A stretch of 64,000 nucleotides of DNA from Okeania sp. SIO3I5 (GTDB lineage: Bacteria > Cyanobacteriota > Cyanobacteriia > Cyanobacteriales > Microcoleaceae): positions 1 through 64,000 of the forward strand of contig NZ_JAAHHT010000035.1 of assembly GCF_010672085.1 (NCBI RefSeq), in the 5' to 3' direction. The notes under the pieces are model-generated. The model searched no databases and was not told the origin of the DNA. It saw only the letters and a list, made by a program, of their open reading frames with translations. The stretch's first letter is position 1, and each line of letters begins with the position of its first letter. This document shows, piece after piece, positions 1 through 64,000 of the stretch. Position numbers and translations under genes: made by a program.

Positions 1-3000
1 ACTGTCGCACCGACACCAGAATTAACAGATGACACAGAAACAACCCCACCCAACACCCCAGTTACATTTAGCATCATAGACAACGATGAAAACATCGACC
101 CGGCAACTATCGACCTAGACCCAGAAACCGAAGGAATACAGACAACAATCACAGTCCCAGGAGAAGGAACATTTACCGTAGATGATGAAGGGAACGTCAC
201 CTTCACCCCAGAAGAAGGGTTTGAAGGAGAAGCAACCATTCCTTATGCTGCCGATGACAACGATGGCAACCCCTTAGAACCAGCTGATATTTCTGTGACT
301 GTCGCACCGACACCAGAATTAATAGATGACACAGAAACCACCCCAATCAACACCCCAGTCACATTCAGCATTGTTGAGAACGATGAAAGTATCGACCCCA
401 CGACTATTGACCTAGACCCAGAAATAGACGGGATACAGAATACCATAGTCCGCCGTCAAGGTACATTTAGCGTAGATGATGAAGGCAATGTCACCTTTAC
501 CCCAGTGGACGGTTTTGATGGCACAGTTTCCATTCCTTATGTTGCTAATGACACGGACGGCAACCTTTTGGAAGCTGCTGACATTTCTGTCAGTATAACA
601 GGTTCTTCAACCGATGACACAGAAACCACCCCCTTCAATACCCCAGTCACATTCAATATCACCGAAAATGATGCTCTCATCGACCCTACTACCATTGACC
701 TTGATCCAGAAACACAAGGAATACAGAATACCATCACCGTACCAGACCAAGGTACATTTAGCGTAGATGATGAAGGCAATGTCACCTTTACACCAGTGGA
801 CGGTTTTGTGGGTGAGGCATCTATTCCTTATGTTGGTAATGATACCAACGGCAACCCCTTGTCAGCAGCCAACATTTCTGTAAATGTGGCTCCCACACCT
901 GTATTAACAGATGACACAGTAACCACCACCCCCAACACCCCAGTTACATTCAGCATTATTGGCAACGATGTAGGTATTGATGCTACTAGCATCGACCTGA
1001 ACACCAGCACACCAGAAATACAGAACAACATCACAGTCCCTGGTGAAGGCGCGTTTACTGTAGACAATGAAGGCAACGTCACCTTTACCCCAGTGGACGG
1101 TTTTGAGGGCACAGTTTCAATTCCTTATGTTGCTAATGACACCGACGGCAACCCCTTAGAACCAGCTGAGATTTCTGTAGAAGTAGCTCCCACACCTGTA
1201 TTAACAGATGACACAGCAACTACCACCCCTAACACCCCAGTTACATTCAGCATCATCGGCAACGATGTAGGTATTGATGCTACTACCATCGACCTGAACA
1301 CCAGCACACCAGAAATACAGAACAACATTACAGTCCCTGGTGAAGGCGCGTTTAGCGTAGACGACGAAGGCAATGTCACCTTTACCCCAGTGGACGGTTT
1401 TGAGGGCACAGTTTCCATTCCTTATGTTGCTAATGACACCGACGGCAATGCCTTAGAACCAGCTGAGATTTCTGTAGAAGTAGCTTCTAACCAAACTCCA
1501 GCACCAAATCCAGCACCAAATCCAGCACCAAATCCAGCGCCAGATCCAGCGCCAGATCCAGCGCCAACTCCAGCTCCAACTCCAGATTCAGGAATTATAG
1601 AAGACTCTCAAATAGATGATCACCTTTCTTGTCCTCCACCTCCAACCATAGAACTTGTAGATTTACCTGTTGTACCTTCTATAGTTCTTAATACTCGGTT
1701 TGACGAGCTTTTATTTGGTACACAAGAGAGCGAAATTATTCAAAGTAGTAGCTTCATTCGACAAGCATCTCAAATAGCTGAAGTAGCGGTAGGTGAAGTA
1801 GCAATTGATGGATTGGGAGGTAACGATTTTATAGAAGGTTCTCAAAATACTGACATCATGTTTGGTGGTCTGGGTGAAGACACAATAGAGGGTAATGGTA
1901 ATAATGACTTTATTAATGGTAAAGAACAAAATGACAATATCAGAGCTGGATCAGGTCGCGATATAGCTCGTGGAGGTAAGGATGACGATGAAATGTATGG
2001 TGACCTCGGCAGCGATATTCTATTAGGCGATCAAGGTAACGATATCTTATTTGGTGGTACTGAGGGCAATGACCTAGATATCACAGGCAGTGATACGATA
2101 AACGGTAGCAGGGGTAACGACACCCTATATGGGAACCGCCACCATGACATGCTTCTGGGCGGTAAGGATGAGGATATAATCTATGCAGGTAAAGGTGATG
2201 ATATTGTCTTCGGACAACAAGGCGACGATATGATCTTCGGAGAAGATGGGGATGACGAAATTGTTGGCGACCCTAATTCAAGTGCATCAGAAGAGGAAAT
2301 TGGAGCAGATACTGTTCATGGTGGTCTCGGTAACGATATTATAGAAGGTAGTCGTGGAGACGATATACTGAACGGAGGTGAAGAAAACGATTTCATCTTA
2401 GGTGGTAAGGATAATGATTTAATCCTTGGTGACGAAGGAGACGATACTCTTTTAGGTCAAGAGGGAGATGACAGTATTTTTGGTGGCAACAATAGTGTTA
2501 TTGATCCTGATGTATTCGGAGAAGACTTCATTGAAGGTGGTGCCGGAAATGACTTCCTCAGTGGTAATCATGCTAATGACACTATTATTGGTGGTGAAGG
2601 CGATGATACTGAACGAGGTGGTAAAGATGATGACTTAATGTATGGTCGGTTAGGAGACGACCTGATGTTTGGGGATCAAGGCAATGATACCCTATGTGGT
2701 TGTGAAGGTAATGATACAATGTATGGTGACAACCCCGAACTTGTGGCACCATTGGGAACAGAAGAGCACCGAGACGTGTTATATGGTGGTATAGGAGACG
2801 ACCTAATGTTTGGTAACCAAGGTCAGGATACATTGTATGGAGAGGAAGGTAATGATACTTTGTCTGGAGGTGAGGATAATGATACCTTGTTTGGTTTCTT
2901 AGGAAATGACTCTCTCATTGGAGACGGAGGTGACGACTTCTTGTATGGAGGGGAAGGTGATGATACTTTGTCTGGAGGTAGTGGTAGCGATCGCTTCTTC

Positions 3001-3237
3001 CTTGAACTTGAGGAAGGAGACGAAGGAGCGGATATTATTACTGACTTCGATATTAATGAAGACTTCCTGGTATCGGGTAATGGACTACCTATCAATCCAC
3101 AAAGTTTGACTATTGAGACTGTTGATAGCAATATTTCAATCTTCTGGAATGACCAACTTTTAGTCACTTTAGAAAATATATCTGCAACCTCAGAGCAAAT
3201 AGCAAGTCGGTTCACTACTCTTAGTGATTCCATCTAA
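1..3237 (+). CDS. CshA-type repeat and RTX calcium-binding repeat protein, 5' end outside window
   Basis: The frame is open from base 1 with no stop, so this is the C-terminal 1078 residues of a longer protein. A GTG at 295 lies inside a repeat and is not a credible start. The N-terminal part is five ~98-residue repeats of the CshA-type fibril kind (pattern DDTxTTxxNTPVTFSIxxND ... GNVTFTPVDGF ... IPYVANDTDGN). Then come a Pro/Ala linker (about residues 500-530, repeated NPAP/DPAP) and a long run of hemolysin-type nonapeptides (GGxGxDxxx, about residues 600-1000). The end has the usual RTX terminal block (SGSDRFFLE ... ITDFDINEDFL). By family knowledge such proteins leave through a type I secretion system and fold on binding calcium outside the cell. 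A role in adhesion or sheath is inferred. No T1SS genes are in the window. Repeats 4 and 5 are nearly identical at DNA level. Confidence 0.9.
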   Translation, partial: TVAPTPELTDDTETTPPNTPVTFSIIDNDENIDPATIDLDPETEGIQTTITVPGEGTFTVDDEGNVTFTPEEGFEGEATIPYAADDNDGNPLEPADISVTVAPTPELIDDTETTPINTPVTFSIVENDESIDPTTIDLDPEIDGIQNTIVRRQGTFSVDDEGNVTFTPVDGFDGTVSIPYVANDTDGNLLEAADISVSITGSSTDDTETTPFNTPVTFNITENDALIDPTTIDLDPETQGIQNTITVPDQGTFSVDDEGNVTFTPVDGFVGEASIPYVGNDTNGNPLSAANISVNVAPTPVLTDDTVTTTPNTPVTFSIIGNDVGIDATSIDLNTSTPEIQNNITVPGEGAFTVDNEGNVTFTPVDGFEGTVSIPYVANDTDGNPLEPAEISVEVAPTPVLTDDTATTTPNTPVTFSIIGNDVGIDATTIDLNTSTPEIQNNITVPGEGAFSVDDEGNVTFTPVDGFEGTVSIPYVANDTDGNALEPAEISVEVASNQTPAPNPAPNPAPNPAPDPAPDPAPTPAPTPDSGIIEDSQIDDHLSCPPPPTIELVDLPVVPSIVLNTRFDELLFGTQESEIIQSSSFIRQASQIAEVAVGEVAIDGLGGNDFIEGSQNTDIMFGGLGEDTIEGNGNNDFINGKEQNDNIRAGSGRDIARGGKDDDEMYGDLGSDILLGDQGNDILFGGTEGNDLDITGSDTINGSRGNDTLYGNRHHDMLLGGKDEDIIYAGKGDDIVFGQQGDDMIFGEDGDDEIVGDPNSSASEEEIGADTVHGGLGNDIIEGSRGDDILNGGEENDFILGGKDNDLILGDEGDDTLLGQEGDDSIFGGNNSVIDPDVFGEDFIEGGAGNDFLSGNHANDTIIGGEGDDTERGGKDDDLMYGRLGDDLMFGDQGNDTLCGCEGNDTMYGDNPELVAPLGTEEHRDVLYGGIGDDLMFGNQGQDTLYGEEGNDTLSGGEDNDTLFGFLGNDSLIGDGGDDFLYGGEGDDTLSGGSGSDRFFLELEEGDEGADIITDFDINEDFLVSGNGLPINPQSLTIETVDSNISIFWNDQLLVTLENISATSEQIASRFTTLSDSI

Positions 3238-3240
3238 TTA

Positions 3241-3270
3241 GGGAATAGGGAATAGGGAATAGGGAATAGG
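3241..3270. repeat. Heptamer tandem repeat (GGGAATA)n
   Basis: About four copies of GGGAATA directly after the stop of the RTX gene. The same heptamer recurs at 30904-30987 (other strand and variants), 46153-46186, 46531-46567, 53718-53750 and 61812-61846. It matches the short tandemly repeated repetitive (STRR) class known from cyanobacteria. Confidence 0.85.
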
Positions 3271-3300
3271 TTTTTTCATCCTATTCCCTAAAGTGTTATG

Positions 3301-3363
3301 AGAAACCGGGTTTGTGGGAGATAGATGTTAGTATGATGGGGAATTAAAACAAACCCGGTTTCT
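3301..3363. repeat. Inverted repeat AGAAACCGGGTTTGT, possible terminator
   Basis: A perfect 15-bp stem (3301-3315 with 3349-3363) encloses a 33-nt loop, 64 bp after the RTX stop codon. Its core (AGAAACCGGGTTTCT type) is a dispersed palindrome seen again at 4315-4347 and 9186-9218. It could stop transcription, but no clean T-tract follows. Confidence 0.5.
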
Positions 3364-3471
3364 ACGCTTTTTTATGAGGAAATATCTACTATATTTAAGG
3401 TTTTTCCTTCTCCCTTTTTCCTTCTCCCTTTTTCCTTCCCCCTTCTTCTTTCTGCCTGTAATTTGACTTTA

Positions 3472-3523
3472 GCTGAAGAATCCCTATTTTTCCCGTAAGG
3501 GCAACGTCGGGAGTATGTCAAAA
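3472..3523 (-). mobile_element. IS200/IS605-family left-end relic
   Basis: These 52 bp are a perfect inverted copy of 38746-38797. Read on the minus strand they begin TTTTGAC then ATACTCCCGACG, like the left end of the TnpB element at 36137. A short hairpin (CCC-TTAC-GGG) lies inside. No transposase is next to it, so it is a solo end or a remnant. Confidence 0.7.
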
Positions 3524-3608
3524 CAGTCTGCTTTTGCTAACTTGGGCAGTAATATCATGTTCGGATAATCACTTATAAAAAAATCTTTTCCCTTTCAACC
3601 TTTCTTTT

Positions 3609-3643
3609 CCTTCTGCCTTCTGCCTTCTGCCTTCTGCCTTCCT
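3609..3643. repeat. Heptamer tandem repeat (CTTCTGC)n
   Basis: About five copies of CCTTCTG in a row, an STRR-like array in a pyrimidine-rich context. Confidence 0.85.
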
Positions 3644-3717
3644 TCCTCCTAAGTGTAAGTATTCAACCGAACATGATATAATTGGAGTTTTTTAGCAATT
3701 ACTAAAAACTAAAATTT

Positions 3718-3742
3718 GTAAGGTGCGCAACGCGCACCTTAC
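3718..3742 (-). terminator. Rho-independent terminator of the first PEP-CTERM gene
   Basis: A perfect 11-bp stem with a 3-nt loop (GTAAGGTGCGC at 3718-3728). On the minus strand it is followed by a T-rich stretch (AAATTTTAGTTTTTAG). It begins 18 bp after the stop codon at 3761, the expected place. Confidence 0.7.
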
Positions 3743-3760
3743 TTCATTATTGATTTGCCC

Positions 3761-4282
3761 CTACATTGATTGTTTCTTTTTCACGATCCATCCCCAGAAA
3801 GGAAGAGAAAACAAACCAATTAACATTCCCGGTTCTGGCACTTTTTTCTTAACTTCGTTCTCTGAAATTTCCCGAAACTCGCGACTGAGAATTTCCCCAG
3901 ACCAACCAACATTTTTAGCCTCAGCTCCGGGAAGGACTGCCTGCAAGACTTCCTCGCTTTCCCAATAGGAATTAGAAAAGGCGATCGCTTCTCCAGCTAA
4001 AACTCCATTAACTCCGTCTTCGTTGGCTGCCCAAAACCAGAAGTCTTCTCCCAAAATATCCCAGTCTAAAAAGGAACCGTCGGTCACTTCATAGCGCGTC
4101 CAATCTTCATCGACTATCCCAGAAGTATCGTCGTAACTAAAAAAACCGGTGCTGGTTTCACCGCTTTCCAATCGATAGTCCAAATCGTATCTCATCGTAG
4201 CGGCATTGGCAGCATTTGTTATGCAAAAAAGTAGGGCGTAACTGGTAGTAAAAGCTCCTATTTTTGCGATGGTTGTTTTCAT
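3761..4282 (-). CDS. PEP-CTERM sorting domain protein
   Basis: A 173-residue exported protein. The chosen start (ATG at 4282) has AAGGAC just upstream and begins a clear signal peptide (MKTTIAKIGAFTTSYALLF, cleavage after NAANA). The frame runs 17 codons further up, but that part is not signal-like. The C-terminus is a textbook PEP-CTERM tripartite signal: VPEPG, a hydrophobic stretch (MLIGLFSLPFWGWIV) and basic KKK. Family knowledge says exosortase cuts such proteins, which end up at the surface or in extracellular matrix. The central 120 residues, acidic and rich in aromatic residues, match no family I know. It stands alone and has its own terminator. Confidence 0.85.
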   Translation of the reverse strand: MKTTIAKIGAFTTSYALLFCITNAANAATMRYDLDYRLESGETSTGFFSYDDTSGIVDEDWTRYEVTDGSFLDWDILGEDFWFWAANEDGVNGVLAGEAIAFSNSYWESEEVLQAVLPGAEAKNVGWSGEILSREFREISENEVKKKVPEPGMLIGLFSLPFWGWIVKKKQSM

Positions 4283-4525
4283 GTTTTTTGTCCTTAATAA
4301 AATTATTGGATTTGAGAAACCCGGTTTTTCCAAAAAACCGGATTTCTTGTTTTTCCAAAATCTTTCCGTTGTCCGCAGCGAGGCGGTTGGATTTTGCAGT
4401 TAAGTTTTTGGGAAAAGCGTTGAACCAGCCGAAGCAATCTCATAGCTCTTAATGCTTACAGCGCTTTTCAAATCAATGACCTCACGTCACAAGTATAACC
4501 CTACGCGCTAGGGAACACTTAACAC

Positions 4526-4617
4526 CAGGACTTACGCAAATTCTTAAACAATACGCTATCTGTAGAGGGCGAATGCCATTCGCCCCTACTAGATATGGTG
4601 GTTCTGCGTAAGTCCTG
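4526..4617. mobile_element. Miniature inverted-repeat element, family A (copy A1)
   Basis: A 92-bp element with perfect 13-bp ends CAGGACTTACGCA / TGCGTAAGTCCTG. An inner palindrome at 4567-4585 reads GGGCGAATGCCATTCGCCC. Flanking ACAC on both sides may be a target duplication. Relatives lie at 8488-8592, 8596-8685 and 39531-39621. Confidence 0.75.
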
Positions 4618-4650
4618 ACACTTAACACTTAACAGCAGACTTTTAAAGGC

Positions 4651-4699
4651 TTTTCCTAGGTCATGCGGAGCAAACAGGATTTAGAAATGTCCGCGCCCT
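4651..4699. repeat. Dispersed repeat D, shared with 61862-61911
   Basis: Almost identical to 61862-61911 over about 48 bp (TTTCCTAGGTCATGC ... GGATTTAGAAATGTCCGCG). A shorter piece occurs inverted at 46494-46512. Confidence 0.7.
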
Positions 4700-4905
4700 T
4701 ATAGCAGTTTTCATGCAGGATAGACCACAGTTGTAATCATCGGGGGGCAGTCCGGGAAGATTTGTATTCATTATTAACTAGCCTTTGACTCCTTACTCCT
4801 AACTCATTACTCCTTACTCCTAACTCATTACTCCTTGGGGGGGCATAATGACTCAACCAATAATTTAACTCTTACCCACCCCCCCTCGCAATGACAAGAT
4901 TAGAT

Positions 4906-5484
4906 TTACTTCTTGGATTTAACTTTTTTCAACAACAAACTGCCGCCCAAAATTCCCAATCCAATAATAGTATTAGGTTCTGGAGTTGACTTGTGATTAT
5001 CATCGTCGCCACCAGCAACGGGATCGCGCCGAGAATAATTAAATTCTCCGGTACCTTCTACATCGCCGATATTGTAGGAGAAAAAGGATTCTTCTACCTC
5101 AAAGAAACCGGGGTTAAAAGAAAAGGTATCGTTTGCCAAACTCAACCCTAAAAATTCGCCGTCGAATAACAGGACTTCTGGGAATAAATCGTCATGGGTT
5201 TCGGAGGTGTATTTGGTTCCCAAAAAGTCAAATTCAAAGTCATCGAGTTCGATATATTCTTCGCCGACTCCGGTGACTTTCGAGTCTTTATAACTGAAGG
5301 AACCGTCAAAGGTTTGATCCAATAAAGGACCGGCGTCGATAGTTAAATCGAAATCGTAATTTGTGGTAGTAGGTTCTTGAACGTCTAACCGGAATTGGGC
5401 TTGGGCTTTATTAACATTAATTACACCGCAAGCAAGGGCAAAAGTAGCAGCGCAAATTCCGAGTTTTTGCAATTTGTTAGTCAT
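4906..5484 (-). CDS. PEP-CTERM sorting domain protein
   Basis: A 192-residue exported protein. Residues 1-29 form a signal peptide (positive start MTNKLQKLG, hydrophobic core, cleavage after KAQA). The C-terminus shows PEP (STPEPN), a hydrophobic helix (TIIGLGILGGSLLL) and KKVKSKK. The middle is acidic with an alternating pattern (GSFSYKDSKVTG ... FEFDFLGTKY ... FSFNPGFFEVEESFFSYNIG) that suggests a beta-sandwich. The same pattern, without signal and anchor, recurs in the gene at 42485-42943, so the two are paralogues. The function is unknown, and exosortase-dependent surface display is inferred. No strong ribosome binding site precedes the ATG. Confidence 0.85.
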   Translation of the reverse strand: MTNKLQKLGICAATFALACGVINVNKAQAQFRLDVQEPTTTNYDFDLTIDAGPLLDQTFDGSFSYKDSKVTGVGEEYIELDDFEFDFLGTKYTSETHDDLFPEVLLFDGEFLGLSLANDTFSFNPGFFEVEESFFSYNIGDVEGTGEFNYSRRDPVAGGDDDNHKSTPEPNTIIGLGILGGSLLLKKVKSKK

Positions 5485-5515
5485 GTTTTTTTTGTTGTGC
5501 TGAATGAATTGTGTC

Positions 5516-5565
5516 GATCCCCCCCGGCCCCCCTTGAAAAGGGGGGAGGAAGAGGGGGAATGGAT
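5516..5565. repeat. GATCCCCC/GGGGGATC palindromic module
   Basis: An imperfect palindrome of C-runs and G-runs around TTGAAAA, opening GATCCCCC and closing GGATC. The same module fills the centre of element E1 (59865-59932), and pieces are seen near 39215 and 57001. Confidence 0.55.
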
Positions 5566-5572
5566 CTCCGTA

Positions 5573-5610
5573 CTGTGGAACAGGCATCTTGCCTGTTACC
5601 TGTTCCACAG
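5573..5610. terminator. Inverted repeat downstream of the RTX gene
   Basis: The stem CTGTGGAACAGG (5573-5584) pairs with CCTGTTCCACAG (5599-5610). The loop itself contains CAGGCA/TGCCTG. It lies 19 bp past the stop of the minus-strand gene ending at 5630, but the T-tract is poor. Confidence 0.45.
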
Positions 5611-5629
5611 TTATACAGTTAGTTATTGC

Positions 5630-8008
5630 TTAAAATCCGAAATTGCTGGGGTCGTTCAATGCTTCTTCGGAAACGCCTTCCACGGCGATAAAGGTGCGGG
5701 CACGACCGCTGCCATCGGGACCGTCGGGGTCGATGGAAATGGTGGTGGTTCCACCCCGGGAGGCGAATTTGATGTACTCGTCGGCGAGCGCGTTGTCTCC
5801 TTCGTAACCGATGGCATCCAGCAGTTCGGTAAGGATAATTTGATCGCTGCCGGGATCGAAGTCGGTTATCCGATCGCCCGCATCTAACAAACTGTTGTAA
5901 ACGAAGCGATCGCTACCTTCGCCCCCAGTCAAAATATCCCGACCTTGCAAACCGGTAATCGTATCGTCCCCATCGGTGCCGGTCAAAGTATCCCGACGGC
6001 GAGTGCCTTCTATCTCTTCCCCGGGGGTGACTTCGATATCCTCACCGATACCGGATTCGATCTGGTCGTCTAAAGCAGAACCGGTGTTTTCGGCGACGAC
6101 TTGTTCTATCTCTTTTGTGCCTGCGGTAAGTTCCTCCAGGTCGTCGCTGGTTTCGCCCATGGTGATAGTTTGGACTTTGGCAACTTCTTTGCTGATGTCG
6201 GCACCGACGTTGCTGGATGCGGCATTGTCGATGCGGTCGTTGCTTTCGGCTACGACATCGGCTACTTCAGCGGCTACGTCGGATACTAAGTTAACCTTAA
6301 TTTCCGGGTCGATCGCTTTCGCTGCATTGGTTGCATCGTTAATTAACCCTTCTATGGGTTCGGGTGCGGATAAATTCAGGTTGCCCCCTTCTTTGACTTG
6401 GTTGGCAATGGCTTTTATTGCTGCCCCAGAGAGTTCGTCGATATCCGCAGAAGATGCTCCATCAAGCAAGTGAGCGATTTGGGTGACGGTGTTTTGCACC
6501 TGAATCATGCTGCTGAAGACTTCGGTAGCCCCTGGTTCGTTGGCCTCGGTGGCAGCAACGGGGTCGAGGGTGGCGAGGTCAACTTCCGATGGCAGGGAAA
6601 AGGCGTTTTTGACTCGGTTTTGCGCCTGTTGCACCGTGAGTCCTTGTTCCACCAAGTCCGCTGCCACGCTAGTTAACATGGTGACGACCGTGGAATCTGG
6701 GGTGGAATAGATGGGGGTTTCCAGGGGCAAACCGGTGGCAGTGTCGGTACCACCGATGATGACGATGCGACCTTCTTCGGGGTCGAATTGGCCATTTTCG
6801 TTGGTGTCGAAGATTTCGTAGTCGATATCAAGCTCGAACTCGCCTTTTTCGTTGGTGGTGTCCGATGGCTCGCCGTCGTCGAGTATGCCGTTTTTATTGG
6901 CGTCGAAGAATGCGGTGCCGCCTTCGATGTAGTTGTCGATGCCGATGCCGTGACGGTTCTTGTAGATGTGGAACTTGCCACTAACACTCGCCCCAAACCT
7001 GTCAGTTGCCGTCACTTTAATCCAGTTGTCCCCAGTCAGCGAGGGATCGATAGTAAAAGTACGAGTGTTGGGGTTGAACTTAATTGTGTTCACTAAAGCT
7101 GTGGGTACACCGCGAGAACCACCACGCAACGACTCGGCTTTATAAGTCAGGACGTCGCCCGGATCTGGATCGGTAAAGGTATTCTTATCAAAGGTAAACT
7201 TCAAAGTTCGGCGCAACGCAGGGTTTGCAGTCCAGTTACGTCCTTGAGTGTACAGGTGAGTCCCAGTATATTGTGGCGGACGGTTAATACGGTTAATTAA
7301 GTTGCCACGCTCTAGCTGGAAAGTGTCTTTAACAGTCTCGCCAAACAGATCCCGTGCTTCTACTTGGAGATTTAATTTGAACCAGTTAGGGTCATTTCCT
7401 TTGACATCAAAAGTACGGCTTGCTGGATCGAAAGTAAGCCAGGCTGGTAGTTTTCCGGCTGGAACCGCACGCTTGACATTGTTCCGCTGACTCTCCCCAT
7501 TCAACACTTTTACCGAGTAAGTCAGGCTATCGCCCGGGTCTGGGTCAGTGAAAGTGTTCTGAGCAAAAGTAAAATCGGAAAAGTTCTTTGCCGAAGTATT
7601 ACGCTGTCGCCTCAGAGGACTTGTCACCACTGGAGGACGATTCAAGATGCCTCGCTCTAGCTCAAAAGTATCTGTCACTGTTTCGCCAAACTCATCCTCT
7701 GCTTTCACTTCGAGATTTAATTTGAACCAGTTCGGCTTATTTCCTTTGACATCAAAAGTACGCTTTTCCGGATCGAAAGTCAGCCAAGCTGGTAGGTTTC
7801 CGCGAGGAACCGCACGCTGCGCACCTTCCTGTTGAGTCCGCCCATTCAACACCCTTACCGAGTAAGTCAGCCGATCGCCCGGGTCTGGGTCAGTGAAAGT
7901 ATTCTTAGCAAAAGTAAAATCGGAAAAATTCCGTGCCGAAGAATCAGGGATGGGATTGCTAACTACTGGAGCTTCGTTAACATCAATCTCTTGAGCCAAC
8001 GCCAGCAT
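5630..8008 (-). CDS. Cadherin/Ig-like repeat protein with RTX-type C-terminal secretion domain
   Basis: 792 residues from the first ATG, though the frame is open about 35 codons further upstream without an ATG. Three repeats of about 110 residues (FSDFTFAKNTFTDPDPGD..LTYSV ... LPAWLTFDP..RTFDVKG ... DEFGETVTDTFELERG) look like dystroglycan-type cadherin-like domains. Then comes an EF-hand-like calcium segment (DANKNGILDDGEP, DTNENGQFDPEEG), a helical region about residues 430-650, and a short RTX block (TLTGTDGDDTITGLQGRDIL) with a type I secretion tail. The protein probably leaves via a T1SS and works outside the cell. It appears to be the second half of a longer protein whose N-terminal DUF4347 part is out of frame (7963-8370). 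Base composition here is visibly richer in GC than in the neighbouring genes. Confidence 0.8.
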   Translation of the reverse strand: MLALAQEIDVNEAPVVSNPIPDSSARNFSDFTFAKNTFTDPDPGDRLTYSVRVLNGRTQQEGAQRAVPRGNLPAWLTFDPEKRTFDVKGNKPNWFKLNLEVKAEDEFGETVTDTFELERGILNRPPVVTSPLRRQRNTSAKNFSDFTFAQNTFTDPDPGDSLTYSVKVLNGESQRNNVKRAVPAGKLPAWLTFDPASRTFDVKGNDPNWFKLNLQVEARDLFGETVKDTFQLERGNLINRINRPPQYTGTHLYTQGRNWTANPALRRTLKFTFDKNTFTDPDPGDVLTYKAESLRGGSRGVPTALVNTIKFNPNTRTFTIDPSLTGDNWIKVTATDRFGASVSGKFHIYKNRHGIGIDNYIEGGTAFFDANKNGILDDGEPSDTTNEKGEFELDIDYEIFDTNENGQFDPEEGRIVIIGGTDTATGLPLETPIYSTPDSTVVTMLTSVAADLVEQGLTVQQAQNRVKNAFSLPSEVDLATLDPVAATEANEPGATEVFSSMIQVQNTVTQIAHLLDGASSADIDELSGAAIKAIANQVKEGGNLNLSAPEPIEGLINDATNAAKAIDPEIKVNLVSDVAAEVADVVAESNDRIDNAASSNVGADISKEVAKVQTITMGETSDDLEELTAGTKEIEQVVAENTGSALDDQIESGIGEDIEVTPGEEIEGTRRRDTLTGTDGDDTITGLQGRDILTGGEGSDRFVYNSLLDAGDRITDFDPGSDQIILTELLDAIGYEGDNALADEYIKFASRGGTTTISIDPDGPDGSGRARTFIAVEGVSEEALNDPSNFGF

Positions 8009-8370
8009 ATTAACCCGCTTGAAGTTGTCTCCGGTATTAGTAACATTATCATCCTCACGGTCCCACCTAAAGAGATACTTCCGGGAACGCCGTGACCGAC
8101 TAGATGCAAGCTAGAAATCTTACTCTTGACTATAGCCTCGGTAATTTGAGCGATGCTATCTCGTTGCGGATTGAGAACTAGCACCTTTGCGCCGGCACGA
8201 ACTCCCACCTCTAATGTAGATATTGCTTCGACATCGGGAGCGATCGCCACTAACATACCCTCTCCCGTAGCTTTTGGGAGGCGATCGTCGAGTTTTAAGG
8301 AACTACTCAATCGGCCATCTTGGTTTTTCATTTTGAAGACTCCGTTGGGATGAATATTGAATAATTTCAT
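7963..8370 (-). pseudogene. DUF4347 N-terminal fragment, out of frame with the downstream RTX gene
   Basis: Residues about 38-105 fit the DUF4347 pattern (LVAIAPDVEAISTLEVGVRAG ... VLVLNPQRDSIAQI ... SSLHLVGHGVPGSISLGG). After GGT the sequence stops looking like the family and runs into the start of the 5630-8008 gene in another frame. DUF4347 is usually ~165 residues and often heads long cyanobacterial repeat or RTX proteins. The simplest reading is one ancestral gene (5630-8370) that lost part of DUF4347 and its frame near 8050-8075. A sequencing error is possible. If real, translation of the RTX part would need its own start at 8008. Confidence 0.6.
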
Positions 8371-8487
8371 AACTAAATTATGTCCGGTTGAATAGTAAAT
8401 AACCGATCTCGCTCCCTGGAAGGGAAGTCAGGAGTCAACCCACCCCTAACCCCTCCCTGGAGGAGATAATTATCCGGACTTTATATA

Positions 8488-8592
8488 AGACTTACGCAGA
8501 ACCACTATATAGCAGAACCACTATATATAGTAAGGGCGAATGCCATTCGCCCCTACAAGTGGTGTATAATTTCGTATTTTGCGTAAGTCCTG
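8488..8592. mobile_element. Miniature element family A (copy A2)
   Basis: The ends are AGACTTACGCA and TGCGTAAGTCCT. The inner palindrome GGGCGAATGCCATTCGCCC and most of the interior match the copy at 39531-39621. It carries a small internal duplication of AGCAGAACCACTATAT. Confidence 0.7.
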
Positions 8593-8595
8593 TAT

Positions 8596-8685
8596 AAGAC
8601 TTACGCAAATTCTGAAATAATACCCTATCTCCAGAGGGAAAATGCTACTTTTCCCTGCGAAATAGGATAGTTCTGCGAAAGTTAT
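8596..8685. mobile_element. Miniature element family A, diverged copy adjoining A2
   Basis: It opens AAGACTTACGCAAATTCT like copy A1 and ends TTCTGCGAAAGTTAT, a degraded inverted end. Its inner palindrome differs: GGGAAAATGC...TTTTCCC. It lies only 3 bp from A2. Confidence 0.55.
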
Positions 8686-8748
8686 GTAAATCAAAGAATT
8701 GTTCTTTTCTTTGTCATTTTTAATCATAGGGTAGGAATAGAGAAAAAT

Positions 8749-9016
8749 GTTGTCGAAGATCGACAACTTTTATTGACAAGGCTGAAAAGCACTCATAGCA
8801 ATATATTCAGCTTCAATTTTCCTGGCATCGACAAAACAACTTTTTCACATTGTCGATCTTCGACAAATTTAATTATCGGGATGGTGTAAGATTGAGTGCC
8901 ATTATATAAATTATGATCGCTATGGGGATCGTTAGGTTTACCTCATCAATATGTAATATTGTCAATAGTAGAATCTTAAAAAAAAAGTATTTTTCCACTT
9001 TGTCGATCTTCAACAA
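8749..9016. repeat. Three TTGTCGA-N3-TCGACAA palindromes
   Basis: Site 1 at 8749-8767 (GTTGTCGAAGATCGACAAC), site 2 at 8850-8866 (TTGTCGATCTTCGACAA) and site 3 at 9000-9016 (TTGTCGATCTTCAACAA, one mismatch). A half site TCGACAA lies near 8828. The 3-nt centre is AGA or TCT. They lie far upstream (about 380-650 bp) of the DUF4347 gene and downstream of valS. They may be protein-binding sites or a small dispersed repeat. I cannot assign a regulator. Confidence 0.6.
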
Positions 9017-9020
9017 CTTT

Positions 9021-9110
9021 ACAGCGGTTTTCATTTGGGTAGACCACACTGTAGGGGCGAATCGCGATTCGCCCCTACAGGGTTTTTGTTATGACGATGT
9101 GGTTTATTAA
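9021..9110. mobile_element. Miniature element family B (copy B1, right end missing)
   Basis: The left end CAGCGGTTTTCAT follows TTTA. A perfect 28-bp palindrome sits at 9051-9078 (half site GTAGGGGCGAATCG). Its right side GATGTGGTTTATTAA matches copy B2 (49529-49629) up to the last ~15 bp, where the inverted end is lost. Confidence 0.65.
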
Positions 9111-9185
9111 TAATTATTTAATTGTTTAATTGTTTAATTGTTTCGGTAAGTCTAGACAATTTATTTAGTTCTCTTTTTTAAACCC

Positions 9186-9218
9186 AGAAACCCGGTTTCT
9201 CGTAGAAACCGGGTTTCT
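9186..9218 (-). terminator. Strong hairpin after valS
   Basis: AGAAACCCGGTTTCT (9186-9200) and AGAAACCGGGTTTCT (9204-9218) form a 15-bp stem with a CGT loop, 21 bp beyond the valS stop. Each arm is itself nearly palindromic. It belongs to the dispersed AGAAACCGGGTTTCT family, so a terminator role is likely but not exclusive. Confidence 0.6.
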
Positions 9219-9239
9219 TTGCGTAAGTCCTATATGTTT

Positions 9240-11975
9240 TTAATTAGACTTTAAATTATTCAGGCGATCGCGCAAAATTTCTGCCTGCTTTTCTGCCTCT
9301 GCCAAATTATTTCTAGTTTCCTCAACAAATTTAGGGTCTGCCTTCTCCACAAAACCAGGTTTACTTAACCTTTTAGAAGTAGATAAAATTTCTTTTTCCA
9401 ACTTCCCTAATTTCTTCTCTAGTCGAGCTGATAAAGCTTCAATATCTACTACTCCTGATAATGAAATTAAAACTTGTACAGTCCCAGTAACACCAGCAAT
9501 AGTTTGACCGATTTTTTCATCAAGTTTAGAAGTAATATCCAACTTTTCAATCTTAACTAAATCCTGAATATAATTCTCTCCTTTTTTCAAAATTTCCCGT
9601 TCTTTTTCATTCTCACTCTGCAAAATTGCCGTAATTTTTACCTTTGGTTTAATATCAACCTCTGAACGTAAATTTCTCAGTGTCCGAATTACTCCAATTA
9701 ATAACTCAAACTCCCCTTCTAAATCGGAATTAATTAAAGACTTATCCAACTTTGGATAAGACTCCAAAGCCAAACATTTTTCTTCTCCAACCTGATTCAA
9801 AGTATGCCAAATCTCCTCAGTAATATGAGGCATAAAAGGATGTAATAATCTCAAAATTCCATCCAAAACATAAGCCAAAGTTTGCTGTGCTACTAACTTA
9901 GAATTTTCATCCTCACCCTGCAAACGAGACTTAACTAATTCCAGATACCAATCACAAAAATCTCCCCAAATAAATTCATAAATACCCTTTGCAGCTTCTC
10001 CCAAACCATAACTATCTAAATAATCGCAAGTTTGCTGCACAGTCCGATAGAAACGAGACAAAATCCAACGGTCAACTAACTCTAATTTATCCGCCTCTGG
10101 TTCACCTAATTCTTGAGGAGTTTTACCCTCTAATTTCATCATTACAAATCGGGCAGCATTCCAAATTTTATTAGTAAAATTTCGAGAAGCTTCTACCGAT
10201 GCCGACTCATCAGTTTCCCGATTATAATCCATCCTCACATCTTGTCCTGCTCCAGCAGTTTCTCGCATCAAAGTATAACGCAAAGCATCAGTTCCATACT
10301 TTTCAATTAACAACAAAGGGTTAATACCATTACCAGTAGATTTAGATTGCTTTTTACCATTTTCATCTAACATTAAACCGTGAATATAAACAGTTTCAAA
10401 CGGCATTTTTCCAGTCAAATGTACTCCCATCATTGTCATTCTAGCAACCCAGAAAAAGATGATATCAAAACCAGTAGAAAGAGTGCTAGTAGGATAATAT
10501 TTTGCTAAGTCGGGAGTATTTTCCGGCCAACCCAATGTGGAAAACGGCCATAAACCAGATGAAAACCAAGTATCAAGCACATCTGGATCTTGTTGAATTT
10601 TCACATCATCGCCAAATTTTGCCTTTGCTTGCTCCAATGCTTCCGCCTCCGAGCGAGCAACAACAAAAGGAGTATTATCGACAATTTCTCCATTAGTTTC
10701 GCTGACAGCATACCACGCCGGAATTTGATGACCCCACCACAGTTGCCGAGAAATACACCAGTCTTGAATTTTTACCAACCAGTCGCGATAAACTTTCGTC
10801 CAACGTTCCGGAACAAATTTCGGTTCGTTGTGTTGATCCAATAATTCCAATGTTTTCTCTGCCAAAGGTTCAATTTTGACAAACCACTGAGTTGAAAGCA
10901 GAGGTTCAACAGGTACTTTGCCGCGATCGCTATAGGGAACACTATGACTATATTCTTCTATTTTGACTAAAACGCCCTCTTCTTTTAACCGTTTGACAAC
11001 ATTTTTCCGTGCCTCAAAACGATCTTGCCCGACAAACTCCCCAGCATTTTCATTCAAACTGCCATCCTTATTCATAATATTAATGAATGGCAAATTGTGA
11101 CGCTTACCCATTTCAAAATCATTAGGATCGTGAGCAGGAGTCACTTTCACACAACCAGTACCAAACTCAGGATCAACCAACTCATCAGCAACAATAGGTA
11201 TTTCCCGTTCCATTATTGGTAGAGTCAGAGTTTTGCCAATCAGATTTTTGTAGCGATCGTCATTGGGGTTAACAGCGACACCAGTATCCCCCAACATTGT
11301 TTCCGGGCGAGTAGTAGCAACTTCCACATAACCACTACCATCAGTGAGGGGATAACGAAAATGCCAGAGGTTGCCCTGAACTTCTTTTTTTTCTACTTCC
11401 ACGTCAGAAACAGCAGACTGACTAGCAGGACACCAGTTAACCAAATAATTACCGCGATAGATGAGACCCTGTTCGTAGAGACGCATGAATGCTTCGATGA
11501 CAGCTTTTGATAAACCTTCATCCAGGGTAAAACGTTCCCGTGTCCAGTCTGTAGAAACTCCCAGGCGACGCAGTTGATTAACAATAGTGCCACCAGACTC
11601 CGCTTTCCATTCCCAAGCACGTTCCAAGAATTTTTCCCGCCCAATATCGTAACGAGTTTTCCCCTCTTCTTTAAGTTTTCGTTCCAGAATAGTTTGAACA
11701 GCAATACTAGCATGATCAGTACCTGGCAGATACAGAGTGTTGTCGCCACGCATCCGATGGTAACGGATTAGGGTATCAATGAGAGAATTATTGAAAGCGT
11801 GGCCTGCATGGAGACTACCTGTAACATTTGGCGGGGGAATGACGATACAGTAGGGGTTGCCTAATTGGTTAGGATCTGCTTTGAAAGTATTATTTTCTTC
11901 CCAATACTTTTGCCACTTAGCTTCCGTGGTAAAAGGGTCATATTTCGTTGGTAGTTCTGGTATAGTCGTTGTCAT
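9240..11975 (-). CDS. valS: Valyl-tRNA synthetase
   Basis: 911 residues, full length for the bacterial enzyme. It charges tRNA-Val with valine in the cytoplasm. The class I signature HIGH appears as HAGH (residues 56-59, in [15 protein letters not shown]), and KMSKS appears as KQSKS (542-546). Between them lies the editing (CP1) domain (about 190-350, [27 protein letters not shown]) that removes mischarged threonine. The tRNA-binding helical domain follows (about 620-800). A C-terminal coiled coil (about 845-905) is typical of ValRS. The start [14 protein letters not shown] fits cyanobacterial ValRS. It appears monocistronic, separated from the sugar cluster upstream and followed by a hairpin. 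Confidence 0.97.
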
Positions 11976-12145
11976 TTCACTTATCAGTTATTACTTATCA
12001 GTACCTCTGGCAGAAACCAGAGAAGGGTACTATTATAATACGAAAGGCGCATAAAGTAAAAGAGATTCCAGTGGTATTTGCACTTTTAATATCCCATCGG
12101 AATCTATGTGAGCTTTTAATTTATATACTTTGCCCAATTAACCTG

Positions 12146-15100
12146 CTATTCTTTAGTCTGAGAACTATGGATTTTTTCTAGCAAGCGATCTAGTTCAATT
12201 ACAGGAATATTTTCTACTTTGAGTTGAGTTATCACTTCCTCATTCTCATTATCCAATTTAATCCTACCCTGCAAGTGAGGCATTAAAGTTGACCACTGTA
12301 TTTGACTCAACTCAGTAACTAAAACAATTTCTGGTCCCTCATCTACCTCTAATTCTTCCTCCATCATTAAATTCATTACCACGCTAGATATTGCCATATC
12401 TGCATCCTCCTCATCTATATTATTAATATCTATCAGCAAAGTCATTTGACTTTTATCGGGGTGATTTCCACTTGCTCTAATAACATTTGCTAAATCTTGG
12501 TAAAGTAAATCCTCTGACTGATTCCAATCTGGAAAAATAATCAGATTAATATCTCTCAACCGCAAACTTTTTCTCAGAGTATCTAATAAATGATTTTGAA
12601 AGAGTCTTTGAAATAGATGAGATATTTCCTCAGAGAAAGTACGAGAATCAATAAATCTATGTTTACTTCCCATTTTTTGCTGAATTTGAACACATTTTTC
12701 TTCTCTAAATTCCCGGTTTTTACCCAGATTAATAGCTAATTGAATATAATCCTCTTCATTATTAGTAATTAGATCGGTTATTTGAAGTTCTCGCAACAGA
12801 GAAGCTCCCTTCTGAGAACGAGAATATTCGCCTTCCAGTGCAACTATTGGTAAACCCACTTGCAATGGATCAATCAAAGAAGTCATACCAGAATAAGGAT
12901 AAGAATCTAGATAAATATCAGCTATTTTTAAACGTTCTTGAACATCAGCTCGATTTGGTGCAGCTTCAAGAATTATTAATCTTTCTTCTCTAATATTATG
13001 TTTAGCAAAAGTGCTTGTTATTCGTCTCCTAAAAATATTAACTGGATAAGAGGGAGACCAATTTGGATTAAAAGGATAAAGCACCAATATAGAATTAGGA
13101 ACATTAGCAATTATTTTCGCCCAAGTTGCTTCTACTTCTGGAATAATTTTGTAATAATTAGCACCTGAAATATAAACTACTGAATTTTCATCAATACCAA
13201 AATTTTCACGATTGATTTTAATTGTAGGTAAGATTTTTTCTTCAGTGCCAAAATCAAAACATTGAGGAGGGGAATCTAATTTAATTAGTGTTTCAGTATA
13301 ATGTTGCTCGGCATTATTTTTTGGTTCCGATAACTTGCTAGATATGTAGTAATCAATATGACGCATTCCTGTTGTTACAGGAGAATTTGCATCTACTATT
13401 TGTATTCTGGCAAGTCGATGTAATGCTAGTAAAGTTACTGGATTAGTTGCTGCCGTTACATTAGTAGAAATGAATAAAATGTCTAGTTCAGCTTGCCGAA
13501 TTTTTTCTACTTGTTCCGACAGATTATCTGGTAATTGAATCATGCCATCTGCATGACCTGCACAATACCGTTCTATGCGATGATTAATTGTTTCTAAACT
13601 GAAGAGAATTATCTGAAATTTATCTCTGTTCAGATATTTATATATAGGCAAAGTAGCAAAAGTTTCAGATTTTGGTGTAAAGTACCAAGCCAAAATTCCT
13701 ACTCGAATTTTACTTTGCTTCGATCCTCCCATAGAAAATTCATAATCAATTTCTTGACCTCGACAATTTTTTAAATAAACTTCTATTATTTCAGCTCTTT
13801 TTTGGCAAAGTTCTTTAAGAGTTATACTTTGAAAATATAGAGGTATAAAGACTACCGATTTAGTAAATATTGTGGCAACTTTCTGCCATCTCTTAGCACC
13901 TGAATTGCTCGTTACATTACGATGAATATAACTAATCCAGTTTTGGAGATATTGGTAATATTTTTCTACATCTCCTATCTCTAGAAAACACTTAGGAATT
14001 TTGAGAATAAACTTGAGATAATCAGTTAGGAACCATTCAGGAATATGAGTAATATTGTATGGTAGAGGTAATTCGTGAGAATAACGGTACAACATTATAG
14101 CTAATATACATTTAATCCCCTTTATTCCTTCCCATTCTGTAGTAATTTCCGCGCTCAATTCATCTACAAAAATTTTTTCTGACTCTGTATTAGAGATATC
14201 TATAAAATTTGATTTTCGCAAAATTTTATATGCAGTAGCAAAATTACTTAAATATACATCTTCCAGTAATTCATCAGGAATATTCAGCAAAAAATCAACT
14301 ATCTCTTTTCTCGCTTCACGCAATTTTGTTATAATATATTCCTCTGAATCTTCTCCCTTGTACTGCTCTAAAAAGTTGCATAATTGATTTGTAAACTGAG
14401 ATTGATTGACAGAGATGTTTTCTAGTTGTTTTTGCAACTCAATCTCTCTACCTGAAAGCAAAACATACCGTTGACTATCATTAACTATTAACCCTGACTT
14501 ATTATTATTAATAAAATTTGTAATTAGCTGCTCAGAATTTTGATGAAATTGTTGATCTATATCATTGTATTGTAAAGTTTCAAAATCTTTTTTTCTAGCT
14601 TTAGTAGCTGTTAGTGCTCTCAAATAATCACCAAAAGGTCTTCTTTTATGCAAAGGATGTCGCGAATATAAATATTTACTTGCTAGATTTTTTCCCAATC
14701 CAATAATCAACTCACAATCAGATAAATATGCAAGAGAAATACAGCCAGAAGAAGCAGGACTTATAACTTTATTTAATGATAAAAAAGGTACAAATAGTTC
14801 TATCAAAACTCTACTAAAAAAGTCAGGAACAAAAGTAGCATTACGACCTGCATTGTATAACTCCTTAACTAAAATATTTGACTGATTATGTCTTTGTCTA
14901 GGATGCCCCTTGATGAGAATATTTTCCTCGGGTTGAGTATGTTGAAGAATTAAGGATAAATAACACTCTATTTCATCATCTACTTTCCTCATAAATCCTG
15001 CTTCAGTTTCATAAGATGTTAAAGCAAAAGTTATAGAATTTTGTTCAGCAATTGTTGCACAATATTCACTAAGTCCCTTAATTTGTCTTGCTCCGTCATA

Positions 15101-15676
15101 AACTACCGAGCGATAAAATTCAGCATCAAACATTTTTACCTGACACTTACTAAAAGCATTTTCCACATTTATAGGTACTAAGAATAAATAAGCATCATCT
15201 ACTTCTATAAACTGCCCAGAAGGATTAAATGGTCTGACACCATAATTGCTACTAAATTTGGTAGCACTTATATCTAATCTACCTAATTCTCCATAACAAG
15301 TTTTACGAGCATTAGGATATGTATAGAAAAATATTTCATTGATAAAATGCCAATTTCTCAGAGTATAGATTACATCAACATCCTGATGATTTACGATTTT
15401 TTTTAATAAATTAGCTGCATCATCAAAATCAAAGTTATTATCTAAGCAAAATTTTTCATAACCATGCAATATTATTCTGTTTGCAAAATCCCAAATTTGA
15501 GATATTTGCAAACAAACATTAGTCATTTGTTGGTTTTCTGTATATCCTCCCATCAATAAAATATCTTCGCAATTTTCTGGATATTCTCCCGATGCTTTTT
15601 GATAGCGAAGAACTGCTAAAACATCTAGTAATTGATTGGTGCCTTGGATAACGATTAATCTAACTGTTTTTGACAT
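12146..15676 (-). CDS. Giant glycosyltransferase: sialyltransferase-like domain fused to O-GlcNAc-transferase (SPINDLY) domain
   Basis: 1176 residues, last gene of the nonulosonic acid cluster. The N-terminal ~340 residues resemble bacterial (poly)sialyltransferases: YDGARQ (193-198), KGHPR with the HP pair at 258-259, and PASSGCISL with the SS pair at 309-310. These correspond in order to the D/E-D/E-G, HP and S/SS motifs of families GT38/GT52/GT80. Residues 350-660 match no family I recognise. Residues ~670-1060 carry the SPINDLY/OGT catalytic region (GT41): KIRVGILAWYFTPKSETFATLP, DILFISTNVTAATNP, and IADIYLDSYPYSGMTSLIDPLQVGLPIVALEG. The last 100 residues are acidic. GT41 enzymes modify Ser/Thr of proteins. 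Position after CMP-sugar genes suggests that one half uses the CMP-nonulosonate. Which acceptor is used is unknown. No clear ribosome binding site is visible. Confidence 0.75.
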   Translation of the reverse strand: MSKTVRLIVIQGTNQLLDVLAVLRYQKASGEYPENCEDILLMGGYTENQQMTNVCLQISQIWDFANRIILHGYEKFCLDNNFDFDDAANLLKKIVNHQDVDVIYTLRNWHFINEIFFYTYPNARKTCYGELGRLDISATKFSSNYGVRPFNPSGQFIEVDDAYLFLVPINVENAFSKCQVKMFDAEFYRSVVYDGARQIKGLSEYCATIAEQNSITFALTSYETEAGFMRKVDDEIECYLSLILQHTQPEENILIKGHPRQRHNQSNILVKELYNAGRNATFVPDFFSRVLIELFVPFLSLNKVISPASSGCISLAYLSDCELIIGLGKNLASKYLYSRHPLHKRRPFGDYLRALTATKARKKDFETLQYNDIDQQFHQNSEQLITNFINNNKSGLIVNDSQRYVLLSGREIELQKQLENISVNQSQFTNQLCNFLEQYKGEDSEEYIITKLREARKEIVDFLLNIPDELLEDVYLSNFATAYKILRKSNFIDISNTESEKIFVDELSAEITTEWEGIKGIKCILAIMLYRYSHELPLPYNITHIPEWFLTDYLKFILKIPKCFLEIGDVEKYYQYLQNWISYIHRNVTSNSGAKRWQKVATIFTKSVVFIPLYFQSITLKELCQKRAEIIEVYLKNCRGQEIDYEFSMGGSKQSKIRVGILAWYFTPKSETFATLPIYKYLNRDKFQIILFSLETINHRIERYCAGHADGMIQLPDNLSEQVEKIRQAELDILFISTNVTAATNPVTLLALHRLARIQIVDANSPVTTGMRHIDYYISSKLSEPKNNAEQHYTETLIKLDSPPQCFDFGTEEKILPTIKINRENFGIDENSVVYISGANYYKIIPEVEATWAKIIANVPNSILVLYPFNPNWSPSYPVNIFRRRITSTFAKHNIREERLIILEAAPNRADVQERLKIADIYLDSYPYSGMTSLIDPLQVGLPIVALEGEYSRSQKGASLLRELQITDLITNNEEDYIQLAINLGKNREFREEKCVQIQQKMGSKHRFIDSRTFSEEISHLFQRLFQNHLLDTLRKSLRLRDINLIIFPDWNQSEDLLYQDLANVIRASGNHPDKSQMTLLIDINNIDEEDADMAISSVVMNLMMEEELEVDEGPEIVLVTELSQIQWSTLMPHLQGRIKLDNENEEVITQLKVENIPVIELDRLLEKIHSSQTKE

Positions 15677-15751
15677 AAAAATTGAATTACGTAAATATTG
15701 ACTTTACTCAATTAAATTTGCTTACTCTATATAATTAAGTATATTACAATT

Positions 15752-16702
15752 TTAGAGTTGTTCATTATTTTCAGTAATTTCCAGATATCTAGTAACCAGC
15801 AAAGCTTGATTTTTGAGCAAACAAGCTATATTTTGAACTACTGGAAATAACACCCCCATTTCTTGACAGTAAAATCCATCTTCCACATTTTTTAGTAAAA
15901 AATTGCTTGATGGATAAGCAAATTTAAAATCCGGAAAATCAGCGTCTTGAGTAGCGGTAGTAGTTGATTTTTTAGCTAGGATTAAAGCCGCAATATTTAA
16001 TGGATTTGGGTTAAGATTTTTATCCCAAGGTTCATGGTTAAGTATTTTAAATCCAGTTCGTTCCAAAGCACCTGGTAAATCTTTAATGTAACCATGATGA
16101 ACCATTCTTTCTCTTTGTTCATCACTACCAAACTCCCAAGATGGTTCTATCAGTAAAACATATTTTCTAGTTACTCTATAGAGTTCTTGACATATAACAT
16201 CCTCCATCCCTCCATTGGGTTCAATAGCGTGGCGAGTCATAATTAAATCTACAGAGTTTTCTGCCAGGGATATTTGAGTTAAATCAGAGGTAAATAGATG
16301 AGGTATTGACAAGTTTTTACCTTCCAAAAACAATTTAGCATACAAAAGCCTGCTTATAGAAATATCAAAAGCAGCAAATTTTATATTTTTGTCTTTGGTG
16401 TTTAAAAGTACATCAGCCAAACTTGTTGCTTCTCCCGTACCAGCATCTAAAACTGTACTGGGCGATATTTCTTCTAAAAGCTTGGCGATTTTTTTTCCTG
16501 ATTGACTATTTATTTCTCTAATAAACTGGGAATTGTTGTAACCTTTGGTATAAGAACCTGCTTGAATATCATAGGATAAGCAAATTTTATCTTGCCGACT
16601 TAAATAATCGCAATCTTTTCGATTATTCAGATATTCAATCAGATTAATATTTTGAGAATAAAGAGTTTTGAGTTTGCCTACCAAATTAGCTAGATTTTTC
16701 AT
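15752..16702 (-). CDS. SAM-dependent methyltransferase (class I)
   Basis: 316 residues. A Rossmann methyltransferase core is visible: motif I VLDAGTGEATSLAD (about 87-100), the acidic loop FAAFDIS, SLAENSVDLIMTRHAIEPNGG (motif IV region) and YVLLIEPSWEFGS. The first ~75 residues and last ~70 (FYCQEMGVLFPVVQNIACLL) are extra. The tail resembles the short Trm112-like domain seen on some sugar-cluster methyltransferases, but I am not sure. It sits between pseG and the fused glycosyltransferase, with gaps of 36 and 75 bp, so it is probably co-transcribed. The substrate is inferred to be a sugar or its precursor. Confidence 0.75.
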   Translation of the reverse strand: MKNLANLVGKLKTLYSQNINLIEYLNNRKDCDYLSRQDKICLSYDIQAGSYTKGYNNSQFIREINSQSGKKIAKLLEEISPSTVLDAGTGEATSLADVLLNTKDKNIKFAAFDISISRLLYAKLFLEGKNLSIPHLFTSDLTQISLAENSVDLIMTRHAIEPNGGMEDVICQELYRVTRKYVLLIEPSWEFGSDEQRERMVHHGYIKDLPGALERTGFKILNHEPWDKNLNPNPLNIAALILAKKSTTTATQDADFPDFKFAYPSSNFLLKNVEDGFYCQEMGVLFPVVQNIACLLKNQALLVTRYLEITENNEQL

Positions 16703-16738
16703 TATTAATAGTTCATCTTTATTTCATTTTTCAACTCA

Positions 16739-17800
16739 TCAATAAAACAGTTTTTGGGTTGATCGGGTTAAGCAATTTTTGTTGATAAATCGATTGATTT
16801 CAATAGCAATCCGATCGGCACCTCTACCATCTACTTTTTTCCATCCACTATAAGCTATCTTACACAACAAATCTTGACTTTCAGTCAGTTTAATTAGTTG
16901 ATTTGCTGCATTGTCAATTATTCCTAAATTCGCTATAAGTTCGATTGAATCTAGTTTTTCTACATAATACTTCATTGAATCCCAAGTAATTGCTGCACAA
17001 GGTCTTCCCAAACACATCGCCTCGTATGAAGTTATTCCTCCAAGAGTAACGATTAAATCGCATTCTAACATAAACTGTGCCAAACAGCTAGGTGATTGAA
17101 CTAAGTTGATCCATCCCTTGCGATCGCTGATGAGCCTCAATTCATCAATCTGTAATGGATTAAAAGCTGGTCCAATAACAACAGTCACAGAAAAAGATGG
17201 CTCTAGTTTTGCACGAGCCAGATTTTGGAGTAGCTTAATACTGAGATTTCCTGGATCTGACCCTCCAAGAGTAATCAGAACTTGCTCGACTTTATTCTTG
17301 CGCCAAGGTTGAGCAGGACGTAATCGCAAGACTGACTGACGAATAATTCGATAATCAGCACCAACTAATCCTACTCCCTCAAAAGACTCTGGCAAATCTT
17401 TTTCAGACTTAAAAGCATCTCCATCGACTACCATATCGGCAGCAAAACGACCTTTACCGCTGTCATTCAGATGAACAATAACTCGGTATCCTTGATTTTT
17501 TGCCTCCGCTATATCCTCAGATTGTAAATTTAAGAGATCGGTTACCAAAACAGAGATTCCTTGGGAGTCACAGAGACGCGATCGCTCTCTAATTGCAGAA
17601 GTCCCATCGGAAACTAAAACCACTTCACACTCAGAAGGGCGAAAATGAGCAGCTAATTCGGGACTTGCTTCCCACAGTAATACGACTCTATCCCAACAAC
17701 CCGTATCAATCAAAGCACTTGCCAAAGTTGCAGTTCGAGATAAGTGACCCACTCCAATACTACCACCACCTGCTGCTTGAATTACTACTGAAAACTTCAT
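16739..17800 (-). CDS. pseG: PseG-like UDP-sugar hydrolase
   Basis: 353 residues. The N-terminal motif GSIGVGHLSRTATLASAL matches the GxGHxxR signature of PseG, which removes UDP from UDP-2,4-diacetamido-2,4,6-trideoxy-altropyranose before condensation with PEP. The C-terminal half has the GT28/MurG-like fold (LITLGGSDPGN at about 180; CDLIVTLGGITSYEAMCLGRPCAAITWD at about 255-280). The start ATG at 17800 is preceded by GAGG at a good distance. It lies 8 bp after the cytidylyltransferase gene. It is longer than Campylobacter PseG (~274 aa) and lacks a fused acetyltransferase, so exact substrate stereochemistry is an inference from the neighbours. Confidence 0.75.
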   Translation of the reverse strand: MKFSVVIQAAGGGSIGVGHLSRTATLASALIDTGCWDRVVLLWEASPELAAHFRPSECEVVLVSDGTSAIRERSRLCDSQGISVLVTDLLNLQSEDIAEAKNQGYRVIVHLNDSGKGRFAADMVVDGDAFKSEKDLPESFEGVGLVGADYRIIRQSVLRLRPAQPWRKNKVEQVLITLGGSDPGNLSIKLLQNLARAKLEPSFSVTVVIGPAFNPLQIDELRLISDRKGWINLVQSPSCLAQFMLECDLIVTLGGITSYEAMCLGRPCAAITWDSMKYYVEKLDSIELIANLGIIDNAANQLIKLTESQDLLCKIAYSGWKKVDGRGADRIAIEINRFINKNCLTRSTQKLFY

Positions 17801-17808
17801 TTTAGCCT

Positions 17809-18528
17809 CTAGTTAAAATTTTGCCATTCGGAATGTGCGTCAAGAACTGCCACAATATCCTTGACACTAGCATATTCTGCCATTTCACCAAGAGCTTCCG
17901 CAATTAAGCGAACTCGTTGCAATTCTTCAGCAGTATCTACACTCAGTTTCCAATGTTTGCGCGATAATTCTATCGGGGGAGCAAGGCGAGAAATTTTAAA
18001 TTTTTCAGGAAATTTATCCACTGTTGGAGTAACGTGTTCTCGATCTTCATCGGTATTTCCCAATAAAAACATTCTTTTAAAAGCTTCGATGCTAAATACC
18101 TCTGCATTAAACCCGTTTGGATAGGCAGTTTCATAATACGGTTGACCTTGAATATTACTGTATTCTGCACCATCTTGACGGTTTAGCTCTACCACTGCAT
18201 CTAGTAAAGCACCATCTACCAAAGGACAATCTCCAGTAACTCGTACAACTAGAAACGCTCCTGTTTTTTCTATCAACTGGTTGTAGCGGGAACGAACATC
18301 CTGAGAATATCCACGCACAACCCCAACTTTGCTCTCCACAGATGCTACCAGTGCATCATCTTCCGAATTAGTTGTAGTTAAAATCCAAACTTCATCTATT
18401 TTACTTGCTTTTTTGACCCGATCTATTACCCAGTGAATCAAAGGTTTGCTACAAATAGGCATCAAAGACTTGCCAGGAAGACGAGTGGAACCCATACGAG
18501 CTTGAATTCCCGCGACAACTTTCTTCAT
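17809..18528 (-). CDS. SpsF-type cytidylyltransferase (probable CMP-nonulosonate synthetase)
   Basis: 239 residues with the SpsF/COG1861 signature IQARMGSTRLPGKSL (8-22), then RVTGDCPLVD (nucleotide/metal region) and HWKLSVDTAEELQRV. Classical NeuA/PseF enzymes begin IPARGGSK, so this is a different branch of the same nucleotidyltransferase fold. Position between pseI and pseG makes CMP activation of the nine-carbon sugar the most likely job. I start at ATG 18528 because it overlaps the pseI stop as ATGA and has GGGAG upstream. An ATG five codons earlier (18543) would overlap more and lacks such a site. Confidence 0.8.
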   Translation of the reverse strand: MKKVVAGIQARMGSTRLPGKSLMPICSKPLIHWVIDRVKKASKIDEVWILTTTNSEDDALVASVESKVGVVRGYSQDVRSRYNQLIEKTGAFLVVRVTGDCPLVDGALLDAVVELNRQDGAEYSNIQGQPYYETAYPNGFNAEVFSIEAFKRMFLLGNTDEDREHVTPTVDKFPEKFKISRLAPPIELSRKHWKLSVDTAEELQRVRLIAEALGEMAEYASVKDIVAVLDAHSEWQNFN

Positions 18529-19577
18529 TTGAACATCTCCCATTGCAGCACTGTGTTTTCTGCCAGATCACTAGAGACTTTCATTCCTACAACTACATCC
18601 AAAAATTCTGGAGTAATTCCGCCACCAGGGCGGACAATTTTCAGGTCTTCAGGTTGCAACTGATGACCTGCTGTAACTGGATGGCGTAACACTAAAGAAC
18701 GTACAGAGGTTTTCCGTTCGTGATTTTCGCAAGCAACTACCCGCTTGCGGGGATGTCCTAAAGCTACATAAGCTTCATTGACTCCATTAACTAAACCTTG
18801 CAGTTGTTCCATATTCAAACTAAACCAATGATCTGGTCCGAAATCGTCCTGATTTAAGGTAACGTGCTTTTCTATGACTCTCGCACCTAAAGCAACAGCA
18901 GCTATGGGTGCTGTAATTCCTAAACTATGATCGGAAAACCCGATTACACATTCAGGATAAAGTGTTGCTAAAGTTGGAATCACCCGCAAATTCATTTCTT
19001 CCATTGGCGAGGGATACTGGGAAATGCAGTGCATGATGCACAATTCTTGGCAGCCATTTTCAAATAAGGTGGTGATAGCAGTGTCTGCTTCTGAGAGTGT
19101 GCATTTCCCCAGGGATAGTAAAACTGGTTTTCCCGTTCGAGCAATATGACGTAGCATGGGTAAGTGATTGACATCAGAAGCAGCTACTTTGAAACAAGGA
19201 ACGTCTAACGTCATCAAAAAATCTACCCCATCTTCGCTGAAAGGAGTTGAGAATACTTCTAAACCTAGTTCGCGAGCTAATTGAAATATATCAGCATGAG
19301 CTTCGCGGGGTAGAGTTAGACGTTTAAATACCTCTCCAATTCGCTCTTTTTGTTCTTTACCAGGCGGCCCCCAATTAATAAATCGTTGGGAATCGGCGAC
19401 TAACTCTTCTGCTGTATAAGTTTGGAACTTAACAGCTTTTGCTCCAGTTGCTGCCACTTGACGGAGCATTAATTCTGCTTTTTTAACATCTCCATCGTGA
19501 TTAGCACCAATTTCTGCAACTACTAAAGGTGCAGCATTATTGCCTACTGGAATTTTCCCAATTACAAAATCAGCCAA
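18525..19577 (-). CDS. pseI: NeuB-family nonulosonic acid synthase (pseudaminate synthase-like)
   Basis: 350 residues. The TIM-barrel synthase domain starts VVAEIGANHDGD (19-30), with AVKFQTYTAEEL, VFSTPFSEDGVDFL, CFKVAASDVNHLPMLR, IGFSDHSLG and ARVIEKHVTL. A C-terminal SAF (antifreeze-like) domain follows (about 290-350, SVRSLVLRHPVTAG ... LKIVRPGGGI). It condenses a six-carbon 2,4-diamino sugar with phosphoenolpyruvate to give a nonulosonic acid. The start is TTG at 19577, because a perfect AGGAGG lies 5 nt upstream and no ATG fits. The partners (pseB, pseC, pseG) argue for pseudaminic acid rather than neuraminic acid, so I use pseI. Confidence 0.85.
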   Translation of the reverse strand: MADFVIGKIPVGNNAAPLVVAEIGANHDGDVKKAELMLRQVAATGAKAVKFQTYTAEELVADSQRFINWGPPGKEQKERIGEVFKRLTLPREAHADIFQLARELGLEVFSTPFSEDGVDFLMTLDVPCFKVAASDVNHLPMLRHIARTGKPVLLSLGKCTLSEADTAITTLFENGCQELCIMHCISQYPSPMEEMNLRVIPTLATLYPECVIGFSDHSLGITAPIAAVALGARVIEKHVTLNQDDFGPDHWFSLNMEQLQGLVNGVNEAYVALGHPRKRVVACENHERKTSVRSLVLRHPVTAGHQLQPEDLKIVRPGGGITPEFLDVVVGMKVSSDLAENTVLQWEMFK

Positions 19578-19604
19578 TTTATCCTCCTTATTTAATAGTT
19601 AAAC

Positions 19605-20507
19605 TCATGTACCAATAATCAGACCGAAGTTACGACCCATACCCACCCCTGCTAGAGATTTGCAGAAAGCATAATATTTATCCATACCTGCTTCTGCCAT
19701 CATTAGTTCTAAGCGGATGCGGGCGCGATGAGCATCTTTTCCTCGTTCTCGGTTTTTATAGTAATTTGATTCTGGATGAAACAGAAATATATCTACTGGA
19801 AATGTAGAAAAAACATCTATAACTTTGAAACCCAAAGATTTGACAAATTCCTGACAATTTTCAATATTAAAATAGCTCAAATGAGCTGGCGGACTCCACC
19901 AAGTTTCCTCTTCTATTAAACCTAATTCTAAAGCTTTCATTTGTAGAGGACTGTAGTCATTGGGAACGATAAATAATATTGCGCCACCAGGTTTAATAAT
20001 TTTTTTGATATTTTGCAAAAGTTGTTCCGGATCGATGACGTGTTCAAGTACATTCTGCATTACACAAAAATCGAATGATTTACCAGAACTGAATAGCTCT
20101 TCTAGGATTTTGTAAGCATCTCCAAAAGTAACGCGCTCGGCCATGTCTGGGTTAAACCTTGCGATCGCATAACTACTAAAATCAATGCCTTGGACATTCC
20201 AACCTCTTTCAGCAGCGCGTGAGAGTAAAAATCCTTCACCACAACCAACCTCTAGAAAGCTAACTTGGGATGGTATTAGATTAGGACAATAATTTTGAAG
20301 AGCATAGATAATCAAATCAGAATGTAAATTACGATAGGCAATTTCTTCTCTATCGTAGCTTTGTTCGTAACCCGTTTGCCTAAGAGACTCTTCGTCTTGA
20401 TAGTATTGTTGCGAATAAAATAGTTGCAACTCTTCCTTAGTTGGCATAGGTTGTACTCGGATGTAACCTAAAGGAGTTTTTACCTTTTTAAAGACAAATT
20501 TGTGCAT
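19605..20507 (-). CDS. SAM-dependent methyltransferase (methyltransf_23 type)
   Basis: 300 residues. Motif I is FLEVGCGEGFLLSRAAERGW (about 84-102), then VQGIDFSS, FDFCVMQNVLEHVIDPEQLL and IKPGGAILFIVPND. The C-terminal part (HLSYFNIENCQEFVKSLGF ...) is typical of methyltransferases placed in polysaccharide clusters. The N-terminus has the short leader FVFKKVKTPLGYIRVQPMPTKEEL seen in that group. AAGGGA sits 9 nt before the ATG. Close spacing to pseI (27 bp) and to the MBL gene (24 bp) supports one operon. The substrate is not known. Confidence 0.78.
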   Translation of the reverse strand: MHKFVFKKVKTPLGYIRVQPMPTKEELQLFYSQQYYQDEESLRQTGYEQSYDREEIAYRNLHSDLIIYALQNYCPNLIPSQVSFLEVGCGEGFLLSRAAERGWNVQGIDFSSYAIARFNPDMAERVTFGDAYKILEELFSSGKSFDFCVMQNVLEHVIDPEQLLQNIKKIIKPGGAILFIVPNDYSPLQMKALELGLIEEETWWSPPAHLSYFNIENCQEFVKSLGFKVIDVFSTFPVDIFLFHPESNYYKNRERGKDAHRARIRLELMMAEAGMDKYYAFCKSLAGVGMGRNFGLIIGT

Positions 20508-20531
20508 ACTTATTTCCCTTGTGTTTATTAA

Positions 20532-21935
20532 TTATTGCCTCTCTTGAACATTAGATGCAATTTTTTTCTTAAAAGATTTTTCATAACCATCAATACCTAA
20601 GTAACTTGGGAGAAAACTGTTAGAGAATACAGAAAGAAAATACCATAATGCTGCTTCTTGCTTTGTGTACCCACCTTGACGTTTAATTCTTAAGTAACCC
20701 GCCTTCAGATCGTCAAAAGTTAACCCCCCTTCTATCACTGCACCCAGATGTCTTGCTGCTACATCAAAAACTAGAGGTAAATTTACTATTTGTTCTTCTG
20801 TAAAAGTTTTTGATTCTATCTTGCAGGAAGAGTTGGGAAAATCAAGTTCTATCTCATACTGCCAACATTTGCTATCTTGTTTTGCTTGTATAACAACCTT
20901 GATTTCTCTTCCTTTTTTCAGATCGGGATCTGGAAAGATACTTCCAAAGCATTCTTTAACATATTTACAATAGGAGTCAAACAAATTCAAGAAATGTTCT
21001 GGTTGGAAGTAAAACTGATTTTCCCATTCTTGAATTTGTGCAATAATATTTTTAACATCTTCCCTTTGACGCAATTTATTTAATTTTTCTATCCATTCTT
21101 GACGTGAACTAACACTTGGCACAAATTCTTGAGAGACAACATCTAGGTCAATTACATCCCCAGGATTAGGAGTTAACACATCAAAATTGTCAGCTTTTCT
21201 AGTGGCAAACTCTTTAAACTCTATAGGAAGACAACCCGCAAATTTATCAGTTTCCGGCCATCGAAAATACACACAATCTCCCGCACAAGGAACGATCCGA
21301 GATACTTTCAAAAAACTTGCATAACGAGCAGTTCTTTCAAAAACAGATTGATTTCTTCTGACTGTCTCCTTTTGCTTAAGTTCTTCAGGTATATCAAAAA
21401 AAGTTGGATACATACTTGCGCTGGAAAAAAATAAAAGTCCCAAATCTATGTCAAAATTATTGCCTATCCATTTAGCATCTTGTTCGGAGAGCATACAATC
21501 ATTTTGATGAAAAACTGTAGCTCGCTCATCAGAAATCACTAAAGCGCTGTCTGTAGTTGAGCGATTGCAAAACAAGGTAGCAGAAAAATCTTTTCCGAGG
21601 ATAAAAGTTTGACCATGTTCTAATTCTATAATATGGGAATATCCAGACTTGATCAATAAAGGCTTAATAGGATTATTTTGTCCATATTTTCTGATGATGA
21701 TAGGGATATTTCGAGCAAAATGGGACAAAGTTTTTAAACAGAAGTGGTCTGGATGTTCGTGAGAAATGTAAATAAAATCCTGGTTAATATACTCATTTAA
21801 GGGAATTGAACATTCGGGAAACTGCCATATGGCATTTGCGTAAATTGGATTGTACAACCAAGGATCTAGCAATAGGCGTTTACCGGAAGCACTAATAATT
21901 TGAAAAGATGCGTGGCTATAGTAACGTATTTTCAT
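20532..21935 (-). CDS. MBL-fold metal-dependent hydrolase-like protein
   Basis: 467 residues. The N-terminal ~240 residues look like a metallo-beta-lactamase fold: YYSHASFQI (strand with His), LLLDPWLYNP, and the metal motif ISHEHPDHF (HxHxDH variant). A conserved-looking cysteine/aspartate block AGDCVYFRWPETDKFAGCLP follows. This arrangement recalls UlaG-like proteins and the hydrolase-like half of CMP-Neu5Ac hydroxylase, but no Rieske cluster is seen. The C-terminal ~200 residues are charged and unassigned. Position inside the nonulosonate operon suggests processing of the sugar or its nucleotide form. The actual reaction is unknown to me. Confidence 0.65.
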   Translation of the reverse strand: MKIRYYSHASFQIISASGKRLLLDPWLYNPIYANAIWQFPECSIPLNEYINQDFIYISHEHPDHFCLKTLSHFARNIPIIIRKYGQNNPIKPLLIKSGYSHIIELEHGQTFILGKDFSATLFCNRSTTDSALVISDERATVFHQNDCMLSEQDAKWIGNNFDIDLGLLFFSSASMYPTFFDIPEELKQKETVRRNQSVFERTARYASFLKVSRIVPCAGDCVYFRWPETDKFAGCLPIEFKEFATRKADNFDVLTPNPGDVIDLDVVSQEFVPSVSSRQEWIEKLNKLRQREDVKNIIAQIQEWENQFYFQPEHFLNLFDSYCKYVKECFGSIFPDPDLKKGREIKVVIQAKQDSKCWQYEIELDFPNSSCKIESKTFTEEQIVNLPLVFDVAARHLGAVIEGGLTFDDLKAGYLRIKRQGGYTKQEAALWYFLSVFSNSFLPSYLGIDGYEKSFKKKIASNVQERQ

Positions 21936-22061
21936 TAAAAGTTATTTATTTGATATAATATTGTTTTTAGTATAACTAACAGTTCTTCAGTTATCAAGGA
22001 AGTTAGTAAAGAGACTCTTTAAATCTCTTTCCTTCGCTGTGGCAGCCACGTTTGCTCGATC

Positions 22062-22748
22062 TTAATGCGTAATATTCCTGCCTAACATAAATGCTTCTGC
22101 CGCTTCTACTCCAATAGTTGCGCCCCGCCAATGAGCTAAATGTTCTAGAGCAATAATAGAACGAGCATGAGGCCATGGCCGCATTTCAGACTGGTAAGCT
22201 TCTAATGCTTTTAACTTCAGACTTATAGTATCTGAAACATCAACAAACCAGTTTGGTGCAAATATTGGTGCAGAATATGGTGTTTGCCATTCGGTGCTGG
22301 ATGCAATCTCAAAAAACAATAAAGTTTTGACACTTCTGTTAGGTAAAGGTCTTGTGGCAGTAACTACTGCTTGATGAACGTAGCAATGATCGATATTAAG
22401 ATCGCCTCTGTGATGAGTATAAATAATTTCTGGTTGATGTTTGTCAATAGCCTGCTCTACTACTTTAACAATATCTAACAAATTGCAACTATCAAGACGG
22501 TTATCTGGGAAATTATGCAGTTCCACAGATGCTGCGCCTAAAATTTTAGCTGCCTCACGAGGAACTTCTGCTAATGCTGATAACTCGTAGTTTCTCTTTT
22601 CCCGATCAGGTTGCAAGTCTCGGCTAGTTATGCCTTCTGCTAAAATTAGCACATGAACCACATCTCCACGAAGTGCGTGTTTAGCTATTGTCGCTCCACA
22701 ACCTAACACTTCATCATCTGGATGAGCTGCAATAACTAAAACCTTCAT
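22062..22748 (-). CDS. PIG-L/LmbE family deacetylase
   Basis: 228 residues. The zinc-binding AHPDDE motif is at residues 8-13, and the second metal ligand lies in HRGDLNIDH (about 114-122). This family removes N-acetyl groups from amino sugars. The ATG overlaps the stop of the formyltransferase gene as ATGA, with AAGGAG upstream, so the two are translationally coupled. Together they could swap an acetyl for a formyl group on the sugar amine, which is an inference from neighbourhood. Confidence 0.82.
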   Translation of the reverse strand: MKVLVIAAHPDDEVLGCGATIAKHALRGDVVHVLILAEGITSRDLQPDREKRNYELSALAEVPREAAKILGAASVELHNFPDNRLDSCNLLDIVKVVEQAIDKHQPEIIYTHHRGDLNIDHCYVHQAVVTATRPLPNRSVKTLLFFEIASSTEWQTPYSAPIFAPNWFVDVSDTISLKLKALEAYQSEMRPWPHARSIIALEHLAHWRGATIGVEAAEAFMLGRNITH

Positions 22749-23455
22749 AGCTCCTTATCCTCTTTAAGTGTAATTTTGACATCAGCAATAATTTGCCCCT
22801 CGTACAAAGCGGCTCTACTGAATTCAAAATGAAAGTCTTTGTAATTAATAAATGCTTTGGGATATCCTTGTGCATCTAGCATCCGAATAAAATCATGTAA
22901 ATTTGAGAGCGATGCTAATTCTCTAATTTCACTTTCTTCTGGTTTGCGTCGCTTAAATATTACAACTTCTCCTTCTTGAGGCAAAGGCTGTGGTTCTTCT
23001 TCAACCATACGCTTAATCATCTTAGATGATAAGTTGGTACTGCGAATATAAATTTCTTCAGCATTACCCTCTAAAGAGAGAGGTTCCTTCAAATACACCG
23101 GACCTGCATCAAATTCTTCACTCATCCGTAAAGCAGTAAGCTTTGTTTCTCTATGACCGCGAACAATTAAGTTTTGCAGTGGAGTTCCTCCACGTCCATA
23201 AGGAACATCCGTCATGTGAAAGCAGACACATTCATGGTTTTCGATTAAGTCATTAGGCACTTTCCACGACCAATGAAGAAAGAAAATATAACGAGGATTA
23301 ACTTCTTTTATTTCTTCTATGATTAATTGTGTTGGTGAATCAATAAACAACCAATTGCCCGGATATTTGACAAGTTTTGTATTGAAAATATGACGGTTCC
23401 AAGGTTTGCTACCACAGACAATGTAACTTTTTTGATTTTCTTCAACGTTAGTCAT
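22745..23455 (-). CDS. Sugar N-formyltransferase-like protein
   Basis: About 236 residues. It has the formyltransferase core with the signature FHMTDVPYGRGGTPLQNLI (about 90-108) and FDAGPVYLKEPL carrying the catalytic Asp. This is the N10-formyl-THF-dependent fold of methionyl-tRNA and UDP-sugar formyltransferases, but far from the tRNA enzyme. It lacks the tRNA-binding C-domain. I choose ATG 23455 because AGGAG lies 11 nt upstream; an upstream ATG pair (23479) has no such site. In Pse pathways PseH acetylates the 4-amino group. No PseH is here, so this enzyme may formylate that position instead. Confidence 0.72.
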   Translation of the reverse strand: MTNVEENQKSYIVCGSKPWNRHIFNTKLVKYPGNWLFIDSPTQLIIEEIKEVNPRYIFFLHWSWKVPNDLIENHECVCFHMTDVPYGRGGTPLQNLIVRGHRETKLTALRMSEEFDAGPVYLKEPLSLEGNAEEIYIRSTNLSSKMIKRMVEEEPQPLPQEGEVVIFKRRKPEESEIRELASLSNLHDFIRMLDAQGYPKAFINYKDFHFEFSRAALYEGQIIADVKITLKEDKEL

Positions 23456-23599
23456 TTGTTTTTTAACTCCTATCATCAATGCTAGAAAAAACTTTTGACG
23501 AATTTATGATAATGGTTCCTTTTTAACATCTAAAAAATTGCCACAAGTCCCATACCTCCTTAGCATTGCAAACAACCATAATTTAACTTTTTGAATTAT

Positions 23600-24304
23600 T
23601 TAATTAGGACGCTTGCACCCAACTATTAGCCAACTATGTTTTTCTTTCATATTATTTTTCCACCAATTATAAAGCTCTATATTTTCTAACTCAAAACCTG
23701 CCTTAGTAATAAGGTTCCGAACGACTGATTCATCTACAAATGTGTAGTGGCAACCAGCATAAACATCAGCTCTTTCATCTAACAAAAAATAGTCCTCATC
23801 TAACTGGGTTCCTAAACCATAAAACCAATTTTCTTTAGTGCGAAAGTTGACACAAAGCTGTCCACCTGGACGTAAAAGCTCAAATATATACTTTAAATCA
23901 GTCTGCATTTCTTCTAGAGAGCGCAAAAAAACAACCCCCCAGCAGATAACAACATCAAACTTGTTCGCTGGCAAATTTGTATTCCGAAAGTCGCCTATAA
24001 AAATATCGCCAAAAAGCTGACTATCTCCGTAAAACTGACGCACGCGATCGCACGCTTCTGGAACAAACTCTACCCCACTTGCTCTATAGCCAAAATCCAT
24101 TAATAGCTTTAAGTGCTGTCCCGAACCAAACCCTATATCTAATCCCTCCAAATTCACTTTTTCTTCAGTCTTAATCTTTGACAAAAAACGAACTATATGC
24201 TCGTCAGGATATCGTAAAATATTCTTAGATAACTGCTTTGTAGCAAAATCTTTATTTTTTTCATTAATTGCTGTTAGTTTGCCCTGCTCTAAAGAACCAC
24301 TCAT
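23600..24304 (-). CDS. SAM-dependent methyltransferase
   Basis: 234 residues. Motif I GLDIGFGSGQHLKLLMDFGY (about 52-71), then GVEFVPEACDRVRQFY, NKFDVVICWGVVFLRS, LLRPGGQLCVNFRTKENW and a C-terminal FVDESVVRNLITKAGFELENIELY. GAGGAA sits 10 nt before ATG. It is the third methyltransferase of the cluster. The target is unknown, and O- or N-methylation of the nonulosonate or of the finished glycan is inferred. Confidence 0.78.
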   Translation of the reverse strand: MSGSLEQGKLTAINEKNKDFATKQLSKNILRYPDEHIVRFLSKIKTEEKVNLEGLDIGFGSGQHLKLLMDFGYRASGVEFVPEACDRVRQFYGDSQLFGDIFIGDFRNTNLPANKFDVVICWGVVFLRSLEEMQTDLKYIFELLRPGGQLCVNFRTKENWFYGLGTQLDEDYFLLDERADVYAGCHYTFVDESVVRNLITKAGFELENIELYNWWKNNMKEKHSWLIVGCKRPN

Positions 24305-24342
24305 TAATTTATTTCCTCAATCAATTATTTTCTACATTGAAT

Positions 24343-25560
24343 TTAATCTACATTGAATTTAAGTTGACTAGCAGCATTATTCCATAGTTGTTCTGCTTCA
24401 CTTCTAGTTTTTCCAGTAGTTAGTAAGTAACCTACACTATAACCAGTGCTGCTAGTTCGACGTTTTTCAACTATGTCTCCTGATTTTAAGAAACTTTCAA
24501 CTGCAACAACTCCTGGCATTTGACTAACTTTTTTTAGCCCTTCTAGTTTCACAAAACTTCCTATAGGAGAAGAAAGCATTCGTAAAACTGCCCCTTGATT
24601 TTGGAGAATTTGAAAATTTGCCTTGCCACCTAAGTTCATTATTATTGTCTGCTCAAGCGCAGATATTCCAATTGCAGCAGGAAGCATCTTTGCACTTATA
24701 TTAAAGCCAGAAGGTCGCCCAGAAATTTCTATAATAACTAATTTATCTGAGTTGATAATAATATCTGCGTGTACTAAGCAATTTTCTAAACCAATCGCTT
24801 TACAGGCAATTTCCATAATAGTATTAATCTTATTATGAAGTTCTTGAGAAAGCAAGCTAGGAGTAAGATAACCATAAGGTAATCGAAAAGGAAGTTCTGT
24901 TACTTCTTTATCGCGAATCAAGAGAGTGCTGTGCATCTCTTCGACTATGGCGCTATCCACCCCAATTTCATGTCCCGATACAAAGCTCTCAACTAAGGAC
25001 TTTGTTGACTCTTTGCACTTTTGTCGTTGCTCTAAATGCCACGGTATCCAGGACTCAAATTCAGCTTTGTCTCTGGCGACAAATACTCCCTGACTACCAC
25101 TACCATAACGAGGTTTGACAACTACTGGCCACCCAATTTGTTCTGCTGCTTTTAGAAGGGAGTTGCGATCGCTTCCTTCGGCAATTTCCGGTGTTGGAAG
25201 TCCTGCTTTTGCCAGAATTTGACGTGTCAGCAGTTTATCCGTACAAATTTGCGCAGCTTCCTCCGAAATTCCCCGCAATCCCAAAGCATCATTAACTGCT
25301 CCCACAGTTGTTAAAATAGCTCCTAAAGGAACCGGTAAAACACAGCGGACATCTGCTTCTTTTGCAAGTTGCACGACTTTAGCTGCATCTCGTATATCCA
25401 TTGCAATGCCTCTATCTGCTGCTTCTAATCCCACTGCTGTTGGATTTCCATCTAAAGCAGTAACGTTCAATCCCATTTTCTGAGCTATTTTAATGACTGG
25501 CAACTGCTCAATTCCTGCGCCTACGCACAAAACATTAATATTTTTTGATAGTTTAGCCAT
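24343..25560 (-). CDS. ATP-grasp ligase (carbamoyl-phosphate synthase / PurK-like)
   Basis: 405 residues. The N-terminal pre-ATP-grasp Rossmann part (INVLCVGAGIEQLPVIKIAQKMGLNVTALDGNP), then the ATP-grasp core: CTDKLLTRQILAKAGLPTPE, WPVVVKPRYGSGSQGV, LVESFVSGHEIGVD and VIIEISGRPSGFN. Such enzymes join a carboxylate to an amine through an acyl phosphate. Between pseC and a methyltransferase it may attach an amino acid or similar acyl group to an amino sugar. This is an inference and no substrate residue is diagnostic. It starts 17 bp after pseC. Confidence 0.78.
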   Translation of the reverse strand: MAKLSKNINVLCVGAGIEQLPVIKIAQKMGLNVTALDGNPTAVGLEAADRGIAMDIRDAAKVVQLAKEADVRCVLPVPLGAILTTVGAVNDALGLRGISEEAAQICTDKLLTRQILAKAGLPTPEIAEGSDRNSLLKAAEQIGWPVVVKPRYGSGSQGVFVARDKAEFESWIPWHLEQRQKCKESTKSLVESFVSGHEIGVDSAIVEEMHSTLLIRDKEVTELPFRLPYGYLTPSLLSQELHNKINTIMEIACKAIGLENCLVHADIIINSDKLVIIEISGRPSGFNISAKMLPAAIGISALEQTIIMNLGGKANFQILQNQGAVLRMLSSPIGSFVKLEGLKKVSQMPGVVAVESFLKSGDIVEKRRTSSTGYSVGYLLTTGKTRSEAEQLWNNAASQLKFNVD

Positions 25561-25577
25561 AGCTTTTATAGAGAGGT

Positions 25578-26743
25578 TTATTTGAGCAAAGTTGCGATTT
25601 TATTCGCTACAAAATCTTGATTATTTTCAGTTAAACCATAGTACAAAGGAATACTAATTGCTTCTTGATAATACTGTTCTGCTTCATAAAAATCACCCCA
25701 CTTAAAACCCAACTCCTGATAATAAGGTTGCGTATGCACGGGAATATAATGCAAATTCACCCCAATTTTTGCTTGACGTAATTCCTCAAAAACTTGCCGA
25801 TGAGTTTTCTTAATTTTATCCAGTTTCAGCCTGATTACATAAAGATGCCAACTGGACTCCGTATCTGGATGTTGCCAAGGTAGCATCAATGGTAAACCTT
25901 GCAACAACTGATGATAACGCTCTGCCAAAAATCGACGTTGCTTGACAAATTCATCCAAACGTTGTATCTGACTTGCACCCAAAGCAGCTTGAATATCGGT
26001 CATCCGATAATGAAAGCCTAATTCCAATTGTTGATAATACCAAGGTCCGTGAGACTCTTCTTTCATTAACTCCACTTTGCGAGTAATGCCATGAGTCCTT
26101 AATCTAATCAACTTTTCATACAACTCCTCCTTATTAGTTAATATCATTCCACCTTCACCAGTAGTAATAATCTTGACTGGATGAAAGCTAAAAACTGCCA
26201 TGTCTGAAAATTGACAGGAACCCACAGGTTTTCTTTGGTAGTAACCACCGATTCCGTGAGCAGCATCTTCTATTATTCTAAACCCATAACGTTCAGACAA
26301 AGCAGCAATTTTTGCCATTTCGCAAGATTGTCCGGCAAAATGTACTGGAATGACTACCTTTGGCAAACAACCTTGCTTTTCTGCTTCTATCAGTTTACCC
26401 TCTAATTGATCAACACTCAAATTATATGTATTGGGGTCAATATCCACAAAATCTACAGTAGCTCCACAATACAATCCACAATTTGCTGAAGCTACAAAAG
26501 TATTAGGGGAAGTCCAAAGAATATCTCCTTGACTCAAACCTGCTGCTAAACAAGCAATATGTAAACCTGCTGTTGCACTGGAGACTGCTACTGCATACTT
26601 AGCACCACAATAATCTGATACAATTTTCTCAAATCTTTCTATTGCCGGACCTTGAGTAATCCAGTCTGAGCGCAGCACCTCAACCACTGCATCAATATCC
26701 TCTTGACTAATATTTTGTCTTCCATAAGGGATAAATGAATTCA

Positions 26744-26744
<1 letters not shown>
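25578..26744 (-). CDS. pseC: PseC: UDP-4-amino-4,6-dideoxy-N-acetyl-altrosamine transaminase
   Basis: 388 residues, a DegT/DnrJ/EryC1/StrS aminotransferase. The N-terminal FIPYGRQNISQEDIDAVVEVLRSDWITQGP is typical of PseC. The PLP lysine is in FSFHPVKIITTGEGG (about 190-204), with ASANCGLYCGA, VDIDPNTYNL and IIEDAAHGIGG before it. It transfers an amino group to C4 of the 4-keto sugar made by PseB. Its ATG shares one base with the pseB stop (TAATG), so the two genes are coupled. Confidence 0.88.
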
Positions 26745-27730
<986 letters not shown>

Positions 27731-27743
27731 TTATTTTTTACTC

Positions 27744-27866
27744 TCAATAATTTATCATCGTTTCTTCATACAAGCTAATAGCTTTAGAATATTTTTTTTC
27801 CTTAAAATACTTTTTAGCTAACCCTTGTAATTTGACTACTTCACTTTTAGAAGGTATCAAATTCAT
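27744..27866 (-). CDS. Small TPR-like ORF or remnant upstream of pseB
   Basis: 40 codons from ATG (27866) to TGA (27744). The peptide begins MNLIPSKSEVVKLQGLAKKY, followed by FKEKKYSKAISLYEETMINY. The second half fits one TPR hairpin (KKYSKAISLYEE). It may be a truncated TPR protein or a short leader peptide. It is too small to be sure it is expressed. Confidence 0.35.
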   Translation of the reverse strand: MNLIPSKSEVVKLQGLAKKYFKEKKYSKAISLYEETMINY

Positions 27867-27897
27867 AATTTAGCTTATTCTTTCCATCTATTACTTA

Positions 27898-27985
27898 ATT
27901 TCCAACCTCACCTGTTCCAAACTTTATAATCCTCCTTCTGAGGATACAAACTCAACAACTTTTCCAGAGGAGCGATCGCCCCTTT
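27898..27985 (-). pseudogene. Fragment duplicated from the TPR gene at 28859-29257
   Basis: About 88 bp closely match the 3' coding part of the TPR gene (28865-28962), including the GCGATCGC site and the CAACTTTTCCAGAG block, with small indels that break the frame. It is a decayed duplicate of the C-terminal end. Confidence 0.65.
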
Positions 27986-27991
27986 TGTGAG

Positions 27992-28443
27992 CTAATTTTT
28001 TTCAGATATGAAAATATTAACTACATTAAATTTAGTAAATCCAGCTTGCTGAAAATGTCTATCATATGTCAAAGCTTCAGTAATACCTTCAAGCCTGATT
28101 ACAACAAAACTAATACAATTTGTTAATCCCCAATCTTGATCAGAATACTGATGGTAAATTCCCCAACCCTCCTCTAATAAACTTTGTTCTAAAGGGATAA
28201 TTTTAATAATATCTGGAACTTGTTTAATTCCATTAATATAGGCATAAATTTTTTGACGTAGATGAGTTTTGCATAAAGCATCAGCTACTTCTAACAATGT
28301 AGAAATTCTGTTGTTACTAAAATAACTTGTTGTTGGTTTAGTCTAACCAGAATTTGTTTAGCTTTAGCTGCTAAGTTATTACTACTATTAATCAAGGCTA
28401 TCCAAGCTGATGTATCGACAAAAACTTTTTGGGAATTAATCAT
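27992..28443 (-). pseudogene. PIN-domain (VapC-like) toxin, frameshifted
   Basis: Starting at ATG 28443 one frame reads MINSQKVFVDTSAWIALINS ... VILVTTEFLH and then stops. One base away a second frame continues LLEVADALC ... LTYDRHFQQAGFTKFNVVNIF. Joined, they give a ~150-residue PIN domain with its acidic residues (D in VDTSAW, E in TTEF, D in YDRHF). PIN toxins are Mg-dependent ribonucleases. The break lies near 28297-28305. It may be a real inactivating deletion or a base error. The antitoxin gene upstream is intact. Confidence 0.75.
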
Positions 28444-28517
28444 CATGCTTCAGTTTACCATACAAATAATAATCGTGTTAGTTTGCTAAATCGGTTATTC
28501 CTGTTTCCATCTGACAA

Positions 28518-28706
28518 TTAATTTTCTATAACAGAGGATAATCTATCCCACTCAGTTTTATTTTTTTCTTCTGACAAACCTACAGTTTTAGAACTCGTAG
28601 GTACATCTAGGAAAGTAATAATAACTGGGCTATCTTCTGGATAAGAAACAGGTTCACTGAGATGAACCATACCGTCTTTAAAAATACCTTTTATTGACTG
28701 CATCAT
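28518..28706 (-). CDS. Antitoxin of the AF2212-like (DUF104) family
   Basis: 62 residues. MMQSIKGIFKDGMVHLSEPV and EDSPVIITFLDV fit the small beta-rich antitoxin family that accompanies PIN toxins. The start was set at the ATG pair 28706/28703 because an AGGT motif precedes it. It is transcribed just before the broken toxin with a 74-bp gap. With the toxin dead this gene may be drifting or may act as an anti-addiction module. Confidence 0.7.
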   Translation of the reverse strand: MMQSIKGIFKDGMVHLSEPVSYPEDSPVIITFLDVPTSSKTVGLSEEKNKTEWDRLSSVIEN

Positions 28707-28858
28707 AAAACTACCTAACAATAAATACTAATTATTCCATAATCAGTAGCTTTTTCTAAACATGATGCAAAACATAACAAATCAGATTAGTCTTTTTTAT
28801 AAATAATGAAATTATCCTAAAAATAACTGCCTAAATCTCAGAAAATTGAGATAATTAA

Positions 28859-29257
28859 TTACTCTTCAACTTCCAACCTCACCTGCTCCAATACAACTTT
28901 ATAATCCTCTCTCTCAGGATACAACCCCACCAACTTTTCCAGAGTAGCGATCGCCCCATGCTTATCCCCCATCTCCAACCTGACTTTAACCAACCCCTCT
29001 AAAGCAGTCATATTTTCAGGTTCCCGCTCCAACACACTTTCATATCCCCGCGCTGTTTTCTGCAACTGCTCCTCTACCGACACAACTGCTGCCGTTTCTA
29101 CCTGTGGAGACTCCTGAACAGCACTTTTCAACATATTCCCTATCCCAAACAAGGCAGTACCTCCAAAAGATACACACCCAACTAAGGACATTATCTTTTT
29201 CAATGTCTTACTTCTCTGCTCTCGAGCTTGTATATATTCTTTCTCTGTTCCTTGCAT
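28859..29257 (-). CDS. Membrane-anchored TPR protein
   Basis: 132 residues. A basic N-terminus (QAREQRSKTLKKI) is followed by one transmembrane helix (about 22-43, IMSLVGCVSFGGTALFGIGNML). Two TPR-like hairpins follow (about 68-130: ARGYESVLEREPENMTALEGLVKV and HGAIATLEKLVGLYPEREDY). Similar small proteins occur in cyanobacteria. The function is unknown; it is presumably a scaffold at the membrane. A broken copy of its 3' end lies at 27898. Confidence 0.75.
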   Translation of the reverse strand: MQGTEKEYIQAREQRSKTLKKIMSLVGCVSFGGTALFGIGNMLKSAVQESPQVETAAVVSVEEQLQKTARGYESVLEREPENMTALEGLVKVRLEMGDKHGAIATLEKLVGLYPEREDYKVVLEQVRLEVEE

Positions 29258-30228
29258 TAGCTACTTTTCTCTTAATACCTACTTTTTCCAGTCTTCCCAG
29301 TTTAAGCCAAAAAGCGATCGCTAACCGCAAGTCAAAATTCAAAATTCAAAATTCAAAAATTAAAAGTAATCCCTGACTGAGTTTGAGCATTTATAAATGT
29401 CCTAACCTAAGCCCTACATTTAAGTCAAAAGTTCAAATAACAAAGTCGAAAGTCAAAAGTAACCCCTGATTGATTAGGACAATAAATTTTGGTTGTCAGG
29501 GAATAGGGAATAGAGAAATGTCCTAACGTATTTGTGTAGCACCATAATTAGTTAAGTCGTCGTGCAAAATTAATTTCCTAAGAATATTTCAATAATGGAT
29601 AATGGATAATGGATAATTACCTCTTCCTAAAAGGGAGAGGATTGACCAATAAGGACAAAATTTATTTTTTTCCCCTTTACCCAGGAGGCTTTAAACCTGA
29701 ATTATCTAATTGTTTAATTGTTTAATTGTTTCGGTAATTAATTTTGTTTATGCACTTACAAAACTTGACATATCCAACAAAAGAAAACCGATGATTCTTG
29801 TTATTCCCGAAGATATTTTGCAGGCTGCCCAAACTACGGAAGAGGAATTAAAAATAGAACTAGCTTTTCTGCTCTATAAATAGAACAAAATTAGTAGCGG
29901 CAAAGTTCGAGCTTGGTTGGGATTAAGCGTGTTAGAATTTCAAAACGAACTTGCTAAAAGAGATTTATATCTTAACTAGGATCTATTAGACATCTCCAAA
30001 AATCAAAAATAAAATCAATTCTTATCCATAACTCTTAATTACTTTTTCTATTGCTTATTGCCTATTCCCTCTTTTCTAAAACTCATAGTTTTGTACCTCA
30101 TAAGTATGAGAATTTATATACACAGGAATAAGAATTAAATCAAGTCCAAAATTTTTTTTAAACTCAGATAATATGGAGTTTAGGCAATTTAACTTGTTTT
30201 GATAATAAAATCCTCGTTCCTTAGTTAA
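29258..30228. other. Gene-poor region
   Basis: It holds an AATTCAAA microrepeat (29334-29360), short GGGAATA pieces (29499-29512), an ATGGATA repeat (29594-29618), an ATTGTTTAATTG repeat (29709-29737, shared with 9121-9150), a UPF0175 relic (29791-29979) and a partial element E end near 30090 (TTTTGTACCTCAT). Nothing else was recognised. Confidence 0.6.
29791..29979 (+). pseudogene. UPF0175-family antitoxin relic with in-frame stop
   Basis: From ATG 29791 the frame reads MILVIPEDILQAAQTTEEEL then KIELAFLLYK, a TAG at 29881, and continues NKISSGKVRAWLGLSVLEFQ, then NELAKRDLYLN. The pattern (IPxxILQAxxxxExELKxExAxLLY ... G.....GLSxLEFQxELA.R) is UPF0175, usually the antitoxin partner of a PIN toxin. 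The C-terminal HYDVEDF-like end is missing, so it is dead by both stop and truncation. Confidence 0.65.
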
Positions 30229-30606
30229 TTAATCCATTTGGCCTTGATAACTACAGACAAAACGAACCATTTTTAAGGTTGCTTCCGACTGTGCTTCATA
30301 TTCTCCATATCCTTTAGCTCTCCATTTATTACCGCCTCCAGCACAGATAGCAGTTGCTTCTATTTGTTCCTCACCAATTTTATAAGTAAAGTTTCTGTAC
30401 TCACTAAAATTGCCATAAAAAGAACCAGAAATACTGGTAACTATTACAGATTCTCCGGTAGAAGCATAGCCCATAAATTCATCATTTTCAGGATTTGCTA
30501 GAGCAATACCCACATATAATAAAGGTTTTTTTGCCTCGAAATAAAAAGGTATGAAAGTTAAAAATGTTCCGGCAATAATAGTAACTACAAGCTTTCTGAA
30601 ATTCAT
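30229..30606 (-). CDS. Small exported protein of unknown function
   Basis: 125 residues from ATG 30606. The N-terminus MNFRKLVVTIIAGTFLTFIP is followed by a second hydrophobic stretch and GIALANPEND, giving a plausible cleaved signal. The mature part has two cysteines (TAICAGGG and VRFVCSYQGQ) that could form a disulfide. I do not recognise the family. The frame is open 25 codons further up, but that region is not signal-like. Confidence 0.6.
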   Translation of the reverse strand: MNFRKLVVTIIAGTFLTFIPFYFEAKKPLLYVGIALANPENDEFMGYASTGESVIVTSISGSFYGNFSEYRNFTYKIGEEQIEATAICAGGGNKWRAKGYGEYEAQSEATLKMVRFVCSYQGQMD

Positions 30607-31042
30607 AAGTTTATATTTTATATATTTAAGGTATATGATTCTATAATCATAGTCAAGAAGGACAATTTTTTCAACAATCAACGCGGTTTAATTTCAAAAA
30701 AGCTCTTATCTAAAACTAAAAGCAAGAGCTGATAGCTGAATTTTTACTTCACCGAAAAATTAAGTCAGAAACCTCCTCTTTTAAGGCGATAAAAAAAAGA
30801 ATATTCTGCATTTAAAGCCTCCTTATTCTATAGGTGTACTGATAACTAATAACTGATATAGCGTTTCTCAGCCTAATGAGGTACACCTATTTTTTTTTAT
30901 TTGTTCCTATTCCCTATTCCCTATTCCCTATTTCCTATTCCCTATTCCCTGTTCCCTGTTCCCTGTTCCCTGTTCCCTGTTCCCTAAAACTAAGGAATTT
31001 TGTACCTCACCAGCATGGGAATTGCTATAACTTAAATGACAC
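30607..31042. other. Intergenic region with element E2
   Basis: A 10-bp inverted repeat ATAGGTGTAC (30830-30839 / 30881-30890) overlaps the left end of element E2. No gene is seen. Confidence 0.6.
30857..31029. mobile_element. Miniature element family E (copy E2) carrying a heptamer array
   Basis: The left end TATAGCGTTTCTCA ... TGAGGTACA and right end TTGTACCTCACC ... ATTGCTATA are imperfect inverted repeats. Matching ends bound 59827-59967 and 43692-43823. Between them at 30904-30987 is an array of CTATTCC and CTGTTCC heptamers (about twelve units). Confidence 0.65.
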
Positions 31043-32473
31043 TTACTTATTACTTTCTGTCAATTTACTAATTTCTGAACTACTGCTCTCTTTCAACAAA
31101 ATTTCAATATTTTTTGCCATCCGAGTTTGCTGTTCTAACTGCTTTGTTGAAGAGAATAAATCGCCTAATCCATTAATAATTTGTTTGAGACTTCTTCTAA
31201 ATCTTTCATCCCCTGTTAGATCGTCTAAATCTGATGTCATTTTCTGTACATTTTCAAATGTTGCCCTCGCTGAATCTAATGTTTGTTGCAACATAATTAT
31301 GTTTGTCTGACTGTTTAGATCGCTAGAAATATCTCGTAAATTTGCAGAAGTTTCTACTGCATTTGCCGATAATATTTCTAAATTACTAATAAATTCTCCT
31401 CTTTCTACTTCACTAATAATCGGACTTAAACTTTCCACTAGCACTGCTAATTTATCTGTTGTTTTTTCAATATTATTTAAAGTGGCAACTAGAGTCGAAC
31501 GATTTGTATTAACAATTGCATTAATCTGATCTACTGTTAAACTAAATTTATTTGCTACTTCTTCTACAGAATTTGCTGAAGCAACCGTGGCAGAAGAAAC
31601 TTTTTGTGTAGATTCTTTCATGGTTTGAGTAACAGTAGTTATTTGATTGGAAATATCATTAACTTCTTGATTTATCGTTTTAGTCAAAGTATCTAAATCT
31701 CTCTCTACTGTATTGGTTAAACCTCCAACTTCTGTTTCTAATGTTTGAGTCAAACCTCCAACTTCTGTTTCTAATGTTTGAGTCAAACCTCCAATTTCTG
31801 TTTCAATAATTCCGGTTATATTATCGACATCTTCTCTTAAATTTTCACCTAAACCTCCCATTTCTTTTTTGATAGTTTCTGATAGCTCGGAGAGTTCTTT
31901 TGCTAACTTAGAAGCTTCAGCAGAGGCACTAGCTGTATTTTCAGCAATTATCTTTACATTATTAAATAATTCTGGGTCACTATAAAGGTCAATTAAACGT
32001 ATTCCTGCTCTTAATAATTGCTGCATTTCTATTCCTGCTTCTCCCTGTAAACGATCATTATTACAGATAATTATTTGAGGACAATTAGCTGATAAGGCAT
32101 TAGCAGAAATTTCTGATTCTGGTATTCTACCTCTAGGAATAATATCTATTTGTGCAGTACCAATAAATGAGGATATATTGCCTTGAATAAATACATCACG
32201 AGGAATAATTAAGTCTTCTGGCTTAATTTCTAGGGTAATATCTACCCCATTTGGCCCTGGTTTTATTTCTACTACTTGTCCAACATCAATTCCTCTATAC
32301 CTAACTGATGTGCCTAACTCAATACCAGATGCACTTTCAAATTCAACTATGAATTTATAACTACGTTTGCCTAATTCTACTCCCCTCAACCAAAGTATTA
32401 AGGCACCAAACAAACCTATTCCTAATAAAGTTAATAAACCTACTGAACCTTCTCTAGTTGTTCGCGATCGCAT
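31043..32473 (-). CDS. MlaD/TGD2-like MCE-domain protein
   Basis: 476 residues. One N-terminal transmembrane helix (about 11-30, VGLLTLLGIGLFGALILWLRG) precedes an MCE domain (about 38-115: FESASGIELGTSVRYRGIDVGQV ... IGTAQIDIIP). The remaining 350 residues are a long helical/coiled-coil part rich in Thr, Glu and Asn. It contains an 11-residue repeat ETEVGGLTQTL (about 225-258). In chloroplasts the homologue TGD2 is the substrate-binding part of a lipid importer. With the ATPase at 33169-33954 this suggests a Mla/TGD-type lipid transporter in the cell envelope. The permease (MlaE/TGD1) is not in the window. AGGGGA precedes the ATG. Confidence 0.85.
   Translation of the reverse strand: MRSRTTREGSVGLLTLLGIGLFGALILWLRGVELGKRSYKFIVEFESASGIELGTSVRYRGIDVGQVVEIKPGPNGVDITLEIKPEDLIIPRDVFIQGNISSFIGTAQIDIIPRGRIPESEISANALSANCPQIIICNNDRLQGEAGIEMQQLLRAGIRLIDLYSDPELFNNVKIIAENTASASAEASKLAKELSELSETIKKEMGGLGENLREDVDNITGIIETEIGGLTQTLETEVGGLTQTLETEVGGLTNTVERDLDTLTKTINQEVNDISNQITTVTQTMKESTQKVSSATVASANSVEEVANKFSLTVDQINAIVNTNRSTLVATLNNIEKTTDKLAVLVESLSPIISEVERGEFISNLEILSANAVETSANLRDISSDLNSQTNIIMLQQTLDSARATFENVQKMTSDLDDLTGDERFRRSLKQIINGLGDLFSSTKQLEQQTRMAKNIEILLKESSSSEISKLTESNK
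31719..31800 (-). repeat. 33-bp coding repeat inside the mlaD-like gene
   Basis: Two exact 33-bp units (31719-31751, 31752-31784) and part of a third, encoding the 11-residue coiled-coil unit. Copy number could vary between strains. Confidence 0.8.
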
Positions 32474-33168
32474 AGTTTCCCCTAACAGCTTTTATGATAT
32501 TGAAACGTAAAAATTTTACTTTATAATCAATAAATATATGGTATAATCGCTACATTTATTTTCTATTCATACTAATGTAGCAATTTTGATCATTTTTTGA
32601 ATTCAAAATTCAAAATTCAAAATTCAAAAATTTTAGTTCTAAGTGAATTTCAATAATTGTTTAATTAAGGATTCTTTTTCTCGTTCTTCAAAGATCGAAA
32701 AAATCAAAAATATTTTCCTTATTTCAAGCATCTGACTTTAGGCAGAGGTTATAATGAGCGAATTAATAATGCAAGAACTTTGAATTGATTTGACATTAGA
32801 GATTTTTTTCCTTATTAAAAAAATAATTGAGTATAAAATCCCACCTTATTAAGCCGAAATATTTTTGGAGGGTTGCTCAATAAAGATTGGCGTGACAGAA
32901 ACAGGACTGACACAGCTAAAACTGTGTATTAGGGAGTAGGGGAGTAGGGGATTAGGGGGAGGGACGTTGCATAAGGGCGTCCATACGGGAGAAAGATTGT
33001 TGTTGGGTTTCGTCGTGAAATCCAACAACCGCTTACTTAATTAATCTGTGTATCCGTGTCATAATCTGTGTGAGTACCTCAAGCTAACCTACATCTATTG
33101 CATTATTTAAGGTGTGTCAGTCTACTACCCACCCGGGATGAAATTCTAAATTCTAAATTCTAAATTCA
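32474..33168. other. Intergenic region between MlaD- and MlaF-like genes
   Basis: No gene is seen. It holds an AATTCAAA microrepeat (32600-32628), a GGGAGTA-type run (32933-32955), a hairpin with stem GTTGTTGGGTTT (32999-33010 / 33018-33029, one mismatch) and an ATTCTAA run (33138-33167). The hairpin could stop transcription from the ATPase gene, which would separate the two lipid genes. Confidence 0.55.
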
Positions 33169-33954
33169 TTAAGTCACTACCTGAATTGGCCCATCTATAC
33201 TACCCGTAAAAAATTGTTCTACCAGAGGATTATCCACAGTATCAATTTCATCAACAGTACCTTCCCACTGCACCTTACCCTGGTAAAGAAAAACAACTCT
33301 GTCCGCTGTGCGACGAATGGTACTATGTTGGTGAGTCACCATAACATAAGTGCTACAACCACCATCCGCAGATTGTATGTGACGGACTAGATCCTCAATT
33401 ACAGTAGAAGCGATCGGGTCTAGGCCAGCCGTAGGTTCATCATATAATAATACATCTGGATCGTCGTGGGGATTTTCTGGATTAGTAATAATTGCTCTAG
33501 CAAAACTCACCCTTTTACGCATCCCACCAGATAATTCTGCCGGATAGCGATCGCCAATTTTACCCAAACCCACCATTTCCAACTTCTGGTTTACCAACTC
33601 CTGAATCTGGGGACGTAATAACTTAGAATGTTGATACAAAAGAAAACCGACATTTTCTTCAACTGTCAAAGAGTCAAACAGAGCTGCATTCTGAAACACC
33701 ATACCGATAGTAATTGGATCTTTTAAATCATCCATCCATCTAACCCGTCGTTGTCCCTGCACATAAACTTCCCCAGCATCAGGAGTCAATAAACCAGCAA
33801 TAATTCTGAGAACTGTAGATTTACCAGTGCCCGACGGACCGATAATAGCCAATGCTTCTCCACGATAAATTGTTAAGTCTGCTTCATCTAAGACAATATT
33901 TTGTCCGAATGACTTACTAACTCCTTTGAGTTCAATTAAAGGTTCATGCTTCAT
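33169..33954 (-). CDS. MlaF/TGD3-like ABC transporter ATPase
   Basis: 261 residues. Walker A GPSGTGKST (about 39-47), Q-loop VFQNAALF, signature LSGGMRKRVSFARA, Walker B VLLYDEPTAGLDP and H-loop VMVTHQHST. The sequence around the signature and the tail NPLVEQFFTGSIDGPIQ fit the Mla-type family that drives phospholipid or lipid movement between membranes. It is on the same strand as the MCE gene but 695 bp upstream of it. Confidence 0.88.
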   Translation of the reverse strand: MKHEPLIELKGVSKSFGQNIVLDEADLTIYRGEALAIIGPSGTGKSTVLRIIAGLLTPDAGEVYVQGQRRVRWMDDLKDPITIGMVFQNAALFDSLTVEENVGFLLYQHSKLLRPQIQELVNQKLEMVGLGKIGDRYPAELSGGMRKRVSFARAIITNPENPHDDPDVLLYDEPTAGLDPIASTVIEDLVRHIQSADGGCSTYVMVTHQHSTIRRTADRVVFLYQGKVQWEGTVDEIDTVDNPLVEQFFTGSIDGPIQVVT

Positions 33955-34032
33955 AAATTATTGATGTTAGGTTCAGATTTTTCAGGAACTTGTAGGTGGT
34001 AAGAATAGAGAGGTTTAATAGAAGTTTCCTAG

Positions 34033-34680
34033 AAGGTAATGGTTAAATCTCTGTTCTACTAATTATTTTTTACTTAAATGTCAAACAATTTCCTGAAGTT
34101 ACTTTAGTATCAAACTTTTGAGTTGATCAAATCTAACTTTTAAATTTTAACTTTTGACTTGAAAGGTAATGGTTTAACCTCCATTCTACTAATTATTTTT
34201 TACTTAAATGTCAAACAATTTCCTGAAATTACTTTAGTATCAAACTTTTGAGTTGATCAAATCTAACTTTTAAATTTTAACTTTTGACTTGAAAGGTAAT
34301 GGTTTAACCTCCATTCTACTAAGTTATTTTTTACTTAAATGTCAAACAATTTCCTGAAGTTACTTTAGTATCAAACTTTTGAGTTGATCAAATCTAACTT
34401 TTAAATTTTAACTTTTGACTTGAAAGGTAATGGTTTAACCTCCGTTCTACTAAGTTATTTTTTACTTAAATGTCAAACAATTTCCTGACATTACTTTAGT
34501 ATCAAACTTTTGAGTTGATCAAATCTAACTTTTAAATTTTAACTTTTGACTTGAAAGGTAATGGTTTAACCTCCGTTCTACTAAGTTATTTTTTACTTAA
34601 ATGTCAAACAATTTCCTGAAATTACTTTAGTATCAAACTTTTGAATTTATCAAATCTGAATTTTGAATTTTGAATTTAAT
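34033..34680. repeat. Five tandem 130-131-bp repeats upstream of yvcK
   Basis: Unit starts (AAGGTAATGG) are at 34033, 34163, 34293, 34424 and 34555. Units are nearly identical, with a few substitutions and one-base length changes. Each contains GAGTTGATCAAATC and ends AACTTTTGACTTG. They fill the divergent gap between the MlaF-like gene (start 33954) and yvcK (start 34714). There is no spacer variation, so it is not a CRISPR. Confidence 0.92.
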
Positions 34681-34713
34681 TTTGAATTTATTTGCTCCTG
34701 AAGGGTCATAATA

Positions 34714-36141
34714 ATGCCAGAATTTTCTTTATGTTATGTAGATAATATTTTTAGAAAAATTCTTATGTCAACTGGTTTACTCAAGAAAACTCTACGCATC
34801 TTTCTAAAAAGCAACTTCTCTATTGCAAAACCTCAAAAGAGTAAGTCTCGGATACTTAGCCAATGGTTTAAATGGTTGGCCCCAGGACTATTTGTCAAAC
34901 GGTGGTTACTTTTAAGTGCTGCTGGCGTACTACTAAGTAGTTTAGGACTAGCAATATGGACCGGAATGACTCCTATTTTTTATATCCTACGAACACTTAA
35001 GGAATTTTTGGGGTGGGTAACAACAATACTTCCTAATTATATTTCTGGTCCTCTAGTTATCCTTGCTGGCTTACTATTTATCTTTTTAGGCCAAAACCGC
35101 AGCTTAAATACCATTACCCAAGTTTTAATGCCAGAGGGTGATGAAAAACTTGTAGATCGCTTACTTACCCATCGAAGATTAAATAAAGGTCCGAAAATTC
35201 TAGCCATTGGTGGTGGTACTGGTCTTTCCAACTTATTACGGGGTCTCAAGAGTTATAGTGCTAATATTACTGCTGTTGTTACCGTGGCTGATGATGGTGG
35301 GTCTTCTGGTAGGTTGCGCCGAGAAATAGGTGTACTACCTCCAGGGGATATTCGGAATTGTTTGGCTGCTTTAGCTAATGAGGAAAAGTTATTAACCGAG
35401 TTGTTTCAATATCGGTTCCGCGCTGGTGATGGTTTGACTGGCCATAGTTTTGGCAACCTCTTTCTTACAGCAATGAGTGAGGTGACAGGAGATTTAGAAA
35501 GAGCTGTAACTGCTAGTTCACAGGTTTTAGCTGTGCAAGGTCAAGTTTTGCCTGCTACTTTAACGGATGTGAATCTTTGGGCAGAATTAGCAGATGGGCG
35601 ACGTATTGAAGGAGAGTCTAATATTAGTGAAGCAGGAGGCAAAATTATCAAAATAGGTTGTACTCCTGAAAATCCTCCTGCTTTGCCTAAAGTTTTGCAA
35701 GCTATAGAAGAAGCTGACTATATTATTATTGGTCCTGGGAGTTTATATACCAGCGTGATTCCTAATTTATTGGTACCTGAAATTGCTGAGAAAATTGCTT
35801 CTAGAAATATTCCTAGTATTTATGTTTGTAATATTATGACTCAGCCTGGAGAAACTACTGGATATAGTGTGGCTGACCATATTCGTGCTATTGATGTTGC
35901 CTGTGGTAAACGATTATTTGATACTGTTTTAGTTCAGAAAAAAAGTCCTTCGGAACAAGCATTAATTAAGTATGCTCAAGGAGATTCTCATCCGGTTTTT
36001 CTTGACAGAGAAGCAGTTAAAAATTTGGGACGGAAAATTCTTTTAACTAATGTGATGTATGAGGATGAACAAACTGGTTTGGTTCGCCATGATTCTATAA
36101 TGTTGGCACAGGTTTTATTACAATGGTATAGTCAGATTTGA
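34714..36141 (+). CDS. yvcK: YvcK/CofD-like UDP-sugar-binding regulator (gluconeogenesis factor family)
   Basis: 475 residues. Two N-terminal transmembrane helices (about 67-85 and 110-128), found in cyanobacterial members, precede the YvcK domain: [58 protein letters not shown] and [24 protein letters not shown]. In other bacteria YvcK binds UDP-GlcNAc and affects carbon flux and cell shape. The start at 34714 has AAGGG 8 nt upstream. ATG 34765 (MSTGLLKK) matches the usual start of relatives and is a fair alternative. A TnpB element sits one base after the stop codon. Confidence 0.85.
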
Positions 36142-36550
36142 CATACTCCCGACGCTCCCCTACGAATGAACCCATTCTCAGATGAGTTGCCGAATCCCAG
36201 TATCTCAATACCTAGTCCTGATATGGCAGGGAAATCCAGTAGCGACGCAAAGGATTTGCCAGAATTACTTGGCCCTACCGAAGGCGTTGCTGTGACGGAT
36301 ACAAATCTAGCAAAGATATCTGCCGAAGCTGATTCTCCTTCTAAGACATTGAATGTAGAGTTTTGACTTAGTTGACAATTTACGTCATAACGCGGCACAA
36401 TACGATGGTTATCTCATCTCGAAAAATAACTTAGTGAAATTTATCAAACCAAGAGCATTGACTTAATCAAAGAATAACGATATAATACCTTATCAACCGT
36501 AGTATTAGACAGATTGTGTTTGCGGAGCATACAAAACACAAATAAATGAA
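36142..36550 (+). other. Left end and promoter region of the TnpB element
   Basis: It begins at TTTGAC-ATACTCCCGACG. An open frame (36166-36366) and its antisense are not protein-like in any family I know. The last 90 bp carry a promoter and a hairpin (TTGTGTTT 36514-36521 / AAACACAA 36534-36541) just before tnpB. Confidence 0.55.
36459..36486 (+). promoter_or_regulatory. Sigma-70-type promoter for tnpB
   Basis: TTGACT (36459-36464), a 16-bp spacer and TATAAT (36481-36486), about 65 bp before the tnpB ATG. Near-consensus. Confidence 0.65.
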
Positions 36551-37633
36551 ATGAAATCCATTAGAACCAAGCTCAAACTGAATAACCAGCAAAAAACTCT
36601 GATGGCTCAACACGCGGGGTATAGCAGATGGTGCTATAACTGGGGTTTAAGTTTGTGGAATGCTGCATATATTCATGGTTACAAGCCTAATGCTCGAAAG
36701 CTAAGAGAGGTTTTTACCAATCACACAAAACCACTTTATCCTTGGATGAAAAACTTGTCCTCTAGGGTCTATCAATATGCTTTCATCAATTTAGGCGAAG
36801 CGTTCAAGAGGTTTTTTCAAGGGTTGGGTAAACACCCAAGGTTCAAGAAGAAAGGTAAACATGATTCCTTCACAATTGATAATTGTGGAAAACCAATAGA
36901 ATTAAATGGATGGAATCATAAATTACCTTTTGTTGGTATTGTTAAAACTTATGAACCAGTTGAAGCTACAACTAAAAAAATCACCATTAGTAGACAGGGA
37001 GGAGATTGGTACTTAAGTTGTAGCTATGAATTCACTCATTCTCCAACTCCAAAGACGACTGAAGTTGTAGGTGTTGATTTAGGTGTAAAAACCTTAGCAA
37101 CTTTAAGCACGGGAGTTGTTTTCCCTGGTGCTAAATCTTACAAGAAATTTGAAAGCAAGCTCTCTAAGTTACAATACCTTAACCGCAATAAAAAGATTGG
37201 TTCAGCCAACTGGAAAAAGGCGCAACTGAAAATTGCCAAGCTACACACAAAGGTAGCTAATATCCGTAAAGACGTGCTTCATAAATTGACAACATATCTA
37301 GCTAAAAACCACAGCATTGTTTCAATTGAAGATTTGAATGTTCGCGGTATGTTGGCTAACCATAAGCTAGCTAAGTCTATAGCCGATCAAGGATTTTATG
37401 AATTCAGGCGACAACTTGAGTACAAGTGTGAGTGGTACGGCTCTGAATTAGTAGTCGTTGATAGATTCTTTCCATCATCAAAAACTTGCTCAAACTGTGG
37501 TCATGTCCAAGATATGCCATTAAATGTAAGGACTTATGACTGCCCTGAGTGTGGCTTGTCAATAGACAGAGATTTAAACGCTAGTATTAATTTGAGAGAT
37601 GCGGTCGGCTTGACCGTGAATGCCTGTGGATGA
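36551..37633 (+). CDS. tnpB: TnpB, RNA-guided nuclease of IS605-type element
   Basis: 360 residues. The N-terminal helix-turn-helix/REC-like part (KLKLNNQQKTLMAQHAGYSR) is followed by the split RuvC nuclease: GVDLGVKTLA with Asp176, SIEDLNVRGM with Glu260, and DRDLNAS at 339-345. A zinc ribbon lies between (C313, C316, C331, C334). All catalytic residues are present, so it is probably active. TnpB proteins use an omega-RNA from the element's right end to cut DNA next to a short motif and so help keep the element in place. The promoter is at 36459. Confidence 0.93.
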   Translation: MKSIRTKLKLNNQQKTLMAQHAGYSRWCYNWGLSLWNAAYIHGYKPNARKLREVFTNHTKPLYPWMKNLSSRVYQYAFINLGEAFKRFFQGLGKHPRFKKKGKHDSFTIDNCGKPIELNGWNHKLPFVGIVKTYEPVEATTKKITISRQGGDWYLSCSYEFTHSPTPKTTEVVGVDLGVKTLATLSTGVVFPGAKSYKKFESKLSKLQYLNRNKKIGSANWKKAQLKIAKLHTKVANIRKDVLHKLTTYLAKNHSIVSIEDLNVRGMLANHKLAKSIADQGFYEFRRQLEYKCEWYGSELVVVDRFFPSSKTCSNCGHVQDMPLNVRTYDCPECGLSIDRDLNASINLRDAVGLTVNACG

Positions 37634-37667
37634 GTAGCCGCCGACGGCCTCAGTTGAAGCAGGAAGT
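37560..37667 (+). ncRNA. Candidate omega-RNA (right-end RNA) of TnpB
   Basis: In studied elements the guide RNA scaffold overlaps the 3' end of tnpB and runs to the right end, with the guide taken from flanking DNA. Here the last ~75 nt of tnpB and the GC-rich GCCG-CCGA-CGGC stem after it fit that place. The boundaries are inferred. Confidence 0.4.
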
Positions 37668-37695
37668 AAACAGTAAAATGTCATGTTATGACGTT

Positions 37696-38754
37696 TTATA
37701 TCGGTTTTATGAAGCAGTTAAAACCACCGGAATTAAATGAGACAACATCCGCACTTGCAAATGGGTCGGATGTGTTCGGTCTGTTTATTAAGGATAAGCC
37801 AGCAGTTATCTGCCGGTTATTCTCTGTCACATTGTCAAACGCAAGGTCTAAAAGTAGATCAACAGAGCTTGCTCCTGTCCCTGACGCAATACTACCATTG
37901 AAAAAATCAAGCGTTCCGATAGCAAACACCTCATTAGGCTTCGGATTAAATGGCTTTGGTGTGAACGATAGTTGTGATGATTGCCCAAGTCCCCAATCAA
38001 AAGTGCTTGTACCAACACCAGAGAACTCAGCACTCGATGGTCCAGGGTTAATAAAAGATGCTGTAGAATTACCCTTCGTTGCAGATTTGGTTTCCCAGCC
38101 CCAGTTTATTCCGCCTTCCACAGTAATCTCGGTTCCGCCATCCCACTGAACATAGAAAAGGTCAGCTTCCCAAGTTATAGAATTAAGTGCTGGCGATGTA
38201 CCAAAGAGAGCATCAGTCGTCCTCCTTGAGAAGTCCACAAAAGTCAAATTATTGCCTAACTCGAACCTGGGGCGCTCCCCCTCCGTATAATAGAAAGGCA
38301 GATTGTCATCGTTTGGTACTGGGTCAAGATATGGTGGGGTTGCACCACCAAGTGGTCGGTTTGTGTCGATAAACTGCACAAAATTTGGCGTTCCGATTGG
38401 TAGAACATTGTTTTGATAGGTAGCAATAATTTGGCCACCAATAACTGACAAACCGTTCGCAGCAGTACCTAGACTTCCAGCATTGTAGGTACTAATCGCT
38501 ATTTGATCGTCGTTACTGTCTGTGGTGTTGACGGTGTACCCACTAAACTGCCCGCCATAGGAGTTATTGAATGATGATGTATTAAATGATGACGAAGAAA
38601 GCCCGCTAATTGGCTTTAGTTCTGTCACTGTGGCTCCATCTGGAGAAATAAACCTAGTTACAGGATTGCTATCTGTAATAGTGAAAGTGGCAGCGTTAGC
38701 CGCACCCATAAAACCAATTAATAGGGTGGGAGCAATCACTGTAGATTTTGACAT
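37696..38754 (-). CDS. Choice-of-anchor-K-like exported protein lacking its C-terminal anchor
   Basis: 352 residues from ATG 38754. A signal peptide MSKSTVIAPTLLIGFMGAANA is followed by a beta-rich domain. The end FAIGTLDFFNGSIASGTGASSVDLLLDLAF ... ITAGLSLINRPNTSDPFASADVV fits the choice-of-anchor K domain, which is normally followed by more sequence and a PEP-CTERM tail. Here it stops at NSGGFNCFIKPI, next to the right end of the TnpB element, so the tail seems lost. The frame runs 50 codons upstream of 38754, but that part is IS left-end DNA. The start codon itself lies across the junction with that IS end. Expression may depend on IS sequence, and the gene may be dead. Confidence 0.65.
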   Translation of the reverse strand: MSKSTVIAPTLLIGFMGAANAATFTITDSNPVTRFISPDGATVTELKPISGLSSSSFNTSSFNNSYGGQFSGYTVNTTDSNDDQIAISTYNAGSLGTAANGLSVIGGQIIATYQNNVLPIGTPNFVQFIDTNRPLGGATPPYLDPVPNDDNLPFYYTEGERPRFELGNNLTFVDFSRRTTDALFGTSPALNSITWEADLFYVQWDGGTEITVEGGINWGWETKSATKGNSTASFINPGPSSAEFSGVGTSTFDWGLGQSSQLSFTPKPFNPKPNEVFAIGTLDFFNGSIASGTGASSVDLLLDLAFDNVTENNRQITAGLSLINRPNTSDPFASADVVSFNSGGFNCFIKPI

Positions 38755-38797
38755 ACTCCCGACGTTGCCCTTACGGGAAAAATAGGGATTCTTCAGC
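38746..38797 (+). mobile_element. IS200/IS605-family left-end relic overlapping a start codon
   Basis: TTTTGAC then ATACTCCCGACGTTGCCC and a CCC-TTAC-GGG hairpin. It is identical over 52 bp to 3472-3523 (inverted). IS-like sequence may run to about 38870 (GACAGAGGTGATGTCCTCCC). No transposase follows. Confidence 0.7.
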
Positions 38798-39530
38798 CTG
38801 GGAAACCCTGACCGCTGTTTTGACAGAGGTGATGTCCTCCCCCTGTGTTCGTTGAAGTTACTATCAATCATAAGTATTGTAATAAAAGACCTCTTATTTT
38901 TCAAGGGGAGCAGAACGTTTTATTTATGGAGGTATCTGATCGTTGACCCTGGCTTTCCCATCCCTGAGTTCCCCTCCCCCCTTTCCAAGCTATGCTTTAT
39001 AAACATCTTTCTTAACATAAAACTTGACAACATAGACAAGTTATGTTTAAGTCTTGAATCTGCTTTTTCAGGAGAAAAATGTATTGAATTAGACACGCTT
39101 GAGTGAAGACTGTAGAAAGAATTCTTCCTCCCCCTCCTCCCCATCCTCCCCATCCTCCCCATCCTCCCCACCCTCCCACAAGGGTTTCAAGAGTTCCTTA
39201 TAAGGGATAGCTTTCCAAGGGGGTTTAGGGGGGATGGAGAGCGCGGGACTTCCCGCCAGGGAAGTTAAAATTTGTTTCATTTAAAACTTCAAGAAATTAT
39301 CGCACCATTTTAGAGGGTGCTTGTCAAGCAAATCTGAAGCACTCTAGATTTCTTAATATTTGGTATCTTTGTTGGATTATGGCGAACAGTTTACCTACCT
39401 CATCCACGCTAGATAAATGTTTAAGTTTCTTTTAACAAACAGTCTCTAAGTATGCCTTACAACTAAGCTTGAAAATTAGTAAAAAATAAAGCATTAGTAA
39501 ATGAATATCTTTACCTAATCTTCATATCAT

Positions 39531-39621
39531 CAGGACTTACGCAGAACCACTATATATAGTAAGGGCGAATGCCATTCGCCCCTACAGGTGGTGTATAACT
39601 TCGTATTTTGCGTAAGTCCTG
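39531..39621. mobile_element. Miniature element family A (copy A3)
   Basis: 91 bp with CAGGACTTACGCA and TGCGTAAGTCCTG ends. ATCAT flanks it directly on both sides (39526-39530, 39622-39626), a clean 5-bp target duplication. The interior matches A2, including GGGCGAATGCCATTCGCCC. Confidence 0.8.
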
Positions 39622-39685
39622 ATCATTTGCCTCTGATCAAGAGAGTTTGGCCTATATTTGGGCTTAAAAGTTGTCTGGATCTCAC

Positions 39686-39940
39686 TAATTAGGGTTTGCT
39701 GAAAAAGTCTTATGGGTGAGGGTAGGAGTCAGGAGACAGGAGACTCGAGACAGGAGGAGTAAGGAATTTAGAGGAGACAGAAGGAAGAATTTAATTCGTA
39801 ATTTTTCGGTTCTTGTCAACCCTTTCATCCTAACTTTTTGCAGCTCTAAGGAGCAAAAACCTTGTACTTTTTCCAGACCTAAAACGGCTAAAACCTTTAT
39901 CTGTAAAATCCTTTAAAATTTAATCAGCAAACCCTAATTA
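39686..39940. mobile_element. Miniature element family C (copy C1)
   Basis: About 250 bp bounded by TTAGGGTTTGCTGA and TCAGCAAACCCTAA. The interior (GGTGAGGGTAGGAGTC ..., CTCTAAGGAGCAAAAACC, CTAAAACCTTTATCTG) is nearly identical to C6 (49424-49773) except that C6 holds an inserted B element. It ends 84 bp before tsaE. Confidence 0.8.
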
Positions 39941-40023
39941 AATATCTATAAATAATGTATTAGTTATAAATTATGGCGGCTTGCCTGATAACTAAAATAG
40001 CCAGTTTAACAATTAACAATTAA

Positions 40024-40524
40024 ATGAATAGTCAAGAATTTTTTTTGTCACTAGAAAATGCAGGAGCTACTTACAATCTTGGTAAAAGTTTGGGGGAAAT
40101 TTTACCTGCTGGTAGTGTAATTTTATTGGAGGGAAATTTAGGTACTGGTAAGACTACTTTGGTTCAAGGTATCGGAGCAGGTTTGAGAATAATAGAAACA
40201 ATTGATAGTCCGACATTTACTTTAATTAATGAATATTTTTCTGGCAAAATTCCTCTTTATCATTTCGATCTATATCGCTTAGAAAGTTCAGAAATTGAAG
40301 CTTTAAATTTAGAGATTTATTGGGAGGGTTTAGAAGTACCTTTGGGTATTGTCGCTATAGAATGGTCTGAGAAGTTGGTTTATTATCCTCCAGATTTTTT
40401 ACGAATTTGTTTGAGTTTTTCTAATGTAGAGAATACTGTTGAGAAAACCCTCCACGGACGGCACGCTAGATTAATTTCTGTTGGTAAGCTTGATTTGGAT
40501 TTGGATTTAATTAGGGTTTGCTGA
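40024..40524 (+). CDS. tsaE: TsaE, tRNA threonylcarbamoyladenosine biosynthesis ATPase
   Basis: 166 residues. Walker A GNLGTGKTT (38-46), DSPTFTLINEY, YHFDLYRLES and WSEKL are standard TsaE marks. The protein binds TsaD/TsaB and uses ATP to help make t6A37 in ANN-decoding tRNAs. The final codons (IRVC and the TGA stop) come from the left end of a C element inserted at 40511, so the original C-terminus has been replaced or shortened by a few residues. The enzyme core is untouched. Confidence 0.92.
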   Translation: MNSQEFFLSLENAGATYNLGKSLGEILPAGSVILLEGNLGTGKTTLVQGIGAGLRIIETIDSPTFTLINEYFSGKIPLYHFDLYRLESSEIEALNLEIYWEGLEVPLGIVAIEWSEKLVYYPPDFLRICLSFSNVENTVEKTLHGRHARLISVGKLDLDLDLIRVC

Positions 40525-40745
40525 AAAAGTATTTTTGCTCTTTGTAGTAGTCAGTAGTCAATAGAAATGGGAATTTTAGAGGAGGTAGAAGTTAGAATTG
40601 TTCCTCAATTTCTCTGTCCAACTATGCGTCTAAAATAGTAACATTTTGAGGCTTTTTAACTCAAAATCTCGCACTTTTTTAATACTTAAAAAGGCTAAAA
40701 GCTTTATCTGTAAACACTTTCAGATTTAATCAGCAAGCCCTAATT
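40511..40745. mobile_element. Miniature element family C (copy C2)
   Basis: 233-bp unit with TTAGGGTTTGCTGA / TCAGCAAGCCCTAA ends, starting inside the 3' end of tsaE and providing its stop codon. Confidence 0.85.
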
Positions 40746-40977
40746 AGGGTTTGCTGAAAAAGTATTTTTGCTCTTTGTAGTAGTCAGTAGTCAATAGAAA
40801 TGGGAATTTTAGAGGAGGTAGAAGTTAGAATTGTTCCTCAATTTCTCTGTCCAACTATGCGTCTAAAATACTAACATTTTGAGGCTTTTTAACTCAAAAT
40901 CTCGCACTTTTTTAATACTTAAAAAGGCTAAAAGTTTTATCTGTAAACACTTTCAGATTTAATCAGTAAGCCCTAAT
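40744..40977. mobile_element. Miniature element family C (copy C3), tandem with C2
   Basis: Nearly identical to C2 and in exact 233-bp register (starts 40511, 40744, 40977). The third start has only ~24 bp (TTAGGGTTTGCTGAAAAAGT) before diverging. Tandem growth by recombination between shared ends is likely. The rest of the gap to 41128 shows nothing. Confidence 0.85.
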
Positions 40978-41127
40978 TAGGGTTTGCTGAAAAAGTATTT
41001 TTTGGGAAGGAATTATTCAATTTTGAAATATGAAGTGTTATATCTACGAACAGCAACTACTACATCAATTGAAGGCAAATTTTGAGTTTCAATCAGTTAA
41101 AATTCTGCTCTAAGTCTATAATTTGGT

Positions 41128-42348
41128 CTAAAATGAATTTAAAATTTCTAAAACTGACTTAGGTAATAACTTATCCTTAAACCACACAATCGGAACTGGT
41201 ACATCTTTAATTTTTACACCTGCTTTTTCTAAATTTAATCGTTCAGAAACAGCCAATATTAAATTATCACATTCAGCACTGCGCACCTGAGCAAATTTCT
41301 TTTTTAAATATTCCGGTCGCCAATATCCAACTATTTCCAATAAATATGATTCTCCATTGGGATGTACCAGTCGAAAATCAGGAATCATCACACTACCAGG
41401 AATTGGAATTAAATCAACTTCTCTTTCTAATTTCCACTCAGTTTTTAACTTACCCCAACGTTCTGCAAATGATGCTTCTAACATACTATCATAAGGCTTT
41501 CCTGGTGGATAATGACTAACTAAACCACAATCAGAATTAAGAGTAAATTTACCCGTTTTCCAAGCTCCACTAAAAGAGTCGCGATTTTGTAAAGTTGCGT
41601 GTAAACTCCATTTAGTAACGTGTAATAATGCAGGTAACATTTTTGCTAATGCTAAACCATAACGAGTGCTAGGTTTAAATAAACTATAAGGACCATCTAT
41701 TGTGAGGGTAAAACCTTGGTCAGCATCTCCTTCAATATAAGTCATTAATTGAAATAATTTTACATACCTAAATAACAGTTTATATTCTCCCGGATCGTTG
41801 CGATGAGCATTTAATTCAATATGACTAGCTTTATAAAAAATACCTTGAACTTGAGAAAGATTATATCTATGTAATAATGCTTCTGGTGTGGGGGCATCAA
41901 ATTGAGTTAAAATTCGATTTTCTTGCAAGTCTGCATAGAGACCTTTTTTAATTTCATCAGGTACAACTTCTCGGTTTAATTCTTGACTCAATTTAGTTGC
42001 TAAATTTTCTAAAGTTAATTCTGTCGATTTGATACTAGGAACAACTTCTGCAGCAATAGAAAAAACCCGATTTCTTAATTCTATCGGTTCAAGAGGACTG
42101 ATAATTTCAAAAGTAGAAAAACTGCCTCTGAGGATATGTGCTAATCCTCGTTTAAAGCGATAGTTAGGGTCATCTCCTTCAATTGATTGTAAACGTTTAT
42201 CTAGTTCTCCTTGAGTTTTTCCCAATGTTTCTTGGAAACAATTAATCATTTCTGTGGCAATGCTTAAATTTTTGGCATCTATTTTCAGCTTTTGAGGAAT
42301 AATTGTTTCTCCGGTTTGACGATGAGAAAGTAAGTCGCTAGGCAACAT
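41128..42348 (-). CDS. DUF790 family protein (Bax1-like nuclease)
   Basis: 406 residues. The N-terminal MLPSDLLSHRQTGETIIPQKL, the central helical region (ALLHRYNLSQVQGIFYKASHIEL) and the C-terminal nuclease-like block VMIPDFRLVHPNGESYLLEIVGYWRPEYLKKK fit DUF790. The D...E-x-V pattern there is a PD-(D/E)XK-type site. Archaeal Bax1, the best known relative, partners the XPB helicase in repair. Cyanobacterial copies are usually near or co-occur with a DEAD/DEAH helicase, but none is in this window. It appears monocistronic. Confidence 0.8.
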   Translation of the reverse strand: MLPSDLLSHRQTGETIIPQKLKIDAKNLSIATEMINCFQETLGKTQGELDKRLQSIEGDDPNYRFKRGLAHILRGSFSTFEIISPLEPIELRNRVFSIAAEVVPSIKSTELTLENLATKLSQELNREVVPDEIKKGLYADLQENRILTQFDAPTPEALLHRYNLSQVQGIFYKASHIELNAHRNDPGEYKLLFRYVKLFQLMTYIEGDADQGFTLTIDGPYSLFKPSTRYGLALAKMLPALLHVTKWSLHATLQNRDSFSGAWKTGKFTLNSDCGLVSHYPPGKPYDSMLEASFAERWGKLKTEWKLEREVDLIPIPGSVMIPDFRLVHPNGESYLLEIVGYWRPEYLKKKFAQVRSAECDNLILAVSERLNLEKAGVKIKDVPVPIVWFKDKLLPKSVLEILNSF

Positions 42349-42484
42349 AATTTATGATGTTTAATACAATCCTTTCATTGTTGCACAAGGCGTTGCTGAA
42401 TCAAGGTATGAAAAGAAAAATTGAACAATCTCAAATATTTGTTATTGAATAGTTTAGCAATTACCAAAAAATACAAATCATACC

Positions 42485-42943
42485 CTAATTTACCAACGCC
42501 TTATCATCAGTTACTTTTCTCAAAGAGAAGGTCAAATTTCCTGCCCCAAAACAAGAGTTAATATTATAAGCAAAAGATGCCTCAGACAACTCAAAAAATC
42601 CACAGATAAAAGAGAAATCTGCGCCACTAGCAGTTAATCCCAGAAAATTACCGTCCCTAAATACAACTTCTGCAAACAATAAATCAGTTTTGCTGTATTC
42701 AACACCTAAAAATATACAGTCAAAGCTATCTACTTTGATGAACTCTATAGTTTTTCCAGTTAATTCCGAAGAATTGAAACTGAAAGAACCGTAATAGCTT
42801 TTTTCTTTTAATTCTCCTAGATTAGGAGATACCTCAAAATCGTATTTAATAATGTTTGTTTTGGCATTACTTGTATTAGTATTTATAGTAGGAAAAGCTG
42901 TAGGTGCAGGCATGAGTTTCTGGTTTGTATACATCTTAGTCAT
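42485..42943 (-). CDS. Paralogue of the 4906-5484 PEP-CTERM protein without signal or anchor
   Basis: 152 residues. The core YDFEVSPNLG ... GSFSFNSSELTG ... VDSFDCIFLGVEYS ... VVFRDGNFLGLTASGADFSFICGFFELSEASFAYNI lines up along its length with the 4906-5484 protein. The N-terminus has no hydrophobic core, and the protein ends ...FSLRKVTDDKALVN without PEP, helix or basic tail. Either it became cytoplasmic or it is a decaying copy. The stretch 42349-42484 upstream of the DUF790 gene shows nothing. Confidence 0.6.
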   Translation of the reverse strand: MTKMYTNQKLMPAPTAFPTINTNTSNAKTNIIKYDFEVSPNLGELKEKSYYGSFSFNSSELTGKTIEFIKVDSFDCIFLGVEYSKTDLLFAEVVFRDGNFLGLTASGADFSFICGFFELSEASFAYNINSCFGAGNLTFSLRKVTDDKALVN

Positions 42944-43551
42944 TGTTTTTTTCTTGTAGAAATGTTTTAGATAGTTCAGAAAAGTTTTAGGAAATATTGT
43001 CTTGCAAACTTTATATTTATGAAATTAGAAATAAACCATATTTATACCAAGCTTGATAAATACTTGCTACAAACATTTGGACTGTTTCTAATAGTTAATA
43101 GTGGATAGTCGGCTAGAAATAACTCTGATGTCATTCTTTACTTTGAACATTCTATACATCTGACTTTAACTAAAATAGTTGACCAAATTATTCGTGACAT
43201 TCTTTTTTCAGGCATAGTATTAGGCGATCGCTTCTTTAAAAAGCCTTATCAATATCTACTTCCTTATTGTAAACAATAACTCTTCATCTCAGGTAAAGTT
43301 TTGATCAAGATTAAGCTCAATAAAGTAAAGTTTTGATGAAGATTATCAATTAAGTTGTGGAGTTTTTTCTGTATTTTTACTTAAAAACTGTGTTTCATAT
43401 CAAGTCCGTTTAATTGCACATACAATAATCCCATCTACTTTCTTTTGAGGATACTCTAGGCAGTTGAGTTTCTTTCTTCTTGAGACCCCCTAGAAGCTAG
43501 AAATAAGTGGTTGAGTATTTTCTACTGTACGGGTGATTCGCTTGCTCACCC

Positions 43552-43594
43552 CTACTGACTACTGACTACTGACTACTGACTACTGACTACTGAT
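43552..43594. repeat. Heptamer tandem repeat (ACTACTG)n
   Basis: About five perfect heptamers, STRR-like. Confidence 0.85.
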
Positions 43595-43691
43595 TTGTTA
43601 TTACTCAGATTGAAGGGAGTATTCAATAATTTTGAGTATATTTATAGTCAAACTAAAAAGTAGGAATGATTAACTTATTATCCCTACTATA

Positions 43692-43823
43692 TACAGCAAT
43701 TTCGGAGGCGCGTGAGGTACTAAATTTTACTGCTTTTTGCAGTTAGTTCAGGCTTCCAACCTGTAACAAGCAGGATGCTTATGTTACAAAAACTGTACCT
43801 CACCATTCTCATCCATTGCTGTA
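43692..43823. mobile_element. Miniature element family E (copy E3)
   Basis: The ends TACAGCAAT and ATTGCTGTA are perfect inverted repeats. Inside them GTGAGGTAC and GTACCTCAC pair as well. The interior holds CAGGCTTCCAACCTG. Confidence 0.65.
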
Positions 43824-43953
43824 ATTGCTCTGAGAATTTTTACTTTTTCTTGAGGCTTTGTTGTAATAACCACAGAACATCCGTTCCGCTTTTCGGTTGT
43901 CCCCGACATGAAAGGTGAACCTAGTGACAGCTATATCACCCTATTTCTATACA

Positions 43954-44240
43954 TTGATGCTTTATTCATTTGTTGGCCAATAGTTAAATTGCTGAAAGCC
44001 TTTCCAGGTATAAGTTTCAGCCTTTTTTTTATCAATCTTTGATGCTTTATTCATTTGTTGGCCAATAGTTAAATCGCTCAAAGCCTTTGCAGGTATAAGT
44101 TTCAGCCTTTTTTTATCAATCTTTGATGTTTGATTTATTTATTGGCCAATAGTTAAATCGCTCAAAGCCTTTACAGGTATAAGTTTCAGCCTTTTTTTTA
44201 TTAATCTTTGATGTTTGATTTATTTATTGGAGAATAGTTG
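43954..44240. repeat. About 3.4 tandem 84-85-bp repeats with hairpin and T-tract
   Basis: Unit starts (TTGATG) at 43954, 44039, 44123 and 44208 (partial). Each full unit has GCTGAAA or GCTCAAA, a short loop, GTTTCAGCC and seven or eight T, which looks like a terminator on the plus strand. No plus-strand gene lies just upstream. Confidence 0.85.
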
Positions 44241-44393
44241 TAGAAGTATGAAATACATGGATCTTAAGCTTGTGCGGTAGCTATATGTTTTCATACAACA
44301 AAACCTTTTCTTGAAGCTATGTACTTTCCTGTCTTCCCACCCTCCCCACCCTCCCCACACTTCCCACACTTTGCTTTTTTCAGTAAGCCCTAG

Positions 44394-46121
44394 TTAATAC
44401 TTCCGTTCCTGTGGTTCAAACATAGTTATTGCCACAGGTCGATATCTAATATCAATTCCTGCCAACGAATAATACGCCAAAGTATGCCGTAAAAACTTCT
44501 CATCATTTCGTTGCGGAAAATCTTCTCGACTATGAGCGCCTCGACTTTCCTGACGATTCAACGCCGAACTTAAAATTGTCTCCCCCACAACAATAATACT
44601 CCGCAACTCCAACGCCTCAATAATTTCTGTATTCCAAGACTTACCCTTATCATCCAAATAAACCTGCTGATATTGCTCCTGCAACTTCTCCAATTTTTCC
44701 AACCCTTGCTGCATGACATCCTGGGAACGAAATACACCACAATGCTCGCTCATCGCATCCTGAAACTGCTGCCGTAAAAAATCAATTCGGTATTCTCCAG
44801 AACGTTCTAACAACCCCTGAATTTGTGACCGCGCCTCCTCCAAATAACCTTGCTCCTCAACATCAGGTAACTTCCTACCCTCAACATACTCAGCGATCGC
44901 TGCTCCAGTGCGTCGCCCATAAACCACACATTCCAACAAAGAATTACTTCCCAAACGGTTCGCCCCATGTACCGAAACACAAGCACATTCCCCAGCAGCA
45001 AATAACCCATCTACCAAACCATCCGCACTTGCCCAAACCCTACCATCAGTATTAGTCGGAATGCCACCCATAGAATAATGAGCAGTCGGACGGACTGGCA
45101 TCGGTTCATGCACCGCATCAATACCTACAAGACGATAAGCTTCTTCCCAAGCAAACGGCACCTTACTCATAATTTTCTCCCGCCCCATGTGTCGCAGATC
45201 CAGACAAACAAACGGACCGCCTGCAGTACCATCCATATTAATTCCGCGACCAGCACGAAGTTCCAAAGTAATAGCACGGGAAGTAATATCCCGAGGCGCC
45301 AACTCCATCCGACTCGGAGCATAATTCGCCATAAAGCGATCGCCCTCACTATTAATTAGATAAGCACCCTCACCACGGACTGCCTCTGAAATTAAAACTC
45401 CTGCTGGATATAAACCAGTGGGATGAAACTGCACAAATTCCATATCTTGAAGAGGCAACCCTGCCATTGCTGCCATTGCCAAACCGTCACCAGTGGAAGC
45501 ATAATCATTGGAAGTAGTATTAAATACCCGACCATAACCACCAGTGGCAAGCATTACCACTTTTGCTCGAAGTACAACTATTTCTCCATCCAAAATATGA
45601 TACATAACCACACCTTTTGCCTGACCGTCTTCCAATATCAGACGCATTACATACCATTCCTCATAAATTTTTATCCCATAACGGCGGAGGTTATTTACTA
45701 ATTCATGCAAAATAGCGTGACCAGTTTTATCGGCAGCATAACAAGTGCGGTTGTGGGAATGACCGCCGAAAGCACGTTGAGCAATACGACCATCTGGCAA
45801 CCGGGAAAATAATACTCCCAGATGTTCCAGGTCAATAATTACATCTGGTGCTTCCTTAGCTAAAATTTCTACTGCGTCTTGATCTGCCAAATAGTCGGAA
45901 CCTTTAACAGTATCAAAAGCATGAGCTTTCCAACTATCTTCAGGGTCTACATTTTGTAGGGATGCTGCTATTCCCCCTTGAGCAGCGACGGAGTGAGAAC
46001 GAATGGGGTGAGTTTTGGCAACAACCGCCACATTTAAACTAGGATTTTTGCGAGCTATTTCTACAGCAGCGCGACTGCCAGCGAGACCGCCGCCTACTAT
46101 AATTATGTCGTGTTCTAACAT
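44394..46121 (-). CDS. sdhA: Succinate dehydrogenase / fumarate reductase flavoprotein subunit
   Basis: 575 residues. FAD-binding GGGLAGSRAA (about 10-19), the covalent-FAD His region SHSVAAQGGIAASL, QFHPTGLYPAG, HYSMGGIPTN and CACVSVHGANRLGSNSLLECVVYGRRTG are all present. It oxidises succinate at the membrane and feeds electrons toward plastoquinone. In cyanobacteria sdhA and sdhB are often apart, and no sdhB is here. The stop TAA touches a family C element end (TAACTAGGGCTTACTGA on the minus strand). Confidence 0.95.
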   Translation of the reverse strand: MLEHDIIIVGGGLAGSRAAVEIARKNPSLNVAVVAKTHPIRSHSVAAQGGIAASLQNVDPEDSWKAHAFDTVKGSDYLADQDAVEILAKEAPDVIIDLEHLGVLFSRLPDGRIAQRAFGGHSHNRTCYAADKTGHAILHELVNNLRRYGIKIYEEWYVMRLILEDGQAKGVVMYHILDGEIVVLRAKVVMLATGGYGRVFNTTSNDYASTGDGLAMAAMAGLPLQDMEFVQFHPTGLYPAGVLISEAVRGEGAYLINSEGDRFMANYAPSRMELAPRDITSRAITLELRAGRGINMDGTAGGPFVCLDLRHMGREKIMSKVPFAWEEAYRLVGIDAVHEPMPVRPTAHYSMGGIPTNTDGRVWASADGLVDGLFAAGECACVSVHGANRLGSNSLLECVVYGRRTGAAIAEYVEGRKLPDVEEQGYLEEARSQIQGLLERSGEYRIDFLRQQFQDAMSEHCGVFRSQDVMQQGLEKLEKLQEQYQQVYLDDKGKSWNTEIIEALELRSIIVVGETILSSALNRQESRGAHSREDFPQRNDEKFLRHTLAYYSLAGIDIRYRPVAITMFEPQERKY

Positions 46122-46679
46122 TTAGGTAAGTACAAAGTAATTTTCTACAAAAGAGGGAATAGGGAATAGGGAATAGGGAATAGGGAAAAAGAATTGATTA
46201 TTTCTGTACGATAATTTATTTTATTTTTGATTATCGGAGATGTCTAGTAGATAAGGTAATATCAAATCTGCTTACTTTGGAGAATAAGTTTAGAAGGGGT
46301 TTGTTCACTAAATCCTTACTGAATAATTAATAATTAATAATTAATAATTAAATAATTCACCTTTAAAGTCTCCCCAATACAGGGGAAAAAATTTATTTTT
46401 TTCCTTTTAGTTAATCCTCTCCCTAAAAGGGAAAAGTAATTATCCATTATAAATTATCCATTAATTGAAGATATAGCAGTCGAAGTAAAGGTTAGGACAT
46501 TTCTAAATCCTGAGACCCTTTGACAGTTTACTATTCCCTATTCCCTATTCCCTATTCCCTATTCCCTAGCGCTATAAAACCTACCTGTCATTAGGCAGGT
46601 AAGTTTTTAATAGTTTTAGATTCTTGATTAATTGAATAATTGAGTAATTTTCAGGTTAGGAAATAAAGACTCAAAATAT
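46122..46679. other. Intergenic region with heptamers and repeat F
   Basis: (GGGAATA)4 at 46153-46186, ATAATTA repeats 46322-46352, and repeat F at 46494-46575 holding (TATTCCC)5. No gene is seen. Confidence 0.65.
46494..46575 (-). repeat. Repeat F (copy 1), heptamer array between shared flanks
   Basis: Reverse complement of the block at 61806-61901: TATAGCGC, a GGGAATA array, GTAAACTGTCAAAGGG, then GGATTTAGAAATGTCC. The copy at 61806 has an extra insert (repeat D part) before the last block. Confidence 0.65.
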
Positions 46680-46991
46680 TTAGCTTAGAGATGTTGCTGT
46701 TTCCTGACCGGGTGTTGACACTTGAAACTCTTCTTCCTCATTAGGATCTACTGAAGAAACTTCAATATGATTTAACAGGGTAGTTACAAAAGAAAATAGT
46801 AAGAAGGGTAGAGACAAGACCACAACTAAAACAATAGCTCCTAGAGCATAAACTTGGTTACTGCTAGTCCACAGGGCAACTCCTCCAGCAATACTCAAAA
46901 ATACTACTATTAACCAGACAATAATCTGGCCATAAATATCGCCAAAGGTGAGGGTACAACTAAGCCGATATTTTTCGATATTATTCATCAT
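46680..46991 (-). CDS. Small two-helix membrane protein, unknown
   Basis: 103 residues (second Met possible). Two hydrophobic helices, about 22-42 (IIVWLIVVFLSIAGGVALW) and 49-70 (ALGAIVLVVVLSLPFLLFSF), with an acidic Ser/Thr-rich tail (VDPNEEEEFQVS). No family recognised. Codon pattern and hydrophobicity make it a real gene. Confidence 0.6.
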   Translation of the reverse strand: MMNNIEKYRLSCTLTFGDIYGQIIVWLIVVFLSIAGGVALWTSSNQVYALGAIVLVVVLSLPFLLFSFVTTLLNHIEVSSVDPNEEEEFQVSTPGQETATSLS

Positions 46992-47521
46992 TTTTGCTTC
47001 ATTATATTACTTCAAATTTATAGGTTAGACCCCTCGTAAAACTAAAGTTAGATTTCTCAAGATTTTGATCTGAATTGTTACGATACTTTACATTAAGATA
47101 TTCATCAAAATTATAGTTTTTGTTGAATTTTATACTGAATAGGACTTGCTGAATAAATATGGAATCCTGATGTATCATTAGTTTAAATGGTGCTAAACCT
47201 GGAAAAAAAATGTAGTGCGTCAAGGAAGTGTAGGAAGTATGGGAAGTTTGGGTAGGGAGACGCTCGAAAGTAGGAGGAATAATTGTACCTGTATCTTTCT
47301 GGGAAGATTTTTTGAGCAAACTCTAGTTAGGTTTGCTCAAAAAAGCAGAATGTAGGGAGGGTGAGAAGGGTTTGGATATCAAATTTTGTCTGCTCAAAAT
47401 CCTCAATTTTTGAGCTTTTTGGACTCAAAAGCTGACATTTTTTTGACCGAAAAAGGCTAAAACTTTTACCTGTAAATGCTTTGATAATTTATCATTAAAC
47501 CCTAATTATTGAACATAAAAA
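46992..47521. other. Intergenic region with element C5 before the globin gene
   Basis: A degenerate family C copy spans about 47325-47508 (TTAGGTTTGCTCAAAAAAG ... CATTAAACCCTAATTA), ending 13 bp before the globin ATG. Another possible degraded copy (AGGACTTGCTGAA ... TTGAGCAAACTCTA) covers 47143-47326. A minus-strand open frame here (47002-47319) is not protein-like. Confidence 0.6.
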
Positions 47522-49426
47522 ATGCGGTCAAAAATTCAAACTATAGAACAAAGTTTTGAGCAAATTAAACCCCATGGGAAGGAATTTGCAGCAAGTTTCT
47601 ATGAAAATCTATTTGCAGCATATCCAGAACTCAAACCACTGTTTGCTAATACTGATATAGAGAAGCAAGAGAAAAAGTTGCTTAATGCTCTAATTTTAGT
47701 AGTGGAAAATCTCCGACATCCAGAAGCATTAAAAGAAGTTGTGCAAGCATTGGGAGCGCGACATGTCAATTATGGAGTTCTAAAGCAACATTATCCTATG
47801 ATAGGTATAGCACTACTGGAGACCTTAAAGCAGTATCTTCAAGAAAATTGGAATCCTGAAGTAAAAGTAGCTTGGGTATCTGCTTATCGTGGAATTGCAA
47901 AACTGATGTTGAAAGGTGCAAATTCTCTATCTCAGGTGGAGACAGATGTAGAAATAGAGATACAAGAAAATATGGAGATGACACTTCCTAATATTGAGTC
48001 ATCTATTGAAGGAATAACGGAAACAAAAACAGAAACTCCAACTCCTTCACTTTCAACATCTAAAATTAATCTAGAGAAAGCACCAGTTCCAAAACCAAGT
48101 TCTCAATTACAGGTAGAAGTGATTGAAAATAGTTTTGAAAAAATTAAACCTCATGGGGAAGAATTTGCAGCAAGTTTCTATGAAAATCTATTTGCAGCAT
48201 ATCCAGAAGCAAAACCATTATTTGCTAATACTGATATAGAAAATCAACAGAAAAAATTGCTCAATTCCTTAGTGTTGGTAGTGGAAAGTTTACGCAACCC
48301 AGAAGCATTAGCGGAAGTATTACGAAACCTTGGTGCCCGTCATGTTAATTATGGTACTTTGAAACAACATTATCCTTTAGTAGGAAAAACATTACTGAAA
48401 ACTTTAAAGCAATATCTTCAGGAAGATTGGACTCTAGAAGTTAGTAACGCTTGGGTATATGCAATTGGTCAGATTACAAGATTTATGTTTGAAGGTGCAG
48501 GTTATATAGATACAAATAAACCTTCAATTCAACAGACAGAAACAACAGCTACAAAACCTACTTCTGAACCACAAGAAAAATCTCTATCAAACCAGACTAC
48601 TCAACAAAAAGTTAGACCAAAAGTTAACCAAACAAAAAAACAGTCTGATCGGCAATATTCTCCTGAAGCAGCAACACTAAAAACACAAAAATTGATAGAG
48701 CAAATTATTAATGTTTTCTGGGAATTACCAAAATTGTCAGTAGTAATTATCGCAGTCATTATTACAGTTATACTGGTTAATATCGTAGGTGAAGATTCTT
48801 TTTTGGCTAAGACATTGGATTCTGCTGACGTTATTAGTGTTATTGTAGCTGTAGTTTTATTTGTTAAAGAAGCTCCTGACCGAAAAAAAGAATTTCATTA
48901 CCAAGCTTGGAGTATAATAGATGCAGCTAAAGGTGTCAAAGATAGTCAGGCTAGATTTATGGCAATTCAAGACTTAAATAAAGACGGTATTTCTTTGAGA
49001 AGTTTACAAGTATCAGGAGCATATTTAGCAAATATTGATTTAAAAAATGCCAATCTCAATGAGGCAAATTTAAGCGAAGTAAACCTAGAAAATGCTAATC
49101 TCAAAAAAGCCAATTTAAGCTATGCAAATTTAAGTTCCGCTAAACTATCTACCAGTAATTTAACTGAAGCAAATCTGAGTTTTACTAATTTGAAAAATGC
49201 CAATATTAGTAATAGTAAATTAAACTACTCTAATCTAGTTTGTGCCGACTTGAGCAATACAAATTTAAGTGGTGCTAATTTGACTGGAGCAAGTTTAAGT
49301 GGTGCTAATCTAACAGAAACTTATTTAGTTGGTGCTAATCTTAAAGATGCTAAAGTAAGTATTTATGAACTTTCTAATGCTTATTTAAAAGATGCAATTA
49401 TGCCAGATGGTTCTAAACATAAGTAG
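47522..49426 (+). CDS. Double globin - transmembrane - pentapeptide repeat fusion protein
   Basis: 634 residues. Two globin domains, about 1-135 and 195-330, are very similar to each other. Each keeps the flavohemoglobin-type heme pocket: Tyr B10 (Y27, Y220), Gln E7 (Q49, Q242) and proximal His F8 in GARHVNYG (H81, H274). A polar linker follows (135-195 and 335-395), then two hydrophobic helices (about 403-423 and 435-450), a short helical segment, and ~25 pentapeptide repeats (about 488-620, ANLxx). There is no reductase domain. It is likely a membrane protein with two oxygen- or NO-binding hemes on one side. A sensing role is inferred. The stop codon TAG is the first three bases of element C6. 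C5 lies 13 bp before the ATG, and no clear ribosome binding site is seen. Confidence 0.88.
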   Translation: MRSKIQTIEQSFEQIKPHGKEFAASFYENLFAAYPELKPLFANTDIEKQEKKLLNALILVVENLRHPEALKEVVQALGARHVNYGVLKQHYPMIGIALLETLKQYLQENWNPEVKVAWVSAYRGIAKLMLKGANSLSQVETDVEIEIQENMEMTLPNIESSIEGITETKTETPTPSLSTSKINLEKAPVPKPSSQLQVEVIENSFEKIKPHGEEFAASFYENLFAAYPEAKPLFANTDIENQQKKLLNSLVLVVESLRNPEALAEVLRNLGARHVNYGTLKQHYPLVGKTLLKTLKQYLQEDWTLEVSNAWVYAIGQITRFMFEGAGYIDTNKPSIQQTETTATKPTSEPQEKSLSNQTTQQKVRPKVNQTKKQSDRQYSPEAATLKTQKLIEQIINVFWELPKLSVVIIAVIITVILVNIVGEDSFLAKTLDSADVISVIVAVVLFVKEAPDRKKEFHYQAWSIIDAAKGVKDSQARFMAIQDLNKDGISLRSLQVSGAYLANIDLKNANLNEANLSEVNLENANLKKANLSYANLSSAKLSTSNLTEANLSFTNLKNANISNSKLNYSNLVCADLSNTNLSGANLTGASLSGANLTETYLVGANLKDAKVSIYELSNAYLKDAIMPDGSKHK

Positions 49427-49773
49427 GGTTTGCTGAAAAAGTATGCATGGGTGAGGGTAGGAGTCAGGAGACAGGAGACTCGAGACTGGAGGAGTAAGGA
49501 ATTTAGAGGAGACAGAAGGAAGAATTTACAGCAGTTTTCATTTCAGTAAACCACAGCAGGGACGTTCCATGGAACGTCCCTACGGGGTTTTGGTTCTGAC
49601 GATGTGGTTCATCAATCTGAAAAGCGCTGTAATTCGTAATTTTTCGGTTCTTGTCAACCCAAAATCCTAACTTTATGCAGCTCTAAGGAGCAAAAACCTT
49701 GTACTTTTTCAAGACCATTACCGACTAAAACCTTTAGGAGTTAATGCTTTAAAATTTAATCAGCAAACCCTAA
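49424..49773. mobile_element. Miniature element family C (copy C6), interrupted by element B2
   Basis: It opens TAGGGTTTGCTGAAAAAGT at the stop codon of the globin gene and closes TCAGCAAACCCTA. Without the B2 insert it matches C1 nearly base for base. Confidence 0.85.
49529..49629. mobile_element. Miniature element family B (copy B2) with TA target duplication
   Basis: 101 bp. Ends CAGCAGTTTTCA and TGAAAAGCGCTG (10 of 12 inverted). TA flanks both sides (49527-49528 and 49630-49631). The empty site is visible in C1 as GAATTTAATTCG. A perfect 22-bp palindrome lies at 49559-49580. TA duplication suggests mobilisation by an IS630/Tc1-mariner-type transposase. The rest of the gap, 49774-50041, holds no recognised feature. 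Confidence 0.85.
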
Positions 49774-50041
49774 GTAAATTTAAGGTAAGCATTCAGCTAT
49801 TAGGCGTCAAATCTCAGCAAAAGGAGAGAGTTTAAATGGAATATAGACTTTAAAGACAGCTTTTGTAGTTAAGATTTAATTCTAATTCAATTAGTAAAAC
49901 TTTTATCTAAAACTAAAAGCAATAGCTGATAACTGATGGCTGAATCCTTACAATTTAAGACTAGAGAAATTTGTACAATGCCACAAAAATGCTAAAATTC
50001 TACCATCCTAAAATCAATTAATAACAAAAGGTAGAGAATTT

Positions 50042-50359
50042 ATGGAATCACACAAATACTTATTAGCAAAAAATATGGCATTTCTCATGTTAGTTTCTCC
50101 AGATACTAACTTAGCAAAATTATTAAAATTTTGTTTGGCAACAAAAGTTACTGGAGAAAATCCTGGTCAAATAGCAGAAGAAATGGCTCGAAAACTCATG
50201 GAAAAACCATCTAATTTTGCTTATTGGACACAAGATGTTATGAGAATTGACGATGAATATACCACTGAAGAATGGGAAGTTGTAGGTCATATGGAATTAA
50301 CAAATATTGAGGAATTTATGAATCAGTTGTGGCAAGAGCTAGAAAGTTTGAATTTGTAG
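50042..50359 (+). CDS. Hypothetical small protein
   Basis: 105 residues. A possible ribosome binding site AAAGGTAGAG precedes the ATG. The sequence is mixed helical and soluble, with conserved-looking HKYLLAKNMAFLMLVSPDTNLAKLLKF and a Trp-rich acidic second half (FAYWTQDVMRIDDEYTTEEWEVV). No signal or membrane segment. I do not recognise it. Confidence 0.6.
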   Translation: MESHKYLLAKNMAFLMLVSPDTNLAKLLKFCLATKVTGENPGQIAEEMARKLMEKPSNFAYWTQDVMRIDDEYTTEEWEVVGHMELTNIEEFMNQLWQELESLNL

Positions 50360-50418
50360 ATCAAACTTTCAAAAGAGGGAGTAGAGAGTAGGGAGTAGGG
50401 AGCAGGGGGAAACTTGTT

Positions 50419-50967
50419 TTAAGGAATGACTTTTTCTGGCGCACAACCTATCAAATTAGTAATTAAACATACAGTTGGACCTATGCTTGTACCACGCAGG
50501 TTAACTCCTTCTAAATTCGCTCCACTGAGATTAGCTAGAGTGATATTTGTTTCCATTAATTTAGCTTTAGTAAGGTTAGCATTAGAAAAATCTGCATCCT
50601 TCAAATTTGCTTGATGCATATTAGCATTGAAAAGATCGGACTCACTAAAATCAGCATTTTCTAAGTTAGCTCTAAACCAATATGATTGACGTAAATTTGC
50701 ATTAGATAAATTAGCTCCACTAGCAAGAGATTCAATCAAATTTGCTTCAAATAGATTAGCATTTTCTAAATTTGCTTCTGTAAGATAAGCTCTAGATAAA
50801 TTGGCATGAGCTAAGTAAGCATCTGTTAAATTTGCACCTCGAAGAACTGCATCATTCATTTTTGCTCTATAAAGATTAGCATTAGAAAGATTAGCATTAG
50901 AAAGAATAGTTACTGCTAGGTTAGCGCCAGACAAATTTGCTCCTTCAAGGTTAGCACCTTCTAAATC
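50419..50967 (-). CDS. Exon 2 of intron-split pentapeptide repeat protein
   Basis: 183 codons including the stop. From 50967 the frame reads DLEGANLEGANLSGANLAV and continues as pentapeptide repeats to about residue 150 of the exon, ending GTSIGPTVCLITNLIGCAPEKVIP. It continues exactly in phase from exon 1 (53489-53656) across the group II intron, giving a 238-residue exported protein. The fold would be a right-handed quadrilateral beta helix. The role is unknown. Confidence 0.88.
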   Translation of the reverse strand, partial: DLEGANLEGANLSGANLAVTILSNANLSNANLYRAKMNDAVLRGANLTDAYLAHANLSRAYLTEANLENANLFEANLIESLASGANLSNANLRQSYWFRANLENADFSESDLFNANMHQANLKDADFSNANLTKAKLMETNITLANLSGANLEGVNLRGTSIGPTVCLITNLIGCAPEKVIP

Positions 50968-53488
50968 GTTAAACTAAGCCAGGTAAGTTACCCTACCCGA
51001 CTCGTCTTCAGAACCGGACGTGAGACTTTCACCTCATCACGGCTCCTCTCCTAGACGTCCTTTGTCATAGGTACATCCTGCTTTAGAGTTAGCATATCGT
51101 CAATCCATATATAATTTTCAGGTAAATCCTGGGGTTTAAATTTTGGATATGTTTTTTTGTCTGAAGCGGTTTTACTGTCGTGGCAATGTCGGTGCAACAG
51201 TTGTTTATTCTTATAAGTGTTGTCACCACCTTTAGACCTTGGTTTTATATGGTCAACTTCCATAAGGTCAGTCGGCCTGAAGTAATGTCCGCAATACGCG
51301 CATTTACCTTCTTGCTGCTTTAACAACGTTGTGACTTCTTTCCTTACGCCTGGATATTTGCCGATTCTGTTACTCCAATAAGTCCAGTTGCCGTCATAAG
51401 GTGATGCAGTACCTTTTACTTTGATGTGTCTTATAATTGATACATCTGAGTGTTGGTTTAGTATGTATTCGCCATCGTTTAATACCCAATTTCGGGTTCC
51501 TTTTACGTTGGGGAAATACTTTTTCTTTACCCATTGAGCTGACTTATTTGGATGCCTTCTGCTTGCCCACCTCCATAGTCTTTTCCATAGGAGGTGATCC
51601 AATTCATTGAATACTTCCTTGCTGACTACAGTGGAAAAGTAATTAGCCCATCCTCTAATTATCGGATTTAACTTAGCTATTAAAGCATTAGCAGGAGCGT
51701 TTTTGTGAGAATCACATATATCCGCCAATTTCCGATAGTGAGTTTTTATACTATTAGAGGACGGTTTAATCAGCGTCTTAAATCCTTGTTTGGTTGTCTT
51801 GACTTTCCATTGCCTAATCGTAAAACCTAAGAAATCAAGTCCGGGTTTGTTTCCTTCATATTCTTCCAAAGTATGGGCAATTTTGGTTTTTTCTGGTTTT
51901 AGTTCTAATCCTACCTGATTTAACCATTCCTGTATTACGGTTTTTGCTTGTAATACTACTTTGATGTCTTTATGTAGGATTAAAAAGTCATCAGCATAGC
52001 GTATTAATGATAATGCCTTTTTGTTTGCGCTTTTAGTACCTGGTAGGCTTTCAGCGAATTTGTTAAGACATTCTTCCATTCCGTGTAAGGCGATGTTTGC
52101 TAGTAGAGGTGATATTACCCCGGACTGTGGTGTACCTTCCACAGTTTTTGAGAATTGTTTATTGTCAAATACCCCAGACTTTAGCCATTTCTTAATTAAT
52201 CGTCTATAGGGAGTTTGACCTACTTTTCTCAACAGTGCATCATGGTTAATTCGGTCAAAACATTTGGATATGTCAGCATCTAACACATATTTAGGTTTAT
52301 GGTTGATGCTGCTAAAGATGGCACTAATAGCATCATGCGTTGACCGTCCTGGTCTAAAACCATAACTATTAGGTTCAAAACGTGCCTCCCACTCTGGTTC
52401 CATACCCAACTTAACCAAGGCTTGTAACGCTCTATCGTACATTGTGGGGATTCCAAGAGGTCTCTTTTCATCCCTCCCTGGTTTAGGTATCCAGACTCTA
52501 CGGGTAGGGCTTGCTTTGAGGTATCGCGTGTTTAATAAATCAACCAAGTTAAGTCTCTGCATTGGAGGTAGGTTTTTAACACCATCTATCCCGGCAGTTT
52601 TCTTACCCTGGTTATCCTGAGTTACGCGCCTAACAGCTAGCAACCTAGCGTAATAACTTTTGGTCAGAAGTCTTTGGTATTTACGCATCTTGCGGATTTC
52701 GCCACGGCTGGATGCTCTGTAAATTAATTTTTGCAACTTAAATACATTCTTCTCAACCCGTCTCCAATTCATATCTCTCCATTTGAGGTTAGGATTGATA
52801 CTAACTTGATTCGGTATATCGTCTGTATCCCATGCCACGCTTAAAAATGGTTTAGGATTTCCTAAACGTCTTTTTAGTGTTTTAGCCTTATTCATCGCTA
52901 ATTATTACCTTACATTACGTCTAACAGTGGGTACGTCTGCATAATTATGCTTCTTACCCAATCCTACTCTCTCTAAGACCTACGTCCAAAGCGTAGATTG
53001 GCCTTGAATGGCTTCCTAAGATTTCGACCTATATTCTTAGGTGTCCTAGAGAGGTTTCCTCGTTCCCTTATTCCTTTATTACGGCTGATTTAGTGAGGTA
53101 AAGTCTCCCGGAGGGTTCGGTATGGTTGCTGATAATTTCAGAGCTAGCAATTATCCAAAGACCCCCTGACTTTTGTCCTACATTCCATAGCTACCTTTGG
53201 AATGGTTCTTGATAACGAGAGTTTTATTACCTTCCTGTTCGTCCACTTGTCAGCCTTTGCTCGCGGTATCGTTCCTCGGTAACTGGTCCGCATCCCGCTT
53301 TTAAGCCAGCTTCGGAGATTGATGTTCAGTCTCTACTCCGTGGCCTATGCTTTCTACCTAACAACAAGGCGGAGGAATTTCACCTCGAAGGATATAAGAG
53401 TTATTCACAAGTCGAGGTTGTCCTCATGTATTGACTTGGAACGGCCATTTATGTCTAGTTTCCTAGTTTAGTGGCCAACGAGTCGCAC
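50968..53488 (-). mobile_element. Group II intron (2521 bp) inserted in a pentapeptide gene
   Basis: The 5' end on the minus strand is GTGCGACTCG at 53488, matching the GUGYG consensus. The 3' end is ...TTTAAC at 50968 (AY). Domain V is recognisable at 51011-51045 (GAGCCG ... GAAA ... CGGTTC), and domain VI lies at about 50970-51008. Domains I-III occupy 52896-53488, where no gene is seen. The maturase is in domain IV. Removing exactly this segment joins ...ANLIGA to DLEGANL in frame, which strongly supports the borders. Confidence 0.92.
51051..52895 (-). CDS. ltrA: Group II intron-encoded reverse transcriptase/maturase with HNH domain
   Basis: 614 residues. Reverse transcriptase blocks: GIPTMYDRALQAL, PNSYGFRPGRSTHDAI, YVLDADISKCFDRI, GTPQSGVISPLLANI and the active site YADD at 300-303. 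A maturase X domain follows (about 385-470, NPIIRGWANYFS). The C-terminal HNH nuclease has CAYCGH from 532, VDHIKPRSKGGDN and HRHCHD. All parts look intact, so splicing and retrohoming are plausible. The N-terminal leader (DDIPNQVSINPNLKWRDMNW) is typical of cyanobacterial intron proteins. Confidence 0.95.
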   Translation of the reverse strand: MNKAKTLKRRLGNPKPFLSVAWDTDDIPNQVSINPNLKWRDMNWRRVEKNVFKLQKLIYRASSRGEIRKMRKYQRLLTKSYYARLLAVRRVTQDNQGKKTAGIDGVKNLPPMQRLNLVDLLNTRYLKASPTRRVWIPKPGRDEKRPLGIPTMYDRALQALVKLGMEPEWEARFEPNSYGFRPGRSTHDAISAIFSSINHKPKYVLDADISKCFDRINHDALLRKVGQTPYRRLIKKWLKSGVFDNKQFSKTVEGTPQSGVISPLLANIALHGMEECLNKFAESLPGTKSANKKALSLIRYADDFLILHKDIKVVLQAKTVIQEWLNQVGLELKPEKTKIAHTLEEYEGNKPGLDFLGFTIRQWKVKTTKQGFKTLIKPSSNSIKTHYRKLADICDSHKNAPANALIAKLNPIIRGWANYFSTVVSKEVFNELDHLLWKRLWRWASRRHPNKSAQWVKKKYFPNVKGTRNWVLNDGEYILNQHSDVSIIRHIKVKGTASPYDGNWTYWSNRIGKYPGVRKEVTTLLKQQEGKCAYCGHYFRPTDLMEVDHIKPRSKGGDNTYKNKQLLHRHCHDSKTASDKKTYPKFKPQDLPENYIWIDDMLTLKQDVPMTKDV

Positions 53489-53656
53489 AGCTCCAATCAA
53501 GTTAGCATTAGATAGGTTAGCTTTTCTCAAGTCACATCCTGAACACTCATTAGTTTCTAATAGTCTTCTAATATCTCGTGGATTAGCTGCTTTGGCTGAA
53601 TTAATGGAGCTAAGTTGAGATAAAATAATGATAATTGCCAATATTGTTAGTTTCAT
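53489..53656 (-). CDS. Exon 1 of intron-split pentapeptide repeat protein
   Basis: 56 codons: signal peptide MKLTILAIIIILSQLSSINS with cleavage after AKA, then NPRDIRRLLETNECSGCDLRKANLSNANLIGA. The NxCxGCDL motif before the first pentapeptides is common in exported cyanobacterial pentapeptide proteins. Without splicing the frame runs six codons into the intron (VRLVGH) and stops, so unspliced RNA gives a 62-residue peptide. Confidence 0.88.
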
Positions 53657-54007
53657 CTTTTTTGGTATTTGAGATAATTTAGTTATTAGTTATCAGTCAA
53701 TAGACATCTCCTTGAAAATAGGGAATAGGGAATAGGCAATGGGCAATAGGGAGAAGTAATTCATACATTTATGGATAAGAATTGATTTTATTTTTTATTT
53801 TTAGAGATGTCTAATGTAAAAATAATACTGAACCTTAATTATTACTTAATAAATGAAGTCTTGAGTAAGGTTCAGAGCTGTTTTATTCTAGTAAGTAGTT
53901 TCTCCCCACACCTCCCACACCTCCCACACTCCCCACACTTCCCACACTCCCCCCACTCCCCACACTCCCCACACCTCCCACTCCCCCACTCCCCTACTCC
54001 CTACTTT
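53657..54007. other. Intergenic region with heptamers and a C-rich tract
   Basis: GGGAATA-type heptamers (53718-53750) and a 100-bp pyrimidine tract of CCCACACCT/CCCCACACT units (53904-54003). No gene is seen. Confidence 0.65.
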
Positions 54008-56599
54008 TTATTTAGTTGTCATAGTATGAATACCATCCCAATCATTAGGTGGTGGAGTTTTTATATAGTTAAGCGATCGCTCAATGTGTATAGCAACAGC
54101 TCCATCTTTAGGTTTAATTTTTTGTGCCTGCTCAAAATAACTTATTGCCTGAGAAAATTTCTTTTTCATGTAAGCTTCTCTAGCTTTAATATAAAGTTCT
54201 ACAAACTCTTCTGTTTCCTTGTCAAGAGGTTGAGAATTAGCACTAATTAATTCATATATACTCACCGCCTTTTGTTTTCCTTTAACCCTAACTTTATCTA
54301 ACTCCCTAACCAAAATATGATCTCTACAAAGTTGATAAGTAAACTCACTTAAAATAATATCACAGCCATATTGTTTAGTAATTGCTTCTAAACGGGAACT
54401 CAAATTTACACCATCACCAATCACTGTATAATCCATTCGTTTTTGGGAACCAATATTACCAGAAACTACTTCTCCTGAACTAATACCTATACCAATTTTA
54501 AATTGTGTTTCATCAGGACGAGATAAATTAAATTCCCGGAGACGACGACGCATATCCAAAGCAGTTTTAACTGCCATTAAAGCATGATTTTCTAAAGATA
54601 ATGGTGCGCCAAAAACTGCCATTAAAGCATCCCCAATAAATTTATCCAGAGTTCCTTCATGGTTAAATACTGCCTCTACCATTGTCTCAAAATATTGATT
54701 TAGAAGCTTAACTACTTCAGACGCTTCTAGATTTTCTGTAATAGTTGTATAACCTCGAATATCAGAAAATAAAATAGTAACTTCTTTACGTTCTCCTTCA
54801 AGTAAAGCATCTTCTCCTAAAGCCATTACTTGTTCTGCTACCTCTGGAGTCATGTAGCGATACATAGTATTTTTCATCCGTTTTTCTTGACTAATATCTT
54901 CTAAAACTACCAACCCACCTCGCACGCCACCTTCAGGATTATTTAGGGGATTAACTGTTAAATTCAGACTCTTTTCAAAGACTTGATCTATTTCTGATGA
55001 ATCTATGGATTTACTAATATTTTTGTGATTATTTTGGATGAGATTTTCCTGGGTATTTGTCGATATTTTTTCTCCCCAAGCAACATAAATATTGGGATTT
55101 TTTGGGTCTGGAACTGCTAAAATATGAACTTCTTCTTCCTCTTCTTTTTCTATCAATAACCCTACTCGTAAATTTTGTTCTGGAACATATTGTCTAGTAC
55201 CATGCTTAAGACTATCTTCTAAACGGAACTTTAAGTTTTCAATTGGTATAACTTCCCATATATATCTACCAATGAGTTTTTCCTCCCAAACTTGTCTAGT
55301 TACTTGACTTTTTACCTCTTGATTAATCGGACATCCTAACATTTGTAAAGCTGCTTCATTAATAGTCACAATTCTGCCTTGCAAATCTGTCGAAATTACA
55401 ACATCAGACAAACTTTGTAGAATATCTTTCTGATATTGTTTTTCGACTAAAACATTTTCAAATAATTGAGAATTTTGGAGAGCAATACCTGCTTGAGCAT
55501 TAAAAGCTAATAAAAATTGTTCATCTGAAGCAGTAAAATTACCTTGATTTTTATTAATTAACTGAGTTACACCAATCAATTCACCTTTAGCATTGTATAC
55601 AGGCATACAAAGAATATTTCTTGTTTGATAACCTGTTTTTTGGTCTGTACTAGGGTCAAAACGAGGATCTATATAAGCATCAGGAATATTCAGAGTTTGT
55701 CCAGTAGAAGCAACATAACCCGCTATACCACGATTTGCTGGTATTCTAATTTCCACTATTTTTTTTCTATCTACTGTCGCTACCTTAGTCCAAAGTTCAT
55801 TTGTTTCTTTACTTAGTAAAAATAATGTGCTACGGTCTGCTTGCATCAGATTCCGAGCTTGGTCCATTACAGCTCTTAAAGTTGTTTCCAAGTCTAGACT
55901 TTGGCCTAAAGTTGTGGTAGCCTTTAAAAGTGCTGATACTCCTCGCTGATTCCGAGCTGCACCATAGAAAGATTGACAACTTTCAAGAATAATCCCCATT
56001 GAGTCAGCGAAAGAGCGGAATAGTTTTTCATCTTCTTGATCGAAGGGGACATCACTTGCTTTATTCAGTAGTCGTACCACTGCAACTGGTTGCTGGAAGT
56101 TTGTGGTACTAAAAATTGGCATACAGAGTATAGTACGAGTATCATAGCCTCTAGGTTGGTCTACCTCTTCGTTAAAGAGTGGATGACTCTTGGCATCGGC
56201 AATATTTAGTGCTTCTCCCGCGATGGCCACATGGCCTAAAATACCAACATTAATTGGTAAGTGGTACTCTTGAGATTTACCTGTATTTTCTACAATTGTC
56301 TTGTACCAAAGTTGTTTTTTTTCTTGGTTAACTAGAAAAATAGTTGTTCGATCTGCTTTCAGGACTTGACCAATTTTTAATGTAAAAGCATCTAATAGTT
56401 GTTCTAATAAAGTTTCTATACCTTCATTATTAATTAAGTCTATGGCCCGCAGATACTGATGAAATTCTGCAGTTATAAAGTCCAGTAGACAAACAAACTC
56501 TCCTACTGGCAAATCCTTGACACGAGTTGCCAGTAGACCCATACGATCAACTTGAGTCAATGTTGCCAGAATACTACCAGCAGCGTTCGAGAATGTCAT
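54008..56599 (-). CDS. Adenylate cyclase (class III) with two GAF domains and a PAS-like domain
   Basis: 863 residues. GAF 1 about 60-205 (TLLEQLLDAFTLKIGQVLKADRTTIFLV), GAF 2 about 238-380 (same pattern, DQARNLMQADRSTLFLL), PAS-like about 390-510 (DILQSLSDVVISTDLQGRIVTINEAAL). The cyclase domain is about 604-785. Metal Asp residues are D613 (FSDIRG) and D657 (GDALMAVFG). Lys653 and Asp723 are the adenine-selecting pair, so the product should be cAMP, not cGMP. N732 and R736 stabilise the transition state. A TPR-like helical tail follows (800-840). By analogy with Anabaena CyaB1/CyaB2 the GAF domains may bind cAMP. It is soluble, with no membrane segment. Confidence 0.92.
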   Translation of the reverse strand: MTFSNAAGSILATLTQVDRMGLLATRVKDLPVGEFVCLLDFITAEFHQYLRAIDLINNEGIETLLEQLLDAFTLKIGQVLKADRTTIFLVNQEKKQLWYKTIVENTGKSQEYHLPINVGILGHVAIAGEALNIADAKSHPLFNEEVDQPRGYDTRTILCMPIFSTTNFQQPVAVVRLLNKASDVPFDQEDEKLFRSFADSMGIILESCQSFYGAARNQRGVSALLKATTTLGQSLDLETTLRAVMDQARNLMQADRSTLFLLSKETNELWTKVATVDRKKIVEIRIPANRGIAGYVASTGQTLNIPDAYIDPRFDPSTDQKTGYQTRNILCMPVYNAKGELIGVTQLINKNQGNFTASDEQFLLAFNAQAGIALQNSQLFENVLVEKQYQKDILQSLSDVVISTDLQGRIVTINEAALQMLGCPINQEVKSQVTRQVWEEKLIGRYIWEVIPIENLKFRLEDSLKHGTRQYVPEQNLRVGLLIEKEEEEEVHILAVPDPKNPNIYVAWGEKISTNTQENLIQNNHKNISKSIDSSEIDQVFEKSLNLTVNPLNNPEGGVRGGLVVLEDISQEKRMKNTMYRYMTPEVAEQVMALGEDALLEGERKEVTILFSDIRGYTTITENLEASEVVKLLNQYFETMVEAVFNHEGTLDKFIGDALMAVFGAPLSLENHALMAVKTALDMRRRLREFNLSRPDETQFKIGIGISSGEVVSGNIGSQKRMDYTVIGDGVNLSSRLEAITKQYGCDIILSEFTYQLCRDHILVRELDKVRVKGKQKAVSIYELISANSQPLDKETEEFVELYIKAREAYMKKKFSQAISYFEQAQKIKPKDGAVAIHIERSLNYIKTPPPNDWDGIHTMTTK

Positions 56600-57526
56600 T
56601 TGGACTGGTTTTTCTTAAAGTTAAATGGCTCCAACTTAAGTTTATTTTGCCCTGGTTAAATTGTCCAAAGTGGGAAAGTTTGTTTATTGACATCCTCCCC
56701 GGCCTAAAGACGCTGAGATTCCTACTAAACCTAAGCTCCTCGGTGGGTTACCTTTCTTATGGTACTGCACCTAACCGCTCAACTAAACTTACTTAAACTG
56801 AACGAGAAGGTCGGAAAGTCTACTCAAACACAAGTGGATCTAACACTACAGGGTTAAACGGCAAACCCTTTATTCCTTGGTCAAAGACCAAAGCGAATTA
56901 CTTTTTTAATATAGACAAAATCAAAACTTACTCCTAGATAGTTTGATAGCTATAGTTATGAGTAAGTTTAATGAACTTTAGATAAGTTTTCCCTTTCTGT
57001 ATTTACCCCTCTTGCTGGGGGTGGGTGATGATCCCCTCCTGGGAGGGGATGGGGGGGGGTTACACTCCGCGTCCTAATTTTTCTTGTATTGCCCACCCGC
57101 AACAATAATACAATAGCTTATTCTTCCCACTTAACCAATCAAAAAGTTGCCGACTCGCTCGGCGACGCATTTACCTCCATTTTCTGCTAAAAATCTAAGT
57201 TTAAAGCTTTTCTATAGAAATTCTGTGGTGATACACAGAAGTCCAGAGGTAATCAATTCTTAAAACCTAGCGATCGCTTTTAATATACACCAAACAAAAG
57301 AGAAACCAAGTTGATTTGGCGCGTCAAACATATATTAAGGATATAGGGGAAAAACCTTTGATGAATGGACAGTTTCATTGGACTGCTATATCTTTTTTGG
57401 CAAATCAAGTAGATCAGGTCAAATTACTTCGACTACTTTCTTCAGAGACTTGAAAATTTTGATGGCTAGAGGCTAATTTTACTGAATATCCTAGACAAAA
57501 ATCTATAAAATGTCTAGGTCATATTA
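56600..57526. other. Gene-free region with an IS605-type left end
   Basis: An IS left end (56692-56790), a perfect palindrome ATCCCCTCC/GGAGGGGAT (57031-57050) in a C/G-run context, and a HIP1 site near 57271. A 30-codon frame at 57361-57453 matches nothing known. Confidence 0.6.
56692..56790 (+). mobile_element. IS200/IS605-type left-end relic
   Basis: TTGAC followed by ATCCTCCCCGGCCTAAAGACG, a pattern typical of IS605/IS1341 left ends in cyanobacteria but a different subfamily from the ATACTCCCGACG ends. No tnpA or tnpB follows. Confidence 0.6.
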
Positions 57527-58660
57527 TTATGCTGCTGATGGTATGGAATGGGCAGAAACAATTTTTTGATAATAGTTTCTTAATTGCTGAGTTGCTGCTG
57601 ACCATCCCCAACGTTCTGCTTCAGATCTAGCATTTTTTCTTAAGGTTTCTCGTTCTTCTGAGTGGGCTAAAAGTTTTTTAGTAGCTGTAATGGCTCCTTT
57701 TTCATCAGTTGGATCAAATAGATAACCATTTATTCCATTAGTGACAATATCAGGAATTCCTCCCGAATTTGCTGCTACTACTGGAGTGCCTGCGGCCATT
57801 GCTTCTAAAAGTACCAATCCTAAAGTTTCGGTGCGAGAGGGAAAGATGAAGGCATCGGCAGAAGCATAAGCAGAGGCCAGTTGTTGACCCCGTAAATACC
57901 CTACAAAATTAGTGGGCGTGTCTGCAAAATGTTGTTCCAGGGTTTCTCTGTTCGGGCCATCACCTACAAGAGCGAGGCGAGCATTGGGAATAGCTTCTAA
58001 GATTGGTTTAATACGCTCGATTTCTTTTTCTGCACCTAAACGCCCAACATATAGTAGTATTGTACTGTCGGGGTTTCTTTGACTGAGGCGATCACGCATT
58101 TCCTCACTTGCGTGGTGGGGTTGAAATAATTCTGTATCTACTCCCCTCTGCCATAAGTCCACTCGTTCAATGCCATGGTTACTTAGTTCTTCTACCATTG
58201 CTGTAGAGGTACAAAGATTTAGGTCTGCTTGGTTATGACCTGATTTGAGTAATTCCCAAAGTAAGCCTTCTAGCATTCCTAAACCATAGTGATGTAAGTA
58301 TTGAGGCAGGTGGGTATGATAAGATGCCACAAGTGGAATATTTAGTTTTTTCGCATAGTAGAGGCCACCCAATCCTAAGACGGCAGGATTAGCGACGTGA
58401 ACTATATCTGGCTGAAATTGTTCTAGCTTTTCTCCAATAGTGGGAGTTGGTATAGCTAATTTTAATTCTGGGTATAGGGGTAGGGGAAAACCTTCAATGC
58501 CACAAATTTCTGCTCCTTTATATTCTGTAAGTCCTCCTGCGGGAGAAAATATTAGGACTTGATCGCCAAGACGTTGTAGATGTTCGACAGTATGACATAG
58601 ACGGGTAACTATACCGTCTATTTTTGGTAAAAAGGTTTCAGTAAATAGGGCTATCTTCAT
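57527..58660 (-). CDS. sqdX: SqdX, sulfoquinovosyl transferase
   Basis: 377 residues, a GT4 family glycosyltransferase. It starts KIALFTETFLPKIDGIVTRLCHTVEHL with VASYHTHLPQYLHHYG, LLYVGRLGAEKEI, NARLALVGDGPNRETLE and FPSRTETLGLVLLEAMAAGTPVVA (the E-x7-E donor motif). It moves sulfoquinovose from UDP-sulfoquinovose to diacylglycerol, making the thylakoid lipid SQDG. sqdB lies 1.8 kb upstream on the same strand, separated by a DUF4291 gene and long gaps, so they need not share a transcript. Confidence 0.93.
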   Translation of the reverse strand: MKIALFTETFLPKIDGIVTRLCHTVEHLQRLGDQVLIFSPAGGLTEYKGAEICGIEGFPLPLYPELKLAIPTPTIGEKLEQFQPDIVHVANPAVLGLGGLYYAKKLNIPLVASYHTHLPQYLHHYGLGMLEGLLWELLKSGHNQADLNLCTSTAMVEELSNHGIERVDLWQRGVDTELFQPHHASEEMRDRLSQRNPDSTILLYVGRLGAEKEIERIKPILEAIPNARLALVGDGPNRETLEQHFADTPTNFVGYLRGQQLASAYASADAFIFPSRTETLGLVLLEAMAAGTPVVAANSGGIPDIVTNGINGYLFDPTDEKGAITATKKLLAHSEERETLRKNARSEAERWGWSAATQQLRNYYQKIVSAHSIPSAA

Positions 58661-59076
58661 AAATTAATAAATATAAATTTATTAGCTGGAAAAATATTAG
58701 CAAGAATATTGATTGATTAATTTTTTGATCTGGTAATAGATTTGATGAGAGGGTAGTAAATTTGGCGCGTTATGTCTCAAATTTTGAGTTAGCTTAAAAG
58801 TCAGTTATATAGGTAAAAAATAATTCTTTAGGACATGGATTGATGATAAATCTTAGAGTAGGAAATGTTTTTCCCATTGTTCCCAGTTCCCTGCTATATA
58901 AGTGACTTGAACCTACATTCTGCGCGTCAACTTGTGGCATTAAAAATAGTATAAAAATTACTAATTTGCCAAGTATTTATACTCTATAAATGATCTTAAT
59001 TGACCTTTCTCAAAAGTCAAATTGTCAGCCAAATATTAAGCACAAATACTTGATAGCTCCAGAAAGTTAGCCAACA
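58661..59076. other. Intergenic region, no feature recognised
   Basis: AT-rich; I see no gene, clear promoter or long repeat. Confidence 0.5.
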
Positions 59077-59700
59077 TCATTCCCTACTAAATTCTAAATT
59101 ATCTACTGGATAAACATTTTCTGTGGGTGTAATTAAATTAATCCATTTACTTGAATCTCTATTACTACGCTGCTGTCGTACAAATTCTGTAATATCTTCT
59201 ATTTTAAGAATCCAATCTCGGCTATAATTGCGTAAAAATTCACCCCGTAGCCCTAATTGAATTGCTCTTCGTTCCACTCTTTCACCCATAGGATTATGAT
59301 CTGGGTCCCATTGCAATCTTACAGGCGATCGCTTCAAAGTTTTTTGCCATTCTTCTTGAGTTTTGTAAATAGTTGGAATAAATTTTGAATGTACTGCATT
59401 TACTAAAATTTCATCAAATGCTGTGCGTTTAATAGTTACAGCGAGAATAACTTCTTGCCCTATTTTTGTTCCCCATCCAGAACGATACATCATCCACAAA
59501 AAGTTGGGTTTAATCCAACTCATTCTACTTAGACTAAATTCACCACCAAAGTAACCTTTTGAAGCGGCAAAACGACCTATTTCTGGTTTATATGCTTGAT
59601 AGACAACTATAGAGTTTTCATCAAATTGCGCTAATATATGTTTACCTCGTTCTGGCCAATTACTAACTTGAGTTAAGTAGTTTTCTGTGACTAACTGCAT
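59077..59700 (-). CDS. DUF4291 domain protein
   Basis: 207 residues, the whole length fitting DUF4291. IVVYQAYKPEIGRFAASKGYF, then FSLSRMSWIKPNFLWMMYRSGWGTKIGQE (the family hallmark), LQWDPDHNPMGE and RAIQLGLRG. The biochemical function of this family is not known to me. Soluble, no signal. It lies between sqdX and sqdB on the same strand. Confidence 0.88.
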   Translation of the reverse strand: MQLVTENYLTQVSNWPERGKHILAQFDENSIVVYQAYKPEIGRFAASKGYFGGEFSLSRMSWIKPNFLWMMYRSGWGTKIGQEVILAVTIKRTAFDEILVNAVHSKFIPTIYKTQEEWQKTLKRSPVRLQWDPDHNPMGERVERRAIQLGLRGEFLRNYSRDWILKIEDITEFVRQQRSNRDSSKWINLITPTENVYPVDNLEFSRE

Positions 59701-59826
59701 ATTAACTAAGTAGTAGTCTTGAGTAATTTTAGATATGAGTTTTTGTTAGGGTTTGTCATTTTAGTTATCAGTTATCAGTACCTCTAAATCAAGCCTTATG
59801 CTTGAAATACTAAAGTCAATTTTTTT

Positions 59827-59967
59827 TATAGCGTTTCTCAAATTGGTGAGATACAGTTTTAGATCCCCCCTGCCCCCCTTAAAAAGGGGGGAGTCTTCAA
59901 AGTCCCCCTTGAAAAGGGGGATTTAGGGGGATCGTAACTGTACCTCATCTTTATGAGAAATGCTATA
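59827..59967. mobile_element. Miniature element family E (copy E1) with GATCCCCC core
   Basis: Ends TATAGCGTTTCTCA / TGAGAAATGCTATA (13 of 14 inverted). The centre is the C-run/G-run palindrome also seen alone at 5516-5565. A small mobile repeat with another repeat nested in it. Confidence 0.7.
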
Positions 59968-60336
59968 TCCCCTTAAAATAGTAGATTTAATCCGTTATTT
60001 TTTGGTCAATGATTCTTAATAAAAAACAGTAAAAATAACTGAATTTTAAGGTAAAACTTTAGACATTGGCTTGGAGTTTCTTAAACTTTATATGAGGATA
60101 GAAATTATTTGAACTTACTCCATTTTATATCTAAAAATTAGCCAAATCTTTGAATCAACCTAAATTAAATCTATCAATATTAGAAGAGGTAATAAATAGA
60201 TATATTACCTCTTGCTTTTGTCTTTAGACCGACACTCAGGTTGAAAGTATTATTAAATTCATTATCTATAATCCCAACCACAAGTAAAACTACTATATTT
60301 ACTGAATATCAATCTATTAAAGATAGAATTTTTATT

Positions 60337-60426
60337 CAGTTTGAGATACTAATGTACTTTTAACAGAATCTGATTGTTTGTTTTTTTCCTCAGTTTGAGA
60401 TACTAATGTACTTTTGACAGAATCTA
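60337..60426. repeat. Two copies of a 36-bp sequence, 54 bp apart
   Basis: CAGTTTGAGATACTAATGTA ... ACAGAATCT at 60337-60372 and 60391-60426. The second copy ends one base before the sqdB stop codon on the minus strand. Confidence 0.85.
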
Positions 60427-60427
60427 A

Positions 60428-62664
<2,237 letters not shown>

Positions 62665-64000
62665 ATGTTTAATGATTCTAGTTTTCCAGAAGATGCTGTT
62701 TTAGAAGCACTTCAAATTACAGATCAAAATTTATTCGTTCCTTCACCTATTAACACTCTTATTCCTGGACAACCAACAACTGTACCAGGCTTTGAGTTAG
62801 TTGATGGGCCAGAAGTTTTTGCTGACCAATTTGTTGAAGTCCCAATTCCAATAATACCCGGTCCTGCTGGTCCTATAGGTCCTATAGGGCCTTCCGGTCC
62901 TGCTGGTCCTGCTGGCGCTCCTGGTCCCGCTGGCGCTCCTGGTCCCGCTGGCGCTCCTGGTACTCCGGGATTAGATGGTGCTCCTGGTCCCGCTGGTGCT
63001 CCTGGTCCTGCTGGTCCCGCTGGTCCCGCTGGTCCTGTGGGTCCCACTGGTGCTCCTGGTACTCCCGGATTAGATGGTACTCCTGGTCTTGCTGGTGCTC
63101 CTGGTCCTGCTGGTCCCGCTGGTCCAGTAGGTCTCGCTGGTCCTGCTGGTCCAGTAGGTCCCGCTGGTGCTCCTGGTACTCCGGGATTAGATGGTACTCC
63201 TGGTCTCGCTGGTCTCGCTGGTCCCGCTGGTGCTCCTGGTACTCCGGGATTAGATGGTGCTCCTGGTCCCGCTGGTGCTCCTGGTCCTGCTGGTCCCGCT
63301 GGTCCAGTAGGTCCGGCTGGTAGTCCTGGTACTCCGGGATTAGATGGTACTCCTGGTCTCGCTGGTCCCGCTGGTCCAGTAGGTCCCGCTGGTAGTCCTG
63401 GTACTCCGGGATTAGATGGTACTCCTGGTCCCGCTGGTGCTCCTGGTCCTGGTGGTCCCGCTGGTCCTGTAGGTCCCGCTGGTGCTCCTGGTACTCCGGG
63501 ATTAGATGGTACTCCTGGTCCCGCTGGTCCTGTAGGTCCGGCTGGTAGCCCTGGTACTCCGGGATTAGATGGTACTCCTGGTCTCGCTGGTCCCGCTGGT
63601 CCAGTAGGTCCCGCTGGTGCTCCTGGTACTCCCGGATTAGATGGTACTCCTGGTCTTGCTGGTCCCGCTGGTCCAGTAGGTCCCGCTGGTGCTCCTGGTA
63701 CTCCCGGATTAGATGGTGCTCCTGGTCCCGCTGGCGCTCCTGGTCCCGCTGGTCCCGCTGGTCCTGTGGGTCCCACTGGTGCTCCTGGTACTCCCGGATT
63801 AGATGGTACTCCTGGTCTCGCTGGTCCCGCTGGTCCAGTAGGTCCCGCTGGTGCTCCTGGTACTCCCGGATTAGATGGTGCTCCTGGTCCCGCTGGCGCT
63901 CCTGGTCCCGCTGGTCCTGTGGGTCCCACTGGTGCTCCTGGTCCCGGTGGTCCTGCTGGTCCCGCTGGTCCTGTAGGTCCCGCTGGTGCTCCTGGTACTC
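62665..64000 (+). CDS. Collagen-like (Gly-X-Y) repeat protein, 3' end outside window
   Basis: 445 complete codons from ATG 62665, no stop before the edge. Residues 1-64 are a non-collagen head ([20 protein letters not shown] ... VPIPII) with no signal peptide. From about residue 65 the protein is unbroken Gly-X-Y ([10 protein letters not shown]) with the block GTPGLDG recurring twelve times. The DNA repeats are very similar to each other, so unit number probably changes easily. Collagen-like proteins are known from filamentous cyanobacteria such as Trichodesmium, where one is linked to filament integrity. A structural role at the cell surface or septum is inferred. The opposite strand also has a long open frame, which I treat as a shadow. 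Confidence 0.88.

Follow-up and report, generated by a model that had tools for sequence, protein, structure and literature searches.

Globin chimeras and pentapeptide-repeat proteins are each already known. Tyr B10, Gln E7, Leu E11 and the proximal His F8 are the haem-pocket residues of flavohaemoglobins. In E. coli Hmp, E7 and B10 are among the positions controlling NO dioxygenase activation (PMC7948479). Hell's Gate globin I (HGbI) binds O2 with very high affinity and autoxidises little (PMC4476040). External electron donors are known for single-domain globins, and there is evidence for an NO dioxygenase function of cyanobacterial truncated globins (PMC3820574). The biochemical roles of cyanobacterial pentapeptide anchors are almost completely unknown (PMC8145042). 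A NADPH oxidase of Cylindrospermum stagnale, csNOX5, serves as a structural model for NADPH oxidases and is a relative of the oxidases described below; the csNOX5 paper mentions neither a globin nor an operon (PMC7317449).

The window (the whole 64,000-nucleotide stretch of Okeania sp. SIO3I5 DNA analysed) contains a single unbroken plus-strand ORF from ATG at 47522 to TAG at 49426, encoding 634 aa. The gene, its parts and its downstream neighbours are as follows.

47522-49426, plus strand: entire gene, 634 aa, in the order globin, globin, TM, TM, juxtamembrane, pentapeptide (ORF, Pfam and AlphaFold2; the architecture recurs in many genomes)
47531-47923, plus strand: globin domain 1, residues 4-134, with Tyr B10, Gln E7, Leu E11 and His F8 kept (AlphaFold2 pLDDT 71-94)
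47924-48112, plus strand: linker 1, predicted to be disordered, weakly conserved (26% mean identity)
48113-48505, plus strand: globin domain 2, residues 198-328, haem residues as in domain 1
48506-48664, plus strand: linker 2, predicted to be disordered
48731-48787, plus strand: membrane helix 1, residues 404-422 (hydropathy 2.8-3.0 across 19 residues; helix in the model)
48824-48868, plus strand: membrane helix 2, residues 435-449 (hydropathy at most 1.84; model helix 435-469)
48869-49009, plus strand: juxtamembrane segment EAPDRKKEFHYQAW..ARFMAIQDLNKDG, the best-conserved stretch of the protein (78% mean pairwise identity)
49010-49399, plus strand: pentapeptide-repeat beta-helix, 26 repeats, residues 497-626
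49424-49772, no strand assigned: probable miniature transposable element with inverted ends (13-bp perfect inverted arms)
50042-50359, plus strand: gene S, encoding a 105-aa helical protein with an invariant Cys31, a conserved neighbour of the globin gene

Pfam identified two Globin domains (E 1.5e-35) and Pentapeptide PF00805 (E 2.1e-38) in the 634-aa protein, and no further Pfam domain above the cut-off. Pfam and NCBIfam found no reductase, kinase, cyclase, MCP, GGDEF or similar domain in it, in agreement with the original prediction that the protein has no reductase, kinase or cyclase output. The two transmembrane helices of that prediction were seen by hydropathy at about residues 404-422 and 435-449, where AlphaFold2 also placed helices at low confidence (pLDDT 52-74), and the predicted number of about 25 pentapeptide repeats became 26 units counted in register (residues 497-626; pLDDT 93-98). 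The AlphaFold2 model was built from 24 family sequences. It showed two globin folds with pLDDT mostly 70-94, disordered linkers (residues 137-193 and 330-381; pLDDT <50), a helical membrane part of low confidence and a very confident beta-helix rod. Foldseek matched the rod to HetL and to designed solenoids. Repeat count, PF00805, the model and the HetL fold match all place it among the pentapeptide-repeat proteins. Mean pairwise identity was 78% in the juxtamembrane segment, 66-67% in the globins and 26-41% in the linkers.

An alignment indicated that both window domains contain Tyr B10, Phe CD1, Gln E7, Leu E11 and the proximal His F8, which bears out the earlier assignment of Tyr B10, Gln E7 and the proximal His to both globins. 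Tyr B10, Gln E7, Leu E11 and His F8 were also found in nearly all family domains examined; the proximal His is missing in a few members (Microseira/G091, Oscillatoria PCC 10802/G121 and one domain of L090). The closest non-pentapeptide NCBIfam model was that of the NO-inducible flavohaemoprotein, which matched the globin part only and stayed below its whole-protein cut-off (E 7.5e-44). With Foldseek, HGbI was the nearest solved single-globin fold (TM-score 0.92). Two sets of single-globin members lack the proximal His, L070/L166, where S is broken, and L082/L187, where S is absent. The joint loss of the His and of S is suggestive, but no coupling is claimed, since there are two cases only (G091 and G121) and other S-less loci keep the His.

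The two window globins are 70% identical to each other, as close in sequence as had been claimed. Their duplication had also been called recent, and this did not hold. In a domain tree, window domain 2 paired with the third domain of a three-globin protein from Okeania (92% identity; support 96/87), and window domain 1 was nearest to the first domain of the same protein (78% identity). Because the window domains group with different domains of that protein, the duplication is older than the genus-level split from Okeania. In other lineages, both domains of one protein often paired together, indicating that duplication or homogenisation recurred there. The tree comprised 131 columns only, and its deep forks and many others are unsettled.

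To survey the family, we used the membrane and juxtamembrane stretch as the query against 293 genomes of the order, a sample of related species with one genome each. Anchor matches were found in 78 of the 293; 32 were strong (E < 1e-29) and fell in 31 genomes, 30 of which had the globin form. Across 386 genomes sampled from the whole phylum, strong anchor matches were confined to the order. Named loci numbered 59 and came from Okeania, Microcoleus, Planktothrix, Tychonema, Anabaena, Nostoc, Scytonema, Hassallia, Brasilonema, Cylindrospermum and others, the closest being from Okeania (about 70-76% identical). A genome of the same genus (G154) is without the gene, so its presence is patchy. The number of globins per anchor was one, two, three (Okeania) or four (G153), and several loci had extra, separate globin genes just upstream of the globin-anchor gene. 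Versions of the membrane/pentapeptide anchor without globins were found at L094, L095 and L194-L198, suggesting that the anchor has a use of its own.

A search for the globin and pentapeptide architecture, proposed with the original prediction, showed globin and anchor in a single frame at 43 of the 59 named loci, including complete or nearly complete chromosome records (L153, L160 and L163). Frameshifts do split the relatives L186, L174 and L199 in draft assemblies, as would be expected of an assembly join or of a decayed, functionless fusion; however, the window frame is intact, and with the 43 one-frame loci we give such an explanation practically no credence. A join of two genes was rejected because the same one-frame order occurs in dozens of independent assemblies. 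We found no prior description of the globin-anchor-pentapeptide architecture in the open-access literature. The proposal of a new type of haem protein on a membrane beta-helix scaffold was well supported as to the architecture and the absence of an earlier description, but the type is not unique to the window genome. The gene is real and intact, and it belongs to a conserved family of variable copy number that is restricted to one order of cyanobacteria and apparently undescribed.

Clustering of the neighbouring genes identified gene S at 28 of 41 loci, and it is present at 34 of the 43 named globin-anchor loci. It lies mostly just upstream of the globin gene, and downstream or on the opposite strand in some lineages; more distant copies stand alone in some genomes. 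Its alignment contains 16 invariant columns, Cys31 among them. Gene S was found in 29 of the 30 genomes with the globin-anchor protein versus 12 of the 263 without it (Fisher p 2e-29, kinship ignored). Distances between S proteins correlated with those between anchors (r 0.86; permutation control 0/2000), a correlation for which shared ancestry alone could suffice. The protein had no Pfam or NCBIfam match, and its AlphaFold2 model was moderate (pLDDT 72.8) and gave no significant fold match.

In the window, a MITE-like element of about 350 bp separates the globin gene from S; the corresponding gap is about 83 bp in the relative L148. The first three bases of the element are the stop codon of the globin gene (49424), and its end has 199 copies in the genome versus none for a reversed control. 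The segment 49424-49772 is therefore probably a miniature transposable element that widened the globin-S gap. Beside S, a small separate pentapeptide-repeat protein is encoded at 50419-50934 (minus strand), HetL-like by a model match below the cut-off. A reverse transcriptase/maturase of a group II intron, HNH-like in its C-terminal part, is encoded at 51051-52895 (minus strand). The window also carries a nonulosonic (pseudaminic-type) acid cluster at 16739-27730 (minus strand), with PseB and PseC above the cut-off and PseG- and PseI-like proteins below it.

A calcium-regulated NADPH oxidase with EF hands, a homologue of csNOX5 (PDB 5o0t, 5o0x), was found in 6 of the 293 genomes at a cut-off of E 1e-60. 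In each of these six, the globin-anchor gene lies on the contig of the oxidase gene, at distances of 0.25, 0.5, 1.0, 1.5, 4.3 and 13 kb. The oxidases come from three families yet share 88-94% identity with the query, which was taken from one of the six genomes, suggesting that the gene spread horizontally. Among the 43 named loci, NOX5 lies beside the globin-anchor gene at eight. A membrane protein whose N-terminus is phosphatase-like and whose C-terminus bears EF hands occurred in 12 of the 30 globin-anchor genomes versus 3 of the 263 others, and bestrophin and MscS genes recurred near the loci less often. Genome-level p-values ignore phylogeny, and adjacency across several families backs these links. 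The window genome had no csNOX5-type gene at E 1e-60, and no reductase, NOX, EF-hand phosphatase-like, bestrophin or MscS gene lies beside the window copy. Two other genes were seen at relatives' loci: a nitric oxide synthase of SyNOS-like type, which has EF hands, matches a globin profile and lies some 2 kb downstream of the globin-anchor gene (L154:5522-10165, plus strand), and a membrane dCache-HAMP-guanylate cyclase with a C-terminal globin (L190:273-2870, minus strand).

Close relatives of these globins form a sister branch with a single C-terminal membrane helix and no pentapeptide repeats. Their operon begins with the globin, followed by a 4-haem cytochrome, a 6-haem cytochrome, a Tll0287-like protein, a membrane protein (weak DUF4405) and a thioredoxin. 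The 6-haem cytochrome gene was found in 20 of 149 genomes, in 19 of which a globin lies 0.7-1.1 kb away; a contig break intervenes in the remaining one. The operon is conserved at L096, L097, L098, L099, L103, L104, L116 and L120, the last with four globins, and no description of it was found in the open-access literature. Gene S is present in the cytochrome operon at three sister-branch loci and thus follows membrane globins in two contexts. Both branches adjoin electron-transfer proteins, the NOX5-type oxidase in one and the 4- and 6-haem cytochromes in the other. The linkage to S, and in some strains to NOX5, points to a membrane redox job, not a chance fusion.

We tentatively favour a reductase-less membrane globin array that relies on an external electron donor for its part in O2/NO chemistry. 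The TM hairpin, together with the conserved juxtamembrane segment and pentapeptide rod, would hold the protein at the membrane and dock partners. Judged by the basic residues after helix 2 and by the acidic loop, the protein probably sits on the cytoplasmic side. Flexibly tethered globins, between one and four in number, would bring putative O2/NO-binding haems to the membrane. The most likely reaction would be O2-dependent dioxygenation of NO, or O2 chemistry related to it; with a distal pocket of the flavohaemoglobin kind, NO dioxygenation with an external donor is the first choice and O2 handling a close second. Electrons would come from a separate donor, possibly the NOX5-type flavocytochrome where present and otherwise probably ferredoxin/FNR, and S may be an accessory partner. 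That the number of globins varies and the linkers are flexible would speak for capacity over allosteric coupling. Counting against this reading are the lack of a reductase or NOX gene beside the window copy and of a csNOX5-type gene in its genome, the few named loci with NOX5, the members that have lost the proximal His, the low model confidence of the membrane helices and the anchors that carry no globin. A more doubtful extension is that cyanobacterial NOX5-type oxidases are part of a membrane redox module, whose constant parts would be the tandem globin-pentapeptide anchor and S, with the globin handling the O2/NO side or being re-reduced by the flavin domain of the oxidase; the tail-anchored globins and multihaem cytochromes would make up a parallel module.

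Other functions, among them the sensor or store of the original prediction, were weighed against this array. An O2/NO sensor, in which ligand on the globins alters the membrane hairpin or rod and so regulates a partner (NOX5, a channel or S), would agree with the high conservation of the juxtamembrane segment, with the bestrophin, MscS and EF-hand genes near several loci, with the sensor role proposed for HGbRL, a near relative of the globin, and with the globin-cyclase fusion in a related genome. However, one to four near-equivalent globins on disordered, weakly conserved linkers of 50-60 residues offer no rigid signal path, and no known output domain is present. A sensor is therefore less likely than the array, and we consider it rather unlikely in its own right. 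Membrane tethering and multiple copies, which provide capacity, would also suit a store that raises the O2 concentration around a membrane oxidase, a role proposed for Vitreoscilla haemoglobin, and in some genomes the gene is linked to an O2-consuming NADPH oxidase; but a globin with HGbI-like O2 affinity, if that affinity applies here, would be a poor releaser (PMC4476040), and O2 storage or delivery seems unlikely.

The same linkage bears on a protector that removes superoxide, peroxide or NO near the membrane, for example in a peroxidase-like manner beside a neighbouring NADPH oxidase. In the 293 genomes, csNOX5-type genes occur only where the globin cluster does, and close to it; most loci, including that of the window, nevertheless lack a NOX5 gene, which makes such a detoxifier improbable, the least likely of these functions.

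Relative to the open-access literature, what is new is a set of conserved globins, variable in number, on a membrane hairpin and pentapeptide rod, with a dedicated small partner. One class of cyanobacterial pentapeptide anchors thereby gains a suggested function. Genes for csNOX5-type oxidases now have a defined neighbourhood, so that their physiological role becomes directly testable.

The csNOX5 homologue is a neighbour of the globin gene in some relatives and has no kinship to the globin protein. HglK-type membrane pentapeptide proteins resemble the window protein, as compared by description, in their N-terminal membrane helices and C-terminal pentapeptide rod; HglK is predicted to have four helices and carries 36 repeats, with no globin mentioned, whereas the window protein has two helices and 26 repeats (PMC8145042). 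SyNOS-type proteins are likewise chimeric cyanobacterial globins linked to NO chemistry, but hold nitric oxide synthase and reductase domains in one chain, neither of which the window protein has (PMC6104048). Globin-coupled sensors join a globin to a signalling output domain; the window protein has no known one. HGbI and HGbRL of Methylacidiphilum (PDB 3s1i, 3wfw) are the nearest solved globins in sequence and fold; HGbI is a soluble single domain and HGbRL bears a Roadblock domain, in place of which the window protein has a membrane anchor. Vitreoscilla-type haemoglobin is also an F-type globin without a reductase, but stands alone and is soluble, whereas the window globins are in tandem, predicted to be membrane-anchored and joined to a pentapeptide rod. 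Flavohaemoglobin, the Hmp-type NO dioxygenase, shares the F-type globin with distal Tyr B10, Gln E7 and Leu E11 and the proximal His; in place of its single chain with a C-terminal FAD/NAD(P)H reductase, which the window protein lacks, the latter combines several globins, a membrane anchor and a pentapeptide rod.
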